A stretch of 64,000 nt of DNA from Bacteroidota bacterium (lineage in GTDB: Bacteria > Bacteroidota > Bacteroidia > Chitinophagales > Chitinophagaceae). The notes under the pieces are model-generated. The model saw only the letters and a program-made list of their open reading frames with translations, did no database searches and was not told where the DNA came from. Positions within the stretch are counted from its first letter, which is position 1, and each line of letters begins with the position of its first letter. The position numbers were made by a program, and so were the translations under genes. The stretch lies in the NCBI GenBank assembly GCA_029573235.1, contig JAKQGX010000004.1, positions 1 through 64,000 of the forward strand. Reading direction: 5' to 3'. Shown in pieces: positions 1 to 64,000 of this stretch.

Positions 1-452
1 GGGTTGCCAAAGCTGTAAGCATAGGGCTTTTGCAGCGGCAGCCGCAGCCAACTGTCCTTCCATATCGTATCCGGCAGCACAAAGAGGCTGTCGTAATATA
101 CCGTATCTAACTGGGGATGTACCATAGCTCCCGGTACAATAGGAACGGGAAACATAGAGTAGTGGCTCGACCCCATCCGCACCATCAGCCCGGGCAGGTA
201 GGCACCCTTGGGGGTCATCCCGGCATTTCGGATATACAAGTCGGTGATGACCCCCTGGGCGGGCATGTTCGGAAAATCGGAACGATGGTACAATACCTGA
301 TAACCGCCTGACTGGTAGTGGGCTAACATAGTCCCTACAGTGTACAGTCTGGAACTGGGGGGGAAGGTATCGCATTTGTAGAGGGGGGTGCTCTGGGCAG
401 CCGCCGTGGTGGCTGCCAGCATAAAGGCTATTATGGTTATATATGTTCTCAT
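1..452 (-). CDS. Secreted protein of unknown function (3' end outside window)
   Basis: This reading frame is absent from the ORF track because it runs off the left edge without a stop; 150 codons are visible. It starts with a typical signal peptide (MRTYITIIAFMLAATTAAAQ) with probable cleavage after AAAQ, so the product is exported. The mature part is rich in Pro, Tyr and Gly and has alternating beta-strand character, but I recognise no family. The start lies only 12 bases after the stop of the upstream T9SS-secreted protein, so the two probably share a transcript and any switching of the first gene may also affect this one. It may be another surface or adhesin-like protein carrying its sorting domain beyond the window, which cannot be checked here. 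Confidence 0.75.
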   Translation of the reverse strand, partial: MRTYITIIAFMLAATTAAAQSTPLYKCDTFPPSSRLYTVGTMLAHYQSGGYQVLYHRSDFPNMPAQGVITDLYIRNAGMTPKGAYLPGLMVRMGSSHYSMFPVPIVPGAMVHPQLDTVYYDSLFVLPDTIWKDSWLRLPLQKPYAYSFGN

Positions 453-464
453 GATGCCTTCTAT

Positions 465-2093
465 TTAGCGTTTCAAAAATTTTTGACTGGGGATGCCGGG
501 TATTTGCAACCAATACGTACCACTGCCCAGCGAGCGGATGTCTATCTCCTTGCTCGGGGTGCTGCCCTGCAGCATTACCCGCCCGGTCATATCCATAATG
601 GTATAGTGGTAAGGTGCCGGTGCAGAGGTAGTAAGGTGCAGCCAATCGTTTGCGGGATTGGGGTAGAGGGTAGCTGCCGGCACGGTGGCTACCTGAACGA
701 CGGTAGGTCGAAACTTCATGGTATCCGGCGAGGGGGATAACTTCATGAATATATTCCCTCCGCTGCCATTGCCTATATCACGACCATCGTACCAAGCACT
801 CAGCAGGTAATCGCCGGAATTGCTGCAAGTACTCAACGCCAACGATTTGGAGGCATCGGCAGATGTATAGTCAGGGCTGATTGCGCCGGTAGGCGATTGA
901 TTGATTTGGTAATAACTGCCACTAAGGGGCAATCCGGAATTGGGTGCTATATCCCAAGCATAGTAGCTGAGGGAATCATATACCAAATAACCCACGGTAA
1001 ATTGTTTTTTACCTATAATAGGAGAAGTAATAGGATGGGGGAATTCTAAACCACCTGCCACACAGGGTGATTTCACATCATTAAGTAAAAAAGGAGTAGT
1101 GAAATGTTGTAACGTGTTGGAGGATTGACCACTTAACCCATACCCTTGATAGCCGGAGCCGACCCTTGCAGATACTGCAACTTGCCACAATGGCTCTGGA
1201 ACGTATTGTATGCTCAAGGATTCAATACGTGGGAAAAGAACTGATGCAACCGAATGATTTATTGTATCTACTATTGTTGGAGTGCCAAAAGGAGGGATTA
1301 GTAATCTAACGGCAGTCAGAATAGAGGGTGGTGCTCCAGGAGTAGCTACAGTATATGTAAATACTGCAAATTTTTGGGGATTAGACGGGTTATTTATTAG
1401 TGTATAACAAGCAACATCCGACGATTCACTATGACCGGTGTGGGATGCTACTTGTGCGGATAGGTTGGTACGTCCTTGTAACTTAAAACCCGACATGTTG
1501 TATAGGGCATAATAAATATCAGATGTCCCGATCGGGTCGAGTTCTGTCCAAGTAACAATAAGTTCATCCAAACGATGAAAGCCATCTTTGTTGTATTGGC
1601 GGGTGTCCGTCCACATATCTAAATGAGGCATTGGGTCGGTATCTGAAAACGGAGGATATGCGGAAAATGACAAAGGAGGCAATGTAATCCCGGCAGATGC
1701 TACATTAAAGGTTGGAAGCCCCACATCTATTAAATCGTAAAAATCAAGTCTCACAAAATTACCGGCATCATAGTAAGTGATGGCGGCACGGTATCGTCCC
1801 GGTTGGTCGGGGTTGTCGCCAATGACGATGTCGGGGCGGCTGCCGTCAATGTTAATAGTGTATGTATGCCCGGCATAGTCTTTAAAGAAAGCATGAGATA
1901 CGTTGCTCTTGCATCCTTCATCCCATGCAATGCCAATAATGGGTTGGTCGTGCAGGGTTTTTATCATGTCGCAATTGACCACTACATCGTCCAGCTTATG
2001 ATCCGGAACGCCCATATTGGTAGTCGTAACTTGGTCCACCCATACATCCGGCAGGGTGGCAGGTACTTGTGCGAGGGTGGATAGGGATAACAT
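465..2093 (-). CDS. Secreted protein with C-terminal T9SS sorting domain; N-terminus frameshifted by a G10 tract
   Basis: The last roughly 70 residues (from LYPNPANDWLHL through GRVMLQG and SGTYWLQI to the basic end FLKR) form a type A T9SS sorting domain (Por_Secre_tail), which directs export across the outer membrane. The bulk has no family I recognise. The ORF-track start gives an improbable short leader (MLSLSTLAQ) without positive charge. Upstream, an ATG at 2148 opens MLQKHTFRKMLWG and would make a complete signal peptide ending in LAQ, but the run of ten G between the two parts leaves them out of frame; nine or twelve G would join them. As written the gene is probably off, or the homopolymer was miscounted. 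It is followed after 12 bases by the secreted protein at the window edge. Confidence 0.85.
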   Translation of the reverse strand: MLSLSTLAQVPATLPDVWVDQVTTTNMGVPDHKLDDVVVNCDMIKTLHDQPIIGIAWDEGCKSNVSHAFFKDYAGHTYTINIDGSRPDIVIGDNPDQPGRYRAAITYYDAGNFVRLDFYDLIDVGLPTFNVASAGITLPPLSFSAYPPFSDTDPMPHLDMWTDTRQYNKDGFHRLDELIVTWTELDPIGTSDIYYALYNMSGFKLQGRTNLSAQVASHTGHSESSDVACYTLINNPSNPQKFAVFTYTVATPGAPPSILTAVRLLIPPFGTPTIVDTINHSVASVLFPRIESLSIQYVPEPLWQVAVSARVGSGYQGYGLSGQSSNTLQHFTTPFLLNDVKSPCVAGGLEFPHPITSPIIGKKQFTVGYLVYDSLSYYAWDIAPNSGLPLSGSYYQINQSPTGAISPDYTSADASKSLALSTCSNSGDYLLSAWYDGRDIGNGSGGNIFMKLSPSPDTMKFRPTVVQVATVPAATLYPNPANDWLHLTTSAPAPYHYTIMDMTGRVMLQGSTPSKEIDIRSLGSGTYWLQIPGIPSQKFLKR

Positions 2094-2104
2094 ATTAAAA
2101 ATTA

Positions 2105-2114
2105 CCCCCCCCCC
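2105..2114 (-). repeat. Homopolymeric G10 tract (C10 on + strand) in signal-peptide coding region
   Basis: Ten consecutive G (minus strand) lie 32 bases after the putative ATG at 2148. With ten G the frame runs into TAA shortly afterwards; with nine or twelve it continues into the 542-codon frame. Such tracts mutate by slipped-strand mispairing, so this is a candidate on/off switch. Confidence 0.75.
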
Positions 2115-2261
2115 ATAACATTTTTCTAAATGTGTGCTTTTGTAGCATGTTTGAGAAAGTTTAAAAGGTTAAGAATAGGTTAAAGATAAACACTATTCCA
2201 CCAAAAAACAAAATATGTAAGGAGATAATTTAGAAAATAATGGAACAACAACTAGGGTCCA

Positions 2262-2558
2262 TTACAGCACCAGCATTTCCCGATTCAGGCTCCAGGCTTC
2301 TGCCTTTGCTGCAAACAACGATTTTGTTTTCGACCAAGTATCTTTGAAAAGAGGCGAGAAACGATAATGATTTAGTTTGGCTTCGTTTTCCCAATGACTA
2401 TAGGTAAAGAAAATAGTGGGATCGTGGGCATCTCGCCACAGCTCCAGATGCTTGCAACCATCCACCCGGCGGATACGTTCTTTTCGTTCTTCAAACAAGT
2501 GGAGAAACGTGACTACGTGCTCCGGCAGAAACTGCATTTTTACGATTCGTAGTATCAT
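2262..2558 (-). CDS. Antibiotic biosynthesis monooxygenase (ABM) domain protein
   Basis: The 98-residue product has the length and pattern of a single ABM/dimeric alpha-beta barrel domain: an opening strand (ILRIVKMQF), a helix with EERKERIRRVDGCKHLELW, and the FFTYSHWENEAKLNHY segment typical of YgiN/HmoA-like proteins. Family members act as small cytoplasmic quinol, haem or polyketide monooxygenases without a bound cofactor; the substrate cannot be told from sequence. The ATG overlaps the stop of the upstream SAM hydrolase gene by four bases (ATGA), which implies translational coupling and one operon of two genes. Confidence 0.8.
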   Translation of the reverse strand: MILRIVKMQFLPEHVVTFLHLFEERKERIRRVDGCKHLELWRDAHDPTIFFTYSHWENEAKLNHYRFSPLFKDTWSKTKSLFAAKAEAWSLNREMLVL

Positions 2559-3349
2559 TCGAAGAAAATTTTAACGGTGTTGTACATCAGGTTTTTGTCT
2601 TGGCGCACTTGCAGTCCAAACAACGAAGCAGCCTTGCCTCTGTTGATGGTCAGTTCCAAATATCCGGCAGCATTAAACCGACACAGTTTTTCGCTTTCGC
2701 GCACATCAGTATAGTGTTGTTTGATGCTGGTAATGACCTCGTCTCTCATAAAACGAATGGTAAACGGACGGTTGGCTTGTACGGCTTCAAACTGTTGTCG
2801 GGTGATGTTTAATACCACATTTTCAAATCGGTCGATGTACATCACATGACATTCGAGGGTATTACCTTCCAGCTTGGGCAGCCAATGCACCGGTGTGTTT
2901 TGAGCGTCAAATAGCGGTAAACCCAAGTCGGCAGGAGAGCTTGTCTGCAAGGATTGTAAGAGCCAGCCCAGTTTTTGCATCCAAGCGCCGAATCCATCTT
3001 TAGCGTTCACCGTGGCAGCTTTCCAAAGTGTGGTAGCCGCACTGTCAAAGGTTAAGGAAAGAATACCATTGTCCGGTGCCAGAAAATAATGACCGTCTTT
3101 TTCGCACAGTACCATCACCGATTCTTTTTGATAAAAGATATCAAACAAAACAAGGTGGCAGGTGTTTTTGGGGAAACTCCGGTAGGCGGAAGCCAGTAAG
3201 TAGGCTGCTTGCGAGGTTTGATACGGCTCTACATGATGGCTGATATCCACCATAGGAACATTAGGTATATATGTCATCAATATACCCTTTGCCTTTGCCA
3301 GCGTGGCATCTTGCAATCCGAAATCTGATAATAGAGTAACCGCATTCAT
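2555..3349 (-). CDS. SAM hydrolase / SAM hydroxide adenosyltransferase family protein (DUF62)
   Basis: The N-terminus MNAVTLLSDFGLQDA, then VDISHHVEPY and AAYLLASAYRSFP, match the DUF62 fold, whose members cleave S-adenosylmethionine to adenosine and methionine with water (or halide) as nucleophile. The C-terminal half (HVMYIDRFENVVLNI) matches the family's beta-barrel domain with its conserved D-x-F-G/E-N segment. The usual VDPGVG stretch is replaced by FDIFYQKE, a divergence in the central motif. The ORF track begins at 3412, but a TACTTTTG promoter element sits at 3358-3365, eight bases before the ATG at 3349, so I take 3349 as the start; the mRNA may be nearly leaderless. It is the first gene of a pair with the ABM protein. 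Confidence 0.82.
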   Translation of the reverse strand: MNAVTLLSDFGLQDATLAKAKGILMTYIPNVPMVDISHHVEPYQTSQAAYLLASAYRSFPKNTCHLVLFDIFYQKESVMVLCEKDGHYFLAPDNGILSLTFDSAATTLWKAATVNAKDGFGAWMQKLGWLLQSLQTSSPADLGLPLFDAQNTPVHWLPKLEGNTLECHVMYIDRFENVVLNITRQQFEAVQANRPFTIRFMRDEVITSIKQHYTDVRESEKLCRFNAAGYLELTINRGKAASLFGLQVRQDKNLMYNTVKIFFE

Positions 3350-3357
3350 CAGCAGTG

Positions 3358-3365
3358 CAAAAGTA
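3358..3365 (-). promoter_or_regulatory. Bacteroidota -7 promoter element TACTTTTG
   Basis: TACTTTTG matches TAnnTTTG and lies 8 bases upstream of the chosen ATG at 3349. It decides the start of the DUF62 gene. Confidence 0.6.
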
Positions 3366-3489
3366 GCAGCCTGCGTCACAAAAGCAAAACATGATTTAGG
3401 AGAGAAAACCACCGCTCTTGGTTGCGAATAATATCCTCACTAATATTTCGTTTACATTGGTATAACTTTACGCCCCACAATCTATTGCC

Positions 3490-4914
3490 TTGATGAAGAA
3501 CTCACGCGCTATTATCGGTATGCTTATCAGTGCCATTGTCCTTATAGGTTTCAACGCTTGTAAAAAAGAAACCTTGTTGACCAGCGGCGGAACGCTTCGA
3601 TTTTCTACCGATACCCTCAGTTTTGATACGGTCTTTACCGAATATGCGAGCTTCACGATGGAGCTAAAAATATACAATCCTCAAAGCCAAAAAATATCCC
3701 TCTCCAATGTACGCTTAGAAAAAGGAACACAATCCTATTTTTCCCTCAATGTAGATGGGCAATCCGGAAACAGCATTTCTCAAATTGAGGTAGCCGCCAA
3801 TGATAGTTTCTATGTATTTGCCACGGTGAAAATAGACCCCACCAACGATAATAATCCCTTCATCATTGAAGACCGATTGATAGCCACATTAAACGGAAAT
3901 GAATTTTCGATACCGGTATATGCTTATGGGCAAAATGCGCATTACCTCCGCGATAGTGTCATCTCGCAAGATATGACTTGGGTTAATGACCGTCCCTATG
4001 TGATACTGCACAGTGCTGCCGTGGACGTGGGCAAAACCCTGACCATACAACCCGGCTGCCGGATATATATGCACCAGGACTCGCGCTTGTATGTGCTGGG
4101 ACGACTATTGGCACAAGGAACTAAGCAAGACAGCATTATCTTTCAAGGCAATCGTTTGGATCGGGGATATTTTGGCTATCAAGGTTATCCCGGCGAATGG
4201 GGCGGCATCTATTTCGACAGCAGTAGCACGGGCAATGTACTGGACTGGGTGGTGCTGCGCAACTGTGGTAACAATGCCGGCGGCGGTCTTCCCTTTGCGA
4301 TAGAAGTATTCGGAAAACAAGGCAGCCCTACCCAACTGACCTTGCAACACACCTTAGTTGAAAACAGTATCGGCTATGGATTGATTAGTTTTTCGGGAAA
4401 TATTACCGCACAAAATTCCTTGTTCCATACCTGTGGGGCGCAAGCGTTGGCGCTCTTGCAAGGCGGCAATTACCGTTTCGACAATTGCGACTTTATCATT
4501 TATGGTACCAACAAAGTGAGCCATATCAATCAACCCACAGTAGCCGTGCTCAACTATTTTGACATTACCCAAACCACACGTCTGGTGGGCGATTTAACGG
4601 CTCAATTCAACAACTGTGTTATTGACGGCTCATTGGAGAACGAGCTGTTCTGCAATCGTTCGGATGCTGCCGGCTATCAGGTTTCATTTAATCATTGTTT
4701 GATAAAAAGCAAAGACCCGGTTCCGAATTATGTAACGCTGGCGCAATGCCGTATCAATGAAAATCCATTGTACAAGGATATTTCCAAATGGGATTTTCGT
4801 CCGAAAGAAGGCTCTCCGTTAATTGACAACGGCACAACGATACCGAGTATCACCAACGATTTAGATGATAAAGTGTGGGGGCTTCCCATGGGTATCGGCT
4901 GTTATAAATACTAA
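3490..4914 (+). CDS. Lipoprotein with right-handed beta-helix domain
   Basis: The protein starts with a lipoprotein signal (hydrophobic stretch ending IGFNAC, Cys as the lipidation site). Residues of about 30-150 form beta-sandwich-like sequence (TLSFDTVF, FTMELKIYNP) resembling an Ig/choice-of-anchor module. From about 170 to 450 there are repeated short strands and Asn-rich turns (VLRNCGNNAGG, TLVENSIGYGLI, SLFHTCGAQAL, NCDFIIYG, NCVIDG), the pattern of a parallel beta-helix (NosD/polysaccharide lyase-like). Such lipoproteins sit in the outer membrane and may bind or cut polysaccharide, but no catalytic motif is clear. MMKNS may start at either Met. It is divergent from the SAM hydrolase gene and convergent with the M1 peptidase. 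Confidence 0.78.
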   Translation: MMKNSRAIIGMLISAIVLIGFNACKKETLLTSGGTLRFSTDTLSFDTVFTEYASFTMELKIYNPQSQKISLSNVRLEKGTQSYFSLNVDGQSGNSISQIEVAANDSFYVFATVKIDPTNDNNPFIIEDRLIATLNGNEFSIPVYAYGQNAHYLRDSVISQDMTWVNDRPYVILHSAAVDVGKTLTIQPGCRIYMHQDSRLYVLGRLLAQGTKQDSIIFQGNRLDRGYFGYQGYPGEWGGIYFDSSSTGNVLDWVVLRNCGNNAGGGLPFAIEVFGKQGSPTQLTLQHTLVENSIGYGLISFSGNITAQNSLFHTCGAQALALLQGGNYRFDNCDFIIYGTNKVSHINQPTVAVLNYFDITQTTRLVGDLTAQFNNCVIDGSLENELFCNRSDAAGYQVSFNHCLIKSKDPVPNYVTLAQCRINENPLYKDISKWDFRPKEGSPLIDNGTTIPSITNDLDDKVWGLPMGIGCYKY

Positions 4915-4934
4915 ATCACATTACCAACCTTTAC

Positions 4935-7529
4935 CTACAAAGCGCGATACCGTTCGATGAGGTCGGCATCTTTTTCGTCGGCAATAATCCGTGCCCGATA
5001 AGGGTCAATGATGGGTAGCCGGGCTGTGGCAACTGCCCGCAATGATTTATTAGTGGAGGCAGCGGCATGTTGGTAATATTGGTACAATCGAAACACCACT
5101 GCTCCTACATCAAAACGATACGTTTTAATGCTTTCCGTAGCTGCCATTTGTTGTAATAAATGCAAGCAACTATCCAACACCTTTGGGTCTTCGCAGCGGA
5201 TGGCATACGTATATAACTGTTGCGCCAAGGCAATTTTCGAACGACCATAAAGCGTTTTAGACGTATGCGCCAACATATTGAAATCGGCATCATTACCGGC
5301 TTTCGCCAAGATAGACCATACGGCATGGCGAAGCTCCGCATGGCAATCACCACGGGCTATTCGGGATACAGCTATGCGATAGGCACTCGTGCTGTCGATG
5401 GCACTCAAGGCTTCGAGTGCGGCACCGGCAACGGCATAAGAGCTATCGCCAACGGCTTCCGAAAATGCTTCTTTCATTGAGAAAACCTTCCATGCACCCA
5501 GTACTTTAAACGCTTCTGCCCGCACAAGGTTATTACCATCGTGCCTTGCCAACAATACGATAGCATCCTTCAAGTCTTTGAAATGTTTTTGATGGGTATA
5601 ATAATCGTGCAATAAAGAGAGTGCATGCGTTCTTACTTCGGGATGCGGGTCTTTTAAACCCGCTGCTACCAATAGATAGGAGGCGCTGTCGGTGGCATAT
5701 TGCAGGGCGGCTGTCAGGCTTCTTCGTTTGGAGATATAATCATTTTCTGCCACCAAAAATTGTTGTAACCAAAGTGATGCCGATTTGGTTTCCTGCATCT
5801 CGCCCACCAACCCATGCTCGATATCGGGAATTATTAACGGCTTCACTCCCTGCTGATAAGGATAGGAAAACTGCTGTTGTTTTTTTTGCAAGTTCCAAAC
5901 AATGGGCTGCAGCTCGCTACCATACACAAGTCCGGATTTTAAGGTTAAGGCATAAGCTGCCCCTGGTTGCAACTGTTGGATGTGCACTTGCAGCATTTGC
6001 AGCGAATCGTTGTAGTCATATTCCAACTTCAGCACCGGATGCCCTCCTTTGTAATACCATTGAAGGAAAAAAGGCGTCCAATCGGTGCCGGTAACTTGTT
6101 CTACTGCTTTTCGCCAGTCGGATACTTCTGCATTGCCCAAAGCATGAGATTGCAGGTATCGATTCATAGCCAGATAAAAAGCGCTGTCGCCCATCAAGCC
6201 ATGCATATAGCGCAAGATGGCACTACCCTTTTGATACGACACACGGTCAAACATGTCTTCGTGCCGGGCATATTGGGTGCGCACCAGCGGTGGGTCGTTG
6301 TTGACAGCTTGGCGGAGATAACTGTTCAAATCGTTATATGCCAACAGGTCGTTGGACACGGCACCATAGCGATGCTTTCGCCAAAGCTGCTCGCCATAGG
6401 TGGCAAACGATTCGTTGAGGGTCAATTGCCCCCATGACTTTGCGGTAACGTAGTCGCCAAACCATTGGTGAAACAATTCGTGCGATACTACATCTTCGTT
6501 ATTGCGGTCTGCCAGCTCCCGATGATTTTGATGCATAAATTCGCCAAACAAACTGGCACTGGTGTTTTCCATTGCACCGCTCACATAATCGCGCACGATA
6601 ATCTGGCTGTATTTATTCCAAGGATACGGCACGCCGGTAATACCCGAAAAGAAGTCTATCATCTGCGGCGTGTGTTGAAAAATCCGTAAGGCATAAGGTG
6701 CATAAGCCGGCTCGACATAATACTGAATGGGCTTGCCTTTCCAAGGTGTATCATTGACGATTACAAAATTGCCCACAGCAAACATGATAGCATAGGGTTG
6801 TATAGGTTGCCGCATCTCCCAAGTATCCACGCGCTCTCCATTTCCTGTTTTTTGACTTTTCACCAATGCACCATTGCTGAGTGTAACAAAGGAATCCGGA
6901 ACGGTGAGGCGCAATGTAAACGTAAACTTTTCGTTGGGTTGGTCGAAGGTGGGAAACCAATGAGAGTTGGCTTGTGTCTCACCTTGTGTCCACAATTGTT
7001 TGGGCTTGCCGGGTACTTCGTAATTATTGTTGATGTAATACAAACCACGGTCTTCGGAAATGGCTTTGCTGCCGCCCGGATTTGCAACATAAGGCTGTGC
7101 TACGTACTGAATAAATAGAACAATAGTATCATGGGCAGCATAGGTTTTGTCTAATTTTATCACCAGCTTTTCTTCTTTTTGATAATAGGACAACGGCTTG
7201 GTTTGTGGATGCTTCAAAGCTACTTGTTCTACCTTCATGGAGGGTGCATCCAAAAGGATAGAGTCGGAAGGATAGAAATAGGGGTGCAGGCGTATCTGCA
7301 CGGTTCCTTTGGCTTCGTACAAATAGCTTCCGTGGCGCATTTGAAAGGGTTGCAAATCGATATCGGTGTGAAGTATATCCCAATAACGTGGTACTGCTGT
7401 GCGGTACTCAGATGAGGCAGTCGTAACCGTGACGGCTCCAAGAGATTTGTCTTCTGAAATGACTTTTTTAGTGCTTGTGCAAGCCATCATACCCATCACT
7501 GCAACGATAGAAGCAAACAGTTGTTTCAT
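4935..7529 (-). CDS. M1 family aminopeptidase lipoprotein
   Basis: The zinc aminopeptidase signature is complete: GAMEN at residues 318-322, HELFH at 350-354 within HELFHQWFGDY, and the third ligand Glu at about 373 in TLNESFA. These enzymes remove N-terminal residues from peptides. A lipobox (MGMMAC at the start) places it in the envelope. The C-terminal third (LKDPHPEVRTHALSLL, NLVRAEAFKVLGAW and similar) consists of HEAT-like helical repeats as in many Bacteroidota M1 enzymes. The length of 864 residues is normal for the family. The gene is monocistronic and convergent with the beta-helix lipoprotein, with 20 bases between their stops. Confidence 0.93.
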   Translation of the reverse strand: MKQLFASIVAVMGMMACTSTKKVISEDKSLGAVTVTTASSEYRTAVPRYWDILHTDIDLQPFQMRHGSYLYEAKGTVQIRLHPYFYPSDSILLDAPSMKVEQVALKHPQTKPLSYYQKEEKLVIKLDKTYAAHDTIVLFIQYVAQPYVANPGGSKAISEDRGLYYINNNYEVPGKPKQLWTQGETQANSHWFPTFDQPNEKFTFTLRLTVPDSFVTLSNGALVKSQKTGNGERVDTWEMRQPIQPYAIMFAVGNFVIVNDTPWKGKPIQYYVEPAYAPYALRIFQHTPQMIDFFSGITGVPYPWNKYSQIIVRDYVSGAMENTSASLFGEFMHQNHRELADRNNEDVVSHELFHQWFGDYVTAKSWGQLTLNESFATYGEQLWRKHRYGAVSNDLLAYNDLNSYLRQAVNNDPPLVRTQYARHEDMFDRVSYQKGSAILRYMHGLMGDSAFYLAMNRYLQSHALGNAEVSDWRKAVEQVTGTDWTPFFLQWYYKGGHPVLKLEYDYNDSLQMLQVHIQQLQPGAAYALTLKSGLVYGSELQPIVWNLQKKQQQFSYPYQQGVKPLIIPDIEHGLVGEMQETKSASLWLQQFLVAENDYISKRRSLTAALQYATDSASYLLVAAGLKDPHPEVRTHALSLLHDYYTHQKHFKDLKDAIVLLARHDGNNLVRAEAFKVLGAWKVFSMKEAFSEAVGDSSYAVAGAALEALSAIDSTSAYRIAVSRIARGDCHAELRHAVWSILAKAGNDADFNMLAHTSKTLYGRSKIALAQQLYTYAIRCEDPKVLDSCLHLLQQMAATESIKTYRFDVGAVVFRLYQYYQHAAASTNKSLRAVATARLPIIDPYRARIIADEKDADLIERYRAL

Positions 7530-7592
7530 ACAAGAATTGATAATAGAATACTAATGTAGCAGAATTGATACGGATAAAAAGGGTGATTTATT

Positions 7593-7600
7593 TACATTTG
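7593..7600 (+). promoter_or_regulatory. -7 promoter element TACATTTG
   Basis: TACATTTG matches TAnnTTTG 28 bases upstream of the biotin-carrier ATG; it can serve the run of three genes up to 9776. Confidence 0.55.
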
Positions 7601-7628
7601 CCGGACTATAAAAAACAAGCTGTATTTC

Positions 7629-8129
7629 ATGTTGCAAGCAAAGGTCAACGAAAAAAAAGAATACCGTGTAGAACAAATGGATGGGGAATGGTACGTCAAT
7701 GATACTCCGGTGAAATGGGATATCCGTATGTTGCCCAATGGGCTCATCAGTATTTTGTACAATCACCAATCCTATACGGCCACCTTGGAATCGGTAAACC
7801 ACAAGACCAAAGAAGTGCAACTCAATATAGGTGGAAGACCCTACCACATAGCCCTCAAAGAACCCATTGACCAACTATTGAGCAGCATGGGGCTGGATAT
7901 GGCTTTGGCACAAAAAGTAGAACCGGTGAAAGCTCCAATGCCGGGAATGGTGTTGAAAATATTAGTTACGCCCGGACAACAAATCAACAAAGGCGATGGA
8001 CTGCTGATATTAGAAGCCATGAAGATGGAAAACATTTTAAAAGCAACGGCTCCCGCCACCGTAAAAGCCATTAAAGTAACGGAAAAAACAGCCGTAGAAA
8101 AAGGAGCCATCCTGATAGATTTAGAATAA
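7629..8129 (+). CDS. Biotin carboxyl carrier protein subunit (acyl-CoA carboxylase type)
   Basis: The last 75 residues are a biotinyl domain: PMPGMVLKI, a Gly-rich turn, and EAMKMEN, whose second Lys is the biotinylation site. The first 90 residues are strand-rich and contain NGLISILYNHQSYTATLE, as in the stand-alone carrier subunits of acetyl- or propionyl-CoA carboxylases of Bacteroidota. It would shuttle carboxybiotin between a biotin carboxylase and a carboxyltransferase, neither of which is encoded nearby. The stop is followed after two bases by the next ATG, so transcription with the DUF4476 protein is likely even though no functional link is known. Confidence 0.9.
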   Translation: MLQAKVNEKKEYRVEQMDGEWYVNDTPVKWDIRMLPNGLISILYNHQSYTATLESVNHKTKEVQLNIGGRPYHIALKEPIDQLLSSMGLDMALAQKVEPVKAPMPGMVLKILVTPGQQINKGDGLLILEAMKMENILKATAPATVKAIKVTEKTAVEKGAILIDLE

Positions 8130-8131
8130 TC

Positions 8132-9241
8132 ATGAAATCTTTTATTAAATATTTCACCCTACTCACTGGTCTGTTGTTTTCCTTGCAGGCAGCAGCAGAG
8201 CGCTTTTCGTATGTGTATATACAAGGCGATAAGAAATTGCCATTTTATGTAAAAATGGAAGATGAGATGCTGCCCCGTTACAGCAAATACTTTTGCATCA
8301 TTCCACAATTGGCGGCTGCCCCCATTCAAATACAAATACTCTTTCAGCAAAATGAATACCCTCCCCAAACCTTCAATATTTTAGTGCCTCAAGATGGGCA
8401 TCGAGGTTTTCTGCTAACGCGCATCAATAACAGCTTTGCTTTATACGACCTGCAACAAAAATTTTACCTGCTGCCCGGCACCACCAATGAAGACCGCCTT
8501 CCCGCAACCAACACCCTCACTGCTACGACCGCAACCGCACTCGAAGCTCCTAAAGTAACGACCGCCCGAGTAATACGAAAAAACGAAACACCTCAAACCA
8601 TACTACCTAAAACGGAGACAAACCAACCGACACAAACCAAGAAGGCTGCAGCTACGAATGAGCCGGAGTTTATGGAAGGTATCGAGCTGACTACGCCCAA
8701 TGGTCGCACCCACTCTACGACAACGGAAAACACATCCACGACCAACGAAACAACCGAAAATATTCCGGTACGGCAACCCGTCTACCAGCGTCAACAAACG
8801 AACGTACCTCAGCGAGTAAACATAGCCGACGAAGTAGCCGTGGAAGAAGTGACCGAACCAACTGCTACAACAGAATCAACCGTGATGGAGGAGGCTACAC
8901 CGGCAGCACCTAATCCCGCAACCACTACCCTACCGCAAGTAAATCGTGCCTGTCCGGAACCCATAGGTGATGAGAAATTTGATGATATTTACTTGGCTGC
9001 GAAAGCCAAAAACAATGACGACAAGCGAATAGGATACCTAATAAAAAAGGCAGAAGAGCACTGTTACAGTTCCCGACACGCATTTTTATTAGCTCGATTG
9101 ATGCAAGCAGAGTCGTTGCGGTATTCTTTTTTGAAAGCGATATATCCTAAAATTACCGACCAACAAAACTTTCCATTACTGGCAGATGCCTTGTTTCAAA
9201 CCTTGGAATGGAAAAGTTACTTCACACTGATTTACGAATAA
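8132..9241 (+). CDS. Secreted DUF4476-domain protein with Thr-rich linker
   Basis: A signal peptide (FTLLTGLLFSLQAAAE) leads to an N-terminal beta-rich module (YVYIQGDKKLPFYVKM, NILVPQDGHRGFLLTRI). Residues of roughly 120-275 are a low-complexity Thr/Glu/Pro/Asn linker. The last 95 residues (FDDIYLAAKAKNNDDKRIGY, LMQAESLRYSFLKAIYPKI, ADALFQTLEW) match the helical DUF4476 domain found in Bacteroidota exported proteins; its function is unknown. The gene sits between the biotin carrier (2-base gap) and a lipoprotein (7-base gap), so the three are probably cotranscribed. Confidence 0.78.
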   Translation: MKSFIKYFTLLTGLLFSLQAAAERFSYVYIQGDKKLPFYVKMEDEMLPRYSKYFCIIPQLAAAPIQIQILFQQNEYPPQTFNILVPQDGHRGFLLTRINNSFALYDLQQKFYLLPGTTNEDRLPATNTLTATTATALEAPKVTTARVIRKNETPQTILPKTETNQPTQTKKAAATNEPEFMEGIELTTPNGRTHSTTTENTSTTNETTENIPVRQPVYQRQQTNVPQRVNIADEVAVEEVTEPTATTESTVMEEATPAAPNPATTTLPQVNRACPEPIGDEKFDDIYLAAKAKNNDDKRIGYLIKKAEEHCYSSRHAFLLARLMQAESLRYSFLKAIYPKITDQQNFPLLADALFQTLEWKSYFTLIYE

Positions 9242-9248
9242 ACGATAC

Positions 9249-9776
9249 ATGTCACAGCGGCTCACCATCAGCGCTATTGCGCTAATTCTTTTTTTATCTT
9301 CTTGTACAAATTCCAAAGAAAAAAAACTCATGGGCAAATGGGTGGCGATAGCCATGGAAAGCCCTCGTTTGGAACAAGAAATTAAAGAAGCACAACGATT
9401 TATAGACACGGTAGGTAGCCACACCACACCGGATGAAAACATGGCACTGTATGGAGTGCGTGATATGGACAGCCTGAGGACACTGTTGAAAGAACAAATG
9501 GAATTGACATTAGTAGAGCAAAAGCGACTCATTGATAGCACTTGGTTAGACTTTTTAAAAGGCGGTATCATTGCATCCAATTTTGGAGCACCACAACCCG
9601 ATACAATAAATTGGTATTTGGATGATGAGGGAGACTTGATATTGGATGAAATGAAAATGAAAGGCAGTGGCGATAAAGTGCGTATGGAAATAACAACCCT
9701 CACCAATGATACGCTGCGACTACGCTTCAATGAAAATGGCTACAGCAGCACCGCCACCTTTGTGCGGAAGAAATAA
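9249..9776 (+). CDS. Small lipoprotein of unknown function
   Basis: A short hydrophobic segment ends in LFLSSC, a good lipobox, so the 175-residue product should be lipid-anchored. The mature part opens with KKLMGKWVAI and closes with strands (DTINWYLDDEGDLILDE, DTLRLRFNENGYSSTATFVRKK), a pattern reminiscent of lipocalin-like (GKW...) lipoproteins of Bacteroidota; between them lies a helical insert (EIKEAQRFID, LLKEQMELTLVEQKRLID). I would not assign a function. It is the last gene of the run starting at 7629. Confidence 0.72.
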   Translation: MSQRLTISAIALILFLSSCTNSKEKKLMGKWVAIAMESPRLEQEIKEAQRFIDTVGSHTTPDENMALYGVRDMDSLRTLLKEQMELTLVEQKRLIDSTWLDFLKGGIIASNFGAPQPDTINWYLDDEGDLILDEMKMKGSGDKVRMEITTLTNDTLRLRFNENGYSSTATFVRKK

Positions 9777-9813
9777 GCAACTACTCCTCGTGATGAAGAC
9801 GGTTTGGAAAATA

Positions 9814-9848
9814 CACGCATGGTCACAGCTTCGCTGTGACCATGCGTG
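9814..9848. terminator. 16-bp perfect hairpin between convergent genes
   Basis: The arms CACGCATGGTCACAGC and its exact complement are separated by TTC. The hairpin lies between convergent genes ending at 9776 and 9877 and may stop transcription from both sides, although no strong T-run follows on either strand. Confidence 0.55.
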
Positions 9849-9876
9849 ATAAAAACCAAGGGTTATCCCCTATCAA

Positions 9877-10290
9877 CTAATTCCAAACGTATTGTTTTTT
9901 GTTCATCAACAGGGCTTCGCCGGTGATGGTTTGGTCGCCGGTAGCCGCGTCATAAACAGCACATTCATAAAGCACCCTATTTTTTTCAGGGAATATTTCT
10001 TTGACTTTTACAACAGCTTCATATTCTTGATCGGTAAACATGGGCTTCATCCATTTCATAGATTGGCTCAAGTACACATGACCATCCACATACCACAAGG
10101 CGCCAAATATTTTGGTGAACACACTGGCTCCCAAAAAACCATGAATGATGTTTCTGCCAAACATGCTGTCTTTTCCGGCTTGCGCATCAATATGCAAGGG
10201 ATTGGTATCTCCACTTACGCGGGCATAACCATCTACATCTGCTTGTGTGTAACTGAATTTGTGACGGAATTCGTCTCCTACTTTTAACAT
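9877..10290 (-). CDS. MaoC-like (R)-specific enoyl-CoA hydratase family protein
   Basis: The 137-residue product is a single hot-dog domain with the hydratase signature YARVSGDTNPLHID, including the catalytic Asp28 and His33, followed by NIIHGFLGASVF. Family members hydrate trans-2-enoyl-CoA to (R)-3-hydroxyacyl-CoA. Length and motif are normal. There are no fatty-acid genes nearby to show the pathway. It is transcribed alone toward the hairpin at 9814-9848. Confidence 0.88.
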   Translation of the reverse strand: MLKVGDEFRHKFSYTQADVDGYARVSGDTNPLHIDAQAGKDSMFGRNIIHGFLGASVFTKIFGALWYVDGHVYLSQSMKWMKPMFTDQEYEAVVKVKEIFPEKNRVLYECAVYDAATGDQTITGEALLMNKKQYVWN

Positions 10291-10433
10291 AATACGTTGT
10301 TTGTTTTACGATGGCAATATAGTGTTTTTTTCACCACACCAAAATGAATACTTCAAAACAACCGGCATCATGTACGGGCAATTTGTGAATGAAACTCTTG
10401 AAGAAAAAGAGGTGCTGTGCAAGGATGCTATTC

Positions 10434-11072
10434 TTATTTTTTGAAAACCATCTTAAAGATAACCGGCAGGGTTACGATTAGGATAATACCGATAATAATG
10501 AACTCTAAGTTTCCTCGTACCCAAGCATTTTCGCCCAATACATAACCCAGCGTAGTAAGGCTGCCCACCCACAAAATAGAGCCCAATACATTGTAAAACG
10601 AAAAACGTTTCATATCCATGCGAACAGTGCCGGCAATGATGGGGGCAAAGGTGCGTATCACGGGTAAAAAGCGAGCAATAGCAATTGTAAACCCACCTTT
10701 CTTTTCATAAAACTCATGGGCGGCTTTCACATGTTTCTGTTTTAAGAACCAAGTATCCTGTTCTCGATTTATGAGAAATTCGAACTTGTGTCCAAACCAA
10801 TAGCCAAAATAATTGCCCAGCACAGTAGCCCCCATAAAGAGTACCATCCAAAAGGGAAGGTTCCAAAATTCATTACTGAAATGCAGGCTAGAACTATCTA
10901 CAGAGGCGATTACCATACCCGAGATAAACAACAAAGGGTCGCCGGGCAACATAAAACCAAAAAACACTCCGGTTTCAATAAACAATATTAAGAGGACTAA
11001 GTACAGTCCTCCATTTTTCATAATCCAATCTGGATCCAGCAAATGTTGTATAGGTTCTAAGATAGCTTCCAT
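10434..11072 (-). CDS. DedA family membrane protein
   Basis: The sequence contains the DedA (SNARE-associated/VTT) landmarks: FIETGVFFGFMLPGDPLLFISG near the N-terminus, GNYFGYWFGHKF, and ARFLPVIRTFAPIIAG with the functional Arg, followed by hydrophobic segments to the C-terminus. DedA proteins of the inner membrane are tied to membrane homeostasis and undecaprenyl-phosphate or phospholipid transport. The length of 212 residues is normal. It appears to be a single gene. Confidence 0.93.
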   Translation of the reverse strand: MEAILEPIQHLLDPDWIMKNGGLYLVLLILFIETGVFFGFMLPGDPLLFISGMVIASVDSSSLHFSNEFWNLPFWMVLFMGATVLGNYFGYWFGHKFEFLINREQDTWFLKQKHVKAAHEFYEKKGGFTIAIARFLPVIRTFAPIIAGTVRMDMKRFSFYNVLGSILWVGSLTTLGYVLGENAWVRGNLEFIIIGIILIVTLPVIFKMVFKK

Positions 11073-11175
11073 TTCTAAATTGAGGTGGTTGATAGTATTA
11101 TTCGAGCGGGTTAAATGATGGACGCAGTTGCGCTACGTTTTAAGAAGCGCAACCGTGAAAATCGGGATTTGAGTA

Positions 11176-12096
11176 CTAACCCAATTGCTGCAATGCGGCT
11201 TCCAATTTTGTTTGCATATCCATTTCGGATATAGGCTCCTTCACGAATTTCTTGCCGGTTACTTGCTCATATAATTCGATGTATCGTTCAGAAATAGCCG
11301 TAACAACGTCCGTAGTCATTTCCGGAATTTGTTGCCCATCTTTTCCTTGAAAACCATTTTCCATCAACCATTCTCTTACAAACTCTTTGGACAATTGTTT
11401 TTGGGCTTCGCCTTTTTGTTGTCTTTCTTCAAAGCCATCTAAATAGAAATAACGAGAGCTGTCCGGCGTATGAATTTCATCAATGAGGTAAATCGTATCG
11501 CCGATGCGACCGAATTCATATTTGGTATCCACCAAAATCAGTCCGCGCTCTTTAGCTATTTGTTTTCCTCTTTCAAAAAGTGCCAGGGTATATTTTTCTA
11601 ATTGTTCGTATTCGTTTTGACTTACCAACCCACGGCTGATAATTTCTTCACGAGAGATGTCTTCATCATGTCCTTCGTGTGCTTTGGTAGTAGGTGTGAT
11701 AATGGGGTTTTCAAAGAAATCATTTTCCTTCAATCCTTCCGGAAGTGGCACGCCACATAGTTCCCGCTTGCCGGATTTGTAGGTACGCCAAGCATGACCG
11801 GTCAGGTTGCCACGCACAACCATTTCTACCGGATACGTTTCGCATTTATGTCCTAAGGTTGCATTGGGTAATGGAGTACTGATTTTCCAATTGGGAACGA
11901 TATCTGCGGTGGCATCCAGAAACTGAGCTGCAATTTGATTTAACACTTGTCCTTTGTAGGGAATAGGCTTTGGCAACACCACATCAAAAGCAGAAATACG
12001 GTCGCTTACAATCATGGCTAGGTATTTGTCAGCAATGGTATATACATCACGTACTTTGCCTTTATAAAAATTGGTTTGGTTCGATAATTGCAACAT
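11176..12096 (-). CDS. purC: Phosphoribosylaminoimidazole-succinocarboxamide synthase
   Basis: SAICAR synthase joins aspartate to CAIR with ATP in purine synthesis. The product shows [10 protein letters not shown] near the start, [39 protein letters not shown] and [10 protein letters not shown], which together define the longer PurC form. The ORF track begins at 12162, but a TACCTTTG element at 12115-12122 lies inside that extension, so translation should start at the ATG at 12096 ([10 protein letters not shown]), giving 306 residues. It is not clustered with other pur genes; purQ lies far away at 54521. Confidence 0.95.
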
Positions 12097-12114
12097 AAAA
12101 TTTTTTTGAGGAGG

Positions 12115-12122
12115 CAAAGGTA
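12115..12122 (-). promoter_or_regulatory. -7 promoter element TACCTTTG of purC
   Basis: TACCTTTG (minus strand) lies 18 bases upstream of the purC ATG at 12096 and excludes the upstream ORF-track start. Confidence 0.6.
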
Positions 12123-12244
12123 ACGGGTTTGACATTTTTATAACGTTAAAAAACAACAGCAACTTGTATTTTTACCCCATAGCTGCAAATGAATATTTGA
12201 CAAACTTGAAAACCTTGTAGCTTCCATATTAAGACGAACACCGC

Positions 12245-12550
12245 ATGAGAAAATATTTTTTAATTGGCACCATAACTATAGCCATTGCCTTCGTATTCGG
12301 AAACTTGTATGCCTTGCCACAAAGCCCCGATGGTAAAGCTGTTTATAAACGCAAATGCGCCCGCTGTCACGGCGATAATGGAGAACCTCAGAAGAAAGGA
12401 GTGACCGACTTGAGAACTAGTGACCTCACCGATGCAGAAGCCTTGAACATTATCACCAACGGTGAAGAGAAAATGCCGGCATTCAAAAAGAAACTAACAC
12501 CCGACGAAATAAAAGCCGTAGCCACTTACGCTAAAAAGTTTAGAAAATAA
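12245..12550 (+). CDS. Small c-type cytochrome
   Basis: A signal sequence (YFLIGTITIAIAFVFG) precedes one haem-binding motif, CARCH (Cys38, Cys41, His42). Met78 in EEKMPAF is the likely sixth ligand and PDEIKAVATYAKKF the C-terminal helix, the layout of a class I, cytochrome c6/c555-like domain. It would carry electrons in the periplasm; its partner is not encoded nearby. At 101 residues it is a complete single-haem protein. Confidence 0.88.
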   Translation: MRKYFLIGTITIAIAFVFGNLYALPQSPDGKAVYKRKCARCHGDNGEPQKKGVTDLRTSDLTDAEALNIITNGEEKMPAFKKKLTPDEIKAVATYAKKFRK

Positions 12551-12746
12551 TTTTTTTCAATGATGGTCATTACAGCCTTCTTTGATTCAAAAAAGAAGAC
12601 TATGCATCATCGTAATCGGTATTCCTCATTGCTTCACACTGTTCCAAACGCCACAATCTATGATTGACCAACGGATACATGTTAGTGCTTGTAATTAGCT
12701 TTTCTGTTGTTTTGAAACTAATCCTCAAAAGTTCTGTATTACCTAT

Positions 12747-12754
12747 TATTTTTG
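12747..12754 (+). promoter_or_regulatory. -7 promoter element TATTTTTG
   Basis: TATTTTTG lies 10 bases before the ATG at 12765 and probably drives the Ig-like lipoprotein gene. Confidence 0.5.
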
Positions 12755-12764
12755 AGCGCTAAAT

Positions 12765-14294
12765 ATGAGGAATACCGTAGGCTATCGTACCATTGCTGTT
12801 GTAGGGCTGTTGCTATTGGCTTCCTGCGCCAATATCACTCGTCCCACCGGAGGGGATAAAGATACGCGTCCACCCAAGCTCCTTTCAGTATCTCCCAAAG
12901 ACTCCTTGCTCAACACTCGCGTAACCCGAATAGAACTGCACTTTGATGAGTTTGTATCGGTAACAAATGCGACCACAGAAGTGCAAACATCCCCGCTATT
13001 GGCGGTACCTCCAGTGGTAGAAGGCAAAAACAAACATGTCGTTATCAAAATCCAAGATAGTGTATTGCGTGCCCATACCACTTATAAAATACAATTGGGA
13101 AAAGCGATTGTGGATGTTAATGAAAACAATGCCTTCAGTGGGTATGAATATGTATTCAGCACCGGCAGCTATTTTGACTCATTGCTGTTGAATGGTCAGG
13201 TTATCAATGCCGCTACCGGATTGCCCGACACAGCTGCTACAATAGTATTGTATGAAGCCCATTCATCGGACAGTATTGTTTTTAGAACCCGGCCGGAATA
13301 CACCGTAAAGACTGATGGAAATGGATATTTTCGTTTTCAAGGATTGCCTCAACAATCATTCAAGATATTTGCCTTGCATGATGCCAATAACAACTTGTTG
13401 TACGATGGCACGAATGAATGGATAGCGTTTTTTGATTCATTGGTTACACCTACCGATACGATTGCTCCCTCACATTCATTGACCCTTTATATCTCTTCCG
13501 AATCGGACACTACTGATAGCAATACACCACAAGCAACAACTAAAAGAAGTGGTAGTAGTCCCACCTATAATGCGGCAGAATCCATGTCTCCCACCAAGGA
13601 TCATGTGAGCAAAAACACAGCCCTTACCTATACCGCCGATATTGATACCACAGACATACGCAAGCGCACCCAAGATATCACAGCACCCATCATTATTCAT
13701 TTCAGCAAACCCATAAAAACGATACAAGCACACCGCATCAACCTTAGCATAGACAGTGCCGGCACGCTCATAGAAGCACCTTTTAATGTAGTGCAAGATA
13801 GCCTCGTGAAAAACAAGGTTGGGCTACACACTTCATGGAAAAGCAACAGCCTTTATACGCTTCGGTTGTTGAAAAATTTTGCCATTGATAGCAATGAAGC
13901 AGAAGCCCTCCCTTCAAAATATCAGTTCCGAACAAAAGCGGAGGAAGACTATGCCACCTTAAAAGTGCATGTGCCCTCAGCCTACTATGGGAAAGCGTAT
14001 GTAATGGTGCTGCTAAAAGACAATCAAGTTACGTATCAGCAACCGATAACCGATACGACCCTTGTATTTGCTCGCCTGCAACCGGCCACATACTCCATGC
14101 GTATCATCATGGATAAAAACCAAAATGGTAAATGGGATCCCGTTAAGTTTTTGTTACGCCAACAACCAGAAATAGTCTTGCCCCACAACCATCGTATTAC
14201 ATTAAAAGCAGGATGGGAAAACATTGTTGACTTCACCGCGTGGCAACCTACTAGTAACACTTCCACTCCAGCTCGATTGGATAAAAAACGATAA
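12765..14294 (+). CDS. Ig-like domain lipoprotein
   Basis: The lipobox LLASCANITRPTGG is followed directly by the Bacteroidota family hallmark PTGGDKDTRPPKL, after which an SbsA-type Ig domain (LLSVSPKDSLLNTRVTRIELHFDEFVSV) occupies about residues 40-130. A second module (LLNGQVINAATGLPDTAATIVLYE) resembles a carboxypeptidase-regulatory/SdrD B-like fold, then comes a Ser/Thr-rich stretch and further strands (APIIIHFSKPIKTI). The C-terminus (LRIIMDKNQNGKWDP-like) is the common end of this family. These are surface or periplasmic lipoproteins without assigned biochemical function. Confidence 0.82.
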   Translation: MRNTVGYRTIAVVGLLLLASCANITRPTGGDKDTRPPKLLSVSPKDSLLNTRVTRIELHFDEFVSVTNATTEVQTSPLLAVPPVVEGKNKHVVIKIQDSVLRAHTTYKIQLGKAIVDVNENNAFSGYEYVFSTGSYFDSLLLNGQVINAATGLPDTAATIVLYEAHSSDSIVFRTRPEYTVKTDGNGYFRFQGLPQQSFKIFALHDANNNLLYDGTNEWIAFFDSLVTPTDTIAPSHSLTLYISSESDTTDSNTPQATTKRSGSSPTYNAAESMSPTKDHVSKNTALTYTADIDTTDIRKRTQDITAPIIIHFSKPIKTIQAHRINLSIDSAGTLIEAPFNVVQDSLVKNKVGLHTSWKSNSLYTLRLLKNFAIDSNEAEALPSKYQFRTKAEEDYATLKVHVPSAYYGKAYVMVLLKDNQVTYQQPITDTTLVFARLQPATYSMRIIMDKNQNGKWDPVKFLLRQQPEIVLPHNHRITLKAGWENIVDFTAWQPTSNTSTPARLDKKR

Positions 14295-14455
14295 ACAAAA
14301 GAAGACGGATATGATACCACTTGTAAGTTATTCGAGTGGAAACACTTCATTCATACCCATAATTGAAATAAGCAGGAGCGTCTCACCCTACCTTCCTTCA
14401 CAACTACAATTTTCTAAACATTACTTTACCTTTATCGTCTAATCATCATTAGAAT

Positions 14456-16465
14456 ATGAGAGTAATTCTTTTTCCCTTAATGCTATTTGCATTGGCAGCA
14501 AATGCCCAAAACTCCATGACTCCGGAAATGTTATGGAGCCTAAAACGAGTAAGTGGCAATGGTGTGAGCCCCTCCGGCAAAACGCTATATTATTCCACTC
14601 GTACGGTAGATGTGAACACGCAAAAGTCAACAGCCATTCAATATGCCATGAACCTGACGACCGGTAAAAGCCGTGTATTGTCTTCCAAGAATATCTTTCA
14701 AAGGGATGCTGCCTATTGGTATGCCAAAGAAGGAAATACCCTTTATCGCAGCCATGATAATGGCAAAACATGGGAAGCATTTTATAGCCAAGCAGCCGAT
14801 ATGGAGCAGATTCGCGTATCTCCGGATGGCAATTATATCGCATATTCCAGAGAGGTGGCAGTAAAAGCTGTGATGGGAAATGAACTATATAAAGACCTAC
14901 CCAAGACAACCGCTCGTGTATTCACCGACCTTAACTACCGCCATTGGGACACTTGGGAGGACGGTAAATATTCTCACCTGTTTTTAGTGTCATTGGCCAA
15001 CAATACCATAAAGGATTTAATGCCCAATGAACCCTATGATTGTCCACAGAAACCTTTTGGCGGAACCGAAGATTTTGTTTGGAGCCCGGATAGTAAGTAC
15101 CTCATTTATGTATGCAAGAAAAAGTTTGGAAAGGAATATGCACAAAGCACCAATACCGACTTGTATAAATACGACTTGCAAACCCGCAACACCATCAACC
15201 TGACAGTAGGAATGATGGGCTACGATACCAATCCTGCCTTTAGCAGTGACGGCAAATACTTAGCTTGGACCAGCATGGCTCACGATGGCTTTGAAGCCGA
15301 CAAAAATGATATCTATGTGATGAACACACAAGACGACCATGCACCTAAAATGAACTTGACTGCTGCTTGGGATGGAACCGTGGAAAGTTTTGCTTGGGAT
15401 CATGAAGGCAGCAAAAACATTTACTTCAATGCGGCTTGGCGTGGCACCCAACAATTGTTTGCCGTCAACAACCCGGGCTTGACACGCATCATGCCCATGG
15501 CACATCAAATAACCTCCGGCAATTTTGATATTAACGGGATCATCGGCATTACACCGGATGCTGTGATTGTTTCAAGAACCGATTTCAACCATGCCTCCGA
15601 AATCTTTTCTGTGAAGAAGATCGATGGAAGCATCCAACAATTAACACATGAAAACGATGCTGCCTATAGCCGCATTAGTATGAGCCACTCGGAGTTGAAG
15701 ATGGTAACGACAACAGATGGTAAACAAATGGGTGTGTGGGTTATCTACCCACCAGACTTCAATCCGAAGAAGAAATACCCAACATTATTATACTGCCAAG
15801 GAGGTCCACAATCCGCCTTGACACAATTCTACAGCCTCCGTTGGAATTTTCAATTGATGGCAGCGCATGGCTATATCGTTGTAGCGCCTAATAGACGTGG
15901 GATGCCCGGCTGGGGAGTAAAATGGAATGAAGACATCAGCAAAGACTGGGGTGGTCAACCGATGAAAGATTACCTATCCGCTATTGATGCCATTGCCGAA
16001 GAACCCTACGTGGACAAAAACCGAATGGGATGTATCGGTGCCAGCTATGGCGGTTACAGTGTGTATATGCTTGCCGGTATGCATAACCATCGTTTTAAAA
16101 CCTTTATTGCGCACAATGGTTTGTTTGATTTGAAAAGTTGGTACGGCACGACCGAAGAACTATGGTTTGCCAATTGGGATGTAGGCGGCGGATATTGGAA
16201 GAAACCCGCACCGGCTGGGTATGAAAAATTTAACCCCAGCAACTTTGTAGACAAATGGAATACACCGATGCTCATCATACAAGGCGGAATCGACTTTCGT
16301 GTACCCATTGAGCAAGGGCTGGGTGCTTTTCAAGCCGCACAACTGAAAGGTATCAAAAGCAAGTTGCTGTATTTCCCTGATGAAAACCACTGGGTATTGC
16401 AACCACAGAATGCCTTATTATGGCAACGCGAATTTTATAGTTGGCTTTCCGAAACACTTAAATAA
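14456..16465 (+). CDS. S9 family prolyl oligopeptidase-like secreted peptidase
   Basis: After a signal peptide (LFPLMLFALAANAQ) comes an N-terminal beta-propeller with WD/TolB-like blades (VSPDGNYIAYSR, WSPDSKYLIYVCK, FSSDGKYLAW). The C-terminal alpha/beta-hydrolase domain has the catalytic Ser530 in GASYGGY, Asp613 in GGIDFRVP and His645 in ENHWV. The domain order and the length of 669 residues are normal for S9C acylaminoacyl/dipeptidyl peptidases of Bacteroidota, which clip dipeptides or acyl-amino acids in the periplasm. The next gene, a DUF4286 protein, starts 32 bases downstream. Confidence 0.93.
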   Translation: MRVILFPLMLFALAANAQNSMTPEMLWSLKRVSGNGVSPSGKTLYYSTRTVDVNTQKSTAIQYAMNLTTGKSRVLSSKNIFQRDAAYWYAKEGNTLYRSHDNGKTWEAFYSQAADMEQIRVSPDGNYIAYSREVAVKAVMGNELYKDLPKTTARVFTDLNYRHWDTWEDGKYSHLFLVSLANNTIKDLMPNEPYDCPQKPFGGTEDFVWSPDSKYLIYVCKKKFGKEYAQSTNTDLYKYDLQTRNTINLTVGMMGYDTNPAFSSDGKYLAWTSMAHDGFEADKNDIYVMNTQDDHAPKMNLTAAWDGTVESFAWDHEGSKNIYFNAAWRGTQQLFAVNNPGLTRIMPMAHQITSGNFDINGIIGITPDAVIVSRTDFNHASEIFSVKKIDGSIQQLTHENDAAYSRISMSHSELKMVTTTDGKQMGVWVIYPPDFNPKKKYPTLLYCQGGPQSALTQFYSLRWNFQLMAAHGYIVVAPNRRGMPGWGVKWNEDISKDWGGQPMKDYLSAIDAIAEEPYVDKNRMGCIGASYGGYSVYMLAGMHNHRFKTFIAHNGLFDLKSWYGTTEELWFANWDVGGGYWKKPAPAGYEKFNPSNFVDKWNTPMLIIQGGIDFRVPIEQGLGAFQAAQLKGIKSKLLYFPDENHWVLQPQNALLWQREFYSWLSETLK

Positions 16466-16497
16466 TTCAACGATCAACAACAGACGAAACATAAGCC

Positions 16498-16806
16498 ATG
16501 ATAACGTATAACGTAACCATAAAACTGGAGAAAGAAATAGAAACCCAATGGGTAACCTGGATGCGAGAAGAACACATGCCCTCATTATTTGACACCGGCT
16601 GTTTCCATAGCTATGTACTGCACAAATTGCTACAAGATGATGCCACTGATGATGGTGTAACCTACATCGCCCAATACCACTGCAACGACCTGAACGAATA
16701 CCAAACTTATATTGACAAATATGCTTCGGAGATGCGCAACGCCGCCTTCGAAAAATTTGGCAATCGGTTTATTGCCTTCCGAACATTGATGGAAAAACAG
16801 TTTTAA
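16498..16806 (+). CDS. DUF4286 family protein
   Basis: The 102-residue product begins MITYNVTIKLEKEIETQW and continues MREEHMPSLFDTGCF and TYIAQYHC, the pattern of the DUF4286 family, which is common in Bacteroidota and resembles small dimeric alpha-beta barrel proteins. No function is established. It probably follows the S9 peptidase in the same transcript. Confidence 0.82.
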   Translation: MITYNVTIKLEKEIETQWVTWMREEHMPSLFDTGCFHSYVLHKLLQDDATDDGVTYIAQYHCNDLNEYQTYIDKYASEMRNAAFEKFGNRFIAFRTLMEKQF

Positions 16807-16927
16807 GAACTACCTAAACCACAAAGCAATTCGGTGCAAAAGAGACAGAAACAGCAAATAAGTGTGAATAAAATGTGGAAAGCTGCAACTGTCAAGGGTT
16901 TTCAAGCAAAAAAATAATTGAAATCAT

Positions 16928-16957
16928 TTGGAACTGTAGTAAACCTCGCTATATTTG
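16928..16957 (+). promoter_or_regulatory. Full Bacteroidota promoter (TTG - 19 nt - TATATTTG) of the HU gene
   Basis: TTG at 16928-16930 and TATATTTG at 16950-16957 are separated by 19 bases, close to the known -33/-7 arrangement. The start of the HU gene lies 43 bases downstream. Confidence 0.7.
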
Positions 16958-17000
16958 TTGTAACTGAAATAATTTCTTCATTAAAATCAATTTTAAAAAA

Positions 17001-17282
17001 ATGAACAAAGCAGAACTCATCGACAAAATCGCCAAAGATGCCGGAGTTACGAAAACTCAAGCTAACGATGCCATTGACTCGTTTACTGACAGCATTATTG
17101 CTACCTTAAAGAAAGGAGATCGTGTAACCTTAGTTGGATTCGGTACTTTCTCTGTTTCTGAACGTGCTGCTCGCAATGGTCGCAATCCTCAAACAGGTGA
17201 AGTGATTAAAATCAAAGCTCGTAAAGTACCTAAGTTCAAAGCTGGTAAAGAATTTTCAACGAAGATTGCTAGTAAGAAATAA
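17001..17282 (+). CDS. HU family DNA-binding protein
   Basis: The 93-residue product is a complete HU/IHF-type histone-like protein: MNKAELIDKIAKDAGVTKTQA forms the helical dimer part, GDRVTLVGFGTFSV the saddle, and RNGRNPQTGEVIKI the DNA-gripping arm with its intercalating Pro, ending KARKVPKFKAGK. It binds and bends DNA in the nucleoid. A good promoter precedes it and a strong hairpin follows. The Thx gene lies just behind. Confidence 0.96.
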   Translation: MNKAELIDKIAKDAGVTKTQANDAIDSFTDSIIATLKKGDRVTLVGFGTFSVSERAARNGRNPQTGEVIKIKARKVPKFKAGKEFSTKIASKK

Positions 17283-17300
17283 TTTTTTCTTGTACTTCTC

Positions 17301-17334
17301 AAAAAGCAGGCAAGTTTTATTGTCTGCTTTTTTA
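17301..17334 (+). terminator. Intrinsic terminator after the HU gene
   Basis: AAAAAGCAG (17301-17309) pairs with CTGCTTTTT (17324-17332), extended inward by further pairs, and runs into a T-rich stretch. Confidence 0.8.
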
Positions 17335-17372
17335 TTTTTGTAATCTAAATCATTTTTTAAAAAATCTATACT

Positions 17373-17486
17373 ATGGGTAGAGGTGACAAACGTACCAAGC
17401 GCGGAAAGATTGCTATGGGCACTTTCGGTAGAAAAAGATTAGCGCGCACCAAAAAAGCAACTGCTACTGCCGGCAAAAAAGCTTAA
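17373..17486 (+). CDS. 30S ribosomal protein Thx
   Basis: This 37-codon gene is too short for the ORF track. It encodes MGRGDKRTKRGKIAMGTFG followed by a basic tail, the characteristic start of the small ribosomal subunit peptide Thx known from Thermus and Bacteroidota. It binds the head of the 30S subunit through its Lys/Arg-rich chain. It lies between the HU terminator and its own hairpin terminator, so it may be transcribed separately or by readthrough from HU. Confidence 0.9.
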   Translation: MGRGDKRTKRGKIAMGTFGRKRLARTKKATATAGKKA

Positions 17487-17492
17487 TAAAAC

Positions 17493-17517
17493 ACCACCTG
17501 CAACGGTGGTTTTTTTA
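17493..17517 (+). terminator. Intrinsic terminator after the Thx gene
   Basis: ACCACC and GGTGGT form the stem, TGCAAC the loop, followed by TTTTTTT. Confidence 0.82.
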
Positions 17518-17700
17518 TGCCTATAATTCGTTTGTCTATTCAACAACATTCATCAGCCTTTACGACAAATGGTATCAAGCATAACAACACCATAGCAATA
17601 ATGTTCTTTTCAATTTATCGGTTTATAGCAGGGGCATAGTATCTTGCAAAGAGGAAGTTGTATTAACTTCTCCTTTTCATTTTATCATAGGTATTTTTTC

Positions 17701-20700
17701 ATGAAGCGCATTATCACTATTATTTTCACGATAGTCGTATCTATCAAGACGGCATTGGCACAACAACCCTATTGGCAACAAACCGTGAATACGCAAATAG
17801 AAGTAACCCTTGATGATAAGAACCACTTCTTGCGGGGGAAGGAAATCATAACCTACCAAAACAATTCGCCCGACACCTTACGTTACCTCTACCTGCACTT
17901 GTGGCCCAATGCATATAAACATGATCATACTCCTTTTGCCGAACAACAATATGAACAAAAGAATACAACATTTTACTACGCCAAAGCATCTCAAAGAGGG
18001 TTTATCGATAGCCTCAACTTTGAAATAAATGGAAACTCTCTGGAGTATTTTAGCGCCCCCAACACACCCGACATAGCACGCATCAACCTGCTGCACCCCT
18101 TGCTACCCGGAGAAACGATAACCATTTCAACACCCTTTCGGGTAAAAATACCCGCAATGTTTTCTCGGCTGGGACACTCGGGGCAAGCCTATTATATATC
18201 CCAATGGTTTCCGAAGCCGGCAGTGTATGATCGCAAAGGATGGCACCCTATTTCGTATTTAGATCAAGGTGAATTTTATAGTGAATATGGCTCGTATGAT
18301 GTACGCATTACCCTTCCCCAAAACTATATTGTAATGGCTACAGGCAACATGATGGATGCAACCGAACGCAACTGGATAGACAGCTTAGCAACACTACAAC
18401 CCATCGATTCAAAGAAACCATCATCCGATTCTTTTCCACCAAGCAGTACCACTTGGAAGACCATTCGATTCTACGAAGAAAATGTACATGACTTTGCCTG
18501 GTTTGCCGATAAACGCTATCTCGTAAGAAAAGATAGTTTCCGCTATGACCAAGACACTACCCTTCCGTCAATTACTATTTATACTGCCTTCTTGCCAAAG
18601 TCCTTACATAGTTGGAGTAAAAGCACCCAGCATTTAAAAGACGCTCTAAGAGTATATGGCAACAGCGTAGGTCGCTACCCATACAAAACGATAAAAGCTG
18701 TGCAAGGTGAAATGAATGCCGGTGGAGGTATGGAATATCCTACCATTACCGTTATTGACCAATTGGTGGGGGGATCGAAAACCGTAATCGTACACGAAGC
18801 CGGTCACAACTGGTTTTATGGAATATTAGGCAGTAATGAACGACAACATGCTTGGATGGATGAAGGCATTAATAGCTATTACGAAGCGAGAACCATAGCT
18901 CAAACGAGTGATAGCGCTTTATCTAAAAAAGGAATATCAGTTAATAGTGTTGATGGCATATCTATCAGCTACCAATTGTATCACCCTTTCATTGCACAAC
19001 TGGCGGCTTCTCATACCGACCAAGCCATCAACCAAACGGCAGAAAATTTCAAATCGATGAACTATGGTTTGGATGTTTATTACAAAACAGCTTGGTACCT
19101 GCAATGGTTGGAAGACTATATGGGTACTGCTAATTTTGATGCAGGCATGCAAGAGTATTTTCAATCCTGGAAATTCAAACATCCTTACCCTGAAGACTTT
19201 CGGGAGATTATGAGCCGGCACACCGAGCAACCATTAGACTGGTTTTTTGATGGGCTACTGAACACAACAGAGCGAATAGATTTTTCGATAAAGAAAGTAA
19301 AACAACAACCGAATGAAACCCTGGTACGGGTGCGCAACCATACCGGAATAGCACTGCCGGCAACCCTTGAAGTAAAGCAAAACGATAGTACCACTTCAAA
19401 AATTCATATTCCGCCCTTTGCAAAGGATACCCTCATTGCTATTGCAACACCCCACAAAGGTATCCGGTTATCGGAGGCAGTTGCTGATATGAAAACACAA
19501 AACAATCAGCCCTTTCGAGGCATACAACTGCGCCCAATTGCTGGATTAAACAATGCTGCCAAACAAAAAACATTCTGGCTACCGGCAATGGGTTACAACT
19601 TATATGATGGCTTTGGGCTTGGCTTGATTTGGCATAATATTTCTTTACCCGAAAACAAGTTTCGTTTCATTTTGATGCCTACATATAGCTTTCACAGCAA
19701 GCAACTAACCGGTGCCGGTACGATAGCTTATGTCATGCATCCGCAAAAGTATTTTCAAGAAGTAACGGCACAATTGGATGTTAAAAGCTATCATTACAAC
19801 AGCAGCAAGGTGAATATACCCCAACCACTTTTTGCGCGCTATATCAAATGGGCACCATCTGTGTCCTTTCAACTAAAAGACGCCTCTATAAAAAGCACGG
19901 TGAGACGCACGCTGCAAGTAAAAGGATATGCTATTTCGGAAGATGCATTTACCTATTATCAAAACCCAATAGACAGCTTGTACCGCCCTCAAAAATCCAA
20001 GAATCAGCACTTTTATGGATTGCTGCGATATACCCATCAAAACAATCGTACTTTCAACCCTTTCAGCTATGAAGTAGCAGGGCAAGTAGGGAAAAATTTT
20101 ATTAAAATGTCGGCTGCTGCTAACATCCGAATCGACTATCACTTACCCAAAAAATCGCTTTACCTGCGCGGATTTTTCGGTAAGTTTATAGCGCTACACA
20201 ACACGCCCAGTTATACAAACGACCGCTATTTGCTCAATAGCACTTCAGCAAATCAATACGACTATTTGTATGACCAAACCTACTTTGGTAGAAGCGAGCA
20301 AAAAGGATGGGCTTCGCAACAAATTGCGATGCAAGAAGGTGGATTAAAAATACCTACCCCCTTCCTTTCATCACCATTGGGCAGAAGTGATAATTGGTTG
20401 GCGTCTATCAATATTAAATCAGACTTGCCGATTCGTTTACCCATCCGTCTGTTTATAGATGTTGCCACCTTTGCGGATGCTTCAAAACTAAACCCAAGTG
20501 GCAACAAAATATTGTTTGATGCAGGCGTTGAATGGCATTACGAAGATTGGATAAATATTTACATTCCCTTATTCATGAGTCGCGATTACAAAGATTATTT
20601 CAACACCATTGTTGTAAAAGACAAGTTTTTCCGCAGTATTACTTTCAGTATGCAGTTAGACAAAATTCGTTGGATAAACGCCGGTACCGAGATCATAAAA

Positions 20701-20715
20701 TGGAACGGAAACTAA
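17701..20715 (+). CDS. M1 family metallopeptidase with predicted C-terminal outer-membrane beta-barrel
   Basis: From the ATG at 17701 the product has a signal peptide (IFTIVVSIKTALAQ), an N-terminal beta domain, GGMEYP at about 342-347, HEAGH at 365-369 and the third zinc ligand Glu at about 388 in MDEGIN, so it is an M1 (gluzincin) enzyme. The catalytic part ends near residue 580. The remaining roughly 400 residues (from YNLYDGFGLGLIWHNISLP onward) consist of alternating amphipathic strands ending RWINAGTEIIKWNGN, like the barrel of surface-antigen-type outer-membrane proteins. I therefore expect a membrane-anchored peptidase. The ORF track starts 57 bases earlier, but MKRIITIIF is the natural signal-peptide start. 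Confidence 0.9.
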   Translation: MKRIITIIFTIVVSIKTALAQQPYWQQTVNTQIEVTLDDKNHFLRGKEIITYQNNSPDTLRYLYLHLWPNAYKHDHTPFAEQQYEQKNTTFYYAKASQRGFIDSLNFEINGNSLEYFSAPNTPDIARINLLHPLLPGETITISTPFRVKIPAMFSRLGHSGQAYYISQWFPKPAVYDRKGWHPISYLDQGEFYSEYGSYDVRITLPQNYIVMATGNMMDATERNWIDSLATLQPIDSKKPSSDSFPPSSTTWKTIRFYEENVHDFAWFADKRYLVRKDSFRYDQDTTLPSITIYTAFLPKSLHSWSKSTQHLKDALRVYGNSVGRYPYKTIKAVQGEMNAGGGMEYPTITVIDQLVGGSKTVIVHEAGHNWFYGILGSNERQHAWMDEGINSYYEARTIAQTSDSALSKKGISVNSVDGISISYQLYHPFIAQLAASHTDQAINQTAENFKSMNYGLDVYYKTAWYLQWLEDYMGTANFDAGMQEYFQSWKFKHPYPEDFREIMSRHTEQPLDWFFDGLLNTTERIDFSIKKVKQQPNETLVRVRNHTGIALPATLEVKQNDSTTSKIHIPPFAKDTLIAIATPHKGIRLSEAVADMKTQNNQPFRGIQLRPIAGLNNAAKQKTFWLPAMGYNLYDGFGLGLIWHNISLPENKFRFILMPTYSFHSKQLTGAGTIAYVMHPQKYFQEVTAQLDVKSYHYNSSKVNIPQPLFARYIKWAPSVSFQLKDASIKSTVRRTLQVKGYAISEDAFTYYQNPIDSLYRPQKSKNQHFYGLLRYTHQNNRTFNPFSYEVAGQVGKNFIKMSAAANIRIDYHLPKKSLYLRGFFGKFIALHNTPSYTNDRYLLNSTSANQYDYLYDQTYFGRSEQKGWASQQIAMQEGGLKIPTPFLSSPLGRSDNWLASINIKSDLPIRLPIRLFIDVATFADASKLNPSGNKILFDAGVEWHYEDWINIYIPLFMSRDYKDYFNTIVVKDKFFRSITFSMQLDKIRWINAGTEIIKWNGN

Positions 20716-20789
20716 ACCCAGTTGAATGATACTGGTTTCAGCAAAAGTATTTCTATATACCTAATATCGATATCCATCCATAGACTACT

Positions 20790-20797
20790 TATCTTTG
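20790..20797 (+). promoter_or_regulatory. -7 promoter element TATCTTTG
   Basis: TATCTTTG lies inside the ORF-track version of the next gene and 12 bases before an in-frame TTG, which argues for a later, non-ATG start. Confidence 0.5.
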
Positions 20798-20808
20798 CCC
20801 TCATTCAT

Positions 20809-21156
20809 TTGAGAAGTGTTTTGCAGAAATCAAGCTTACATAAAGGGCTGGCGGTGCTTTTGGCATTAGTGGTGTTCTTCGGTACTACCTCGAAAGAATT
20901 TATCCACTCGTTTGCCGGACACGAAGACACTGAGTCTTGTAATCACACACATAAGGCTCATCCTTCCTTTGAAAGTAAACACCATCACTGTAGTTTTTTG
21001 AGTGATACCCTGATGCCTTTTGATGCTCCTATGAGTATTCAAATTTCAGATGGCATTGCTACTATCTTTCTTATTAAAAATGGGGCATGGATAGAAGCGT
21101 CGGTTTATCCGACGCTCCTGATTCCTACATTACGCGGACCACCATTTGCTATATAA
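20809..21156 (+). CDS. Small His-rich exported protein, probably linked to metal uptake
   Basis: I place the start at an in-frame TTG (20809, or the next at 20821) because a TATCTTTG promoter element precedes it and the resulting N-terminus (QKSSLHKGLAVLLALVVFFG) is a reasonable signal or membrane segment; the ORF-track ATG at 20722 gives an odd extension. The mature region has a metal-binding-like cluster (HSFAGHEDTESCNHTHKAH, then HHHC). It has no family I recognise. It precedes a TonB-dependent receptor, and small His-rich proteins beside such receptors often accompany zinc or copper transport, which is inference here. Confidence 0.6.
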   Translation: MRSVLQKSSLHKGLAVLLALVVFFGTTSKEFIHSFAGHEDTESCNHTHKAHPSFESKHHHCSFLSDTLMPFDAPMSIQISDGIATIFLIKNGAWIEASVYPTLLIPTLRGPPFAI

Positions 21157-21429
21157 TCTCCAACGGCTCAAATACTATATTCCATTTGTTTCTGACAGGA
21201 ACAAGCACACACATTGCTTACGATAACTGTTGGTAGCCATAAGGGTAGTACCCTGCCGTCTGCAATCCCACTCTCAAGCATTGATTCCAATTGATTAAAG
21301 GTTTATGATGGGATGCTTGCACCATACATATTTACAATCACTACTTCGTCCTTCATTTGTGGCATGTGACTGCAATATGCTGTAGTGAACGACCACGAAT
21401 AGGATGTACTCAATATTATCATTCATTTT

Positions 21430-23826
21430 ATGCAAAACATTATTAAAATAATGCTGCTATTTGGGGTGTTCAATATATACCTTCCCTTAGTAGCACAAAC
21501 CAGCTCTACATTAAAAGGCACCATCAAAGACACGGAAGGAAAAGGAATTGCAGGTGCACTGATTACCATACCCGATATAAAAACCAGTGCCCGCACTGAC
21601 ACATCCGGCAGCTACCAGTTGATGCAACTACCCAAGGGTACTTTCATGGTACAATTTAGCGCTGTCGGTTTTACAACAGAAAACAACCTTATTAGCCTAA
21701 ACGGTGAAACCGTGTATCATGCAGTTCTATCCGAAAACATCATAGAACGAAATGAGGTTGTCGTCACCGGAACCAGCATAGGTACCGAACGACGAAAAAG
21801 TCCAACGCCTATACAAACCATTTCGCTGAAAGAATTACAAGAAAACCCTGCTGCGACGTTAATGGAAGCCTTGACAACGGTGCCCGGTGTTTCGATAACA
21901 GGTACCGGACCTTCTATTGCCAAACCCGTGATACGTGGCTTGGGTGCCAATCGAGTGTTGGTGATTTCGCAAGGAGTACGGCAAGAAGGGCAACAATGGG
22001 GCGATGAGCATGGTATCGAAATAGATGACAACGATGTTTCAGGAGTGGAAATATTAAAAGGTCCGGCATCATTGGCCTACGGCTCTGATGCGTTAGCCGG
22101 CGTGCTGAATATATTGCCTTATGAAGCCATTCCGCAAGGAGAAAGCAAAGGGAAAATAGTATCGAGCTACCAAACCAATAATGGATTGGCAATGTTACAC
22201 GCACAAGCAGGAAGCAATCGCAAGGGTATTGTTTGGCATGCTTCGGGTTCTTTAAAATACGCACATGATTATCGCAATGCTTATGACGGTACTGTTTTTA
22301 ATACTCGATTTAACAACCAAAATTTTGGGGCCGCTATGGGAATTCATAAACCATGGGGATACTCCAAATTGAGTTTCACCTCATACCGACAGACCTTGGG
22401 ACTTGCCGAGGGAGAACGCGACAGTATGGGGCATTTTTTGCAAACTATACGGCAGCACGACACCGAAGCAGTGATAACGGCACCAACGAATAATGGTTAT
22501 GCTATTGCCATCCCTATGCAAAAAATAAATCACCAAAAATGGGTCTGGCAACACAGTCAATATTTCAAAAACCAACACCGTCTTTCAGCGACATTGGGGT
22601 ACCAACAAAATACCCGTAGCGAGTATGAAGACGTGCTGGCACCGCAACATCCCGCCATCCAATTGTTGCTAAAAACTTACAGCTACGACCTCCAATACAT
22701 ATTACCCCAAAACCGGCAATGGAATATCAGTTGGGGTGTCAACGGTATGAAACAAGATAACTTCAATCAAGGTTCAGAGTATTTAATTCCCGATTATCAA
22801 CTATTTGATATAGGCATTTTCACCTTGTTGAGTAAGCAATGGAATGACATGCTATTATCCGGAGGCATCCGCTACGACCACCGGAATTTACAAAGCCGAC
22901 AACTACTGGATGAAGATGACCAAGTGCATTTTCAAGCAATAAAACGAAATTTTTCCAACCTCAGCGGTAGCATCGGGTTCAGCTATTCTTTACCCAACAC
23001 GGTTTTGAAAGTAAACTTGGCATCGGGTTATCGAGCTCCCAACATTGCCGAGCTATCTGCGAATGGAATACACGAAGGTACCTTTCGTTATGAATACGGA
23101 AATCCGGGACTGAAGCCAGAAAGAAGCTTGCAAGCAGACGGAGGTATCGAGTTTAACACGGCACACACACACATCAGTGCTTCTATATTTGTGAATCGAA
23201 TGTATGACTATATCTATCTTCACAAATTGACCAACGCAGCAGGAGATGATTCTATACCCGTATTGAACAATGAAGATAGTTATGCTGCTTTTAGATTTCA
23301 TCAAAACCAAGCCATTACATACGGCGGAGAATTGTACATGGACATGCATCCGCATCCCTTAGACTGGTTGCATGTAGAGCAAGGATTTTCATGGGTACGC
23401 GGGGTGTTCTTACAGGCACCCGACAGTATGCGTAACATTCCTTTTATGCCCGCACCTAAATGGCATATAGGTCTTAGAGCGCAATACAAAAACGGAAAAA
23501 ACAAGTGGCAAGATGCCTATCTAAGAATTTCGTTAGATAATTACTTCGCACAAAACTATATCTACAATGCCTATCATACCGAGACGCCAACACCCGGCTA
23601 TAGCCTGTTACATGCTGGAGTAGGGATGACTTTAGTAAACAAAAAAGCAGCGCCGGTATGTACGTTTTCTTTTACAGTTCAAAACCTATTAAACAAAAGT
23701 TATCAAGACCATTTAAGCCGTTTAAAATACGCTCCGGAGAACTATGCAACGGGCAGACAAGGCATCTATAACATGGGGAGAAATGCCTATATCAGCCTAC
23801 AATTCCCCCTAATTTTTAGTAAATAG
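21430..23826 (+). CDS. TonB-dependent outer-membrane receptor with N-terminal carboxypeptidase-regulatory-like domain
   Basis: The signal peptide (ending LPLVAQ) leads to a CarboxypepD_reg-like module (TLKGTIKDTEGKGIAGALITI, SGSYQLMQLPKGTF) at about residues 25-100. A plug domain follows (NEVVVTGTSIG, MEALTTVPGV, IRGLGANRVLVI, VEILKGPASLAYGSDALAG), then a 22-strand barrel region, ending in an aromatic strand (YISLQFPLIFSK). Such receptors import iron-siderophore, metal or other nutrients using TonB energy. The RGLGANRVLVI...GVRQEGQQWGDEHG plug resembles metal (ZnuD-like) receptors, and the upstream gene is His-rich, so zinc or copper is a reasonable guess for the substrate. Confidence 0.92.
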   Translation: MQNIIKIMLLFGVFNIYLPLVAQTSSTLKGTIKDTEGKGIAGALITIPDIKTSARTDTSGSYQLMQLPKGTFMVQFSAVGFTTENNLISLNGETVYHAVLSENIIERNEVVVTGTSIGTERRKSPTPIQTISLKELQENPAATLMEALTTVPGVSITGTGPSIAKPVIRGLGANRVLVISQGVRQEGQQWGDEHGIEIDDNDVSGVEILKGPASLAYGSDALAGVLNILPYEAIPQGESKGKIVSSYQTNNGLAMLHAQAGSNRKGIVWHASGSLKYAHDYRNAYDGTVFNTRFNNQNFGAAMGIHKPWGYSKLSFTSYRQTLGLAEGERDSMGHFLQTIRQHDTEAVITAPTNNGYAIAIPMQKINHQKWVWQHSQYFKNQHRLSATLGYQQNTRSEYEDVLAPQHPAIQLLLKTYSYDLQYILPQNRQWNISWGVNGMKQDNFNQGSEYLIPDYQLFDIGIFTLLSKQWNDMLLSGGIRYDHRNLQSRQLLDEDDQVHFQAIKRNFSNLSGSIGFSYSLPNTVLKVNLASGYRAPNIAELSANGIHEGTFRYEYGNPGLKPERSLQADGGIEFNTAHTHISASIFVNRMYDYIYLHKLTNAAGDDSIPVLNNEDSYAAFRFHQNQAITYGGELYMDMHPHPLDWLHVEQGFSWVRGVFLQAPDSMRNIPFMPAPKWHIGLRAQYKNGKNKWQDAYLRISLDNYFAQNYIYNAYHTETPTPGYSLLHAGVGMTLVNKKAAPVCTFSFTVQNLLNKSYQDHLSRLKYAPENYATGRQGIYNMGRNAYISLQFPLIFSK

Positions 23827-23900
23827 TAATGAGTTTCTATTCCTTCTTGCAGATTTAAAATTTATCTATTACCTTCAACCGTTAAAATTTATTTAAGCTG

Positions 23901-24155
23901 ATGAAATTTCGTTTATCCAAGGTAGGGCTAATGCTTATTACTGTAGTTACTGTAACGGTTTTTAGTTCGTGCACGCAAGAATACAGTTGCCGTTGCACGA
24001 TATCCTATTCAGGGCTTCCCGGGCTGCCGGATACGTTGGTAAAGGAATATCCGGTGCGTGATACGAAAAAGAAAGCTAAGGCGGTTTGCGAAGAAAACTC
24101 CAGCCAAACGGTTACGGATGGAATTACTACAACGGAGAAATGTCTTTTGTATTAA
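23901..24155 (+). CDS. Small Cys-containing lipoprotein
   Basis: The 84-residue product has a lipobox (VTVFSSC) after a hydrophobic segment. The mature part contains four more Cys (YSCRC, AVCEEN, KCLLY), which could form disulfides. No family is recognised. The next gene starts 20 bases downstream and encodes a membrane-thioredoxin fusion, so cotranscription and a redox connection are possible but unproven. Confidence 0.65.
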   Translation: MKFRLSKVGLMLITVVTVTVFSSCTQEYSCRCTISYSGLPGLPDTLVKEYPVRDTKKKAKAVCEENSSQTVTDGITTTEKCLLY

Positions 24156-24175
24156 TGCCTTAAGTTTGTGCCATC

Positions 24176-25120
24176 ATGCACAAAGCCATTAACACCGACT
24201 CAAAACAACCAATATTCATTACTATTATAGCGATACTGCTGCTACTTACCTTGGCAGCAGTATTTTTATTTTCGGGCATCAGCAAGTTGTTCGCTTTTGA
24301 GCAGCTCATGTGGAATTTCATGGATGTGGGCATCACCCACATGGCGCTTGCTGGTATCTTAGCAAGATTGTTTATTGCTTTGGAGTTACTACTCGGTTGC
24401 TTCCTGCTGTTGCAATTATATTTACGTTCTTTCACCTACCCTGCTGTTATGGCAATGTTGGTTGGCTTCAGCGTGTATCTTATGTTTCTAATCCAAACAC
24501 AAGGCGACAATGGCAACTGTGGCTGCTTTGGAGAGGCTTACGCTATGCGACCATCTGCGGGTATTCTCAAAAATATTGGACTGTTGGGTATCGCTGCGTT
24601 GTTATGGAGGTACTTTCCCGGACGTAGTTATAAAAACAGTATTTACATAGCGATGATGGCTATTATGCTGTCATTGATGACACCTTTTGTGGTTATTCCC
24701 CTCAGTCGGCAATCACAACCTACTGTCACCCAAGCGGACATTAACTTGCAACCCTTGTATGAAGAAGCAGCAAAGCCTACCGTTGACCTACGCAAAGGAA
24801 AGCATATCGTTGCCTTTATGAGCTTGAGCTGCCCACATTGTAAGAAAGCCGCATTTCTTTTTCACATCCTTAAAAAACAACACCCCGAATTACCCTTATA
24901 CATGGTGCTTGCCGGTGATGATGCTGATGAAAAAAACTTTTTTGAAGAAACAAAATCCATGAGTGTGCCACATCTCCGATTCAAGAATATGGATGCCTTT
25001 ATGCAATACGCCAAAGAAGGGGTTCCCGCTATTTTCTACATCAACAATAGCGTGATAGAGCGTAAAGCGAATTATTTTCAATTAGACCCCGGGTATATGT
25101 CCACCTGGCTCAAGCAATAG
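24176..25120 (+). CDS. MauE/DoxX-like membrane protein fused to a thioredoxin-like domain
   Basis: Residues of about 15-170 hold four or five hydrophobic helices with FLFSGISKLFAFEQ and the Cys pair GNCGCFGE, the pattern of MauE/DoxX-like membrane proteins. The C-terminal 110 residues form a thioredoxin fold with the active site CPHC (SLSCPHCKKAAFLF) and a cis-Pro segment (EGVPAIFY). By family knowledge, MauE-like domains resemble vitamin K epoxide reductase/DsbD partners in passing electrons or oxidising equivalents across the membrane. The protein therefore likely drives disulfide chemistry in the periplasm. Confidence 0.82.
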   Translation: MHKAINTDSKQPIFITIIAILLLLTLAAVFLFSGISKLFAFEQLMWNFMDVGITHMALAGILARLFIALELLLGCFLLLQLYLRSFTYPAVMAMLVGFSVYLMFLIQTQGDNGNCGCFGEAYAMRPSAGILKNIGLLGIAALLWRYFPGRSYKNSIYIAMMAIMLSLMTPFVVIPLSRQSQPTVTQADINLQPLYEEAAKPTVDLRKGKHIVAFMSLSCPHCKKAAFLFHILKKQHPELPLYMVLAGDDADEKNFFEETKSMSVPHLRFKNMDAFMQYAKEGVPAIFYINNSVIERKANYFQLDPGYMSTWLKQ

Positions 25121-25210
25121 CAACAACACTTATTACACATCACAAGACAGCTATACTACTGTATTTCTAAGAGAAATAAGAACAGGCAATACATCATCAA
25201 GCGCACCAAC

Positions 25211-25699
25211 TTACTGCTTTGTAAGGGTAAACAACAGCGTATAGGCAGGATCGAAATTAGGTTTGAAATTGACATTTAATGTTAGTGTGTTCCCATTCAA
25301 ATTGCCCGACCCGGATATTTGAATAAACTCTGCATTAAAGTCTTGTATGGTAACCGTATTATTCTTTGCAACAGTAGCGTTAAAAGAGGCATTGTTAAGT
25401 GACGAAAGCGAAATGGTATAAGCATTCCCGCTGCCATTGGCAATGATGCAAGTATAATTTTTTATCACACCACTGCTGTCTTGCTTTACGGCATACGTAC
25501 CTACAAAGCGAGCCCTTGTTTCTATCTCGCAGTTAACACCTTCGTAGCCTTGATTGCAGTCGCAAGTACCGGTAGTCAAATCGCATGTGCCATTTACTTC
25601 ACATAAAGGATCACAATTTTTAACCGGAGATTTTATGCATGATTGAGTAGTTAGCAACGTAGCCAATGCCAAGGTAGAAATGTAGAAATATTTTTTCAT
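25211..25699 (-). CDS. Lipoprotein with an EGF-like Cys-rich segment
   Basis: Starting at the Met of MKKYFYIS (25699; the ORF track starts 33 bases earlier), the protein has a lipobox (TTQSC). It is followed by an EGF-like cluster (NCDPLCEVNGTCDLTTGTCD, then CNQGYEGVNCE) with the typical Cys spacing and G-x-x-C-E end. The remaining roughly 110 residues are strand-rich (FVGTYAVKQDSSG, TLTLNVNFKPNF) and resemble the lipocalin-like tail found in related Bacteroidota lipoproteins. Its role is unknown; EGF-like modules suggest binding at the surface. Confidence 0.78.
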   Translation of the reverse strand: MKKYFYISTLALATLLTTQSCIKSPVKNCDPLCEVNGTCDLTTGTCDCNQGYEGVNCEIETRARFVGTYAVKQDSSGVIKNYTCIIANGSGNAYTISLSSLNNASFNATVAKNNTVTIQDFNAEFIQISGSGNLNGNTLTLNVNFKPNFDPAYTLLFTLTKQ

Positions 25700-25876
25700 A
25701 ATGTAAGAAACTTGCCTTGATGATAGTGGCAATTCGGATTATTTGTTATTGAAATAAAGTATCCAACAAATTTAGGCAATACGAAAACATAATAATAAAT
25801 GAATGTTTATTGTATAACTACTCATTTTATATAAGGATAGGGATATGTTTCTTATCCATGAGTTGTAAAGCGACTA

Positions 25877-26563
25877 CTAGTTGGGAAGCAGGTATTGGCG
25901 AAGGATTTCAATACCTTCAGTAGCCGGCTTTTCTATACGAATGACAGACCTATCGTTGATGGGTGGTATTTTTTTATCAATGACGTATTTGTCCACCATC
26001 GGTGGTACATAATCAACCAAACCAGCGGCTGGATATACGACCAACGAGCTGCCAACCAACACAAATATATCTGCAGACGCTAAAATGGGAATAGCTTCTG
26101 CTATCATGGGTACCGGCTCTTCAAACCAAACGATATTGGGTCGAAGCCTTGCACCATCCGCCGCACGATCGGTAAGTAGCATATCACGGGTAATGGGATA
26201 CACCAATGTGGCATCAGCTTCACTTCTGCATTCTAATATTTTCCCGTGCAAGTGAAGCACATTTTCTGAACCGGCTCTTTCGTGCAAGTCGTCAATATTT
26301 TGAGTAATGATATGCACATCAAAATGCACTTGCAAAGCTGCCAACCCAATATGAGCTGCGTTGGGTTGAGCATTCAATACTTGTTGGCGACGCATATTGT
26401 AAAAATCGAGTACCAACTGAGGGTCGCGCCTCCATGCGCGCGGCGTTGCCACATCTTCAATACGGTGGTTTTCCCAAAGTCCATCACCATCACGAAAGGT
26501 CTGTAACCCGCTCTCCGCACTTATTCCGGCTCCTGTGAGCGCCACTAATTTTTTCATTGTCAT
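25877..26563 (-). CDS. Sir2-family NAD-dependent protein deacylase
   Basis: The sirtuin core is clear: GAGISAESGLQTFRD binds NAD, TQNIDDLHERAG and LHLHGK carry the catalytic His, and LVGSSLVVYPAAGL closes the fold. The Tyr and Arg in FYNMRRQ match the class III (Sirt5/CobB-like) pair that binds succinyl or malonyl lysine, so desuccinylase activity is likely. Of the usual four zinc Cys only one remains (LECRSEADATLVYP), so the zinc site appears lost. Its length of 228 residues is normal for short bacterial sirtuins. The start may be either Met of MTMKK. Confidence 0.92.
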   Translation of the reverse strand: MTMKKLVALTGAGISAESGLQTFRDGDGLWENHRIEDVATPRAWRRDPQLVLDFYNMRRQQVLNAQPNAAHIGLAALQVHFDVHIITQNIDDLHERAGSENVLHLHGKILECRSEADATLVYPITRDMLLTDRAADGARLRPNIVWFEEPVPMIAEAIPILASADIFVLVGSSLVVYPAAGLVDYVPPMVDKYVIDKKIPPINDRSVIRIEKPATEGIEILRQYLLPN

Positions 26564-26712
26564 AGGGTTTCAAAAATACTAAAGTAGCAGCTGAAAATAA
26601 CCGTACCAACAAACGTAAAGTAGCAACAATACTCAACAGGCAGTATCAATGGAGCAAAAAATAAGGTTTTCCACATTTGTACAATACTTCGGGAAAACTA
26701 GACCTATCATTG

Positions 26713-26720
26713 TAAATTTG
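26713..26720 (+). promoter_or_regulatory. -7 promoter element TAAATTTG
   Basis: TAAATTTG lies 26 bases upstream of the UPF0173 ATG at 26747. Confidence 0.5.
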
Positions 26721-26746
26721 CCCTTATCAAAAGTAGGTACTGCACG

Positions 26747-27427
26747 ATGAAATATACGTACTATGGGCAATCTTGTTTTGGATTAGAAATAAACGGCAAG
26801 CATTTGCTTTTCGACCCTTTTATTTCCGACAACCCATTGGCAAAACACATTGATATCCACCAAATAAAAGCGGACTATATTTTCGTATCGCATGGGCATG
26901 GCGACCATGTGGGCGATTTAGTATCGATAGCCAAGCGTACGAATGCCACTGTCGTGGGCGCTTATGAAATAACGGAGTGGTGCTTGCAACAAGGCATTCA
27001 GCAAGTGCATCCTATGAACCTTGGCGGGCAATGGCAATTTCCTTTTGGAAAGGTAAAGTTTGTAACTGCCGTTCATAGCAGTGTCCTTCCTGATGGAACA
27101 TACGGTGGCAACCCAGGCGGTTTTATCCTCACTACAGAAGAGGGAAACCTTTACTACAGCGGCGATACAGCACTCACGATGGATATGCAGCTGATACCCC
27201 GATGGGCAAACCTCGATGTAGCCATACTTCCTGTGGGCGACAATTTCACAATGGGTGCCGATGATGCGATATTAGCTGCGGGCTTTATTCAATGCAAAAA
27301 AATCATTGGGGTGCATTATGACACCTTTGGATATATTAAAATAGACCACGAACAAACCATTAGAAAATTTTCTGATGCCGGTCTGCAATTGACATTGCCG
27401 ACAATAGGTGCAGAAATGATATTGTAA
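26747..27427 (+). CDS. Metallo-beta-lactamase-fold hydrolase, UPF0173 family
   Basis: The product has the di-metal motif HGHGDHVGD near residue 50, preceded by LLFDPFISDNP. Further ligands lie in AVHSS, in YYSGDTALT and in IGVHYDTFG. This set and the 226-residue length match the UPF0173 (YtkL/UlaG-like) group of metallo-beta-lactamase-fold hydrolases, whose substrates are mostly unknown. It precedes parA by about 140 bases on the same strand, with a separate promoter candidate before parA. Confidence 0.9.
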   Translation: MKYTYYGQSCFGLEINGKHLLFDPFISDNPLAKHIDIHQIKADYIFVSHGHGDHVGDLVSIAKRTNATVVGAYEITEWCLQQGIQQVHPMNLGGQWQFPFGKVKFVTAVHSSVLPDGTYGGNPGGFILTTEEGNLYYSGDTALTMDMQLIPRWANLDVAILPVGDNFTMGADDAILAAGFIQCKKIIGVHYDTFGYIKIDHEQTIRKFSDAGLQLTLPTIGAEMIL

Positions 27428-27524
27428 CAATTAAAAAGAGAACAAACTGTAATTTGCCTCCTTTACTCTATAGAATACAAACTATATTGCAGTCGGAAGC
27501 AACAAGCGAGCGACCCGAACGGTA

Positions 27525-27532
27525 TATTTTTG
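27525..27532 (+). promoter_or_regulatory. -7 promoter element TATTTTTG of parAB
   Basis: TATTTTTG lies 33 bases upstream of the parA ATG. Confidence 0.5.
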
Positions 27533-27565
27533 ATAAAATAACCACATTAGCAACGACAAATTGAT

Positions 27566-28387
27566 ATGGCAAAAATAATAGCAATAGCCAACCAAAAAGG
27601 TGGCGTTGGAAAAACTACTACAGCAATAAACCTAGCTGCTAGCTTGGCAGTATTAGAATATAAAACACTGCTGGTAGATGGCGACCCACAGGCGAATAGC
27701 ACAACCGGTAATGGCTTTGAACTGAAAAACATTCAAGTGAGTCTCTATGATTGTATGGTAAACGAAACACCCGTTAGTCAAGCCATATTAGAAACAGAAA
27801 CACCCAACTTATTCCTACTGCCTTCGCATTTGGACTTGGTAGGTGCCGAGATAGAGCTTATCAATCATCCCAACAGAGAGCACATCATCAAAAACGCCTT
27901 GCAAACCGTAACTCAAGATTATGACTTCATCATCATTGATTGCTCTCCTTCTTTAGGTTTGATAACTGTAAACGCCTTAACCGCTGCGGATAGCGTAGTA
28001 ATACCGGTACAGTGCGAATACTTTGCCTTAGAAGGGTTGGGAAAATTGCTCAACACCATAAAAATCGTACAAGCACGCATAAATACCGGCTTGCAAATAG
28101 AAGGCATCTTAATGACAATGTACGATGGACGTTTGCGCCTCAGCAACCAAGTAGTAGAAGAAATAAAAAATCATTTTGAGGATACGGTGTTCAACACTAT
28201 CATCCATCGCAATACTCGACTAGGAGAAGCCCCCAGCTTTGGAAAACCCGCAATCATGTACGATACAGAAAGTACCGGTGCGGTGAACTACTTGAATTTG
28301 GCTAAAGAAATTCTGCAAAAAAATAACCTTACCAAGATTAAAAACGAAGACAAAGTATTTGAAATAGATGAGCACGAGTCCAAATAA
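27566..28387 (+). CDS. parA: ParA/Soj chromosome-partitioning ATPase
   Basis: The deviant Walker A box KGGVGKTTTAINLAA (residues 11-25), DGDPQANST and the Walker B region IIIDCSPSLG define ParA. The 273-residue length without an extra N-terminal helix-turn-helix fits chromosomal Soj-type proteins, which move ParB-parS complexes by ATP-driven nucleoid binding. Its 3' end overlaps parB by 20 bases, so the two are one operon. Their presence suggests the replication origin may be fairly close, although no dnaA box cluster is visible. Confidence 0.96.
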   Translation: MAKIIAIANQKGGVGKTTTAINLAASLAVLEYKTLLVDGDPQANSTTGNGFELKNIQVSLYDCMVNETPVSQAILETETPNLFLLPSHLDLVGAEIELINHPNREHIIKNALQTVTQDYDFIIIDCSPSLGLITVNALTAADSVVIPVQCEYFALEGLGKLLNTIKIVQARINTGLQIEGILMTMYDGRLRLSNQVVEEIKNHFEDTVFNTIIHRNTRLGEAPSFGKPAIMYDTESTGAVNYLNLAKEILQKNNLTKIKNEDKVFEIDEHESK

Positions 28388-29294
28388 CAACAACAACAAA
28401 AAGCAGGCATTAGGTCGCGGCATCAGAGCACTCCTCAATACGATTGACGACGAGATAAACACGCCCGTTGCCGGCACTACAACCGTGGGCAGCAGTAGCA
28501 ACACCATGCCTCGCATTCCTATTGAACAAATAGAAGTAAACCCCAAGCAACCCCGTCGCGACTTTGACGAGCAGGCATTAAAAGAATTGTCGGAAAGCAT
28601 TGTATTGCACGATGTGATACAACCCATAACGGTCGTAAAAATAAGCCCTAACAAGTACCAACTTATTTCGGGAGAGCGTCGTTGGAGAGCCTCTAAAATG
28701 GCTGGATTAAAAGATATTCCCGCCTACATCCGTACGGCAGATGACCAGCAAATGTTGGAAATGGCTTTATTGGAAAACTTGCAACGGGAAGACCTCAACG
28801 CCATTGAAATAGGACTGAGTTATAAACGACTGATGGACGAATGTGACCTTACACAAGAGCAAGTAGCCGACCGTATGAAAAAAGACCGTAGCACGGTAAC
28901 GAACTACATACGGTTGCTGAAACTCCCTCCTGATATTCAAAAATCAGTAAGAGATGGAGCCATAAGTATGGGGCATGCACGCGCCATCATCAGCCTCGAC
29001 CAAATAGACCAACAACTCTATGTACACCGCGAAACAAAAGAGAAAGGACTTTCGGTACGTCAGGTAGAAGCATTGGTAAAAAGTATGCTCACGGAAGGTA
29101 AATCAGTAGATAACGCTACGGTAGCGAAGTCGGGTATTTTACCGCCGGCATATAAAAGAATTGAAGACAATATGGCTTCACACTTTTCTACCAAAGTAAA
29201 GCTAGACCGAAAGAAAAATGGAAAGGGTATTATCCAAATTGAGTTTTATAACGACAACGATTTGGAACGCATTTTAGAAAAAATGAGCTTGTAA
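28368..29294 (+). CDS. parB: ParB/Spo0J chromosome-partitioning protein
   Basis: The N-terminal region (ALGRGIRALLN) is the ParA-contact segment. The ParB/Srx CTPase domain follows (IPIEQIEVNPKQPRRDFDE, LISGERRWRASK, ALLENLQREDLNAIEI), then the helix-turn-helix (TQEQVADRMKKDRSTVTNYIRLLKLP, SMGHARAII). The C-terminal part resembles the dimerisation domain. It binds parS sites and loads SMC. No copy of the consensus parS palindrome was noticed in the window. Length and domain order are normal. Confidence 0.96.
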   Translation: MSTSPNNNNNKKQALGRGIRALLNTIDDEINTPVAGTTTVGSSSNTMPRIPIEQIEVNPKQPRRDFDEQALKELSESIVLHDVIQPITVVKISPNKYQLISGERRWRASKMAGLKDIPAYIRTADDQQMLEMALLENLQREDLNAIEIGLSYKRLMDECDLTQEQVADRMKKDRSTVTNYIRLLKLPPDIQKSVRDGAISMGHARAIISLDQIDQQLYVHRETKEKGLSVRQVEALVKSMLTEGKSVDNATVAKSGILPPAYKRIEDNMASHFSTKVKLDRKKNGKGIIQIEFYNDNDLERILEKMSL

Positions 29295-29356
29295 TAATCC
29301 ATTAATTTAGTTTACACACTCACATTTTTTCATCTGTACTAATCGAAAATCATACT

Positions 29357-29845
29357 ATGAGCATACGTATTCTTGTTACCGGCGGCACCTTCGATAAAGA
29401 ATATGACATGATAAACGGGAAGCTTCACTTCGAAGAAACCCATGTTCCTGAAATGTTGAAATTGGGGCGATGTACCTTGAACGTAGAAATCAGAACAGTA
29501 ATGATGATAGACAGCTTGGAGATGACAGATGCCGATAGAGAATTACTGCTACATAATTGCAAAGCTGCTCCGGAAGATAAAATACTCATCACACACGGCA
29601 CCGATACGATGGCGCAAACCGCCGCTTATCTGGCTAAAGAGCAACTGGACAAAACCATTGTCATTACCGGCGCCATGATACCGTATAAGTTTGGCAGTTC
29701 GGATGGTTTTTTCAACCTGGGAGCCGCTATGGCGTTTTTGCAAACACTGCCCACCGGTGTATATGTAGCCATGAATGGACGCTACTATCATTGGGATAAT
29801 GTAGTGAAGAATAAAAAAACAGGATACTTCGAAGAGCTGTCTTAA
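29357..29845 (+). CDS. Asparaginase N-terminal-domain protein (single-domain form)
   Basis: The protein carries the two asparaginase signatures: ILVTGGTFDKEYD at the N-terminus with the catalytic Thr, and ILITHGTDTMAQTAAYL with the second Thr-Asp pair. It ends at residue 162, about half the length of classical L-asparaginases, so the C-terminal domain is absent. Such short, single-domain homologues occur in Bacteroidota and Proteobacteria, so this is probably natural and not truncated, as the end is followed by a clean terminator. Substrate and activity are uncertain. Confidence 0.8.
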   Translation: MSIRILVTGGTFDKEYDMINGKLHFEETHVPEMLKLGRCTLNVEIRTVMMIDSLEMTDADRELLLHNCKAAPEDKILITHGTDTMAQTAAYLAKEQLDKTIVITGAMIPYKFGSSDGFFNLGAAMAFLQTLPTGVYVAMNGRYYHWDNVVKNKKTGYFEELS

Positions 29846-29882
29846 CCACGAAAAGCCACATTAATTAGCCACCATATTATAG

Positions 29883-29919
29883 TGAATGAGGGGTTCAGCA
29901 AAGCTGAACCCCTCATTCA
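29883..29919. terminator. 17-bp bidirectional hairpin
   Basis: TGAATGAGGGGTTCAGC and its exact complement flank AAA between convergent genes ending at 29845 and 29937. It can terminate transcripts from both sides. Confidence 0.7.
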
Positions 29920-29936
29920 TTATAGGGCAATACTAC

Positions 29937-31964
29937 CTAAAATAATTTGTAGCGAATACCAGCATAAAAACTTCTACCCATGATGGGTCCCCAAACCAGT
30001 GATGCATCAAAGTCGGCACTGTATGGATTATCATACGACGTTATCGGATGGTGCTGCATGTAATTGGTGATATTCTCTGCACCCACATAGATGTCCAACA
30101 CTTCTTTAAATGTCTTTGTGATTTGTGCGTTCATCAACACATACGATGGCGAATAATACTCCTTCCGTTGGTTGGCATGGTCATGTCTTGCCGGTACCAA
30201 TTTCGGTCCTATCCATTGAACCGTATAATCAAACTTCCATTGGTTGCGGGTTTCATAGCCAATGTTTGCAAAGGCTCTATGTGCCGACACCAAAGGTTTT
30301 TCCTTTAGTACACCGTTGTAAGTAGTCTTCACATCATACCAGCGATATGCCAGTCGAATGTCTAAGTTGCGGAGTATTTCATAATCTAACTGTGCTTGAA
30401 AACTATGAGCATACGACTTTCCATTTAGGTTATAAAACTCTACAAAATGGGTATCAGAGTAAAGATCTACTACAATCTGATTTTTAAAATCGGTGTAATA
30501 ATAATCAACAGTAAAGGCTCCATCCCTATAATTCAATTGGAATTTTTGTGTAAAGTTCAGCCCGTAATTCCAAGCTACTTCCGGGCGCAACCCATATGCT
30601 TTGCTATCGGATGGATGGCTAATGATAAAGCCTCTACCACTGGCCATATAACCCATATTCTCGGCAAAGATGTTGGCGGTGCGTTGCGCCCTGCCAATAG
30701 ATGCTCTCAAAGCAGACTTGGGAAAGGGAGCATAACGAACGTGTAAACGCGGTGTAACAAAAGCACCAAACAAGTTGTTGTAATCTACACGAAGACCGGC
30801 AACCATATTAAATTTTTCAGAAGCCGTGTAGCTATATTCTGTAAAGGCTCCGGGTACCACTTCTTGTCTTTTGTACAACGAATCGATATAAGCTTCGCGG
30901 TAATTATCTACCATACTGCTCAACCCAAACTTGATAACATGATTGGTGTTTTTGATGATAGATTGATAAATGAGATTGGCATAAAAGCTTTTTTGTATTC
31001 CATCATAATTTGCCAAACCATACTTTGCATCTTGGTTGTGGTACACACCGGATAGTTGTAATCCTATGCTGGTAGCGGGTTTGTTCTGAAATATTCTTGC
31101 CAGTTTTGCCCAGCCTTCTACCCTACGCGTGTCTAGTTCAAAACCCCAAGGCATATTCAACCCTTCTTTCATCCCTTTTTTATAATCCATTTGTCCGCCT
31201 ACGTTGTCGATATATATTCCCTTCACGCCGGCTTGTACCTCCCAACCTTTGGGCGAAAACCAAATCCATCTATTAGCACCTACGAACTGCTTATCCAAGG
31301 GCTGGTCCATAAACCCATCTTTGTTACCATCTATTCTATCCCATTGCGAACGCCCATGAAGAAAGAAGTTGGTCGAAAGGTTGTCGTTTATTTTTATTTT
31401 ATGAACAATGTTTCCTTCGGAACGTGCTTGTGAATTTTGATAGAGGTTAAAATGCCATTTCTCTTCTTTGTCTTCAAAAGGTTTGCGCCATTCAACATTT
31501 ATTTGTCCGGCGACACTTTCAAAACCATTGACTACACTACCGGTGCCTTTACTAAGTTGCATACTTTCTACAAAGGTGCCGGGTGTAAAAGTCAATCCGG
31601 TAATGGAACCCAATCCACGGTTGTCGGGAATGTTTTCGCGAGTGATCGATGTATAGGCACCGGCAAGCCCTAACATCTGAATCTGCTTATATCCTGTTAC
31701 GGCATCGGTAAAACCTACATCAACGGAAGGCGTTGTTTCAAAGCTTTCACTTAGGTTACAACAAGCCGCTTTCAACAATTCTTTGTTGCTTATCTTCTCC
31801 TTTTTCATAGGGTCGTATAAGCTAATGGTTGTCGTTGCTTGCTTTTGACGGATATATACTTCGTCCAAGTCCTTTTCTCTTGTGGTAGTATCTTGTGCGC
31901 TGACAGTAGCCGTAGCCATCCAAATAGCAATCCCTGTCAGCATGTAGCTGTGTATCTTTTTCAT
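29937..31964 (-). CDS. TonB-dependent receptor, probably heavy-metal (copper) related
   Basis: The signal peptide ends in TVSAQ and is followed by a plug domain with the unusual motif LLKAACCNLSESFETTPSVDV and QIQMLGLAGAYTSI. A barrel of about 22 strands ends in FYAGIRYKLF. Unlike the receptor at 21430 it has no carboxypeptidase-regulatory domain. The CCNLSESFETTPSVDVGFTDAVTG plug is typical of Bacteroidota receptors encoded beside heavy-metal-associated proteins. The next genes upstream on this strand are an HMA-domain protein (24-base gap) and a HYC_CC_PP protein, so the set probably handles copper or a similar metal. Confidence 0.88.
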   Translation of the reverse strand: MKKIHSYMLTGIAIWMATATVSAQDTTTREKDLDEVYIRQKQATTTISLYDPMKKEKISNKELLKAACCNLSESFETTPSVDVGFTDAVTGYKQIQMLGLAGAYTSITRENIPDNRGLGSITGLTFTPGTFVESMQLSKGTGSVVNGFESVAGQINVEWRKPFEDKEEKWHFNLYQNSQARSEGNIVHKIKINDNLSTNFFLHGRSQWDRIDGNKDGFMDQPLDKQFVGANRWIWFSPKGWEVQAGVKGIYIDNVGGQMDYKKGMKEGLNMPWGFELDTRRVEGWAKLARIFQNKPATSIGLQLSGVYHNQDAKYGLANYDGIQKSFYANLIYQSIIKNTNHVIKFGLSSMVDNYREAYIDSLYKRQEVVPGAFTEYSYTASEKFNMVAGLRVDYNNLFGAFVTPRLHVRYAPFPKSALRASIGRAQRTANIFAENMGYMASGRGFIISHPSDSKAYGLRPEVAWNYGLNFTQKFQLNYRDGAFTVDYYYTDFKNQIVVDLYSDTHFVEFYNLNGKSYAHSFQAQLDYEILRNLDIRLAYRWYDVKTTYNGVLKEKPLVSAHRAFANIGYETRNQWKFDYTVQWIGPKLVPARHDHANQRKEYYSPSYVLMNAQITKTFKEVLDIYVGAENITNYMQHHPITSYDNPYSADFDASLVWGPIMGRSFYAGIRYKLF

Positions 31965-31988
31965 GTTTGCAAATTCAAGAATGAGGGA

Positions 31989-32333
31989 TTAATGATGGCA
32001 CTCTTCCGTTTTGTAATGACAGCACTTAGGCAGTTTTTCGTAGTCGGCTTCCTTTGCCTCGTAAAGTGGTGTGTTGTGTCCGGCTTTGGCTATGCTTTGT
32101 TGAATAGCTTCAACATTAGTTTTTGCACTGTTATAGACCACTACAATTTTATGGTCGGCTTTGTTCCAATCGGCACGTTTCACCCCTATGATATAGGCTG
32201 CATTTTCGATACGCTTTTTACACATATCGCAATTACCATCTACAGAAAAAGTATCCGTTTTAATATCTCCTTTTGCTTGTGCAGAAGTAATAGCCATAAG
32301 TATGATGGCTATGATAGAAATGAGTTGTTTCAT
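31989..32333 (-). CDS. Periplasmic heavy-metal-associated (HMA) domain protein with Cys/His tail
   Basis: A signal peptide (IAIILMAITSAQA) precedes one HMA domain, whose metal site GNCDMCKKRIE has the CxxC spacing of copper chaperones. The C-terminus ends with KCCHYKTEECHH, a second potential metal site that is not part of the standard HMA fold. It likely binds or delivers copper in the periplasm. It is between the HYC_CC_PP gene (upstream) and the TonB receptor (downstream), all on the minus strand. Confidence 0.85.
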   Translation of the reverse strand: MKQLISIIAIILMAITSAQAKGDIKTDTFSVDGNCDMCKKRIENAAYIIGVKRADWNKADHKIVVVYNSAKTNVEAIQQSIAKAGHNTPLYEAKEADYEKLPKCCHYKTEECHH

Positions 32334-32522
32334 CTTTTACGATTTTTTGAATGATTAATATTGCATCTAATATTTGAATGGTTCTAAGGCAACCATTGGT
32401 TAGGTCAATAGATTATTGAGAAAACTTTAGAGAGTTGGGTAGCAAGCCTCCCACATTACCCCTTTGGAAAGCACTATAATAAAAAGCTTAGGTGCATTCA
32501 ATCAATAATCAAACAAGATGTA

Positions 32523-32936
32523 TTAACCGTAGTACGTAAAAGAAGAGAATAGCTTATAAAGCGGTATGGATTGCCAATTACCGGGTGGTGCGTTGGCATC
32601 ATGAATTACGTTGTTGGAGGTGCCGTTGAGCAACGCTGCATTCTGCAATGCATAAGTAAAAGGAGTAGGTAGCAAAGCAGTTGAAGAGAGATAGATCACC
32701 TTATATGGCGATACCGTAATCTGTTCGCTGGCTACTTGCGACTTAATTATTTTTTCTTTGCAGCAATTATCCGCAGGTGTACTTTCATCATCACAACTAT
32801 CGTCTTCGCAACCATCGGTTTGGCTAGCTATTGCCCAAGATTCTATCGTATCACCACAATAATGCAAGGTTACATGAATGCCCAAAGAGGCAATCATGTA
32901 GAGCACTAATAAGGGTATGACGATAATCTTTTTCAT
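32523..32936 (-). CDS. HYC_CC_PP family protein
   Basis: The 137-residue exported protein has the family's defining HYCGD motif after the signal segment (LGIHVTLHYCGD), then a paired Cys (NCCKEK) and a Pro-Pro near the C-terminus (NAPPGNW). It also has acidic Cys-rich sequence (DGCEDDSCDDES) able to bind metal. The family occurs in Bacteroidota beside HMA proteins and TonB receptors, as here, and is thought to be metal related. It begins the three-gene minus-strand set and is divergent from the thioesterase gene. Confidence 0.82.
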   Translation of the reverse strand: MKKIIVIPLLVLYMIASLGIHVTLHYCGDTIESWAIASQTDGCEDDSCDDESTPADNCCKEKIIKSQVASEQITVSPYKVIYLSSTALLPTPFTYALQNAALLNGTSNNVIHDANAPPGNWQSIPLYKLFSSFTYYG

Positions 32937-33014
32937 GAATGTTTTGCAAACATACGCAATAATCCAGAAACGGTATTTGCATATAAGCCTGCAAGTTTTG
33001 CATTATTTTGTAGC

Positions 33015-33413
33015 ATGAAAAATCCATTTTCTATTGGTGCCCAAAAAGAATATCGCCACATTGTTACCCCTGCTGACTTTGCTCGGTTTGATACAGGCGA
33101 AGTACATGCCGTATATGCTACTTTCTCTTTAGCACGTGATGCCGAATGGAGCGGGCGGCTTTTTGTTTTAGAAATGAAAGAGGAAACTGAAGAGGGCATC
33201 GGAACAGGTATTACTGTAGTGCACCATTCGCCGGCAGTAGCAGGAGACGAAGTAGTTTTTACCGCCACTCTCACTGCTGTTAATGGCAACGAAGTAGTAA
33301 CGGAATATATAGCACAAGTGGGTAATCGAATTATCGCAACCGGCGAGCAAAAGCAAAAAATAGTCTTAAAAGAAAAGCTGAACCAGTTGTTTGAACAACT
33401 GAGGCAAGCATAG
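33015..33413 (+). CDS. Hot-dog thioesterase-like protein (FlK-like)
   Basis: The 132-residue product has a hot-dog layout: RHIVTPADFARFDTGEVHAVYATFSLARDAEW, then ETEEGIGTGITVVHHSPAVAGDEVVF, where the acid and His are placed as in fluoroacetyl-CoA thioesterase FlK-like proteins, and a final strand pair (YIAQVGNRIIATGEQ). It would hydrolyse an acyl-CoA in the cytoplasm; the substrate is unknown. It stands alone between a divergent metal-binding gene and a convergent peptidase gene. Confidence 0.72.
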   Translation: MKNPFSIGAQKEYRHIVTPADFARFDTGEVHAVYATFSLARDAEWSGRLFVLEMKEETEEGIGTGITVVHHSPAVAGDEVVFTATLTAVNGNEVVTEYIAQVGNRIIATGEQKQKIVLKEKLNQLFEQLRQA

Positions 33414-33482
33414 TAAAAAGGTCATTGCACACTTCCACTTTATTAGATATTCCAAAAATGAAAACAGCGTATACTCACAAAA

Positions 33483-33513
33483 CAAATGCGCTTCAGTAAT
33501 CGAAGCGCATTTG
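33483..33513. terminator. 12-bp hairpin between convergent genes
   Basis: CAAATGCGCTTC and its complement flank AGTAATC, between genes ending at 33413 (+) and 33543 (-). A-rich sequence to the left supports termination of the minus-strand peptidase gene. Confidence 0.6.
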
Positions 33514-33542
33514 CATAAATGACTAAATTCCTTTGACGTTTA

Positions 33543-36341
33543 CTATTTTTCCGGCATCATCAACGCACGAATCAGGTTTTTGTTGATAAGGTATTTATTA
33601 GCCACTTTAGTAAGGGTATCCGGTGTGATGGCATTAATGCGTGCTTCCAGGTTTAGAATATTAGCCGAAGGCAATCCATATTGTTGGTATTTGCTGAGGC
33701 TGGACAACCAATAGCTATTCGTCTTTACCCCTACTTTATATTTTTGAATTGAGGTTTCCGTTGCCTTCTTCAGTTCTTCTGCTTGGATATTTCCGGGCTT
33801 TTTCACTGTTTCAATTATTTCGCTAAAGGCATTTTGCACCTTTGCAACATTCTCGGGGCCACAAGGCAAGTAGCTTTGCATTGAGAATTTTTCTTTGGGA
33901 AATTTCTGCAACCTAAAGCCAACACCACCACCATATATAGCACTCATTTTCTCACGAATGGTATCGGTGATACGGTTGTTCACCACTTCTGTCAATAGGC
34001 TTAAGGCTAGTTCGTCTTGCTGTACATAAGGTGTGTAAAAGAAGGCAATATCCGTTACTGTGCTCTTAGGTTCGGTGCCGGCATGTGCTGTAAATTGGTG
34101 AACACCGGTTATTGGTTCAATGCCAAGGTCTTTATACTTGTTGGCAACCACTTTGCTTCCAAGCCCACCAATATATTTCTCTACAAGTCCTTTAAATTCT
34201 TTTTCAGGAATGCTGCCTACGAAGAAATAATTCATGCCATTGGCTGTATTGAAACGCTGGTTGTAAAAGGCAACAGCATGATCCATATTTATAGCTTCAT
34301 AGTCTTGCGCTGTAGGTATTTCTTTTACACGAGGATTATTTCGGTACATAAAATTATTAAGCGTATCACCGAAATAGCTTTCCGGATTGGATTTGAGCTG
34401 TGCTATTAGTTGAATTTGTCTGTCCTTAAACGACTGAAACGCATCTGCATCTTTACGGGGCGAGGTACTTTTTAAGTAAAGCAATTGCAAAGCGGTTTCT
34501 AAATCTTTCACTGTAGAGCTGCCTCTTACATAATCGCCGTTCATGTCCAGCCAAGTACTTACATTAACGGTTTTGCCTTGTAAGAATTTTTGCAAATCGG
34601 TGCTGGAGAATGCACCATATCCCATCTCATCTACTACATTATTGGAATAGTCAGCACTTTGATAATCGGTACCGGTATAGGTAGATGACCCACCCCAACG
34701 GTATCCGGAGAAAATAATTTCATCGTTTTTGAAATCCGTTTTCTTGTACGTCACTTTTGCGCCATTGCTGAGTGTCCATGTTGTTGTTTGGATGATTGCG
34801 TCTTTCACTTCCTTCACTACCTTGCCGGGCTTGGGTTGTTGTGCCAACAATTGTTTGGGAAGTTCTTTTTCTTGATAAGCGGTCACCTCTGCTTTCAAAC
34901 TATTATCTACATAAGATTGTACTTGTGCATCAGTTGGCAAGTTGTCAGCTGCTTTGGTAGTTACTAAAGCAAAGTAGCGCTTGTCAATATCAATCTTATC
35001 TTTTTGTTTGTTGACTTCATCCAATGTAATGGTTGGAAGCTTTTCTTTTACAAATTGATATTCCCATTCAATACCGGGTACACATTCATTGGTGAGAAAA
35101 TGGCGCACCAATTCATCTACTTTTGTTTTGGATTCAGTCTTGTCTCTTTCATTGTACATCTTCTCGTAGCCTGCTAATAAGGTGGCTTTCGCACGCTCTA
35201 ATTCTGATGCTGTAAAGCCGAATTTTTTTACTTTCACGGCTTCTTTTACGATGGCTTCTATAGCCGGTTCTATTTTGTCGTTACCACAGATAGCAGCTAG
35301 TTGAAAGTTTTCGGTAAAACGTGCAAAACCGCCACCAAAGCCACCAAAGCCAAAGATAAAGGGAGGGTTTGGAGCTGACTTCAATTCATCCAAGCGAGCA
35401 GCAAGCATGGCATTAAATAGGTTTTGTTCTACCTCATCCAAATAGCCTGCTGCGGTAGTTGCCGGATGCTTAGAAACCGTATTTCCAATTACCTGAACCA
35501 TGGTATAGGGTTGCTCTTTATCACTCACGACCATCGCTTTACTAGCGGTGCGGGAGGGGATTTCAAAGCTTTGCGGACGGGGACGTTCGTTGGTGGGGTT
35601 TTTAAATCCGGAGAATTTTTCTTTTATCAATCGCTCTGCTTCCGCCGGTTCTATATCACCCACTACCATTACGGCTTGCAAATTGGGACGGTACCAATCA
35701 CGGTAAAAACGCTTAATCGCATCGTGTTTAAAGGTTTTTAATAATTCTTCATCACCAATGGGCAATCTTTTTGCATACAACGAGCCATTCAAGTATTCGG
35801 GAAGCCACTTCTTCATCATGCGGTCACCGGCACCTTTACCCAAACGGCTTTCTTCCAATACCACACTTCTTTCTTTGTCGATGTCATCATTTTCAAGCAA
35901 GGCTGCTCCCGACCAATCAGCTAATATCTGGAACCCTTGTTCTATTTTTTTCTTATCGTCTGCAGGTATTGGGAGGATATATACGGTTTCATCAAAACTG
36001 GTATAGGCATTCAAATCAGCACCAAATTCCACACCTATGCTTTGCAAATAATGCACCACTTCGTTTTTAGGAAAATGCTTAGAGCCATTGAAGTTCATGT
36101 GCTCCAAGAGATGCGCCAAACCTAATTGGTCATTATCTTCCAAGATAGAGCCGGCATTAACCGCCAGACGTAGTTCAATTTTCTTTTCAGGCTTTTTGTT
36201 TTGAACAATGAAGTACTTCAATCCATTGGGCAGTTGTCCCGTTTTGATGTTGCTATTCATCGGAATCTTGTCTGTCTGCCCAACCGATAAGAAAGGCAAC
36301 AACATCAAAAATCCGCATAGCAAACTAATGTAACGTTTCAT
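33543..36341 (-). CDS. M16 family (insulinase-like) metallopeptidase
   Basis: The inverted zinc motif HLLEH (in LGLAHLLEHMNFNGSKHF) marks the active N-terminal M16 domain, with the downstream Glu in the ERSVVLEE region. The chain continues as the four-part M16B/C layout with a second, inactive half (from about residue 480). A signal peptide (LLCGFLMLLPFLSVGQ) sends it to the periplasm. The track start at 36377 lies upstream of a TACATTTG element at 36366-36373, so translation begins at 36341, giving 932 residues, normal for the family. It cleaves peptides inside a closing chamber. Confidence 0.92.
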   Translation of the reverse strand: MKRYISLLCGFLMLLPFLSVGQTDKIPMNSNIKTGQLPNGLKYFIVQNKKPEKKIELRLAVNAGSILEDNDQLGLAHLLEHMNFNGSKHFPKNEVVHYLQSIGVEFGADLNAYTSFDETVYILPIPADDKKKIEQGFQILADWSGAALLENDDIDKERSVVLEESRLGKGAGDRMMKKWLPEYLNGSLYAKRLPIGDEELLKTFKHDAIKRFYRDWYRPNLQAVMVVGDIEPAEAERLIKEKFSGFKNPTNERPRPQSFEIPSRTASKAMVVSDKEQPYTMVQVIGNTVSKHPATTAAGYLDEVEQNLFNAMLAARLDELKSAPNPPFIFGFGGFGGGFARFTENFQLAAICGNDKIEPAIEAIVKEAVKVKKFGFTASELERAKATLLAGYEKMYNERDKTESKTKVDELVRHFLTNECVPGIEWEYQFVKEKLPTITLDEVNKQKDKIDIDKRYFALVTTKAADNLPTDAQVQSYVDNSLKAEVTAYQEKELPKQLLAQQPKPGKVVKEVKDAIIQTTTWTLSNGAKVTYKKTDFKNDEIIFSGYRWGGSSTYTGTDYQSADYSNNVVDEMGYGAFSSTDLQKFLQGKTVNVSTWLDMNGDYVRGSSTVKDLETALQLLYLKSTSPRKDADAFQSFKDRQIQLIAQLKSNPESYFGDTLNNFMYRNNPRVKEIPTAQDYEAINMDHAVAFYNQRFNTANGMNYFFVGSIPEKEFKGLVEKYIGGLGSKVVANKYKDLGIEPITGVHQFTAHAGTEPKSTVTDIAFFYTPYVQQDELALSLLTEVVNNRITDTIREKMSAIYGGGVGFRLQKFPKEKFSMQSYLPCGPENVAKVQNAFSEIIETVKKPGNIQAEELKKATETSIQKYKVGVKTNSYWLSSLSKYQQYGLPSANILNLEARINAITPDTLTKVANKYLINKNLIRALMMPEK

Positions 36342-36365
36342 GTAAAATGTGTTTTTTTGAAAGGG

Positions 36366-36373
36366 CAAATGTA
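36366..36373 (-). promoter_or_regulatory. -7 promoter element TACATTTG of the M16 gene
   Basis: TACATTTG (minus) lies 24 bases before the ATG at 36341 and rules out the longer ORF. Confidence 0.55.
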
Positions 36374-36472
36374 ACATAGCCTTTGCAGAGTTGCTCTTTT
36401 TATGATTTCTTTTTAACGAAGCGAGTCGAAAAACTATTTGTAAGAATCAATTTACATAGGATAGCAGGCAAC

Positions 36473-36496
36473 AAAAAAGCCACCCGATGGGGCAGC
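36473..36496 (-). terminator. Intrinsic terminator of tRNA-Ser
   Basis: On the minus strand GCTGCCC, loop CATC and GGGTGGC form a 7-bp stem followed by TTTTTT, ending 9 bases after the tRNA. Confidence 0.8.
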
Positions 36497-36504
36497 TTTT
36501 GCAG

Positions 36505-36591
36505 CGGAGACGGCGAGATTCGAACTCGCGATACAGTTTCCCGTATACACACTTTCCAGGCGTGCTCCTTCAACCACTCGGACACGTCTCC
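36505..36591 (-). tRNA. tRNA-Ser (anticodon GGA)
   Basis: The minus strand folds as a class II tRNA: acceptor GGAGACG with CGTCTCC, D arm with CCGAGTGGTTGAAGG, anticodon stem CACGC/GTGTG around loop CTGGAAA (anticodon GGA, reading UCC and UCU), a long variable arm (TATACGG/CTGTAT) as in tRNA-Ser, and T arm GCGAG TTCGAAT CTCGC. CCA is not encoded. Two ORF-track entries over this site are shadows. Confidence 0.97.
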
Positions 36592-36721
36592 CGGTCAAAG
36601 GACGGCAAAGGTAACAGTAAATCATTTATTTCTTTAAATATTTTTTATGTTGATAGCATACGGCTTTTCTTGTTGTAAAACACATGAGGTTTGTATGATT
36701 CAATGACCTCTGATATCAAAG

Positions 36722-36752
36722 AAAAACCCTCATACAAAATATTGCATGAGGG
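36722..36752 (-). terminator. Intrinsic terminator of pnp
   Basis: On the minus strand CCCTCATGC and GTATGAGGG pair (one G-U) around AATATTTT and are followed by TTTTTC, 30 bases after the pnp stop. Confidence 0.8.
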
Positions 36753-36781
36753 CATTGTTATCCGATACCTTCGTTAAGATA

Positions 36782-39112
36782 TTACAACGTCAGGTCAGCA
36801 TCATTCTCAGGTATTGTATTGGTATTGGTTGCTTCTGGAGAATTTTGAGGAGTCCTTTCTTTATCATTTCTAAATTGACCTCTTGGGCGATCCTGTCCTT
36901 TTCTATCGAAGTCTTTGCGAGGTCCTTTTTCAGCATTGTCACGACGCTCTCTTTTTTCGGGTTCTACATATCCTTCGGGTTTTTCCATAAGCACCTTGCG
37001 GCTCAAACGAAGTTTACCGGTTTTTGGATCAGTACCCACCAATTTAATTTTCACTTTATCTCCTTCAGCTAATACGCCATCAAGTGTTTCTAATCGTTTC
37101 CAACTCACTTCAGAGATGTGCAATAAGCCTTGTTTGCCCGGCAAAAATTCGATAAAGGCACCAAATGCAACGACTGATTTTACAACGCCTTCATAGGTTT
37201 CACCAATTTCCGGAACAGCTACAATCCCTTTTATCCAGTTGAGCGCTTTATCAATGCTTTCTTTATTGGAAGAAAATACTTTTACGATGCCTTTGTTGTT
37301 TTCTTCTTCAATATTGATGGTCGCACCGGTTTCTCTTTGTATTTCTTGAATAATCTTACCGCCGGGTCCAATTACGGCACCAATAAACTCGCTGTCGATA
37401 ATAAGCTGCTCAATGCGAGGCGCATGTGGTTTCAGGTCTTCACGATGCAGCGGTAAAGTCTGATACATGGCATCAAGGATATGCAAGCGACCACGTTTAG
37501 CTTGTGCCAATGCTTGGCGCATCACATCCATGCTCAGTCCGTCCACTTTAATATCCATTTGAATGCCACATATACCATCACGAGTACCGGTCACTTTAAA
37601 ATCCATATCTCCCAAATGATCTTCGTCGCCCAAGATATCGGTTAACACAGCCCATTTACCATCTGATGCACGAGAGATTAAGCCCATGGCCACACCACCT
37701 ACGTGTTTAGGGAACGGCACACCGGCATCCATTAATGCCAATGAACCGGCGCAAACAGTAGCCATTGAAGAGGAACCATTAGACTCTAAGATATCAGAAA
37801 CAACACGTACGGTATATGGGAAGGAATCGCCGGGCATCATTTGCTCTAAGGAGCGCATTGCCAAGTTACCATGTCCCACTTCACGACGACCTGGGCCACG
37901 CATTGGCTTGGTTTCTCCGGTTGAGAAAGGCGGGAAATTGTAGTGTAGAATAAATTTTCGATAGTCTGAAGTAGCGGCACTTTCTACTAATAGTTCGTCA
38001 TTTGTAGTACCTAATGTAACGGTTGTTAGGGATTGGGTTTCGCCACGGGTAAATAAGGCGGACCCATGTGGAGAAGGCAAGATATCGGTTTCGATAGTCA
38101 AGGGGCGGACATCTTCTAGTCCACGTCCATCTAAGCGTCTTTGCTCATCCAATATCATGTTGCGTACGGTGTAGTACTGTAGGTCTTCTAAATATTTTTT
38201 AGCAAAAGAACGTGTTTCATCCGGTAATGTTTCTCCTTCTGCCAAGCCTTCAGAAAGATGCAACATTAAATCTTCTTGCAAAGCTTTATAAGCATCGCTA
38301 CGGTCGTGTTTTGCTGAGGCACTGCGCGCAATGGTTTTCATGCGCTCTCCGGCAAATGCTTCAACTGCTGCTTTTACGGTTTCGTTTTCTACCGCTTTGG
38401 TATAATCGCGTTTTTCGGGTGCGTTTATTTTTTCGCGAAGGGCTTGTTGTGCTTGTATCTGCGTACGAATGGCAGTATGCGCTGTTTCGATGGCCGTAAT
38501 GAGGTCTTCTTCATTACATTCTTTGGCATCGCCTTCCACCATCATAATATTTTTATCGGTAGCCGCAATGATAAAGTCCATGTCGGCATCTTTCATTTCT
38601 GTGCGTGTAGGGTTTACCAGATATTGTCCATTAACACGGGCAATTCTTACTTCAGAAATAATTTCTTGAATGGGTACATCTGATACGGCAAGAGCAGCAG
38701 AAGCAGCCAAACAAGCCAGTTGGTCAGGCATTACTTCCGGATCGGAAGAAATGAGGTACACTAATACTTGTACATCACACAAATAGTCTTCGGGAAATAG
38801 TGGACGTAGTGCGCGGTCTATCAAACGGGATATTAATACTTCATAATCGCTCAGGCGACCTTCTCTTTTAAAGAAAGAACCCGGTATGCGACCGGCAGAT
38901 GCAAATTTCTCTTGATAATCTACTGTCAATGGAAAAAAAGACTGCCCTGGTTTGGGTTCTTTTGCCGCTACTACAGTAGCCATTATCATACAATTGCCTT
39001 GACGCACTACTACGGCGCCATCAGCTTGGCGGGCAAAACGCCCTGTCTCTATGGAGATTTCTTTTCCGTCGTTCATCTGAAACGAAACGGAAATTGGTTG
39101 AGGAGTGTTCAT
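36782..39112 (-). CDS. pnp: Polyribonucleotide nucleotidyltransferase (PNPase)
   Basis: Two RNase PH domains are visible (GRFARQADGAVVV...; SPHGSALFTRGETQSLTTVTLG with the phosphate-binding RGETQ), then KH (FIGAVIGPGGKIIQEIQRETG) and S1 (GVVKSVVAFGAFIEFLPGKQGLLHISEVSW) RNA-binding domains. The last 65 residues form a charged, low-complexity tail (Arg/Lys/Glu, then polar) longer than in E. coli, possibly for protein contacts. The enzyme degrades RNA 3' to 5' with phosphate. It follows rpsO on the same strand, as in many bacteria, with a long hairpin in the spacer. Confidence 0.97.
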   Translation of the reverse strand: MNTPQPISVSFQMNDGKEISIETGRFARQADGAVVVRQGNCMIMATVVAAKEPKPGQSFFPLTVDYQEKFASAGRIPGSFFKREGRLSDYEVLISRLIDRALRPLFPEDYLCDVQVLVYLISSDPEVMPDQLACLAASAALAVSDVPIQEIISEVRIARVNGQYLVNPTRTEMKDADMDFIIAATDKNIMMVEGDAKECNEEDLITAIETAHTAIRTQIQAQQALREKINAPEKRDYTKAVENETVKAAVEAFAGERMKTIARSASAKHDRSDAYKALQEDLMLHLSEGLAEGETLPDETRSFAKKYLEDLQYYTVRNMILDEQRRLDGRGLEDVRPLTIETDILPSPHGSALFTRGETQSLTTVTLGTTNDELLVESAATSDYRKFILHYNFPPFSTGETKPMRGPGRREVGHGNLAMRSLEQMMPGDSFPYTVRVVSDILESNGSSSMATVCAGSLALMDAGVPFPKHVGGVAMGLISRASDGKWAVLTDILGDEDHLGDMDFKVTGTRDGICGIQMDIKVDGLSMDVMRQALAQAKRGRLHILDAMYQTLPLHREDLKPHAPRIEQLIIDSEFIGAVIGPGGKIIQEIQRETGATINIEEENNKGIVKVFSSNKESIDKALNWIKGIVAVPEIGETYEGVVKSVVAFGAFIEFLPGKQGLLHISEVSWKRLETLDGVLAEGDKVKIKLVGTDPKTGKLRLSRKVLMEKPEGYVEPEKRERRDNAEKGPRKDFDRKGQDRPRGQFRNDKERTPQNSPEATNTNTIPENDADLTL

Positions 39113-39194
39113 GATTTTGTTTTTTTCAGCGAGAAACTGCCGAGTAAATACCAGCTAAGTATCGGCAGCCCACAGTTAAGATTACATCCAATAG

Positions 39195-39233
39195 CACAAT
39201 TCCCAACCGCATTTTATTTAGTTGGGAATTGTG
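39195..39233 (-). promoter_or_regulatory. Long hairpin in the rpsO-pnp spacer
   Basis: CACAATTCCCAAC and its exact 13-base complement flank a 13-base loop between rpsO and pnp. No T-run follows. In E. coli the equivalent spacer has an RNase III-processed stem that controls pnp; a similar role here is inference, and a leaky terminator is the alternative. Confidence 0.6.
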
Positions 39234-39251
39234 ATTAATCATTGTATATAG

Positions 39252-39524
39252 TTATTTACGGATACCTAATTTTTCAATCAAGGCACGGTATCCTTGCAGG
39301 TTCGTACGGCTCATGTACTGCAATAGTCTTTTACGACGACCTACCAATTGCATTAAACCACGGTGTGTAGAGAAATCTTTTTTATTTTGCTTCAGGTGGT
39401 TAGAAATATGGTTGATACGTTCTGTCATTTGAGCGATTTGCACTTCTGTAGCGCCGGTGTTAGTTTCGCTGCCACCGTATGTTTTGTAAATGGTTGTCTT
39501 TTGTTTGCTAGATAAATGTGACAT
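39252..39524 (-). CDS. rpsO: 30S ribosomal protein S15
   Basis: The 90-residue S15 begins MSHLSSKQKTTIYKTYGG at 39524 and shows the conserved GSETNTGATEVQIAQMTERINHISNHLK, the RGLMQLVGRRKRLLQYM rRNA-contact segment and a short basic end. The ORF-track extension upstream includes a TACCTTTG promoter element and is not translated. S15 binds the central 16S rRNA domain. It is followed by pnp, a conserved gene pair. Confidence 0.97.
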   Translation of the reverse strand: MSHLSSKQKTTIYKTYGGSETNTGATEVQIAQMTERINHISNHLKQNKKDFSTHRGLMQLVGRRKRLLQYMSRTNLQGYRALIEKLGIRK

Positions 39525-39543
39525 TATATTATTTTTTCGTTTG

Positions 39544-39551
39544 CAAAGGTA
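39544..39551 (-). promoter_or_regulatory. -7 promoter element TACCTTTG of rpsO
   Basis: TACCTTTG (minus) lies 19 bases before the rpsO ATG at 39524. The divergent intergenic region 39552-39818 up to the next promoter holds nothing else I recognise beyond A/T-rich sequence. Confidence 0.6.
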
Positions 39552-39818
39552 CAATAAATCATTATTCAATTCATTTTTATCAAAAAAATTTTGTTATTGA
39601 TAATCAACTTATTGTAAAACAAGTAAACCAATTAGTAAACCATATTCAGAAAAAAAAGAAGTAAGATAAGGAGGTCGTCCGGTAAAAAAAATCTGAACTA
39701 TAACAGAATTCTAACAGAAATGTTGCCCCCTCTTGCATCTATAAAACAATATGGTGGGTCTATACCATCTTCGACTATGAAAGAGAAATTATCTACGCCA
39801 TGCAACGATTTCATTTTT

Positions 39819-39826
39819 TACTTTTG
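39819..39826 (+). promoter_or_regulatory. -7 promoter element TACTTTTG
   Basis: TACTTTTG lies 16 bases before the ATG at 39843 and inside the ORF-track frame, so the N-terminal 41 codons of that track entry are unlikely to be translated. Confidence 0.55.
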
Positions 39827-39842
39827 CGCATTATTACTACTC

Positions 39843-40088
39843 ATGACATCAAACACACAAGACAACCTTCCACGCCGTAGCAATATGGAAAAGATTCAAA
39901 TCCCTCTTCATTTAGGAATGGGCTTTTTATACATCGTAATAGGGCTGATGGTTCTCTACATTAAATACTTCGGCTCAATGGCATTATCATCCAGTATAGC
40001 CTACTTTTTAGGCTCTATGCTTTTGTTATATGGTTGCTTTCGCATTTGGAGAGGCATTACAATGATGCGTCAGCAGACCAAACGATAA
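39843..40088 (+). CDS. Small two-helix membrane protein
   Basis: Starting at MTSNTQDN, the 81-residue product has two hydrophobic helices (MGFLYIVIGLMVLYI and SSSIAYFLGSMLLLYGCF) and a basic C-terminus (RIWRGITMMRQQTKR). This looks like an inner-membrane hairpin with cytoplasmic ends. No family is recognised. The next gene, a PstS-like lipoprotein, starts about 60 bases downstream on the same strand; a link is possible but not shown. Confidence 0.6.
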   Translation: MTSNTQDNLPRRSNMEKIQIPLHLGMGFLYIVIGLMVLYIKYFGSMALSSSIAYFLGSMLLLYGCFRIWRGITMMRQQTKR

Positions 40089-40149
40089 AGTCGTTAAATT
40101 CCTGTTACGCAAAATAGCAACCCGTAAAAATCATTTAAAATTGCACTTT

Positions 40150-41058
40150 ATGAAAATTGTGTCTCCATATGGACTTCTATTCCTTGGTAGCCTTTTCCTT
40201 TTGGGGTGCCGCGATAATGCCCCCCAACAAGCTACGGATACTTTAAGCAGCGGCACAATCCGCATTTCGGCAGACGAAACTTTTCGCCCAATTATTGAAG
40301 AACAAAAAAAGGTCTTTGATAGCAGTTTTCCGGATGCTCATATTACTATTCAATACAAGTCGGAGTCGCAGTGCATACAAGATTTTATGAATGATAGTGT
40401 TAGGCTGGTATTGGTAACACGCGACCTTTCTGCAAATGAAAAAGCCGTTTGTGAACAGAAAAAAGTAGTGCCTACAACCCTGGCTATTGCCAAAGATGCG
40501 GTAGCCGTTATTGTTCACAAAGAAGCTGCTGATTCAGCATTTGGGATAGAAGAGTTGAAAGGAATACTTACAGGTAGTTATAAGAAGAAATTCACCGTCG
40601 TATTTGACAACCAGGGTTCCAGTACGCTTCGGTATATGATGGATTCCATACTACAGAACCAACCCCTTGGCGCCAATGTATTTGCCGCAAAAGGTAACGA
40701 TTCGGTGTTGGCATATGTAGCAAAAAATCCCGATGCTATTGGTTTTGTAGGCGTAAGCTATGTATCAGACTTCAGTGATCCCGAGGGTCTGGCGTTTACT
40801 AGTTCCGTACGAGTGGCTGCCATTTACAACGACAGCTTACAACAGTACTTCAAGCCCTACCAAGCCTATATTGCTCCCAACTATTATCCCCTCACCCGAA
40901 ATTTGTTTTACATTAATAGAGAAACTTACCCCGGTCTTGGCACAGGCTTTGCAAATTTCTTAGCCAAGGAGCGTGGACAATTAATATTTAAACAAGCTCG
41001 TTTATTCCCTTTACGAACCAATATTATTTTCAGAGACGCACAACTCAACACTCGATAA
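40150..41058 (+). CDS. PstS-like phosphate/anion-binding lipoprotein
   Basis: The ORF-track start is a TTG; the natural start is the ATG at 40150 (MKIVSPYG). A lipobox (LFLLGC) is followed by a type II periplasmic binding-protein fold: TIRISADETFRPIIEEQ, then VRLVLVTRDLS, VHKEAADSAFGIEELKGILTG, and NQGSSTLRYMMDSIL, the Ser/Thr-rich loop used by PstS proteins to bind phosphate. No pst permease genes are adjacent. It may be a stand-alone phosphate sensor or buffer, as often seen in Bacteroidota beside a TPR protein like the one downstream. Confidence 0.82.
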   Translation: MKIVSPYGLLFLGSLFLLGCRDNAPQQATDTLSSGTIRISADETFRPIIEEQKKVFDSSFPDAHITIQYKSESQCIQDFMNDSVRLVLVTRDLSANEKAVCEQKKVVPTTLAIAKDAVAVIVHKEAADSAFGIEELKGILTGSYKKKFTVVFDNQGSSTLRYMMDSILQNQPLGANVFAAKGNDSVLAYVAKNPDAIGFVGVSYVSDFSDPEGLAFTSSVRVAAIYNDSLQQYFKPYQAYIAPNYYPLTRNLFYINRETYPGLGTGFANFLAKERGQLIFKQARLFPLRTNIIFRDAQLNTR

Positions 41059-41089
41059 TTTACTTACCAACATTCATATTTGTAGAACC

Positions 41090-42673
41090 ATGTATAGAAC
41101 CATGAAACAACCAATCATAATTGTAGCGGCTTTATCGTTGAGCCTGCAAGCTACAGCACAATCGCTGGAAGAAGGCATTAAAATGTATCATTACGAACGA
41201 TACGAGTCTGCCAAAAAAATTCTAACCCCGCTTGCGGCTAGTAACCCTATTGCCAATTACTATTTAGGACTTTCTGAACTGGGAGTTGAAAACACGTCTG
41301 CAGCTCAAGCCATCTTTTCGAAATATGCTGATGATGCCGCCAACCAATCCGGTATGGCTCGCATAGCCTTTGCCAACGGCAATGCCGCCGAGGGACAAAG
41401 ACTAGCAAAAATGGTAGCCGATAAAGCCAAGAAAAAAGAGTGGGAACCTTTGAAATATGCTGCAGATGCCATTACTTACTCAGAAGGTAGCGACAAACAA
41501 ACTGCTATTGACTGGTATAAAACTGCGTTAACCAAAGCAGACAACACCCCGTTGCGTTTAGCATTGGGTGATGCTTACCGTCAAATAATCGGTGGCGGTG
41601 GAGAAGCCATGAACAACTATGAGCGAGTTACCACAAAAGAACCAAATAATTCACTAGCTTTTTCTAAAATAGGAGCGCTTTGGTATGCCGCTAAGAACTA
41701 TAAGCTGGCACTTGAAAACTACAATAAAGCCAAAGAGGCAGACCCCAACAACCCACTACCCTACCGCGATTTAGCGAATGCTTATTTCTGGACGGGCAAA
41801 TACGATCTTGCCAAGCATAACATTGAGCATTACCTTTCCTTGTCGGATAAATCAATCGATGACCAAATACAATATGCCAATATTTTGTACTTGAGCAAGG
41901 ATTATCCCGGAGCCATCAATAAGGTAAATGAACTCATTCAATCCGGCGTTTCAAAACCGGGATTCTACGGAATTCTTGCCTATAGCCAATTGGAAACAAA
42001 AGATACCGCTAATGCCTTGGTGAACGTGCGTAAATATTTCTCAATGCAAAAACCGGAAAAGATATTCCCTTCCGATTTTATCAATTATGGTAAAATACTC
42101 CTCGCCAATAATCAAGCGGACTCTGCCAACAACTATTTCAGTAAAGCTATTGCTGCCGATACGGCTAAAGACAAATCGGAACGCTATCGGGAAATTGCTG
42201 AAGGATTTAAAAGCCTGAAAACAACAGAAGGCTATGCCAAAGCTGGTGAATGGTACGGCAAAATAATTGCCGAAAACCCACAGGCGAAAGCCCTTGATTA
42301 TTTTTACACCGGTTTCTATAGCTACTACTCCAAAAATTATACGGCTGCTGCCGGTGCGTTTGAACAAATGGAGGCCAAATTTCCCGACCAGCCATCTGCT
42401 ATTTACTGGAGAGCCAGAGTAGCATCCGCACAAGACGAAGAAGCCAAAAAAGGAACTGCGACATCATATTACGAAAAATGGTTACAAACTACTGTAGCGG
42501 GTTATGAAAAAAAGAATGCAGACCTAATGTATGCATACCAATACTTAGCATTGTACTATTATAACACCGGCGACAAAGCCAGCATGAATACATACTTGTC
42601 CAAAATAGAAGCCATAGAACCCGGCAACGCTTTCTTAAAACAAATGAAAGACTTGGGAAAAAAGAAAGGCTAA
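41090..42673 (+). CDS. Exported tetratricopeptide-repeat protein
   Basis: A signal peptide (VAALSLSLQATAQ; start at either Met of MYRTM) is followed by at least seven TPR-like helical pairs, for example NSLAFSKIGALWYAAKNYKLALENY, NPLPYRDLANAYFWTGKYDLA and ADSANNYFSKAIA. Such proteins act as scaffolds in the periplasm. It follows the PstS-like lipoprotein by about 30 bases, so they probably form an operon. No enzymatic motif is seen. Confidence 0.85.
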   Translation: MYRTMKQPIIIVAALSLSLQATAQSLEEGIKMYHYERYESAKKILTPLAASNPIANYYLGLSELGVENTSAAQAIFSKYADDAANQSGMARIAFANGNAAEGQRLAKMVADKAKKKEWEPLKYAADAITYSEGSDKQTAIDWYKTALTKADNTPLRLALGDAYRQIIGGGGEAMNNYERVTTKEPNNSLAFSKIGALWYAAKNYKLALENYNKAKEADPNNPLPYRDLANAYFWTGKYDLAKHNIEHYLSLSDKSIDDQIQYANILYLSKDYPGAINKVNELIQSGVSKPGFYGILAYSQLETKDTANALVNVRKYFSMQKPEKIFPSDFINYGKILLANNQADSANNYFSKAIAADTAKDKSERYREIAEGFKSLKTTEGYAKAGEWYGKIIAENPQAKALDYFYTGFYSYYSKNYTAAAGAFEQMEAKFPDQPSAIYWRARVASAQDEEAKKGTATSYYEKWLQTTVAGYEKKNADLMYAYQYLALYYYNTGDKASMNTYLSKIEAIEPGNAFLKQMKDLGKKKG

Positions 42674-42710
42674 TTAAAGTTTCTTACATAATTAAGAAAA
42701 CATTTTCTGA

Positions 42711-42738
42711 AGAGGGGCTACAAGTATTTGTAGCCTCT
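42711..42738 (+). terminator. Imperfect intrinsic terminator after the TPR gene
   Basis: AGAGGGGCTACAA pairs with TTGTAGCCTCT with a two-G bulge, followed by a T-rich stretch. Confidence 0.6.
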
Positions 42739-42878
42739 ATATTTTTGATGAAACTTTCAAAGTGTTTTCAATATACTGTACAATGCATGGCTTGTAACCA
42801 TAATAAGATTTAGATACTCTAATTGTATATTACCATCATTAAAAAGAAAAGAATTACTTAAACCAACACTATAAACAA

Positions 42879-43976
42879 ATGTGTTCAATTAATTTTAAAT
42901 CAATAACATTACCTCTAATTTTATTCATCTTTTTTGGTGACCTACAAATAGGATTAGCACAGCCACCAACCATAGCCAGCTATAACACAGAAGCATATTG
43001 GCAGGGATTTCATTTGCTTTCTTCCGGTGGAAATCTCGACATCTTACCACAAGACAAAGTAGTCATTATGGCAAGCAATAGGCGTTTCCAAAAAGACTCG
43101 CTTCGTTTTCTCACAGACCAATCTGAAAATAACATTCGCTATTTTTTGGTATGGGAACGTCAGCAGCAACGGTTGGTATTACCGGTAAAGGATTTGAAAA
43201 CAGCCATTCACTCTATTCCCAATAAAGATAAAGACTGGGTCATCTACACCGAAGGTATGGGTAAGCTCTTTACCTCAGCTGCTGATAGAGCTTTGCGGAT
43301 GCAATCCCAATATGATGTAAATGTCATCATGCTCGACTACCCCAGTATCAGCTCCCGGCACAAAAGATTAGGCAATTACTACTTTGCTAAGCGAGAGGCG
43401 ACCCATGCCCACCAAGCTTTTGCACCTGTTTTGGACACCCTTAAAAAAATGAAACAAGGAAACGAATTAGGAAACGGTAGTTTCAACGTGTTCTTTCATA
43501 GTATGGGTAATATTGTGATGGAGACTTTGGTAAAGAAACATCGTTTAAGTGCTATCAACAATACTATTTGGGTGGACAACCTATTACTGAATGCAGCCTG
43601 TGTGCCTCAATACCGTCATCGGAATTGGTTAGAAAAAATCAAGTTTAGTAAACAAATATATGTGCTCTATAACCCCAAAGATTATACTCTTGGCGGTGCC
43701 TATCTCCTCAGCAAAAAACAATTATTAGGAAAAAAAGTACATCGCCCATTAGCAAAAAACGTTCAATATATTAATGTGGAAAACCTAGTAGGTAAAGGAC
43801 ATAGTTATTTCCTTCACTTGCAAGGAATGCCTCCGCAACCCGAAGAGTTGAGAACCTTGTACCAAACCGTATTACATGGCAGTCCTTTACTATTGACCGA
43901 TAAGCAACGCTTTGGCGTATCTTCTTTCCGCCACATTGGTTGGGAAATACTGCCACAGACAAGCAGATTGAACTAA
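42879..43976 (+). CDS. Exported alpha/beta-hydrolase-like protein (DUF900-type)
   Basis: A signal peptide ending GLAQ precedes an alpha/beta-hydrolase-like chain. The central VNVIMLDYPS strand, the nucleophile-elbow-like FHSMGNIVME (Ser between His and Met, as in DUF900 hydrolases) and KQIYVLYNPKDYTL with a possible acid support this, with a late His (GKGHSYFLH) as candidate for the triad. Substrate unknown. It is a single gene in AT-richer surroundings and convergent with ftsY. Confidence 0.72.
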   Translation: MCSINFKSITLPLILFIFFGDLQIGLAQPPTIASYNTEAYWQGFHLLSSGGNLDILPQDKVVIMASNRRFQKDSLRFLTDQSENNIRYFLVWERQQQRLVLPVKDLKTAIHSIPNKDKDWVIYTEGMGKLFTSAADRALRMQSQYDVNVIMLDYPSISSRHKRLGNYYFAKREATHAHQAFAPVLDTLKKMKQGNELGNGSFNVFFHSMGNIVMETLVKKHRLSAINNTIWVDNLLLNAACVPQYRHRNWLEKIKFSKQIYVLYNPKDYTLGGAYLLSKKQLLGKKVHRPLAKNVQYINVENLVGKGHSYFLHLQGMPPQPEELRTLYQTVLHGSPLLLTDKQRFGVSSFRHIGWEILPQTSRLN

Positions 43977-44011
43977 TCAGGACATTTTAGAAAAGAGTCC
44001 CCCAAAAAACA

Positions 44012-44989
44012 CTATTTCTCCAGGCTAAACAAACTATCCACAAATTCGTATTTATTGAAAATTTGTAAGTCTTCCATTTTCTCACCCACGCCAATGTACT
44101 TCACTGGAATTTTAAACTGATTGGCAATTGCCAACACCACGCCTCCTTTGGCAGTGCCATCCAACTTAGTAACCGCAATTGCAGACACTTCGGTAGCTGC
44201 TGTAAAATGTTTGGCTTGTTCCAAAGCATTTTGTCCGGTACTACCATCCAAGACTAGCACAACTTCGTGCGGCGCATCCGGCATTTTTTTGGAAATAACC
44301 CTTCTTATTTTAGACAGTTCGTCCATCAGATATGCTTTGTTGTGCAACCTGCCGGCAGTATCAATAATGACCACATCCGCATCACGAGCAATGCCACTAG
44401 CTACAGCATCGAAGGCTACTGAACTGGGATCGCTTCCCATTTCTTTTTTTACAATGGGCACCCCTACTCGGTCGCTCCAGATGGTCAGTTGATCTACCGC
44501 AGCTGCACGAAAAGTATCGGCTGCACCCAATACTACCGATTTGCCGTGCCGTTTAAAATTGTAAGCCAACTTACCAATAGTAGTGGTTTTACCTACTCCA
44601 TTCACCCCCACAACTAAAATTACGTATGGCTTTTTGCCCGTGGGAACTTCAAAAGTTGCATGTTCGTTGGAAGGAGCATCAGTAAGCATGCTCATAATTT
44701 CTTCCTGCAAGATAGCATTGAGCTGTGCTGTACCGAGGTATTTATCTTTGGCTACTCGCGCTTCTATACGGTTGATAATGGCCACAGTGGTATCAATGCC
44801 TACATCCGCAGCTACTAAGGCATTTTCCAGCTCATCCAACACATCTTCATCCACCTTGTCTTTGCCGGCTATAGCTTTGGTAATCTTTGCAAAAAAGCCC
44901 TCTTTCGTCTTTTGCAAGCCTTGGTCGAGCGCCTGTTTCTGTTCTTCCTGCTCTTTATTTCGTTTGAATAATTTGTCAAAAAGGCCCAT
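44012..44989 (-). CDS. ftsY: Signal recognition particle receptor FtsY
   Basis: The SRP GTPase motifs are present: GVNGVGKTTTIGKLA (P-loop), DTFRAAA (G2), DTAGRLHNKAYLM (G3), TKLDGTAKGG (G4) and IGVGEKMEDLQIF at the end. An N domain precedes them (EDVLDELENALVAADVG). At 325 residues it is the short form without the long acidic A domain, normal for Bacteroidota. It receives SRP-ribosome complexes at the inner membrane. The neighbouring upstream gene is arginine decarboxylase-like, about 170 bases away. Confidence 0.97.
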   Translation of the reverse strand: MGLFDKLFKRNKEQEEQKQALDQGLQKTKEGFFAKITKAIAGKDKVDEDVLDELENALVAADVGIDTTVAIINRIEARVAKDKYLGTAQLNAILQEEIMSMLTDAPSNEHATFEVPTGKKPYVILVVGVNGVGKTTTIGKLAYNFKRHGKSVVLGAADTFRAAAVDQLTIWSDRVGVPIVKKEMGSDPSSVAFDAVASGIARDADVVIIDTAGRLHNKAYLMDELSKIRRVISKKMPDAPHEVVLVLDGSTGQNALEQAKHFTAATEVSAIAVTKLDGTAKGGVVLAIANQFKIPVKYIGVGEKMEDLQIFNKYEFVDSLFSLEK

Positions 44990-45159
44990 AATGATTCTTA
45001 AAACTGCGAAGTTATAAGAACTAGTAATACCTGCACCCCTTCATGTAAAAAAATTGACGCTGAGCATATCTACAGCAATTACCAATGACGAGTCGGTAAT
45101 GCTATAAGCGATTGCTATGAATGAGGTTTACGGTGTTGACTAAGGTGGTTAAAAGGACA

Positions 45160-46572
45160 TTATTTAATATAGCCTAAAATCTTCAACATGCTTTGTGGAG
45201 TTTGCTCTTTGGCATAGAGCCAATCTTCTAATTCGCCGTCTTTATTACGTTCTACAATGATATGCTTAGGCGATGGAATCATGCAATGTTTAATACCACC
45301 ATAGCCTGCCAATTGATCTTGATAGGCACCGGTATGAAAGAAGCCGATGTAGAGCGGTTCTTCCTTTTTGTCCTTATCCAGCTTTGGAAGAAATACGGCA
45401 TTGATATGTTCTTCGGAGGTATAGAAATCGTGGCTATCACAGGTGAGACCCCCGAGGTGTACCTCTTGGTACTCTTTGTCCCATTTGTTGATGGGCATTA
45501 ATAAAAACTTTTCTCCTATGCCCCAAGTATCAGGCAATGTGGTGATAAAGGAGCTGTCAATCATGTACCAAATTTCGCGATCGTTTTGCATTTTTTCGTT
45601 GAGTACCGAGTACACTACGGCACCGCTTTCACCCACAGTAAACGAGCCAAATTCGGTGTAGATATCGGGGACATCTACTTTGTTTTTCTTACAAATGTTT
45701 TTGATGTTGATGATAATTTGGTTGACCATGTAGTTGTAGTCATAGTCGAAGCCCAATGAATGTTTGATGGGAAAGCCGCCCCCAATATTCAACCCATCCA
45801 ATTCCGGACAAATCTTTTTCAACTGGCACCACAGGTTTACTACTTTATTTAATTCGCTCCAGTAGTAAATATCGTCTTTGATGCCTTTATTCATAAAGAA
45901 GTGTAGCATCTTCAACTGAAATCGATTGTTTCCTTTTATTTTATCTACATAAAACTCCAATACATCTCTACTGCGAATACCCAAACGAGATGTGTAAAAA
46001 TCAAAGGTCGGTTCTTCTTCACATGCAATGCGGATGCCTATTTTCACCGGCTCTTTGGTGCGAATAGATTTTTTATAATCTTCAAATTCATCTTTATTAT
46101 CCAAGATGGGAATGACGTTTTTGAAGCCACTGTTGATTAGTTGAGAGATATTACGAGTGTAAGGTTTGGTTTTAAACCCATTGCAAATAATGTATGTTTC
46201 TTTGCTAATTTTTCGTCTTTTGTACAACTGCCGCACCAACTCTATGTCATAAGCAAAAGAAGTTTCGATATGTACTCCGTGCTTCAGGGTTTCCTCTACA
46301 ATAAATGAAAAATGTGAGCTTTTGGTGCAGTAGCAATAGTAGTAATTGCCATCGTATCGATGTTTTTTGATGGCATCATTAAAGAGTTTCTTTGCCTTGT
46401 TTATCTGGCTGCCAATTTTGGGTAAATAGGTCAGTTTGAAGGGGGTGCCATACTTGTCTATCAGTTTTTTGATATCCACACCGTTAAATTCGAGATAACT
46501 GTTTTTTACATCAAACCCCTCTTGTGGGAAGTCAAACGTCTGGTGGACGAGGTCCGTATAAGTATTGTTCAT
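45160..46572 (-). CDS. Arginine decarboxylase-like PLP enzyme (alanine racemase fold)
   Basis: This fold III PLP enzyme has the Schiff-base Lys at about residue 84 in YYCYCTKSS, the phosphate-binding GLNIGGGFP, ETSFAYDIELV, and YIICNGFKTKPYTRN, which is typical of biosynthetic arginine decarboxylases. The C-terminal barrel has the catalytic Cys region (LTCDSHDFY). Its 470 residues match the shorter Bacteroidota arginine decarboxylase family, which makes agmatine for polyamine synthesis. Another diamino-acid decarboxylase activity cannot be excluded. It is monocistronic. Confidence 0.85.
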   Translation of the reverse strand: MNNTYTDLVHQTFDFPQEGFDVKNSYLEFNGVDIKKLIDKYGTPFKLTYLPKIGSQINKAKKLFNDAIKKHRYDGNYYYCYCTKSSHFSFIVEETLKHGVHIETSFAYDIELVRQLYKRRKISKETYIICNGFKTKPYTRNISQLINSGFKNVIPILDNKDEFEDYKKSIRTKEPVKIGIRIACEEEPTFDFYTSRLGIRSRDVLEFYVDKIKGNNRFQLKMLHFFMNKGIKDDIYYWSELNKVVNLWCQLKKICPELDGLNIGGGFPIKHSLGFDYDYNYMVNQIIINIKNICKKNKVDVPDIYTEFGSFTVGESGAVVYSVLNEKMQNDREIWYMIDSSFITTLPDTWGIGEKFLLMPINKWDKEYQEVHLGGLTCDSHDFYTSEEHINAVFLPKLDKDKKEEPLYIGFFHTGAYQDQLAGYGGIKHCMIPSPKHIIVERNKDGELEDWLYAKEQTPQSMLKILGYIK

Positions 46573-46866
46573 TAAAGTATATCGAATAGATTACCCAACA
46601 AAAAATAAAAGGAAACAAACGTACATAAAAAATTGCATTCATAGCAGTCAACATTCAGTTAAGAAGAAAATGTTTTTTGTCGCACGTTTATTACAGATTG
46701 GATAAGATACTGCTACCATTCCATGTCGGGGGCAGATTTATTTTTTTCATAAAAGAGAATTCCTGTAACTTCCCATCCGTTACGGCTTTTGCCATATTTT
46801 ATTCGCACCGCCACAGCCTACAATACTTCAAAAGCAGCCGTCCTTTATTCACATATTATACCATCC

Positions 46867-48906
46867 ATGGCTCAAAACAAGAAAATCAAAAAGAAAAAAA
46901 ATACCCCATCACATCCCTTAGTGAAAGGACGTATCGAATTTACCAAATCAGGGTTAGCCTTTGTTATCACCGAAAATTCGGATAAAGACATTATCATAAA
47001 ACACGGCTATACCGGTACCGCCTTAGATGGCGATGAAGTGCGTGTAGAGCTGCTTTCCATCAAAAAAAATGGACGGCAAGAAGGTGTCGTACGTGAGGTA
47101 ATACAACGCAAGCAAACAGCCTATAGCGGGCGATTGGAAGTACAAAAACATTTTGCCTTTCTAATACCTGACAAACAAAATATGCCGGTGGACATCTTTG
47201 TGCCATTGCATTTACTACACGATGGTAAAGATGGCGACCTAGCCGTAGTACAGTTGGTAGAATGGTCCGAAAAATCAAAGAATCCCGTGGGGGAAGTCAT
47301 CCAAATACAAACGCACGAGCCGCCCAATGAGATAGCCATGCAAGGCATTCTGATGGAAAGCGGTTTCCCTTTAAGTTTCCCCAAAGAAGTATTGGATGCC
47401 GCAGCCCAATTGCCCGAAGGAGTATCGGAAAGCGCCTTGGCACAACGCGAAGACTTTCGCCCTACCCTCACCTTCACGATTGACCCGGTAGATGCAAAAG
47501 ATTTTGATGATGCTATTTCCATCAAACCCTTGTCCGACGGTAATTATGAAATAGGAGTACACATAGCCGACGTATCGCACTATATGACTCCCGGCAGCGA
47601 CTTGGATACCGAAGCCTACAAACGTGCTACCAGTGTATATTTGCCCGATCGCGTGATTCCCATGTTGCCGGAGCGATTGTCGAATGAATTGTGCTCGCTA
47701 CGCCCCAACGAAGAGAAATATACTTTCTCGGCAATTTTTGATATGAATACCCAAGGTGTCATCAGTCGATATCGATTGGGCAGAACCCTCATTCGCTCTG
47801 ACAGGCGCTATACCTACGAAGAAGTGCAAACCGTGATAGAGGGTGGAACAGATGTTTATCAAAAAGAACTGATGGTGCTACGGGAATTGTCGCAAAACTT
47901 GCGGAAAAATCGTTTTAAAAATGGCGCAATCAATTTTTCGTCGCAGGAAGTGCGGTTTCAATTAGATGAAAATGCAGTACCGATAGGCATTACCATCAAA
48001 GAAAGTAAAGAAGCCCATCAATTGGTGGAAGAGCTCATGCTATTAGCCAACCGCACCGTTGCAGAGCACATTGCAAAGATTCGCATTCATAATGCACCGC
48101 TCCCTTTTCCGTATCGTGTGCATGATGTGCCGGTGGAAGACAAACTAAAATTATTCACTGTTTTTGCTGCCAAATTCCATATTGGTTTCGACCTCAATTC
48201 ACCGGACAAAATCCGCCAATCCTTCAATGAAATGCTGGAAAAAGTAAAGGGACGTCCGGAGCAACATGTGTTGGAAAGCTTGGGTATCCGAACCATGTCG
48301 AAAGCCGTTTACACCACCGACAACATTGGGCACTATGGGTTGGGCTTTGCCGATTATTGCCATTTTACTTCTCCCATTCGACGTTACCCCGATGTAATGG
48401 TGCACCGCATTTTACAAGAAGTATTGACCAACCAAATCGTTCCGATAGCTAAAATGGAACAATACTGCCGTCATTGTAGTGATATGGAACGAAAAGCGAT
48501 GGAAGCAGAGCGCAGTGCCAATAAGTACAAACAAGTGGAGTACATGCAGCAATTTGTGGGCGAAGAATTTGAAGCCGTAATCAGTGGCGTTTCACCCTTT
48601 GGCTTTTGGGCAGAAACCATTGCTACCAAATGCGAAGGCATGGTTTCGATAGCCGACCTGAAAGAAATTGATGATTTTGAACTGGTGGAGCAAGAATATG
48701 CATTGATAGGGCAACACACAGGATTATCCTTCCGCATGGGCGACAACATTACCATACAAGTAGTAGCTGCCAATATAGAAAAAAGGCAGATTGACTATCG
48801 CGTAGTAAAATTACCGGAACAAGAAAGGATGCCTTCTAAAAAAGGAAGAGGCACTACCTTTGCACCGGCAAAAAAAGCCACAAGAAGCAATAAACGAAAA
48901 CAATAA
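46867..48906 (+). CDS. rnr: Ribonuclease R
   Basis: The RNB catalytic domain is marked by TIDPVDAKDFDDAISI with its four acidic residues, HIADVSHYMTPGSDLD, LPDRVIPMLPERLSNELCSL and YCHFTSPIRRYPDVMVHR. Cold-shock/OB domains precede it (KGRIEFTKSGLAFVI) and an S1 domain follows (FEAVISGVSPFGFWAET), ending in a basic Lys/Arg tail. The start is the ATG at 46867; the ORF-track start 78 bases earlier has no support. It degrades structured RNA 3' to 5'. The polyprenyl synthase gene begins 26 bases after its stop, so they are likely cotranscribed. Confidence 0.96.
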   Translation: MAQNKKIKKKKNTPSHPLVKGRIEFTKSGLAFVITENSDKDIIIKHGYTGTALDGDEVRVELLSIKKNGRQEGVVREVIQRKQTAYSGRLEVQKHFAFLIPDKQNMPVDIFVPLHLLHDGKDGDLAVVQLVEWSEKSKNPVGEVIQIQTHEPPNEIAMQGILMESGFPLSFPKEVLDAAAQLPEGVSESALAQREDFRPTLTFTIDPVDAKDFDDAISIKPLSDGNYEIGVHIADVSHYMTPGSDLDTEAYKRATSVYLPDRVIPMLPERLSNELCSLRPNEEKYTFSAIFDMNTQGVISRYRLGRTLIRSDRRYTYEEVQTVIEGGTDVYQKELMVLRELSQNLRKNRFKNGAINFSSQEVRFQLDENAVPIGITIKESKEAHQLVEELMLLANRTVAEHIAKIRIHNAPLPFPYRVHDVPVEDKLKLFTVFAAKFHIGFDLNSPDKIRQSFNEMLEKVKGRPEQHVLESLGIRTMSKAVYTTDNIGHYGLGFADYCHFTSPIRRYPDVMVHRILQEVLTNQIVPIAKMEQYCRHCSDMERKAMEAERSANKYKQVEYMQQFVGEEFEAVISGVSPFGFWAETIATKCEGMVSIADLKEIDDFELVEQEYALIGQHTGLSFRMGDNITIQVVAANIEKRQIDYRVVKLPEQERMPSKKGRGTTFAPAKKATRSNKRKQ

Positions 48907-48932
48907 CATTCTGCCACTTACTACTCATCACG

Positions 48933-49898
48933 ATGCATACCTTTCAACAATTAGCCATAGCTTTTGAAAAAAGAATACAAACACAATCCTTATTCCCAAC
49001 TCATTTGGGAAGCCTTTACGAACCTTGTAATTACTTTTTAGGAATTGGTGGCAAACGTGTTCGTCCGGTTAGTTGTTTGATGGCAAATGAGTTGTTTGGC
49101 GACATTACCGAAGATGCCTGGCATGCTGCCATGGGCGTAGAGTTGTTTCATAACTTCACCCTCGTACACGACGATATTATGGACAAAGCTCCCTTGCGTC
49201 GTGGAAAACAAACCCTGCATGAACGTAATGGAATGACCGCCGGTATTCTCTGTGGCGATGTGATAAGCATCTATGCATACCGGCATCTGGCGCAGGTAAA
49301 ATTTGCGCTGCCTCAAATATTGCAACTGTATAACACCACGGCTATTGAAGTCTGTGAAGGGCAGCAATTGGATATGGACTTTGAAAAAAGAACAGACGTA
49401 AGCTTGGAGGAATACCTGCAAATGATAACGCTGAAAACCTCGGTGCTATTGGCTTGCAGCCTAAAGATGGGTGCCGTTTTGGGTGGTGCCACCGAAGGAA
49501 ATGCACAAACCATGTACGAGTTTGGCAAGAATATGGGCATTGCCTTTCAACTAAAAGATGACTATTTGGATGCGTTCGGCAACCCCGAAAAGACTGGTAA
49601 ACAAGTAGGCGGCGATATATTGGCTAATAAAAAAACATACCTCGCCATTCATGCTCGGCAACAAGCCAATACCCCACAGCTAAACACGTTGGAAGCATTG
49701 GAAAACCGTAATGATATGGATAAAGTAACCCCAACCCTTGCCCTGTATCAAGCCACACAATCCGACATTGCGTGCCAAAATGCTATTCAGCATTATTCCG
49801 AAAAAGCCTTTGAATGTTTGGAAGAAATCATAGTACCGGCATCTCGCAAAGAACCACTTCGTGAATTAGCAAATTATTTATTAGCGCGTGAATATTAG
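48933..49898 (+). CDS. Polyprenyl diphosphate synthase
   Basis: Both Asp-rich motifs of trans-prenyltransferases are present: LVHDDIMDKAPLRRGKQT and QLKDDYLDAFG, along with GGKRVRPVSCLMANELFG near the start and GKQVGGDILANKKTYL. The enzyme condenses isopentenyl diphosphate onto allylic diphosphates to make farnesyl/geranylgeranyl or longer chains; the product length cannot be read by eye. Length 321 is normal. It probably shares a transcript with rnr. Confidence 0.94.
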   Translation: MHTFQQLAIAFEKRIQTQSLFPTHLGSLYEPCNYFLGIGGKRVRPVSCLMANELFGDITEDAWHAAMGVELFHNFTLVHDDIMDKAPLRRGKQTLHERNGMTAGILCGDVISIYAYRHLAQVKFALPQILQLYNTTAIEVCEGQQLDMDFEKRTDVSLEEYLQMITLKTSVLLACSLKMGAVLGGATEGNAQTMYEFGKNMGIAFQLKDDYLDAFGNPEKTGKQVGGDILANKKTYLAIHARQQANTPQLNTLEALENRNDMDKVTPTLALYQATQSDIACQNAIQHYSEKAFECLEEIIVPASRKEPLRELANYLLAREY

Positions 49899-50062
49899 CA
49901 ACATTATCTACAACAAATAATGATATAAAAAGGGGTAATTCTTTACCGAAAGGATTGCTTTGAAATAGGCGTTCCTTTTTGTGCTTTCATCTACAGCAAA
50001 AGTGGATTGAAGGGTATTTTCAATGAAAATAAAAGGAATAGCAACGTTGCACTAAATACAAT

Positions 50063-50106
50063 AAAAAAGCCGACCTGAGAACAGGCCAGCCCCTATAAAC
50101 CCTATC
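50063..50106 (-). ncRNA. Candidate very short RNA (promoter plus terminator, no ORF)
   Basis: A strong promoter (TTG, 18 bases, TACCTTTG; 50140-50112 minus) would start transcription near 50106, and a nine-pair hairpin (GCTGGCCTG/CAGGTCGGC with two G-U pairs) followed by TTTTTT ends it near 50063. The transcript would be only about 43 bases and holds no ORF. It lies in a 448-base gap with no gene between the polyprenyl synthase gene and hscA. Within that gap, further hscA 3' sequence also shows a weak long-loop hairpin (CCTCTATTT at 50240 with AAATAGAGG at 50281). Confidence 0.45.
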
Positions 50107-50111
50107 AGATG

Positions 50112-50140
50112 CAAAGGTAATCATAATTTTGAATTAGCAA
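50112..50140 (-). promoter_or_regulatory. Full Bacteroidota promoter in the hscA-polyprenyl synthase gap
   Basis: Reading the minus strand, TTG (50140-50138), 18 bases, then TACCTTTG (50119-50112). It is one of the best promoter matches in the window but leads to no gene, only to the hairpin at 50069-50090. Confidence 0.65.
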
Positions 50141-50346
50141 GGCATCCGGCGGTTTTTAGGGGCTATTTTTTGTGAATTTCCTGTTAACCAAATTGAGCAA
50201 TATATACAACCGAGTGATTTACAAACTGCTTGATTCAACCCTCTATTTCTTACCATAAAAAAATTTTTTCAACACCATCAAAATAGAGGAAGAAATCATC
50301 AATCAATTAGAATTAATCACAAAGAGAAAAGCTAGTTTGGATAATC

Positions 50347-52200
50347 TTATAGCACTTTTTTTCCGCGCATCGCATCTTTTAATGCGGCATCCATCACACG
50401 CTCTGCATAGGGACGAGAAAGTTCGTTGAGCTGTTCCGTTTGTTTTTGAATCAAGTCTTTGTCCTTGTCATCCACCGCTTGTTGTAGTTGCTGCATGAGA
50501 ACTTTTGTTTCGGCAATTTCAGTTTCAGTCAAAAAGGCTTGGTGTTTGTTTAGAAACTTCTCAGTGGTTTCCATCATTTGGATAGCTTCTGTGGTTGCTT
50601 CGGCTAAGGCTCTTGCCTGAATGTCATCTTTCGCATGAACAATAGAAGCCATGAGCATTTGCTCTACTTCTTCATCGGTCAATCCGTATTGTGGTTTTAC
50701 CTCTATAGATTGCGTAACACCGCTACGCAACTCTTGTGCACTTACTTTTAGAATACCATCTGCATCTATCAAAAAGCTTATTTCTACTTTAGGCAATCCT
50801 GCAGGCATAGCCGGAATACCGGACAGATTAAAGGAGGCTAATTTTCGATTGTCTTTTACCAAATCTCGTTCTCCTTGATACACGGTGATGCGCATACCCG
50901 ATTGTCCGTCTTTATGAGTGGTGTATTGTCGTCCTACCTTGGTAGGGATTTTTGAATTGCGAGGTATCAATACGTCCATCAACCCGCCCATGGTTTCGAT
51001 ACCTAAAGAAAGCGGCGTCACATCCAACAAAAGCATGTCGGTATTTTTGCCGGCAAGAATATCGGCTTGTACAGCGGCGCCCAAAGCCACTACTTCATCG
51101 GGGTTTAGCTTATCAAATACTTCTTTTCCAAAAAATGCTTGTATCGATTGCTTTACTGCCGGCACTCGTGTACTGCCCCCCACCATTATTACCGCATCCA
51201 AATCTTGAGGGGTTAGGCCTGCATCCTTCAAGGCTTGCTGGCAACTATCAAGGGTATTATTTATGAGTGGTTGCAGCAGTTCGTTCAATTTTTCTTTAGT
51301 TAACGTAAGAGTGCAACCATAAAAGGTTCCGGTAAAGGAGTCTTGTTGTGACAGGTGCTTTTTGGCATCTTCTGCCATCAAACGAAGGACAGCTTTTACA
51401 TTTTTATCCGATAAATCCCATGCATTGGGATTGGCTTCTGTCCAATAAGAAACAATGGCTCGGTCAAAGTCATCACCACCGAGATAGGTATCACCGTGCG
51501 TTGCCAACACTTCAAAAATTCCGTTTGAAATTTTCAAAATAGAAACATCAAAAGTGCCGCCTCCCAAATCATATACGACTATTGTTTTATCTTGGTCCAT
51601 TTGCGTACCGATACCATAAGCAAGACTGGCTGCCGTTGGCTCATTGAGAATACGCAACACATCCAATCCTGCTAACTTTCCGGCATCACGTGTAGCCTGT
51701 CTTTGGGCATCGTTAAAGTAAGCCGGTACTGTTATTACGGCTTTATTCACCGGTGTTTTCAAAATATGTTCAGCTCGTTTCTTCAATTCTTTTAATACCT
51801 CTGCCGATAGTTCAATGGGGGTATAATACTTCCCATTCACTTCTATCTTCACCAAACTATCGGTATCGTCATCGATAATATGATAGGCATATACATTGGC
51901 ATGGTCACTCACATCCATGTATGATTTTCCCATCAATCGTTTTACGGAATAAATGGTACGTTCCGGCGATGATACCAATTTTTCTTTGGCGGTAGTACCA
52001 ACTTGGGGATTATTGAATTCATCAAAATTGACTATTGAAGGCACTAATGCCAAACCGTCAATTTCTCTTAAGGCAATAGGCTGGCGGGTGTCTTCACGTA
52101 CAATGGCTACAAGGCTGTTGGTAGTGCCCAAGTCAATGCCTACAATGGTTTCTTGCTGTTGAATACCTCCGGTAACTAAGTTGATCGCAATCTTGCTCAT
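50347..52200 (-). CDS. hscA: Hsp70-family chaperone, HscA-like (Fe-S cluster assembly)
   Basis: The Hsp70 ATPase motifs are complete: [37 protein letters not shown] and [10 protein letters not shown]. The substrate domain ([45 protein letters not shown]) and short C-terminal lid follow. At 617 residues, with an N-terminal extension before VGIDLGTT and no long DnaK-type acidic tail, it matches HscA, which helps pass Fe-S clusters from IscU. No isc genes adjoin it. A TAATTTTG element ends five bases before the ATG, so the mRNA is probably leaderless. Confidence 0.88.
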
Positions 52201-52205
52201 GGCGG

Positions 52206-52213
52206 CAAAATTA
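52206..52213 (-). promoter_or_regulatory. -7 promoter element TAATTTTG abutting the hscA start
   Basis: TAATTTTG is separated from the ATG by five bases (CCGCC), so transcription should begin at or within the start codon. Confidence 0.6.
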
Positions 52214-52416
52214 AGGTATCGTACTTACTATGCTTGATATAATCGGGAAAGTTTATGAGCACTGCGATAGCCACCTTATGGATACATCCTCATCTATCAA
52301 CATTCAAAGAAGAGTGGCATTTGAGCCAACACCTACAAGTAAAAGAAAAGAATAGCTGTTACTAATTGTATCAAATAATTATCTTTACGCCCTAAATCAA
52401 AAAAACAAAGCTGCAA

Positions 52417-53400
52417 ATGCGTACCATACCGTTTCGTCAGGCACTCAGAGAAGCCATGGAAGAAGAGATGCGATTAGACCCGCGTGTTTTTTTAATGGGA
52501 GAAGAAGTAGCACAATATAATGGAGCCTACAAAGTGAGCCAAGGCATGTTGGATGAATTTGGCGCCAAAAGAGTGATTGATACGCCGATTGCCGAATTGG
52601 GTTTTGCCGCTATTGCGGTGGGTGCAGCTTCAAATGGCACGAAACCCATCGTAGAGTTTATGACTTGGAACTTTGCGGTACTTGCACTCGACCAAATCTT
52701 AAACCATGCCGCCAAAATGCTGTCGATGAGTGGCGGACACTTTAGTTGCCCCATCGTATTTCGCGGTCCCAACGGCTCTGCCGGACAGTTGGGCGCACAG
52801 CACTCACAAGCTTTTGAAAGTTGGTATGCCAATATTCCCGGTATCAAAGTCATATCGGTGTCTAACCCCTACGATGCAAAAGGCTTGCTGAAAGCGGCTA
52901 TCCGTGATGAAAATCCGGTAGTGTTTATGGAAAGTGAAGTGATGTATGGCGATATGGGTGAAGTACCCGAAGAAGAATACATCATTCCTATTGGGAAAGC
53001 CGATGTCAAAAGAGCCGGTAAAGATGTGACCATCGTTTCTTTTAATAAAATGATGAAAGTAGCCTTGGGCGCTGCTGAAGAACTGGCAAAAGAAGGTATC
53101 GATGCAGAAGTAATTGACCTTCGCACCATCCGCCCCTTAGATTGGCAAACCATCGTTGCCTCCGTTAAGAAAACCAATCGATTGGTGATTGTTGAAGAGC
53201 AATGGCCTTTTAGCAGTGTTTCTTCAGAAATTTCTTACCGAGTACAAAAAGAAGCTTTTGACTTTTTGGATGCGCCAATTCGTCGTATTTGCTCGGCAGA
53301 TGCTAACATGCACTATGCGCCGAACTTGGTAGCAGCCTTCTTGCCGGATGTACCACGCACCGTACAACTAGTAAAAGAAGTGATGTACTTAAAAAAATAA
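52417..53400 (+). CDS. pdhB: Pyruvate dehydrogenase E1 component, beta subunit
   Basis: The product matches the E1-beta fold: TIPFRQALREAMEEEMRLD, GEEVAQYNGAYKVSQGM, DTPIAELGFAAIAVGAA with the TPP-activating Glu, GPNGSAGQLGAQHSQAFE, and VIDLRTIRPLDWQTI, EEQWPFSSVSSEI in the C-terminal domain. Together with E1-alpha it decarboxylates pyruvate. The alpha subunit and E2/E3 genes are not in the window, so the complex genes are scattered. A hairpin terminator follows the stop directly. Confidence 0.94.
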   Translation: MRTIPFRQALREAMEEEMRLDPRVFLMGEEVAQYNGAYKVSQGMLDEFGAKRVIDTPIAELGFAAIAVGAASNGTKPIVEFMTWNFAVLALDQILNHAAKMLSMSGGHFSCPIVFRGPNGSAGQLGAQHSQAFESWYANIPGIKVISVSNPYDAKGLLKAAIRDENPVVFMESEVMYGDMGEVPEEEYIIPIGKADVKRAGKDVTIVSFNKMMKVALGAAEELAKEGIDAEVIDLRTIRPLDWQTIVASVKKTNRLVIVEEQWPFSSVSSEISYRVQKEAFDFLDAPIRRICSADANMHYAPNLVAAFLPDVPRTVQLVKEVMYLKK

Positions 53401-53422
53401 AGAATCTTTCTCCTACTTTACT

Positions 53423-53453
53423 AAAAGCCTCCACAACTGTAGGGGCTTTTTTT
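53423..53453 (+). terminator. Intrinsic terminator after pdhB
   Basis: AAAAGCCTC pairs with GGGGCTTTT (one G-U) and is followed by TTTTTTT. Confidence 0.8.
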
Positions 53454-53534
53454 AGATAAATCCGGAAGACAACCCACATCAACCATCGCATCGGATACGG
53501 AAACAATAGTACTTTAGCCACACAAATCACCAAC

Positions 53535-54524
53535 GTGCTTTCTTTCTTTAGAAATAAAAATCCACTGGTAATAATCGTATTATTTATCCTGCTGTTGCTA
53601 ATGAAGCTACCGGCGCTCTTGCATCCTATGATGCCGGCAGGACTATCCAATCACACCGTTTTTTCGGGCATCGTTCGCCTTATTCCTTTGTCGGCGTTAG
53701 GGTTTACCATAGTGGCACTACTGCTCCATTTTTTACAGGCACTGTACCTCAACTTTTTGGCAGAGCGACACAAATTGTATGGAAAATCAGGTTTTTTTGT
53801 AGCCTTACTTTATATCATTCTTACCTCTTATTACCCCGGTTTTCAATACTTTAGCGAGGCCTTGTTGATAAACGGGTTGGTACTCTTTGCGGTTGATATA
53901 TTACTGGGGCTTCCCAAAACACCACATGCGGCACAAAAGCTTTACAACGCTGGCTTTGTCATCAGCCTTCCTGTTATGATTGCTTTTCCGACCATCGGCT
54001 TTTTGCTGCTGTTTATCTTAGGTTATTTATTGTTTCGTAGTTTCAAAGGGAAAGAGTTGTTCATTGGGCTATTAGGTTATGGCATGCCCTTTTATTTTTT
54101 AGCCGGTATCTTCTACCTCACCGACCAAACAATTTTGCTCAAAAATCCATTGGAGTTTAAATACACTTGGCAGTTAATATCGGACAGTAGTCTTTATCTG
54201 ATTGGAGTAATAACGGGGCTGGGTGTGATGTTTCTTGCAGCGGTCTATTCCTTTTTGCAAACCACAGACAAGATGGTCATCTATGTGCGGCGCAGTTGGT
54301 TTTTTCTTTTTATATATGGTGCCATCACCGTCCCCATTGCCTTGCTCACCGTCACGAAAGCCCATAGCGAATGGCTCATATTTTTCCCACCACTTAGTTT
54401 AATTATTGGACTGGTTTTTTATCATGATAATAACAAACGAATGAGTACCTTTATCCTCTATTTTTCCTTGGCTTTATTAATATTTTGTCACTTTACCAAT
54501 AAGTACATTTTTATACCTTCATGA
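53535..54524 (+). CDS. DUF6427-type polytopic membrane protein
   Basis: The 329-residue protein has about nine hydrophobic helices (VIIVLFILLLLMKLPAL, ALGFTIVALLLHFLQAL, FVALLYIILTSYYP and more). It resembles the DUF6427 family seen in Bacteroidota; the function is unknown. Its stop overlaps the purQ start by four bases (ATGA), so expression is coupled to purQ although no pathway link is known. Confidence 0.8.
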   Translation: MLSFFRNKNPLVIIVLFILLLLMKLPALLHPMMPAGLSNHTVFSGIVRLIPLSALGFTIVALLLHFLQALYLNFLAERHKLYGKSGFFVALLYIILTSYYPGFQYFSEALLINGLVLFAVDILLGLPKTPHAAQKLYNAGFVISLPVMIAFPTIGFLLLFILGYLLFRSFKGKELFIGLLGYGMPFYFLAGIFYLTDQTILLKNPLEFKYTWQLISDSSLYLIGVITGLGVMFLAAVYSFLQTTDKMVIYVRRSWFFLFIYGAITVPIALLTVTKAHSEWLIFFPPLSLIIGLVFYHDNNKRMSTFILYFSLALLIFCHFTNKYIFIPS

Positions 54525-55213
54525 AATTCGGAATCATTGTTTTCCCGGGGTCGAATTGCGACAGAGATATGATGCATGCATTACAGGATGACTTGCAACA
54601 AGAAGTGGTAATGCTTTGGCACAAAGACAAAGACCTCAGCATGTTTGGCAAAGGCGATTGTATTGTCTTACCGGGCGGCTTTTCTTATGGCGATTACCTT
54701 CGTTGTGGTGCGCTGGCGCGCTTCAGCCCTATGATGGAACAAGTCATCCAATTTGCTCAAAATGGCGGAAAAGTACTGGGTGTCTGCAATGGCTTCCAGA
54801 TACTTTGCGAATCGGGGTTGCTGCCGGGTGTCTTGTTGCAAAACAATCATCAAAAGTTCATTTGCAAGAACACCTATATTAAAGCCGAACACCAGCATAA
54901 CTTCCTCACCCAAAACACCGGTGACCGAGTGTTGAAAATTCCTGTGGCACACGGTGAAGGACGCTACTTTGCAGACGCTCCTACAATGGAAACGTTAGAA
55001 AAAAACAACCAGATTGTGTTTCGTTATTGCGACGAGAATGGAGAAATAAGCATCGACGCCAACCCCAATGGCAGCACCAACAACATAGCCGGTATCTGCA
55101 ATGCCCAACACAATGTATTTGGCATGATGCCGCACCCTGAGCGGGCTTCCAGCAGTGCTTTACAAAATACAGACGGCAAATGGATATTAGAAGCTTTTTC
55201 CCTGATGAACTAA
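54521..55213 (+). CDS. purQ: Phosphoribosylformylglycinamidine synthase glutaminase subunit
   Basis: This is a class I glutamine amidotransferase: FPGSNCDRDM at the start, PGGFSYGDYLRCGALA, the nucleophile Cys89 in LGVCNGFQIL, and the catalytic His-Glu in MMPHPERA. PurQ feeds ammonia from glutamine to PurL for the FGAM step in purine synthesis. In Bacteroidota purQ occurs with separate or long PurL forms; here no purS or purL adjoins it. It is coupled to the DUF6427 gene by the 4-base overlap. Confidence 0.95.
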   Translation: MKFGIIVFPGSNCDRDMMHALQDDLQQEVVMLWHKDKDLSMFGKGDCIVLPGGFSYGDYLRCGALARFSPMMEQVIQFAQNGGKVLGVCNGFQILCESGLLPGVLLQNNHQKFICKNTYIKAEHQHNFLTQNTGDRVLKIPVAHGEGRYFADAPTMETLEKNNQIVFRYCDENGEISIDANPNGSTNNIAGICNAQHNVFGMMPHPERASSSALQNTDGKWILEAFSLMN

Positions 55214-55225
55214 ATCGTCTGAGAC

Positions 55226-55702
55226 ATGAGATTCATTTTATCCTTATCCCTTTTCTTACTGGCAATAACCCCATTGAAGGCACAAGTAGGCAACCTAACC
55301 CCACAAGAACCCATTGCGGACCCTACCGAGTGGAAATTTTTTGCCCACAAACTTGATAATAAAACCTACGAATTAATCTTTCAGGTGACCCTTCAAAAAG
55401 GATGGCACCTTTTTTCATTAAACCCGGGCGACCCTTCCTTAATACCGCCTTCATTTTCTTTTACTCCCGATAAGAAATACAAAAAAACGGGCACTATTAC
55501 CGAAGAAGGAAACTTGGAAGAAGCTAATCTGGAAGGCTTTGACATGAAAGTGCGCTATTTTGAAGGAGAAGTGCGCTTTACCCAAAAGATCATCCTCAAA
55601 GAAACCGGAATGGCGATTTCCGGTACCCATACGTATCAGGTTTGTAATGATGTTATCTGCCTGCCGCCAACCGTAAAACCTTTTGAGTTCCGCATTCCAT
55701 AA
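55226..55702 (+). CDS. Exported DsbD alpha-like domain protein
   Basis: A signal peptide (LSLFLLAITPLKAQ) precedes one DsbD N-terminal-type domain. The motif LQKGWHLFSLNPGD, and TYQVCNDVICLPPTVKPFEF with the Cys pair spaced as in DsbD alpha, are clear. The same domain opens the next gene (LKEHWHIWSLNPGG; YQVCDETQCLAPKTKSFSL), so the two are recent or old duplicates. It would receive electrons and pass them to periplasmic partners. It follows purQ by 12 bases and dsbD by 36. Confidence 0.82.
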   Translation: MRFILSLSLFLLAITPLKAQVGNLTPQEPIADPTEWKFFAHKLDNKTYELIFQVTLQKGWHLFSLNPGDPSLIPPSFSFTPDKKYKKTGTITEEGNLEEANLEGFDMKVRYFEGEVRFTQKIILKETGMAISGTHTYQVCNDVICLPPTVKPFEFRIP

Positions 55703-55738
55703 CACTAATTTCCCACTGTTGTACCACAAGCCATCGAT

Positions 55739-57877
55739 ATGAGTACATTTAAAAACAAACTGTTTCTATTCCTTTTTGCTTTGCTGACGAGCCATTTCAG
55801 CATGACCGCACAAATGATTGAAGACCCTACGCAATGGACGTATGAACTCAAGAAAAAATCAGACAAGGTTTATGATTTGGTATTTAAACTAAAACTAAAA
55901 GAACATTGGCATATCTGGTCGTTAAACCCGGGTGGCGATGGCTTACAAATCCCACCGGAGTTCACTATCGACAATAACCCTGCGGTGAAAAAGATGGGAT
56001 CCATCAAAGAAAGTGGCAAATTGATATCGGAAGAAATGGATGGTGTAGATGGGAAGGTCAACTACTTTCTGAATAATGTAGTGTATACCCAAACGGTAGA
56101 AGTAGCCAACAACACAACCATCAAAGGGAAATACCGCTACCAAGTATGCGATGAAACGCAATGCCTGGCTCCGAAAACCAAATCTTTTAGCCTAGAAGTA
56201 ACCGACAGCAAACCTGCTGCTACGGACACTACGACTACCGACAGCGCAATTACGACAGCCATTGATACAGCAACACCAACAAACTCAGTGGCTACAACGC
56301 CTACCTCCAACAACACTAACGATACCGCAGCCACCCTTGCCTCTGCAGATGATAACAATAGCAACAACGGTAAAGAAAAGAAGTCGTTATTATGGTTATT
56401 CTTTGCTTCATTGACGGGTGGCTTGCTCGCCGTACTTACACCCTGTGTGTATTCTATGATTCCTATTACGGTGAGTTTCTTCACCAAAAGAAGCAAGACT
56501 CGTGCAGAAGGTATTAAGAATGCCGTTTGGTACTCTTTATCCATCATTATTATCTTCACTATTCTCGGTGTATTAATATCCTTGTTCTTTGGTGCCAATG
56601 CCCTCAACAACCTTTCTACCAACTGGATTGCCAACCTGTTTTTCTTTGCCATCTTCGTGTTATTCGGCATTTCCTTCTTGGGTGCATTTGAGATTACACT
56701 ACCCTCTTCCTGGACGAGCAAAACCGATAGCAAAGCCGGTATTGGCAGCATGGGCGGTATCTTTTTCATGGCGCTCACGTTGGTCATCGTATCATTTTCA
56801 TGTACGGGACCCATTGTTGGTCCGTTGTTGGTACTTGCCGGCAGCGGTGGTATTGCTGGTCCGGCACTGGGTATGTTTGCCTTTTCGGTGGGGCTCGCCC
56901 TCCCCTTTGCATTGTTTGCGGTATTCCCCGGCATGCTCAATAAAATGGCGGCTTCGGGCGGGTGGTTGAATCAAGTAAAAGTAGTATTGGGCTTTATCGA
57001 GTTGATGCTGGCACTCAAGTTTTTCTCTAATGCCGACCTCGCACAAGGCTGGCGTATATTAGACCGTGAACTATTCATAGCCGTATGGATTGTATTATCG
57101 GTGCTATTAGGCTTGTACCTATTGGGCAAGTTGAAAATGTCGCATGATGATGCCTCCCCTAAAAATATTTATGGACAAGAATACGTGTCTATCTTTAAAC
57201 TATTCCTCGCCATCACGTTCTTCTCCTTTGCTGTTTATTTATTACCCGGTATGTGGGGAGCTCCACTGAATGGCATGAGCCAATTCTTACCACCCATGGG
57301 TACGCAAGATTATGTAGTGAGTAATGGTGGTGGTGGCAGTGGCAACGCCGGTCATGGCGGCGGCACCGTGGATGGCATTGCCCCGGTAAAATTTGTACAA
57401 GAACTGAAAATGTATGAACCGCCTATTGCGGTGCAAAACGGGCTGGTAACCTTCTACGATTATGAAGAAGCATTGGAAGCATCTAAGAAAATAAAGAAAC
57501 CCGTTATGCTGGACTTTACAGGCATCAACTGCGTGAATTGCCGAAAAATGGAAAGCCAAGTATGGAGCAATCCCGAAGTAATGAAACGCTTGAAAGAAGA
57601 TTTTATCATTGCTTCTCTCTATTGCGATTATGATAAAATTGAAGTACCCAAAGACCAACAGTTTTTCTCAAAAGAACTCAATGCACAAGTAGTGACTATC
57701 GGCGACTGGAATGAGCATTTGCAAGCTTCGAAGTTCAATTCCAACTCACAACCATTTTATTTCTTTGTAAATGGTGATGGTGTTAAATTGGTAGATGAAG
57801 GATATAGCTATAACTCCGATGCTTCCAAATTCATCCAACATCTAGACCGCGTGAAAGCCGCATATACCCAACAATAA
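55739..57877 (+). CDS. Thiol:disulfide interchange protein DsbD-like
   Basis: The order is DsbD alpha domain (residues of about 25-155, Cys pair in YQVCDETQCLAP), an acidic/Thr-rich linker, eight or so membrane helices with the paired Cys (AVLTPCVYSMIP and IVSFSCTGPIVGP), a Gly-rich loop (GGGGSGNAGHGGG), and a thioredoxin domain (LDFTGINCVNCRKMESQVW, active site CVNC). DsbD moves electrons from cytoplasmic thioredoxin to the periplasm for disulfide reduction and cytochrome c maturation. Length 712 is normal. A strong hairpin ends the operon, and the AT-rich cas island begins beyond it. Confidence 0.92.
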   Translation: MSTFKNKLFLFLFALLTSHFSMTAQMIEDPTQWTYELKKKSDKVYDLVFKLKLKEHWHIWSLNPGGDGLQIPPEFTIDNNPAVKKMGSIKESGKLISEEMDGVDGKVNYFLNNVVYTQTVEVANNTTIKGKYRYQVCDETQCLAPKTKSFSLEVTDSKPAATDTTTTDSAITTAIDTATPTNSVATTPTSNNTNDTAATLASADDNNSNNGKEKKSLLWLFFASLTGGLLAVLTPCVYSMIPITVSFFTKRSKTRAEGIKNAVWYSLSIIIIFTILGVLISLFFGANALNNLSTNWIANLFFFAIFVLFGISFLGAFEITLPSSWTSKTDSKAGIGSMGGIFFMALTLVIVSFSCTGPIVGPLLVLAGSGGIAGPALGMFAFSVGLALPFALFAVFPGMLNKMAASGGWLNQVKVVLGFIELMLALKFFSNADLAQGWRILDRELFIAVWIVLSVLLGLYLLGKLKMSHDDASPKNIYGQEYVSIFKLFLAITFFSFAVYLLPGMWGAPLNGMSQFLPPMGTQDYVVSNGGGGSGNAGHGGGTVDGIAPVKFVQELKMYEPPIAVQNGLVTFYDYEEALEASKKIKKPVMLDFTGINCVNCRKMESQVWSNPEVMKRLKEDFIIASLYCDYDKIEVPKDQQFFSKELNAQVVTIGDWNEHLQASKFNSNSQPFYFFVNGDGVKLVDEGYSYNSDASKFIQHLDRVKAAYTQQ

Positions 57878-57937
57878 TACGGGTGGCATTGAAAGCAAAA
57901 TCTATAAAACAATAACCGCTCCAATAATAGTAGAGCA

Positions 57938-57978
57938 CCACAAAAAAAGCAGTCCTAATGGGGCTGCTTTTTTTGTGG
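57938..57978. terminator. Strong terminator after dsbD; left edge of the AT-rich island
   Basis: CCACAAAAAAAGCAG pairs exactly with CTGCTTTTTTTGTGG, with further pairs inside (TCC with GGG). A-runs and T-runs on both arms suit termination in either direction. Confidence 0.85.
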
Positions 57979-58109
57979 CGGTTGGAGAATGTATTAGATA
58001 TCACTCGTCTGGTATTAATAGGGAAAGAAATTTCGTAGTTGCAAAACTATTTCTCAAAAAGAGCTAACTCAATTATCTTGCTTATACACAGACCAATAAA
58101 CTAAAGTAT

Positions 58110-58292
58110 ATGAAAAACAACCAAAATGCATTCACCCAAAAGTATCCCCTCTCCAAAACCCTAAGATTTGAACTGAAACCGATAGGGAAAACTTTAGAAC
58201 ATATAGAAGCCAAAGGCCTTTTAAGCCAAGACGAGCAAAGAGCGGAAAGTTATAAGAAGATGAAGTTACAGTTTATTCAAAAAGGAAATTAA
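58110..58292 (+). pseudogene. N-terminal relic of a cas12a gene
   Basis: The 60-codon frame reads [22 protein letters not shown] then [23 protein letters not shown], which follows the N-terminus of canonical Cas12a (WED-I strand with KTLRFEL and GKTL, then the first REC1 helix). The resemblance stops abruptly at QFIQKGN and a stop; full Cas12a is about 1200-1300 residues, so well over 90 percent is missing. The intact, different effector begins 25 bases later. Either an internal deletion removed a once-tandem cas12a gene, or only this end was acquired. Whether the short peptide is made is unknown; a weak TATCTTGC promoter-like box lies shortly upstream. Confidence 0.8.
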
Positions 58293-58317
58293 ATATTAAA
58301 TCATAAAACAATAAAAT

Positions 58318-61300
58318 ATGGAAAAGTTTAAAATCACAAAAACAATTCGCTTTAAAGCAATACCACAAAAAGCAGAAAGACTACAGGCTCAAGCAGAGGC
58401 ATTAATGGATAATCCTAAAGCGGACATTACTGTGCTTGTCATTAAGGGTTTTGATTTAATTAATTTATTTGAGGAATTAGTCTATACCAATGATAAAAAA
58501 GAGTATTTAAGAAAAAATATTACTATCCATTTTAGATGGTTACGACAATATGTAAAAAATGAATGGTACGATTGGAAACAAGGGAAAATTGAAATAGAAA
58601 ATGATAATAACAAAGCAAAGCAAAAGCAACCCCAAAAATCCAATTCACCCTTTGCTAGCTTATTAGCCATAAGAGATAATTTTGATGATGCTAAAGAAAA
58701 AGAACAAACAGACCATACTAACAAAACGGCAAAAAACAGTGAGGATAAAAAATTACCATTAGGCTCTGTGCCTTTTCTAAAAAATGAACTTCAAAATATT
58801 AGTAGTAGTTGGCGGGAGCTATTAGATGAATTAAGAAAAGCTTTTGAACGACCTGAGGAAAACCGTATGCGCAGAGCTGATATTGCTAAATTTTTAGGAG
58901 GGCTTTCCACGAGACAAATGCTCCCTGCATTAATCGAATTCATTAATGATTTAAACGATAAAAAATCAGAAGAACAAATTAATGCTTTAAAAAAATTAGT
59001 ACAAGAGTTTAAAGAACTACTTGAAACTTGTCAAAATGCTTATTTATCTGCACAAAGTTCCGGCATAAATATAGCAAGGGCAAGCTTTAACTATTATACA
59101 TTAAATAAGAAAGAGAAAAATTATACAGAAGAAAGGCAAAAAATATTAAACAGCTTGTCAAGGTCATTTTTTGAAAAAGGAAGAGTACCCCAAATTATTA
59201 AGGATTTAAGCATTGACGAAACCCTTTCAATTGGAAACCTATATGAGTTTCTAAAAAAATATAAAGCAGAGCAAAAACAACAATTTCAAGAAGCAGTAAG
59301 CCAAGGTTTAAAGTTTAATGAACTGAAAGAAAAATTTCCATTATTTGATACAATTGAACCTATCTATAAAGACTTTGTTGCAAAAACCAATGCAATTACT
59401 CAAAAAAGTACTGCTTTACAAAACAGCTCTCAAACCAAAGATCTTAAAGATGAAATCAATAAACTCAAAAGAGAACGGGGGCAGATGTTTCAGAAAGGAA
59501 AATTCAGGAAATATACCGAGTTATGTGATGTTTATAAAAAAGTTGCTCAAAATAAAGGAAAACTAAAAGCAGCTCTGATAGGTATCGAAAAAGAAAAATT
59601 AGATTCCCAAAAATTGCAATACTGGGCTTTGATTGGAAGGCAAAACAATCAATACAAACTCTATCTTATCCCCAAAGAAAAAGTGCAGGAAGCCTATGCT
59701 GAAATATCCAGGCAAGGCAGAATAGAAAACGAGGTAAGTACACCGCTGTATTATTTTGAATCGTTTACTTTTAGGGCTTTAAGAAAATTATGTTTTGGGG
59801 TAAATGGAAATACTTTTATTCCTGAAATCAAAAAGGCATTTCCTGAATTCAACACACCTGACTTTGGTGAGCATACTTTCAGAACGGGAAATATTGAACA
59901 AGATGAGCAAAACTTAATTCAATTCTATCAAAAAGTGTTAGATACTGATTTTGTTCTTAGAAATTTAAGGTTGCCTCATTCTCAATTGCAAGAAGTAATA
60001 GATACTAAATACAACAGTCTTCAAGAATTTAAGATTGCCATAGAAAAAGTATGTTACGCCAAACAAACAGTCTTAAATTCAAGAGTATTAAGGCTATTGG
60101 AAACCGATTTTAAAGCACAAATTGTTGAGCTAAGCAGTTTAGATTTAAATAAAGAAAATCCTACCCATTTAAAAGCACATACCCTTTTGTGGAATAGCTT
60201 TTGGAGTAAAGAAAATGAAGCCAATCATTTTACCACTAGAATAAATCCTGAGATCAGCATCTATTGGCGTGAAGCTAAAGCCTCTCGAATAGAAAAGTAT
60301 GGAAAAGGAACGCCGCTTTATGATGAGAGAAAGAAAAACAGGTATTTGCATCCTCAATTTACAGTCGCATTTACTTTCAATGAAAATGCACTTAGCAATG
60401 AGTTGAATTTTGCTTTTGAGGGTTTTGAGAAAAAGAAAGAAGCTCTAAACAATTTCAACCAGCAAATAAACCAAGAGTTTAAAAAGGGATTAGAAAATCA
60501 AATTTTAGGTGCTTTTGGTATTGATACCGGAGAAGCAGAATTGGCAACCATTGGATTAACAGATAATGGAAAACCTTTTCCTACAAAGCTTATTCGGCTA
60601 AAAACAGAAAAATTAAATTTTGAAAAACAAGGCTTTTTTAAAGACGGCACACCCAGAGAAAAACCCTATCGTGCTATTGACAATATGAGTTATTTCTTAA
60701 ATCAAGAATTGTACGAAAAAACTTTTAGAGATTATCTTTTTCAAGAAACTTATACGGAAATTTTTGAAGAATTTGAAACCACTACTATTGACTTAACTTG
60801 TGCCAAAGTGATTTGCGGACATATTGTTTTGAATGGTGATTTGCATATGCGTACCAAGCTCAATTTATTGAATGCAAAAAGGCAAATACGACAAGCACAA
60901 ATTCTTAACCCATCTTTAGAAATAAAATTTGAAGAAGATAAAATCTTGATGCCTGAAACTGATGAAGATAAAAAAGCCATCACATCTTGGAAAGCCATCT
61001 ATCATACCAATGAAGAGTTGGAGCAAATACAACCTATAAAAACAGTAAATGAAATGCTACTATCTTATTTAAAAGAGATTAAAGTAGATGAATCTATTGA
61101 AATAGAAAGCATCAACCGATACCGCAAAGTAGTGGCGGGAAATATGGTTGGGGTTATAGCTCATTTGTACAATAAATATCCTATCCTTATTGCTATTGAA
61201 AATCTTGCCCAAGGCACTATTGAAAAACATCGTTTGCGTTATCAAGGTGTAATGGACAGACCTTTGGAGACAGCACTGTATCGTAAATTCCAATCGAAAG

Positions 61301-61614
61301 GATTAACGCCTCCTATATCTGATGTTGTTGCAATTAGAGAAGCCCTTACCGAAAAGAAAAATAATAAAAAAAGTCAGTTGGGTGTATTACAATTTGTAGA
61401 TGAGCAACTCACCAGTAAAACCTGCCCCAATTGTGGCAAGAATGCCTATGAAGGTAGTAGAAAAGAATTGTACTTAAAGGAGAAGAAACAAGGAATTTTT
61501 TCTTGTACTTGTGGCTATCACAACATCAATAATCCTATGGGCTTGAACTTACACAGTAATGATGCTGTTGCCGCATTTAACATTGCCAAAAGAGGCATTA
61601 AAAACATTAAATAA
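58318..61614 (+). CDS. Cas12 effector nuclease, type V-A-like with zinc ribbon (Cas12a2/Cas12a3-like)
   Basis: The 1098-residue product starts KITKTIRFKAIP, echoing the WED-I strand of Cas12a. A long helical REC region (about 40-420) is followed by LQYWALIGRQNNQYKLYLIPK (WED-like). A split RuvC nuclease comes next: Asp736 in GAFGIDTGEAELATIGL, Glu961 in LIAIENLAQG and Asp1082 in HSNDAVAAFNIAKRG. Between RuvC-II and III lies a four-Cys zinc ribbon (Cys1036, 1039, 1063, 1065) where Cas12a has its Nuc domain. That replacement is known from Cas12a2, an RNA-activated nuclease causing abortive infection, and its tRNA-cutting relative Cas12a3. All catalytic residues are intact. I cannot choose between these clades or a new one by eye. 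The gene is AT-rich and the next ORF overlaps its stop. Confidence 0.85.
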   Translation: MEKFKITKTIRFKAIPQKAERLQAQAEALMDNPKADITVLVIKGFDLINLFEELVYTNDKKEYLRKNITIHFRWLRQYVKNEWYDWKQGKIEIENDNNKAKQKQPQKSNSPFASLLAIRDNFDDAKEKEQTDHTNKTAKNSEDKKLPLGSVPFLKNELQNISSSWRELLDELRKAFERPEENRMRRADIAKFLGGLSTRQMLPALIEFINDLNDKKSEEQINALKKLVQEFKELLETCQNAYLSAQSSGINIARASFNYYTLNKKEKNYTEERQKILNSLSRSFFEKGRVPQIIKDLSIDETLSIGNLYEFLKKYKAEQKQQFQEAVSQGLKFNELKEKFPLFDTIEPIYKDFVAKTNAITQKSTALQNSSQTKDLKDEINKLKRERGQMFQKGKFRKYTELCDVYKKVAQNKGKLKAALIGIEKEKLDSQKLQYWALIGRQNNQYKLYLIPKEKVQEAYAEISRQGRIENEVSTPLYYFESFTFRALRKLCFGVNGNTFIPEIKKAFPEFNTPDFGEHTFRTGNIEQDEQNLIQFYQKVLDTDFVLRNLRLPHSQLQEVIDTKYNSLQEFKIAIEKVCYAKQTVLNSRVLRLLETDFKAQIVELSSLDLNKENPTHLKAHTLLWNSFWSKENEANHFTTRINPEISIYWREAKASRIEKYGKGTPLYDERKKNRYLHPQFTVAFTFNENALSNELNFAFEGFEKKKEALNNFNQQINQEFKKGLENQILGAFGIDTGEAELATIGLTDNGKPFPTKLIRLKTEKLNFEKQGFFKDGTPREKPYRAIDNMSYFLNQELYEKTFRDYLFQETYTEIFEEFETTTIDLTCAKVICGHIVLNGDLHMRTKLNLLNAKRQIRQAQILNPSLEIKFEEDKILMPETDEDKKAITSWKAIYHTNEELEQIQPIKTVNEMLLSYLKEIKVDESIEIESINRYRKVVAGNMVGVIAHLYNKYPILIAIENLAQGTIEKHRLRYQGVMDRPLETALYRKFQSKGLTPPISDVVAIREALTEKKNNKKSQLGVLQFVDEQLTSKTCPNCGKNAYEGSRKELYLKEKKQGIFSCTCGYHNINNPMGLNLHSNDAVAAFNIAKRGIKNIK

Positions 61615-63536
61615 TGAAGTACATATTTGCAATTGACGAAACAGGAAATTTTTCTTTTGATGAAAAGGCTAACTCTTATGTATGTGGAGTTTTAATTTCT
61701 AAATCAGAAAATGAACTAAAGCAAAAGTATAAGGAAGCTTATCAATCTTTTTTTCCTAATAGGTTAGTTCCTGATACAAAAGAGCAGCTAATAGGAAAGG
61801 AGCAGGAACATTTTCATTTTGCAAAACTCTTCAATAACCAAAAAGAAATTTGCAAAACCGAATTATTACCATTAGCAAATAAGATTTATATTTCTTCAGG
61901 AAAACCCTTGCTATTTGCCAATAACCAAAACTATTGGCAAATAGCGGTTACGGCAGTGATTACACAACTACTAAAGCAACAAAAATTTGATAGAGACGAT
62001 GCTTTAGAAATTCAAATTGATTTTAGAGCAGATAAAGTTTGGGGCACTATCAATGAAACCAGTCCCGACTTTTTAGCTTATCACAATATATTGAAAAATC
62101 AGTTTGAGCTTATCATTAAACCCTACAAAGACACATTAAACATCCCCATAAGCATTTTATTTGCCAGTGATACTTCGTCTTTTTTTGTAAATCTTGCAGA
62201 CATTGTTTGCGGCATTGTTAAGCAGCACAAGGAGGTAAACAGCATAAAATGTCCTTGCGAAAAAGTAATGGGAAATAGTAATCCTGCCTTATTGATAGCA
62301 AATAATCCTTTAGCAGCTTTGGTAACTATTTTTCAAGAACTACTTAATAATGGAGTTTCCAATAATACCGCTTTAATGTCAACTATCTTGGAGCGATGCC
62401 GAAAGGAACAAAATTTATACAATCAGGTTTGGGAAATTTTTTATAGCTTTTTAAAATTTCAAATTAAGGAACGCTTTGAAAACAATCATTTCTCTAAACT
62501 CAATGAAATAAATTCCTTATTCTTAAAAGAGTTTAATCGCAACTTTCAAAAAATAAATAGCGACAAAACCTTAGATATTGCTACTTTATTTGTGGAGTTT
62601 GCTTCGCATAATGGGGAACATATTTTACCTTTTTCAAATGACTTTTTCCTAAACATCTTAAATGATAACCATAACGAAAGTAGGATTTTGAGAAAATGGG
62701 AAAAATGGATTAGTTATGAACTAAGAAGTGCACAAATCTTATTTAACAGTTATGAATTCGATACTATTGAAAGTCGTTTTGAATCCCTTTGGAATCAACA
62801 AGAAAGCATTATTAAATCTATTCCGTTTGCCGAAATTAAAGATGAACACACTACAGCGATTATAGGTACATTGGCACAATCTTATGCCTATAAAGGAAAA
62901 ATGGACAAGGCAATAGAGTATTTTGAACTCTCATTGGAATATGCTACCAGAAGTAATGCTCAAGCCTATTTTTATTTATTGACTTGTCATTTGCTTAAAC
63001 AAGATATTCCCAAAGTGTATCACTATTTTGAATTACACACCCTTACTAAGGCTCAAGATTTTCAAAACAAAAAAGAAAAGAACATTTGGTCCCTGTTAGC
63101 TTATGCTAAACTTAGAGCATTAGAGTTATATACAAATGGTTCTAGTAATCTTCCTGAAATTATTTCAAATGAAGTAGAACCAAATTCTTACCCATATCCA
63201 CTTTTGCTGAAGTGGCAAGCTTTGGCACTTATATTAGAAAACAAAACAGAAAATAAAGAAAGAATAATAAGTTTATTGACACAGGCATTAGAAACTTTGT
63301 TACAAGATAGAAACGGATTTACTATCCAAACATTATCTATCCCAATTATTCAGCTATTTGCATTAATTGATAATACTAATCCATACCACGCCCAATATAG
63401 TCGTTTGATAAGAGAGTGGTCAGAGCAGAGTTTGCCTTTTAAAGGTTTTATTGAAAATTCAGATTTTCTACAAAGTTTAAAAAATGATAAGGATGCTTGG
63501 TATAGAGCGATATCCTTACCCTTTATATATTCTTAA
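61614..63536 (+). CDS. DUF3800-like putative nuclease with TPR-like helical tail, coupled to the Cas12 gene
   Basis: The start codon shares one base with the cas12 stop (TAATG), so translation is coupled. Residues 1-210 resemble DUF3800, an RNase H-like fold: FAIDETGNFSF (Asp8-Glu9), HFHFAKLF, QIDFRADK (Asp136/Asp140), SDTSSFFVNLADIVCGIV (Asp186/Asp196), with acidic residues placed like a metal-dependent nuclease. The rest is helical; about 400-460 (LAQSYAYKGKMDKAIEYFELSLEYA) is TPR-like. DUF3800 proteins turn up near mobile and defence genes, but I know of no link to Cas12. The role is open: processing enzyme, second effector, or regulator of the Cas12. The DUF3800 call is by motif and moderately sure. 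Confidence 0.7.
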   Translation: MKYIFAIDETGNFSFDEKANSYVCGVLISKSENELKQKYKEAYQSFFPNRLVPDTKEQLIGKEQEHFHFAKLFNNQKEICKTELLPLANKIYISSGKPLLFANNQNYWQIAVTAVITQLLKQQKFDRDDALEIQIDFRADKVWGTINETSPDFLAYHNILKNQFELIIKPYKDTLNIPISILFASDTSSFFVNLADIVCGIVKQHKEVNSIKCPCEKVMGNSNPALLIANNPLAALVTIFQELLNNGVSNNTALMSTILERCRKEQNLYNQVWEIFYSFLKFQIKERFENNHFSKLNEINSLFLKEFNRNFQKINSDKTLDIATLFVEFASHNGEHILPFSNDFFLNILNDNHNESRILRKWEKWISYELRSAQILFNSYEFDTIESRFESLWNQQESIIKSIPFAEIKDEHTTAIIGTLAQSYAYKGKMDKAIEYFELSLEYATRSNAQAYFYLLTCHLLKQDIPKVYHYFELHTLTKAQDFQNKKEKNIWSLLAYAKLRALELYTNGSSNLPEIISNEVEPNSYPYPLLLKWQALALILENKTENKERIISLLTQALETLLQDRNGFTIQTLSIPIIQLFALIDNTNPYHAQYSRLIREWSEQSLPFKGFIENSDFLQSLKNDKDAWYRAISLPFIYS

Positions 63537-63545
63537 TGAAAACTT

Positions 63546-63767
63546 ATGGAATCCTATATCACCCTATCCTTTCTAAATGATTTTATTTTTTGCCCAAGGA
63601 GTATTTATTTTCATCAGCTCTATAGCAATTTTACTGAAACTGTGTATAAGCAGCAGCCTCAAATAAAGGGTACTGCTGCCCACCAAAGTATAGACGAGCA
63701 AAACTATAGCACCGCTGCTCATATCCTGTAAGGCTTGGAAGTGTTTAGTAAAGGTTTAATAAGGTGA
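63546..63767 (+). pseudogene. cas4 relic with an internal stop codon
   Basis: The 61-codon frame reads SFLNDFIFCPRSIYFHQLYS and later KGTAAHQSIDEQNYSTAAHIL, the start of CRISPR Cas4 (RecB-like nuclease) with its first Fe-S Cys and the conserved G-x-x-x-H segment. The TAA at 63729 sits where related proteins usually have Gln, so a single C-to-T change could have made it, and the same frame continues GLEVFSKGLI, still Cas4-like, before a second stop at 63765. The rest of Cas4 (about 100 more residues including the other Cys) is missing. It begins 9 bases after the DUF3800 stop, as expected for an ancestral operon. Confidence 0.78.
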
Positions 63768-63805
63768 AATCATCATAATACTACATTTATAAAAACTAAA
63801 TTTAA

Positions 63806-63813
63806 TACTTTTG
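63806..63813 (+). promoter_or_regulatory. -7 promoter element TACTTTTG
   Basis: TACTTTTG ends four bases before the ATG at 63818, so transcripts of the next gene would be leaderless and independent of the cas operon. Confidence 0.5.
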
Positions 63814-63817
63814 CATA

Positions 63818-64000
63818 ATGTTCTATAGGAGAAAAATTATTTTGGCACTTTTACAAATATTTGGAGGACAAATTGATAAAATAAGTCTTCAAAAGTTACT
63901 TTTTTTATTTACAAGAGGGCAAAAAAAAGCAGAATACGATTTTATCCCATATAAATACGGTTGCTATTCGTATTCTGCAAATGCAGATTTAACAGCTATG
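63818..64000 (+). CDS. SocA/Panacea (DUF4065)-like protein, N-terminal part (runs off window)
   Basis: Sixty-one codons are visible with no stop, so the ORF track omits it. The reading is RRKIILALLQIFGGQIDKIS followed by LQKLLFLFTRG, then YDFIPYKYGCYSYSANADL. The LQKLLFL helix and the YKYGxYS turn are typical of the Panacea/SocA antitoxin-like fold, which protects against diverse toxins in toxin-antitoxin and defence clusters. A cognate toxin may lie beyond the edge. The assignment is tentative because only the first domain half is seen. A promoter element directly precedes the start. Confidence 0.5.
   Translation, partial: MFYRRKIILALLQIFGGQIDKISLQKLLFLFTRGQKKAEYDFIPYKYGCYSYSANADLTAM

Follow-up and report, generated by a model that had tools for sequence, protein, structure and literature searches.

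The window analysed here, a stretch of 64,000 nucleotides, starts at the first base of contig C17. Its left end carries, on the minus strand, two genes for secreted proteins, gene 1 and gene 2, with the following features.

2115–2148, minus strand: ATG and basic n-region, MLQKHTFRKML(W), preceding the tract; identical in the copy on contig C29 and of the same layout in homologues from the genus.
2105–2114, minus strand: G10 tract in the signal-peptide coding region, with in-frame lengths of 9 and 12 (sequence, frame scoring and shuffles).
2067–2104, minus strand: (V)IFNMLSLSTLAQ, the hydrophobic core with the cleavage region, beyond the tract (open reading frame translation and hydropathy).
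465–2066, minus strand: mature type IX secretion system (T9SS) cargo protein, predicted to be β-rich and weakly β-propeller-like (translation and structure prediction).
501–668, minus strand: type A T9SS C-terminal sorting domain (Por_Secre_tail / TIGR04183), residues 476–531 (profile match).
1–452, minus strand: gene 2, encoding another secreted T9SS cargo (MRTYITIIAFMLAATTAAAQ...) and truncated where the contig ends; the full-length copy lies at L038:5720-6646.
1–2237, minus strand: stretch repeated on contig C29 (L038:5337-6171), where the tract is G8 instead of G10 and gene 1 residues 25–490 are missing.

The tract runs as G10 from 2114 to 2105 on the coding (minus) strand, and hence as C10 at 2105–2114 on the plus strand. 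Translation from the ATG at 2148 gives MLQKHTFRKMLWGGGNF*, and this frame closes after 17 amino acids. The downstream open reading frame, from an ATG at 2093 to position 465 (542 amino acids), lies in a different frame and is open back into the tract. A tract of G9 or G12 joins the two frames, fusing MLQKHTFRKMLWGGVIFNMLSLSTLAQ to a protein of 540 amino acids that ends in a T9SS sorting domain. By eye and by hydropathy, without use of a signal-peptide predictor, this fusion makes a good Sec signal. The original prediction, which had placed the n-region before the tract and the core beyond it in another frame, with G10 out of frame and G9 or G12 in frame, was right in its tract count and frame arithmetic and matches the translations from 2148 and 2093. 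The locus thus has what a contingency locus of the simple sequence repeat type requires near the 5′ end of its coding region: a repeat that determines, by its length, which frame is read.

The gene might instead start at 2093, or at an ATG that uses the first G of the tract, leaving the tract as an untranslated leader or a tuner of initiation. The ATG at 2093 is in frame, an ATG adjoins the tract in some family members, and at G8 or G11 the tract-overlapping ATG opens the short, signal-like MGGVIFNMLSLSTLAQ. However, MLSLSTLAQ has no n-region and falls short of the length of a Sec signal, and the upstream basic n-region is conserved in frame-compatible form across relatives. We give a downstream start almost no credence.

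The prediction that gene 1 encodes a T9SS-exported protein holds, in that the sorting domain is real: Por_Secre_tail matches residues 476–531 (9.7e-9) and TIGR04183 also matches. SprA is encoded in the same genome. Gene 1 has both hallmarks of a type A T9SS cargo, a Sec signal peptide and a C-terminal sorting domain, the former only when the tract is in frame. Surface exposure of the product is supported by prediction only, from the signal peptide, the Por_Secre_tail match and the presence of SprA in the genome. Pfam and NCBIfam searches of gene 1 returned nothing but the sorting domain, besides a sub-threshold TapA match to the same region. Confidence in the predicted structure is low (mean pLDDT 59); the modelled body looks β-rich and propeller-like, and we claim no fold beyond that.

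Gene 2 (452–1) has its own signal peptide, and its complete copy on C29 carries Por_Secre_tail at the C-terminal end (2.5e-10). Only 12 bases separate the gene 1 stop at 465 from the gene 2 start at 452, which makes co-transcription plausible. Co-switching is not implied, because gene 2 starts independently, and the idea remains speculation. Compared with its C29 copy, gene 2 has a dN/dS near 0.9 on few changes, a value compatible with relaxed or diversifying selection but based on too little data.

Homology between C17 and C29 begins at window position 2237 and the left flanks are unrelated, so the copies are two loci in different surroundings. C17 ends inside the C29-type repeat, which explains the contig end. 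The two leaders, from the same genome, differ at none of 125 flanking bases while their tracts are G10 and G8; extending the alignment to 216 bases brings in a single substitution and an indel in a T run. Otherwise identical copies that differ in repeat length are a further mark of contingency loci, met here for paralogues and not for clones. The C29 version of gene 1 has lost residues 25–490 and shares both ends with C17. The second copy of the two-gene unit spans L038:5337-6646 (C29:27336-28645), its gene 1 consisting of leader plus sorting domain. Across 155 bases of sorting-domain DNA in this unit, gene 2 is 98% identical to gene 1, and this similarity suggests gene conversion of C-terminal domains.

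Taken alone, the G10 of the window is only mildly unusual. C10 is expected 0.08 times per dinucleotide-shuffled window and appears at least once in 6 of 100 shuffles; the genome as a whole has merely three tracts of at least nine G. The position of the tract, together with the recurrence of that position in homologues, is far outside chance. We sampled seven genomes of the genus, all draft assemblies, and found at least one run of nine or more G in every one. Homologues whose signal peptide has a G tract at the matching position occur in six of the seven, the MAGs among them being labelled uncultured Taibaiella sp., Flavipsychrobacter sp. and Bacteroidetes bacterium SZAS-27/28. Across the genus, 24 of 51 tracts of at least nine G fall within a signal peptide, between basic n-region and hydrophobic core and often as MWGGV (p = 4e-18 against an assumed chance rate of 5%, which we regard as generous). 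A signal-peptide pattern search gave 14 matches in the genus, against 0 with the reversed control. The homologue positions, the share of tracts in signal peptides and the pattern matches establish the tract as a conserved family feature. The original prediction called for a check of homologues and would have been refuted by tract-free relatives that start downstream; the homologues carry the tract in their signal peptides instead, at lengths that cover all three frames. The locus is part of a multigene family, with up to about nine loci per genome, and not the lone locus first envisaged. The single gene 1 protein as query found no related loci; an alignment query found 14. A family-wide poly-C pattern gave matches mostly unlike signal peptides, and a general pattern without the cleavage motif was dominated by chance matches.

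We scored frame by comparing each observed tract length with the length that joins the frames. At 32 signal-peptide sites in six genomes of the genus, not all of them independent (they include paralogues and orthologues), 8 tracts are in frame, 14 at +1 and 10 at −1. These counts do not depart from equal thirds (chi-square p = 0.42; 8 of 32 against one third, p = 0.35). This spread is the prediction of free variation and fits neither a fixed programmed shift nor miscounts around an in-frame length. ON and OFF lengths thus both exist among homologues (8 in frame, 24 out), as they should for a contingency locus. Near-identical leaders within genome G117 repeat the pattern: contigs C8, C27 and C87 have G10, G11 and G8 with 2–7 flanking mismatches, and C38, C45 and C81 have G10, G11 and G12 with 2–4. 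Full-length in-frame members also exist, such as L308 (G8, 578 amino acids) and L138 (G8, 373 amino acids up to the contig end). A programmed frameshift, suggested when the first four homologues were all at +1, was ruled out by the wider set.

The frame counts also bear on whether the window tract is a homopolymer miscount, that is, a true G9 in a gene that is constitutively on. The assembly is a draft, some sequencing platforms are error-prone on long G runs, and the window has just one G/C run above 7 nucleotides. Yet about 30 A/T runs of 7–8 lie inside intact large open reading frames of the window, and the other G10 in coding sequence of this genome (on C42) is in frame. Errors around a fixed in-frame length should moreover produce mostly in-frame calls, whereas three quarters of the family members (24 of 32) are out of frame in independent assemblies, with scored lengths reaching G13. 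We consider a miscount very improbable; given the family-wide pattern an assembly error here is unlikely, although for a single tract without reads it is not excluded.

Two pairs of orthologues indicate that the bodies are maintained. The genes on G117 C48 and G236 C194, both with an out-of-frame G10, have a dN/dS of 0.26 over 529 codons, and the lipoprotein pair L110/L128, both at +1, has 0.21. The bodies are therefore under selection even though only a minority of the assembled alleles could yield an exported protein, and in these relatives the frame is kept despite an out-of-frame tract. For gene 1 of the window dN/dS is not computable, because the C29 copy lacks the body.

That the out-of-frame orthologues on G117 C48 and G236 C194 share both G10 and purifying selection is also what one would see if transcriptional slippage or ribosomal frameshifting yielded some in-frame product at any DNA length, making the tract a device for low-level expression or tuning. 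Out-of-frame genes of Buchnera are rescued in this manner by polymerase slippage on homopolymers (PMC2831843). A fixed programmed shift, however, predicts a single offset and not the three seen, the (CA)n repeats of a sister genus are not slippery in the same way, and read-through leaves unexplained why lengths change faster than their flanks. We leave it a small chance. Decay into pseudogenes that drift in tract length is scarcely credible. About three quarters of the sites are out of frame, the C29 copy lacks its middle and a member on G276 C30 has internal stops, but such drift does not account for open bodies of 529–580 amino acids, the low dN/dS of both orthologue pairs, the full-length in-frame members or the recurrence of repeats at the same site. 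A hypermutator lineage was rejected: mutS1 scores over cut-off in five of the seven genomes, which argues against a general mismatch-repair defect that raises slippage, a point against the switch reading. No mutS1 over cut-off was found in the genome of the window, which is 81% complete.

We therefore return to the contingency-locus reading of the original prediction, which is supported by the homologue tracts and by a second copy that differs only in its tract across the immediate flanks. Translational phase variation by slipped-strand mispairing at the signal-peptide G tract is, in our judgement, very probable; the switching itself is inferred, without reads. Mispairing at replication would add or remove G residues. 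Only with lengths divisible by three (9, 12) would n-region, core and body be read as one precursor, whose complete Sec signal peptide would allow it to reach the T9SS and the cell surface. At other lengths translation would end after 14–17 codons or rely on weak internal starts without the n-region. Each cell lineage would then display a random subset of paralogous T9SS cargo proteins, whose bodies may also diversify by deletion and by swapping between shared leaders and C-terminal domains. The purpose may be evasion of phage, predators or grazers, or varied adhesion. It is by inference that we attribute slippage to a clonal population, absence of the surface protein to OFF lengths and an adaptive purpose to the switch. 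Mixing of lengths within a population has likewise not been shown, the differences between copies being those between paralogues or homologues in draft assemblies.

Repeats at this place are not confined to T9SS cargo or to the genus. Lipoproteins from three species (L110, L128 and L144) have G9 in the signal peptide before the lipobox, all one G too long. Homologues in the sister genus g12 carry (CA)10 in the leader, out of frame with the ATG at L243:1094 (L243), (CA)n in frame (L306) or C14 (L224), and the leader of another secreted protein there has C12 (L234). In genus g8, G10 lies in the signal peptide of a secreted α/β-hydrolase-like protein (dN/dS of 0.17 between two copies), and another gene has G16. 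Judged from these leaders, sister genera use other repeat types, a point beyond the original prediction. We argue that instability itself is selected, because different repeats occupy the same functional place. Only a few genes underlie this evidence from sister genera and other protein classes, the least secure part of the case.

Several further tracts were recorded. The secreted α/β-hydrolase-like genes at L314:3564 and L240:852 (G107) carry G10 in the signal peptide; at that length a second ATG brings the other frame into use, and two different N termini alternate with tract length. Non-coding tracts of G10, G18, G15 and G11 occur at L134:2034 and 3688 (G236 C140), L107:15 and L108:1512 (G117); three of the four share the flank TATTTCCAAATTAATTATGTTAAAAT and the fourth is similar, possibly marking a second, promoter-type family of variable tracts. 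In the genome of the window, an in-frame G10 deep in a large outer-membrane-protein-like open reading frame (L037:2088; C42:36087) is a further switching candidate. Another tract, G9 at L036:2361 (C27:29360), precedes a small minus-strand gene by about 40 bases; it sits at the end of a contig, beside an apparent repeated segment of ribosomal-RNA type.

Repeat-driven phase variation is best known from small-genome, host-adapted pathogens. Within the Bacteroidota, Bacteroides control surface structures stochastically by site-specific DNA inversion at promoters; the present family shares the phylum and the stochastic surface control, but would act by repeat slippage in coding sequence. Campylobacter and Helicobacter carry poly-G contingency genes, a phasome of many G tracts of 8–12 per genome whose frame varies freely, the tracts being scattered over different positions in surface genes of many classes. 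Multiple G tracts and free frame variation recur here, at one signal-peptide spot in secreted proteins. A close arrangement in mechanism is pilC of Neisseria gonorrhoeae, in which, according to PMC5354566 (citing Jonsson 1991), frameshifts at a homo-G tract in the signal-peptide coding region switch an exported surface protein; the tract length is 9–20 (PMC5953494). The pilus-associated PilC and its export route are unrelated to T9SS cargo, pilC comprises two genes and not a larger family, N. gonorrhoeae is an obligate human pathogen, and its switching is proven, whereas that of the T9SS cargo family is not. The opa genes of Neisseria resemble the family in their many paralogues, each with an unstable leader-peptide repeat, variable bodies and shared ends (PMC5354566, PMC5953494), but their repeat is the pentamer CTCTT and Opa proteins are outer-membrane proteins without a sorting domain. 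Pfam and NCBIfam searches gave no homology of the product to the PilC or Opa families, so the likeness is one of mechanism, not descent.

The open papers searched on phase variation in the Bacteroidota and the T9SS, including Chitinophaga, Flavobacterium and Porphyromonas, held no report of this for T9SS cargo or for the phylum, subscription papers not being covered. We lean slightly towards a broader proposal, a repeat-driven phasome in the Bacteroidota: in several Chitinophagaceae genera, signal peptides of T9SS cargo, lipoproteins and other exported proteins may independently have acquired unstable repeats (poly-G, poly-C, (CA)n). Combined with an exchange of bodies by recombination among common leaders and sorting domains, this switching would give free-living bacteria an opa-like variable surface. 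Annotators should note that in the majority of assemblies family genes look split or devoid of a signal peptide; the secreted proteins of these bacteria are consequently under-called, and tract-bearing paralogues are places where contigs break. For the biology of these uncultured Chitinophagaceae, known from draft genomes, the finding would be a phase-variable gene family that acts on T9SS cargo, and it offers a testable account of surface variation in them, the presumed benefit being defence against phage, predators or grazers, or else adhesion.
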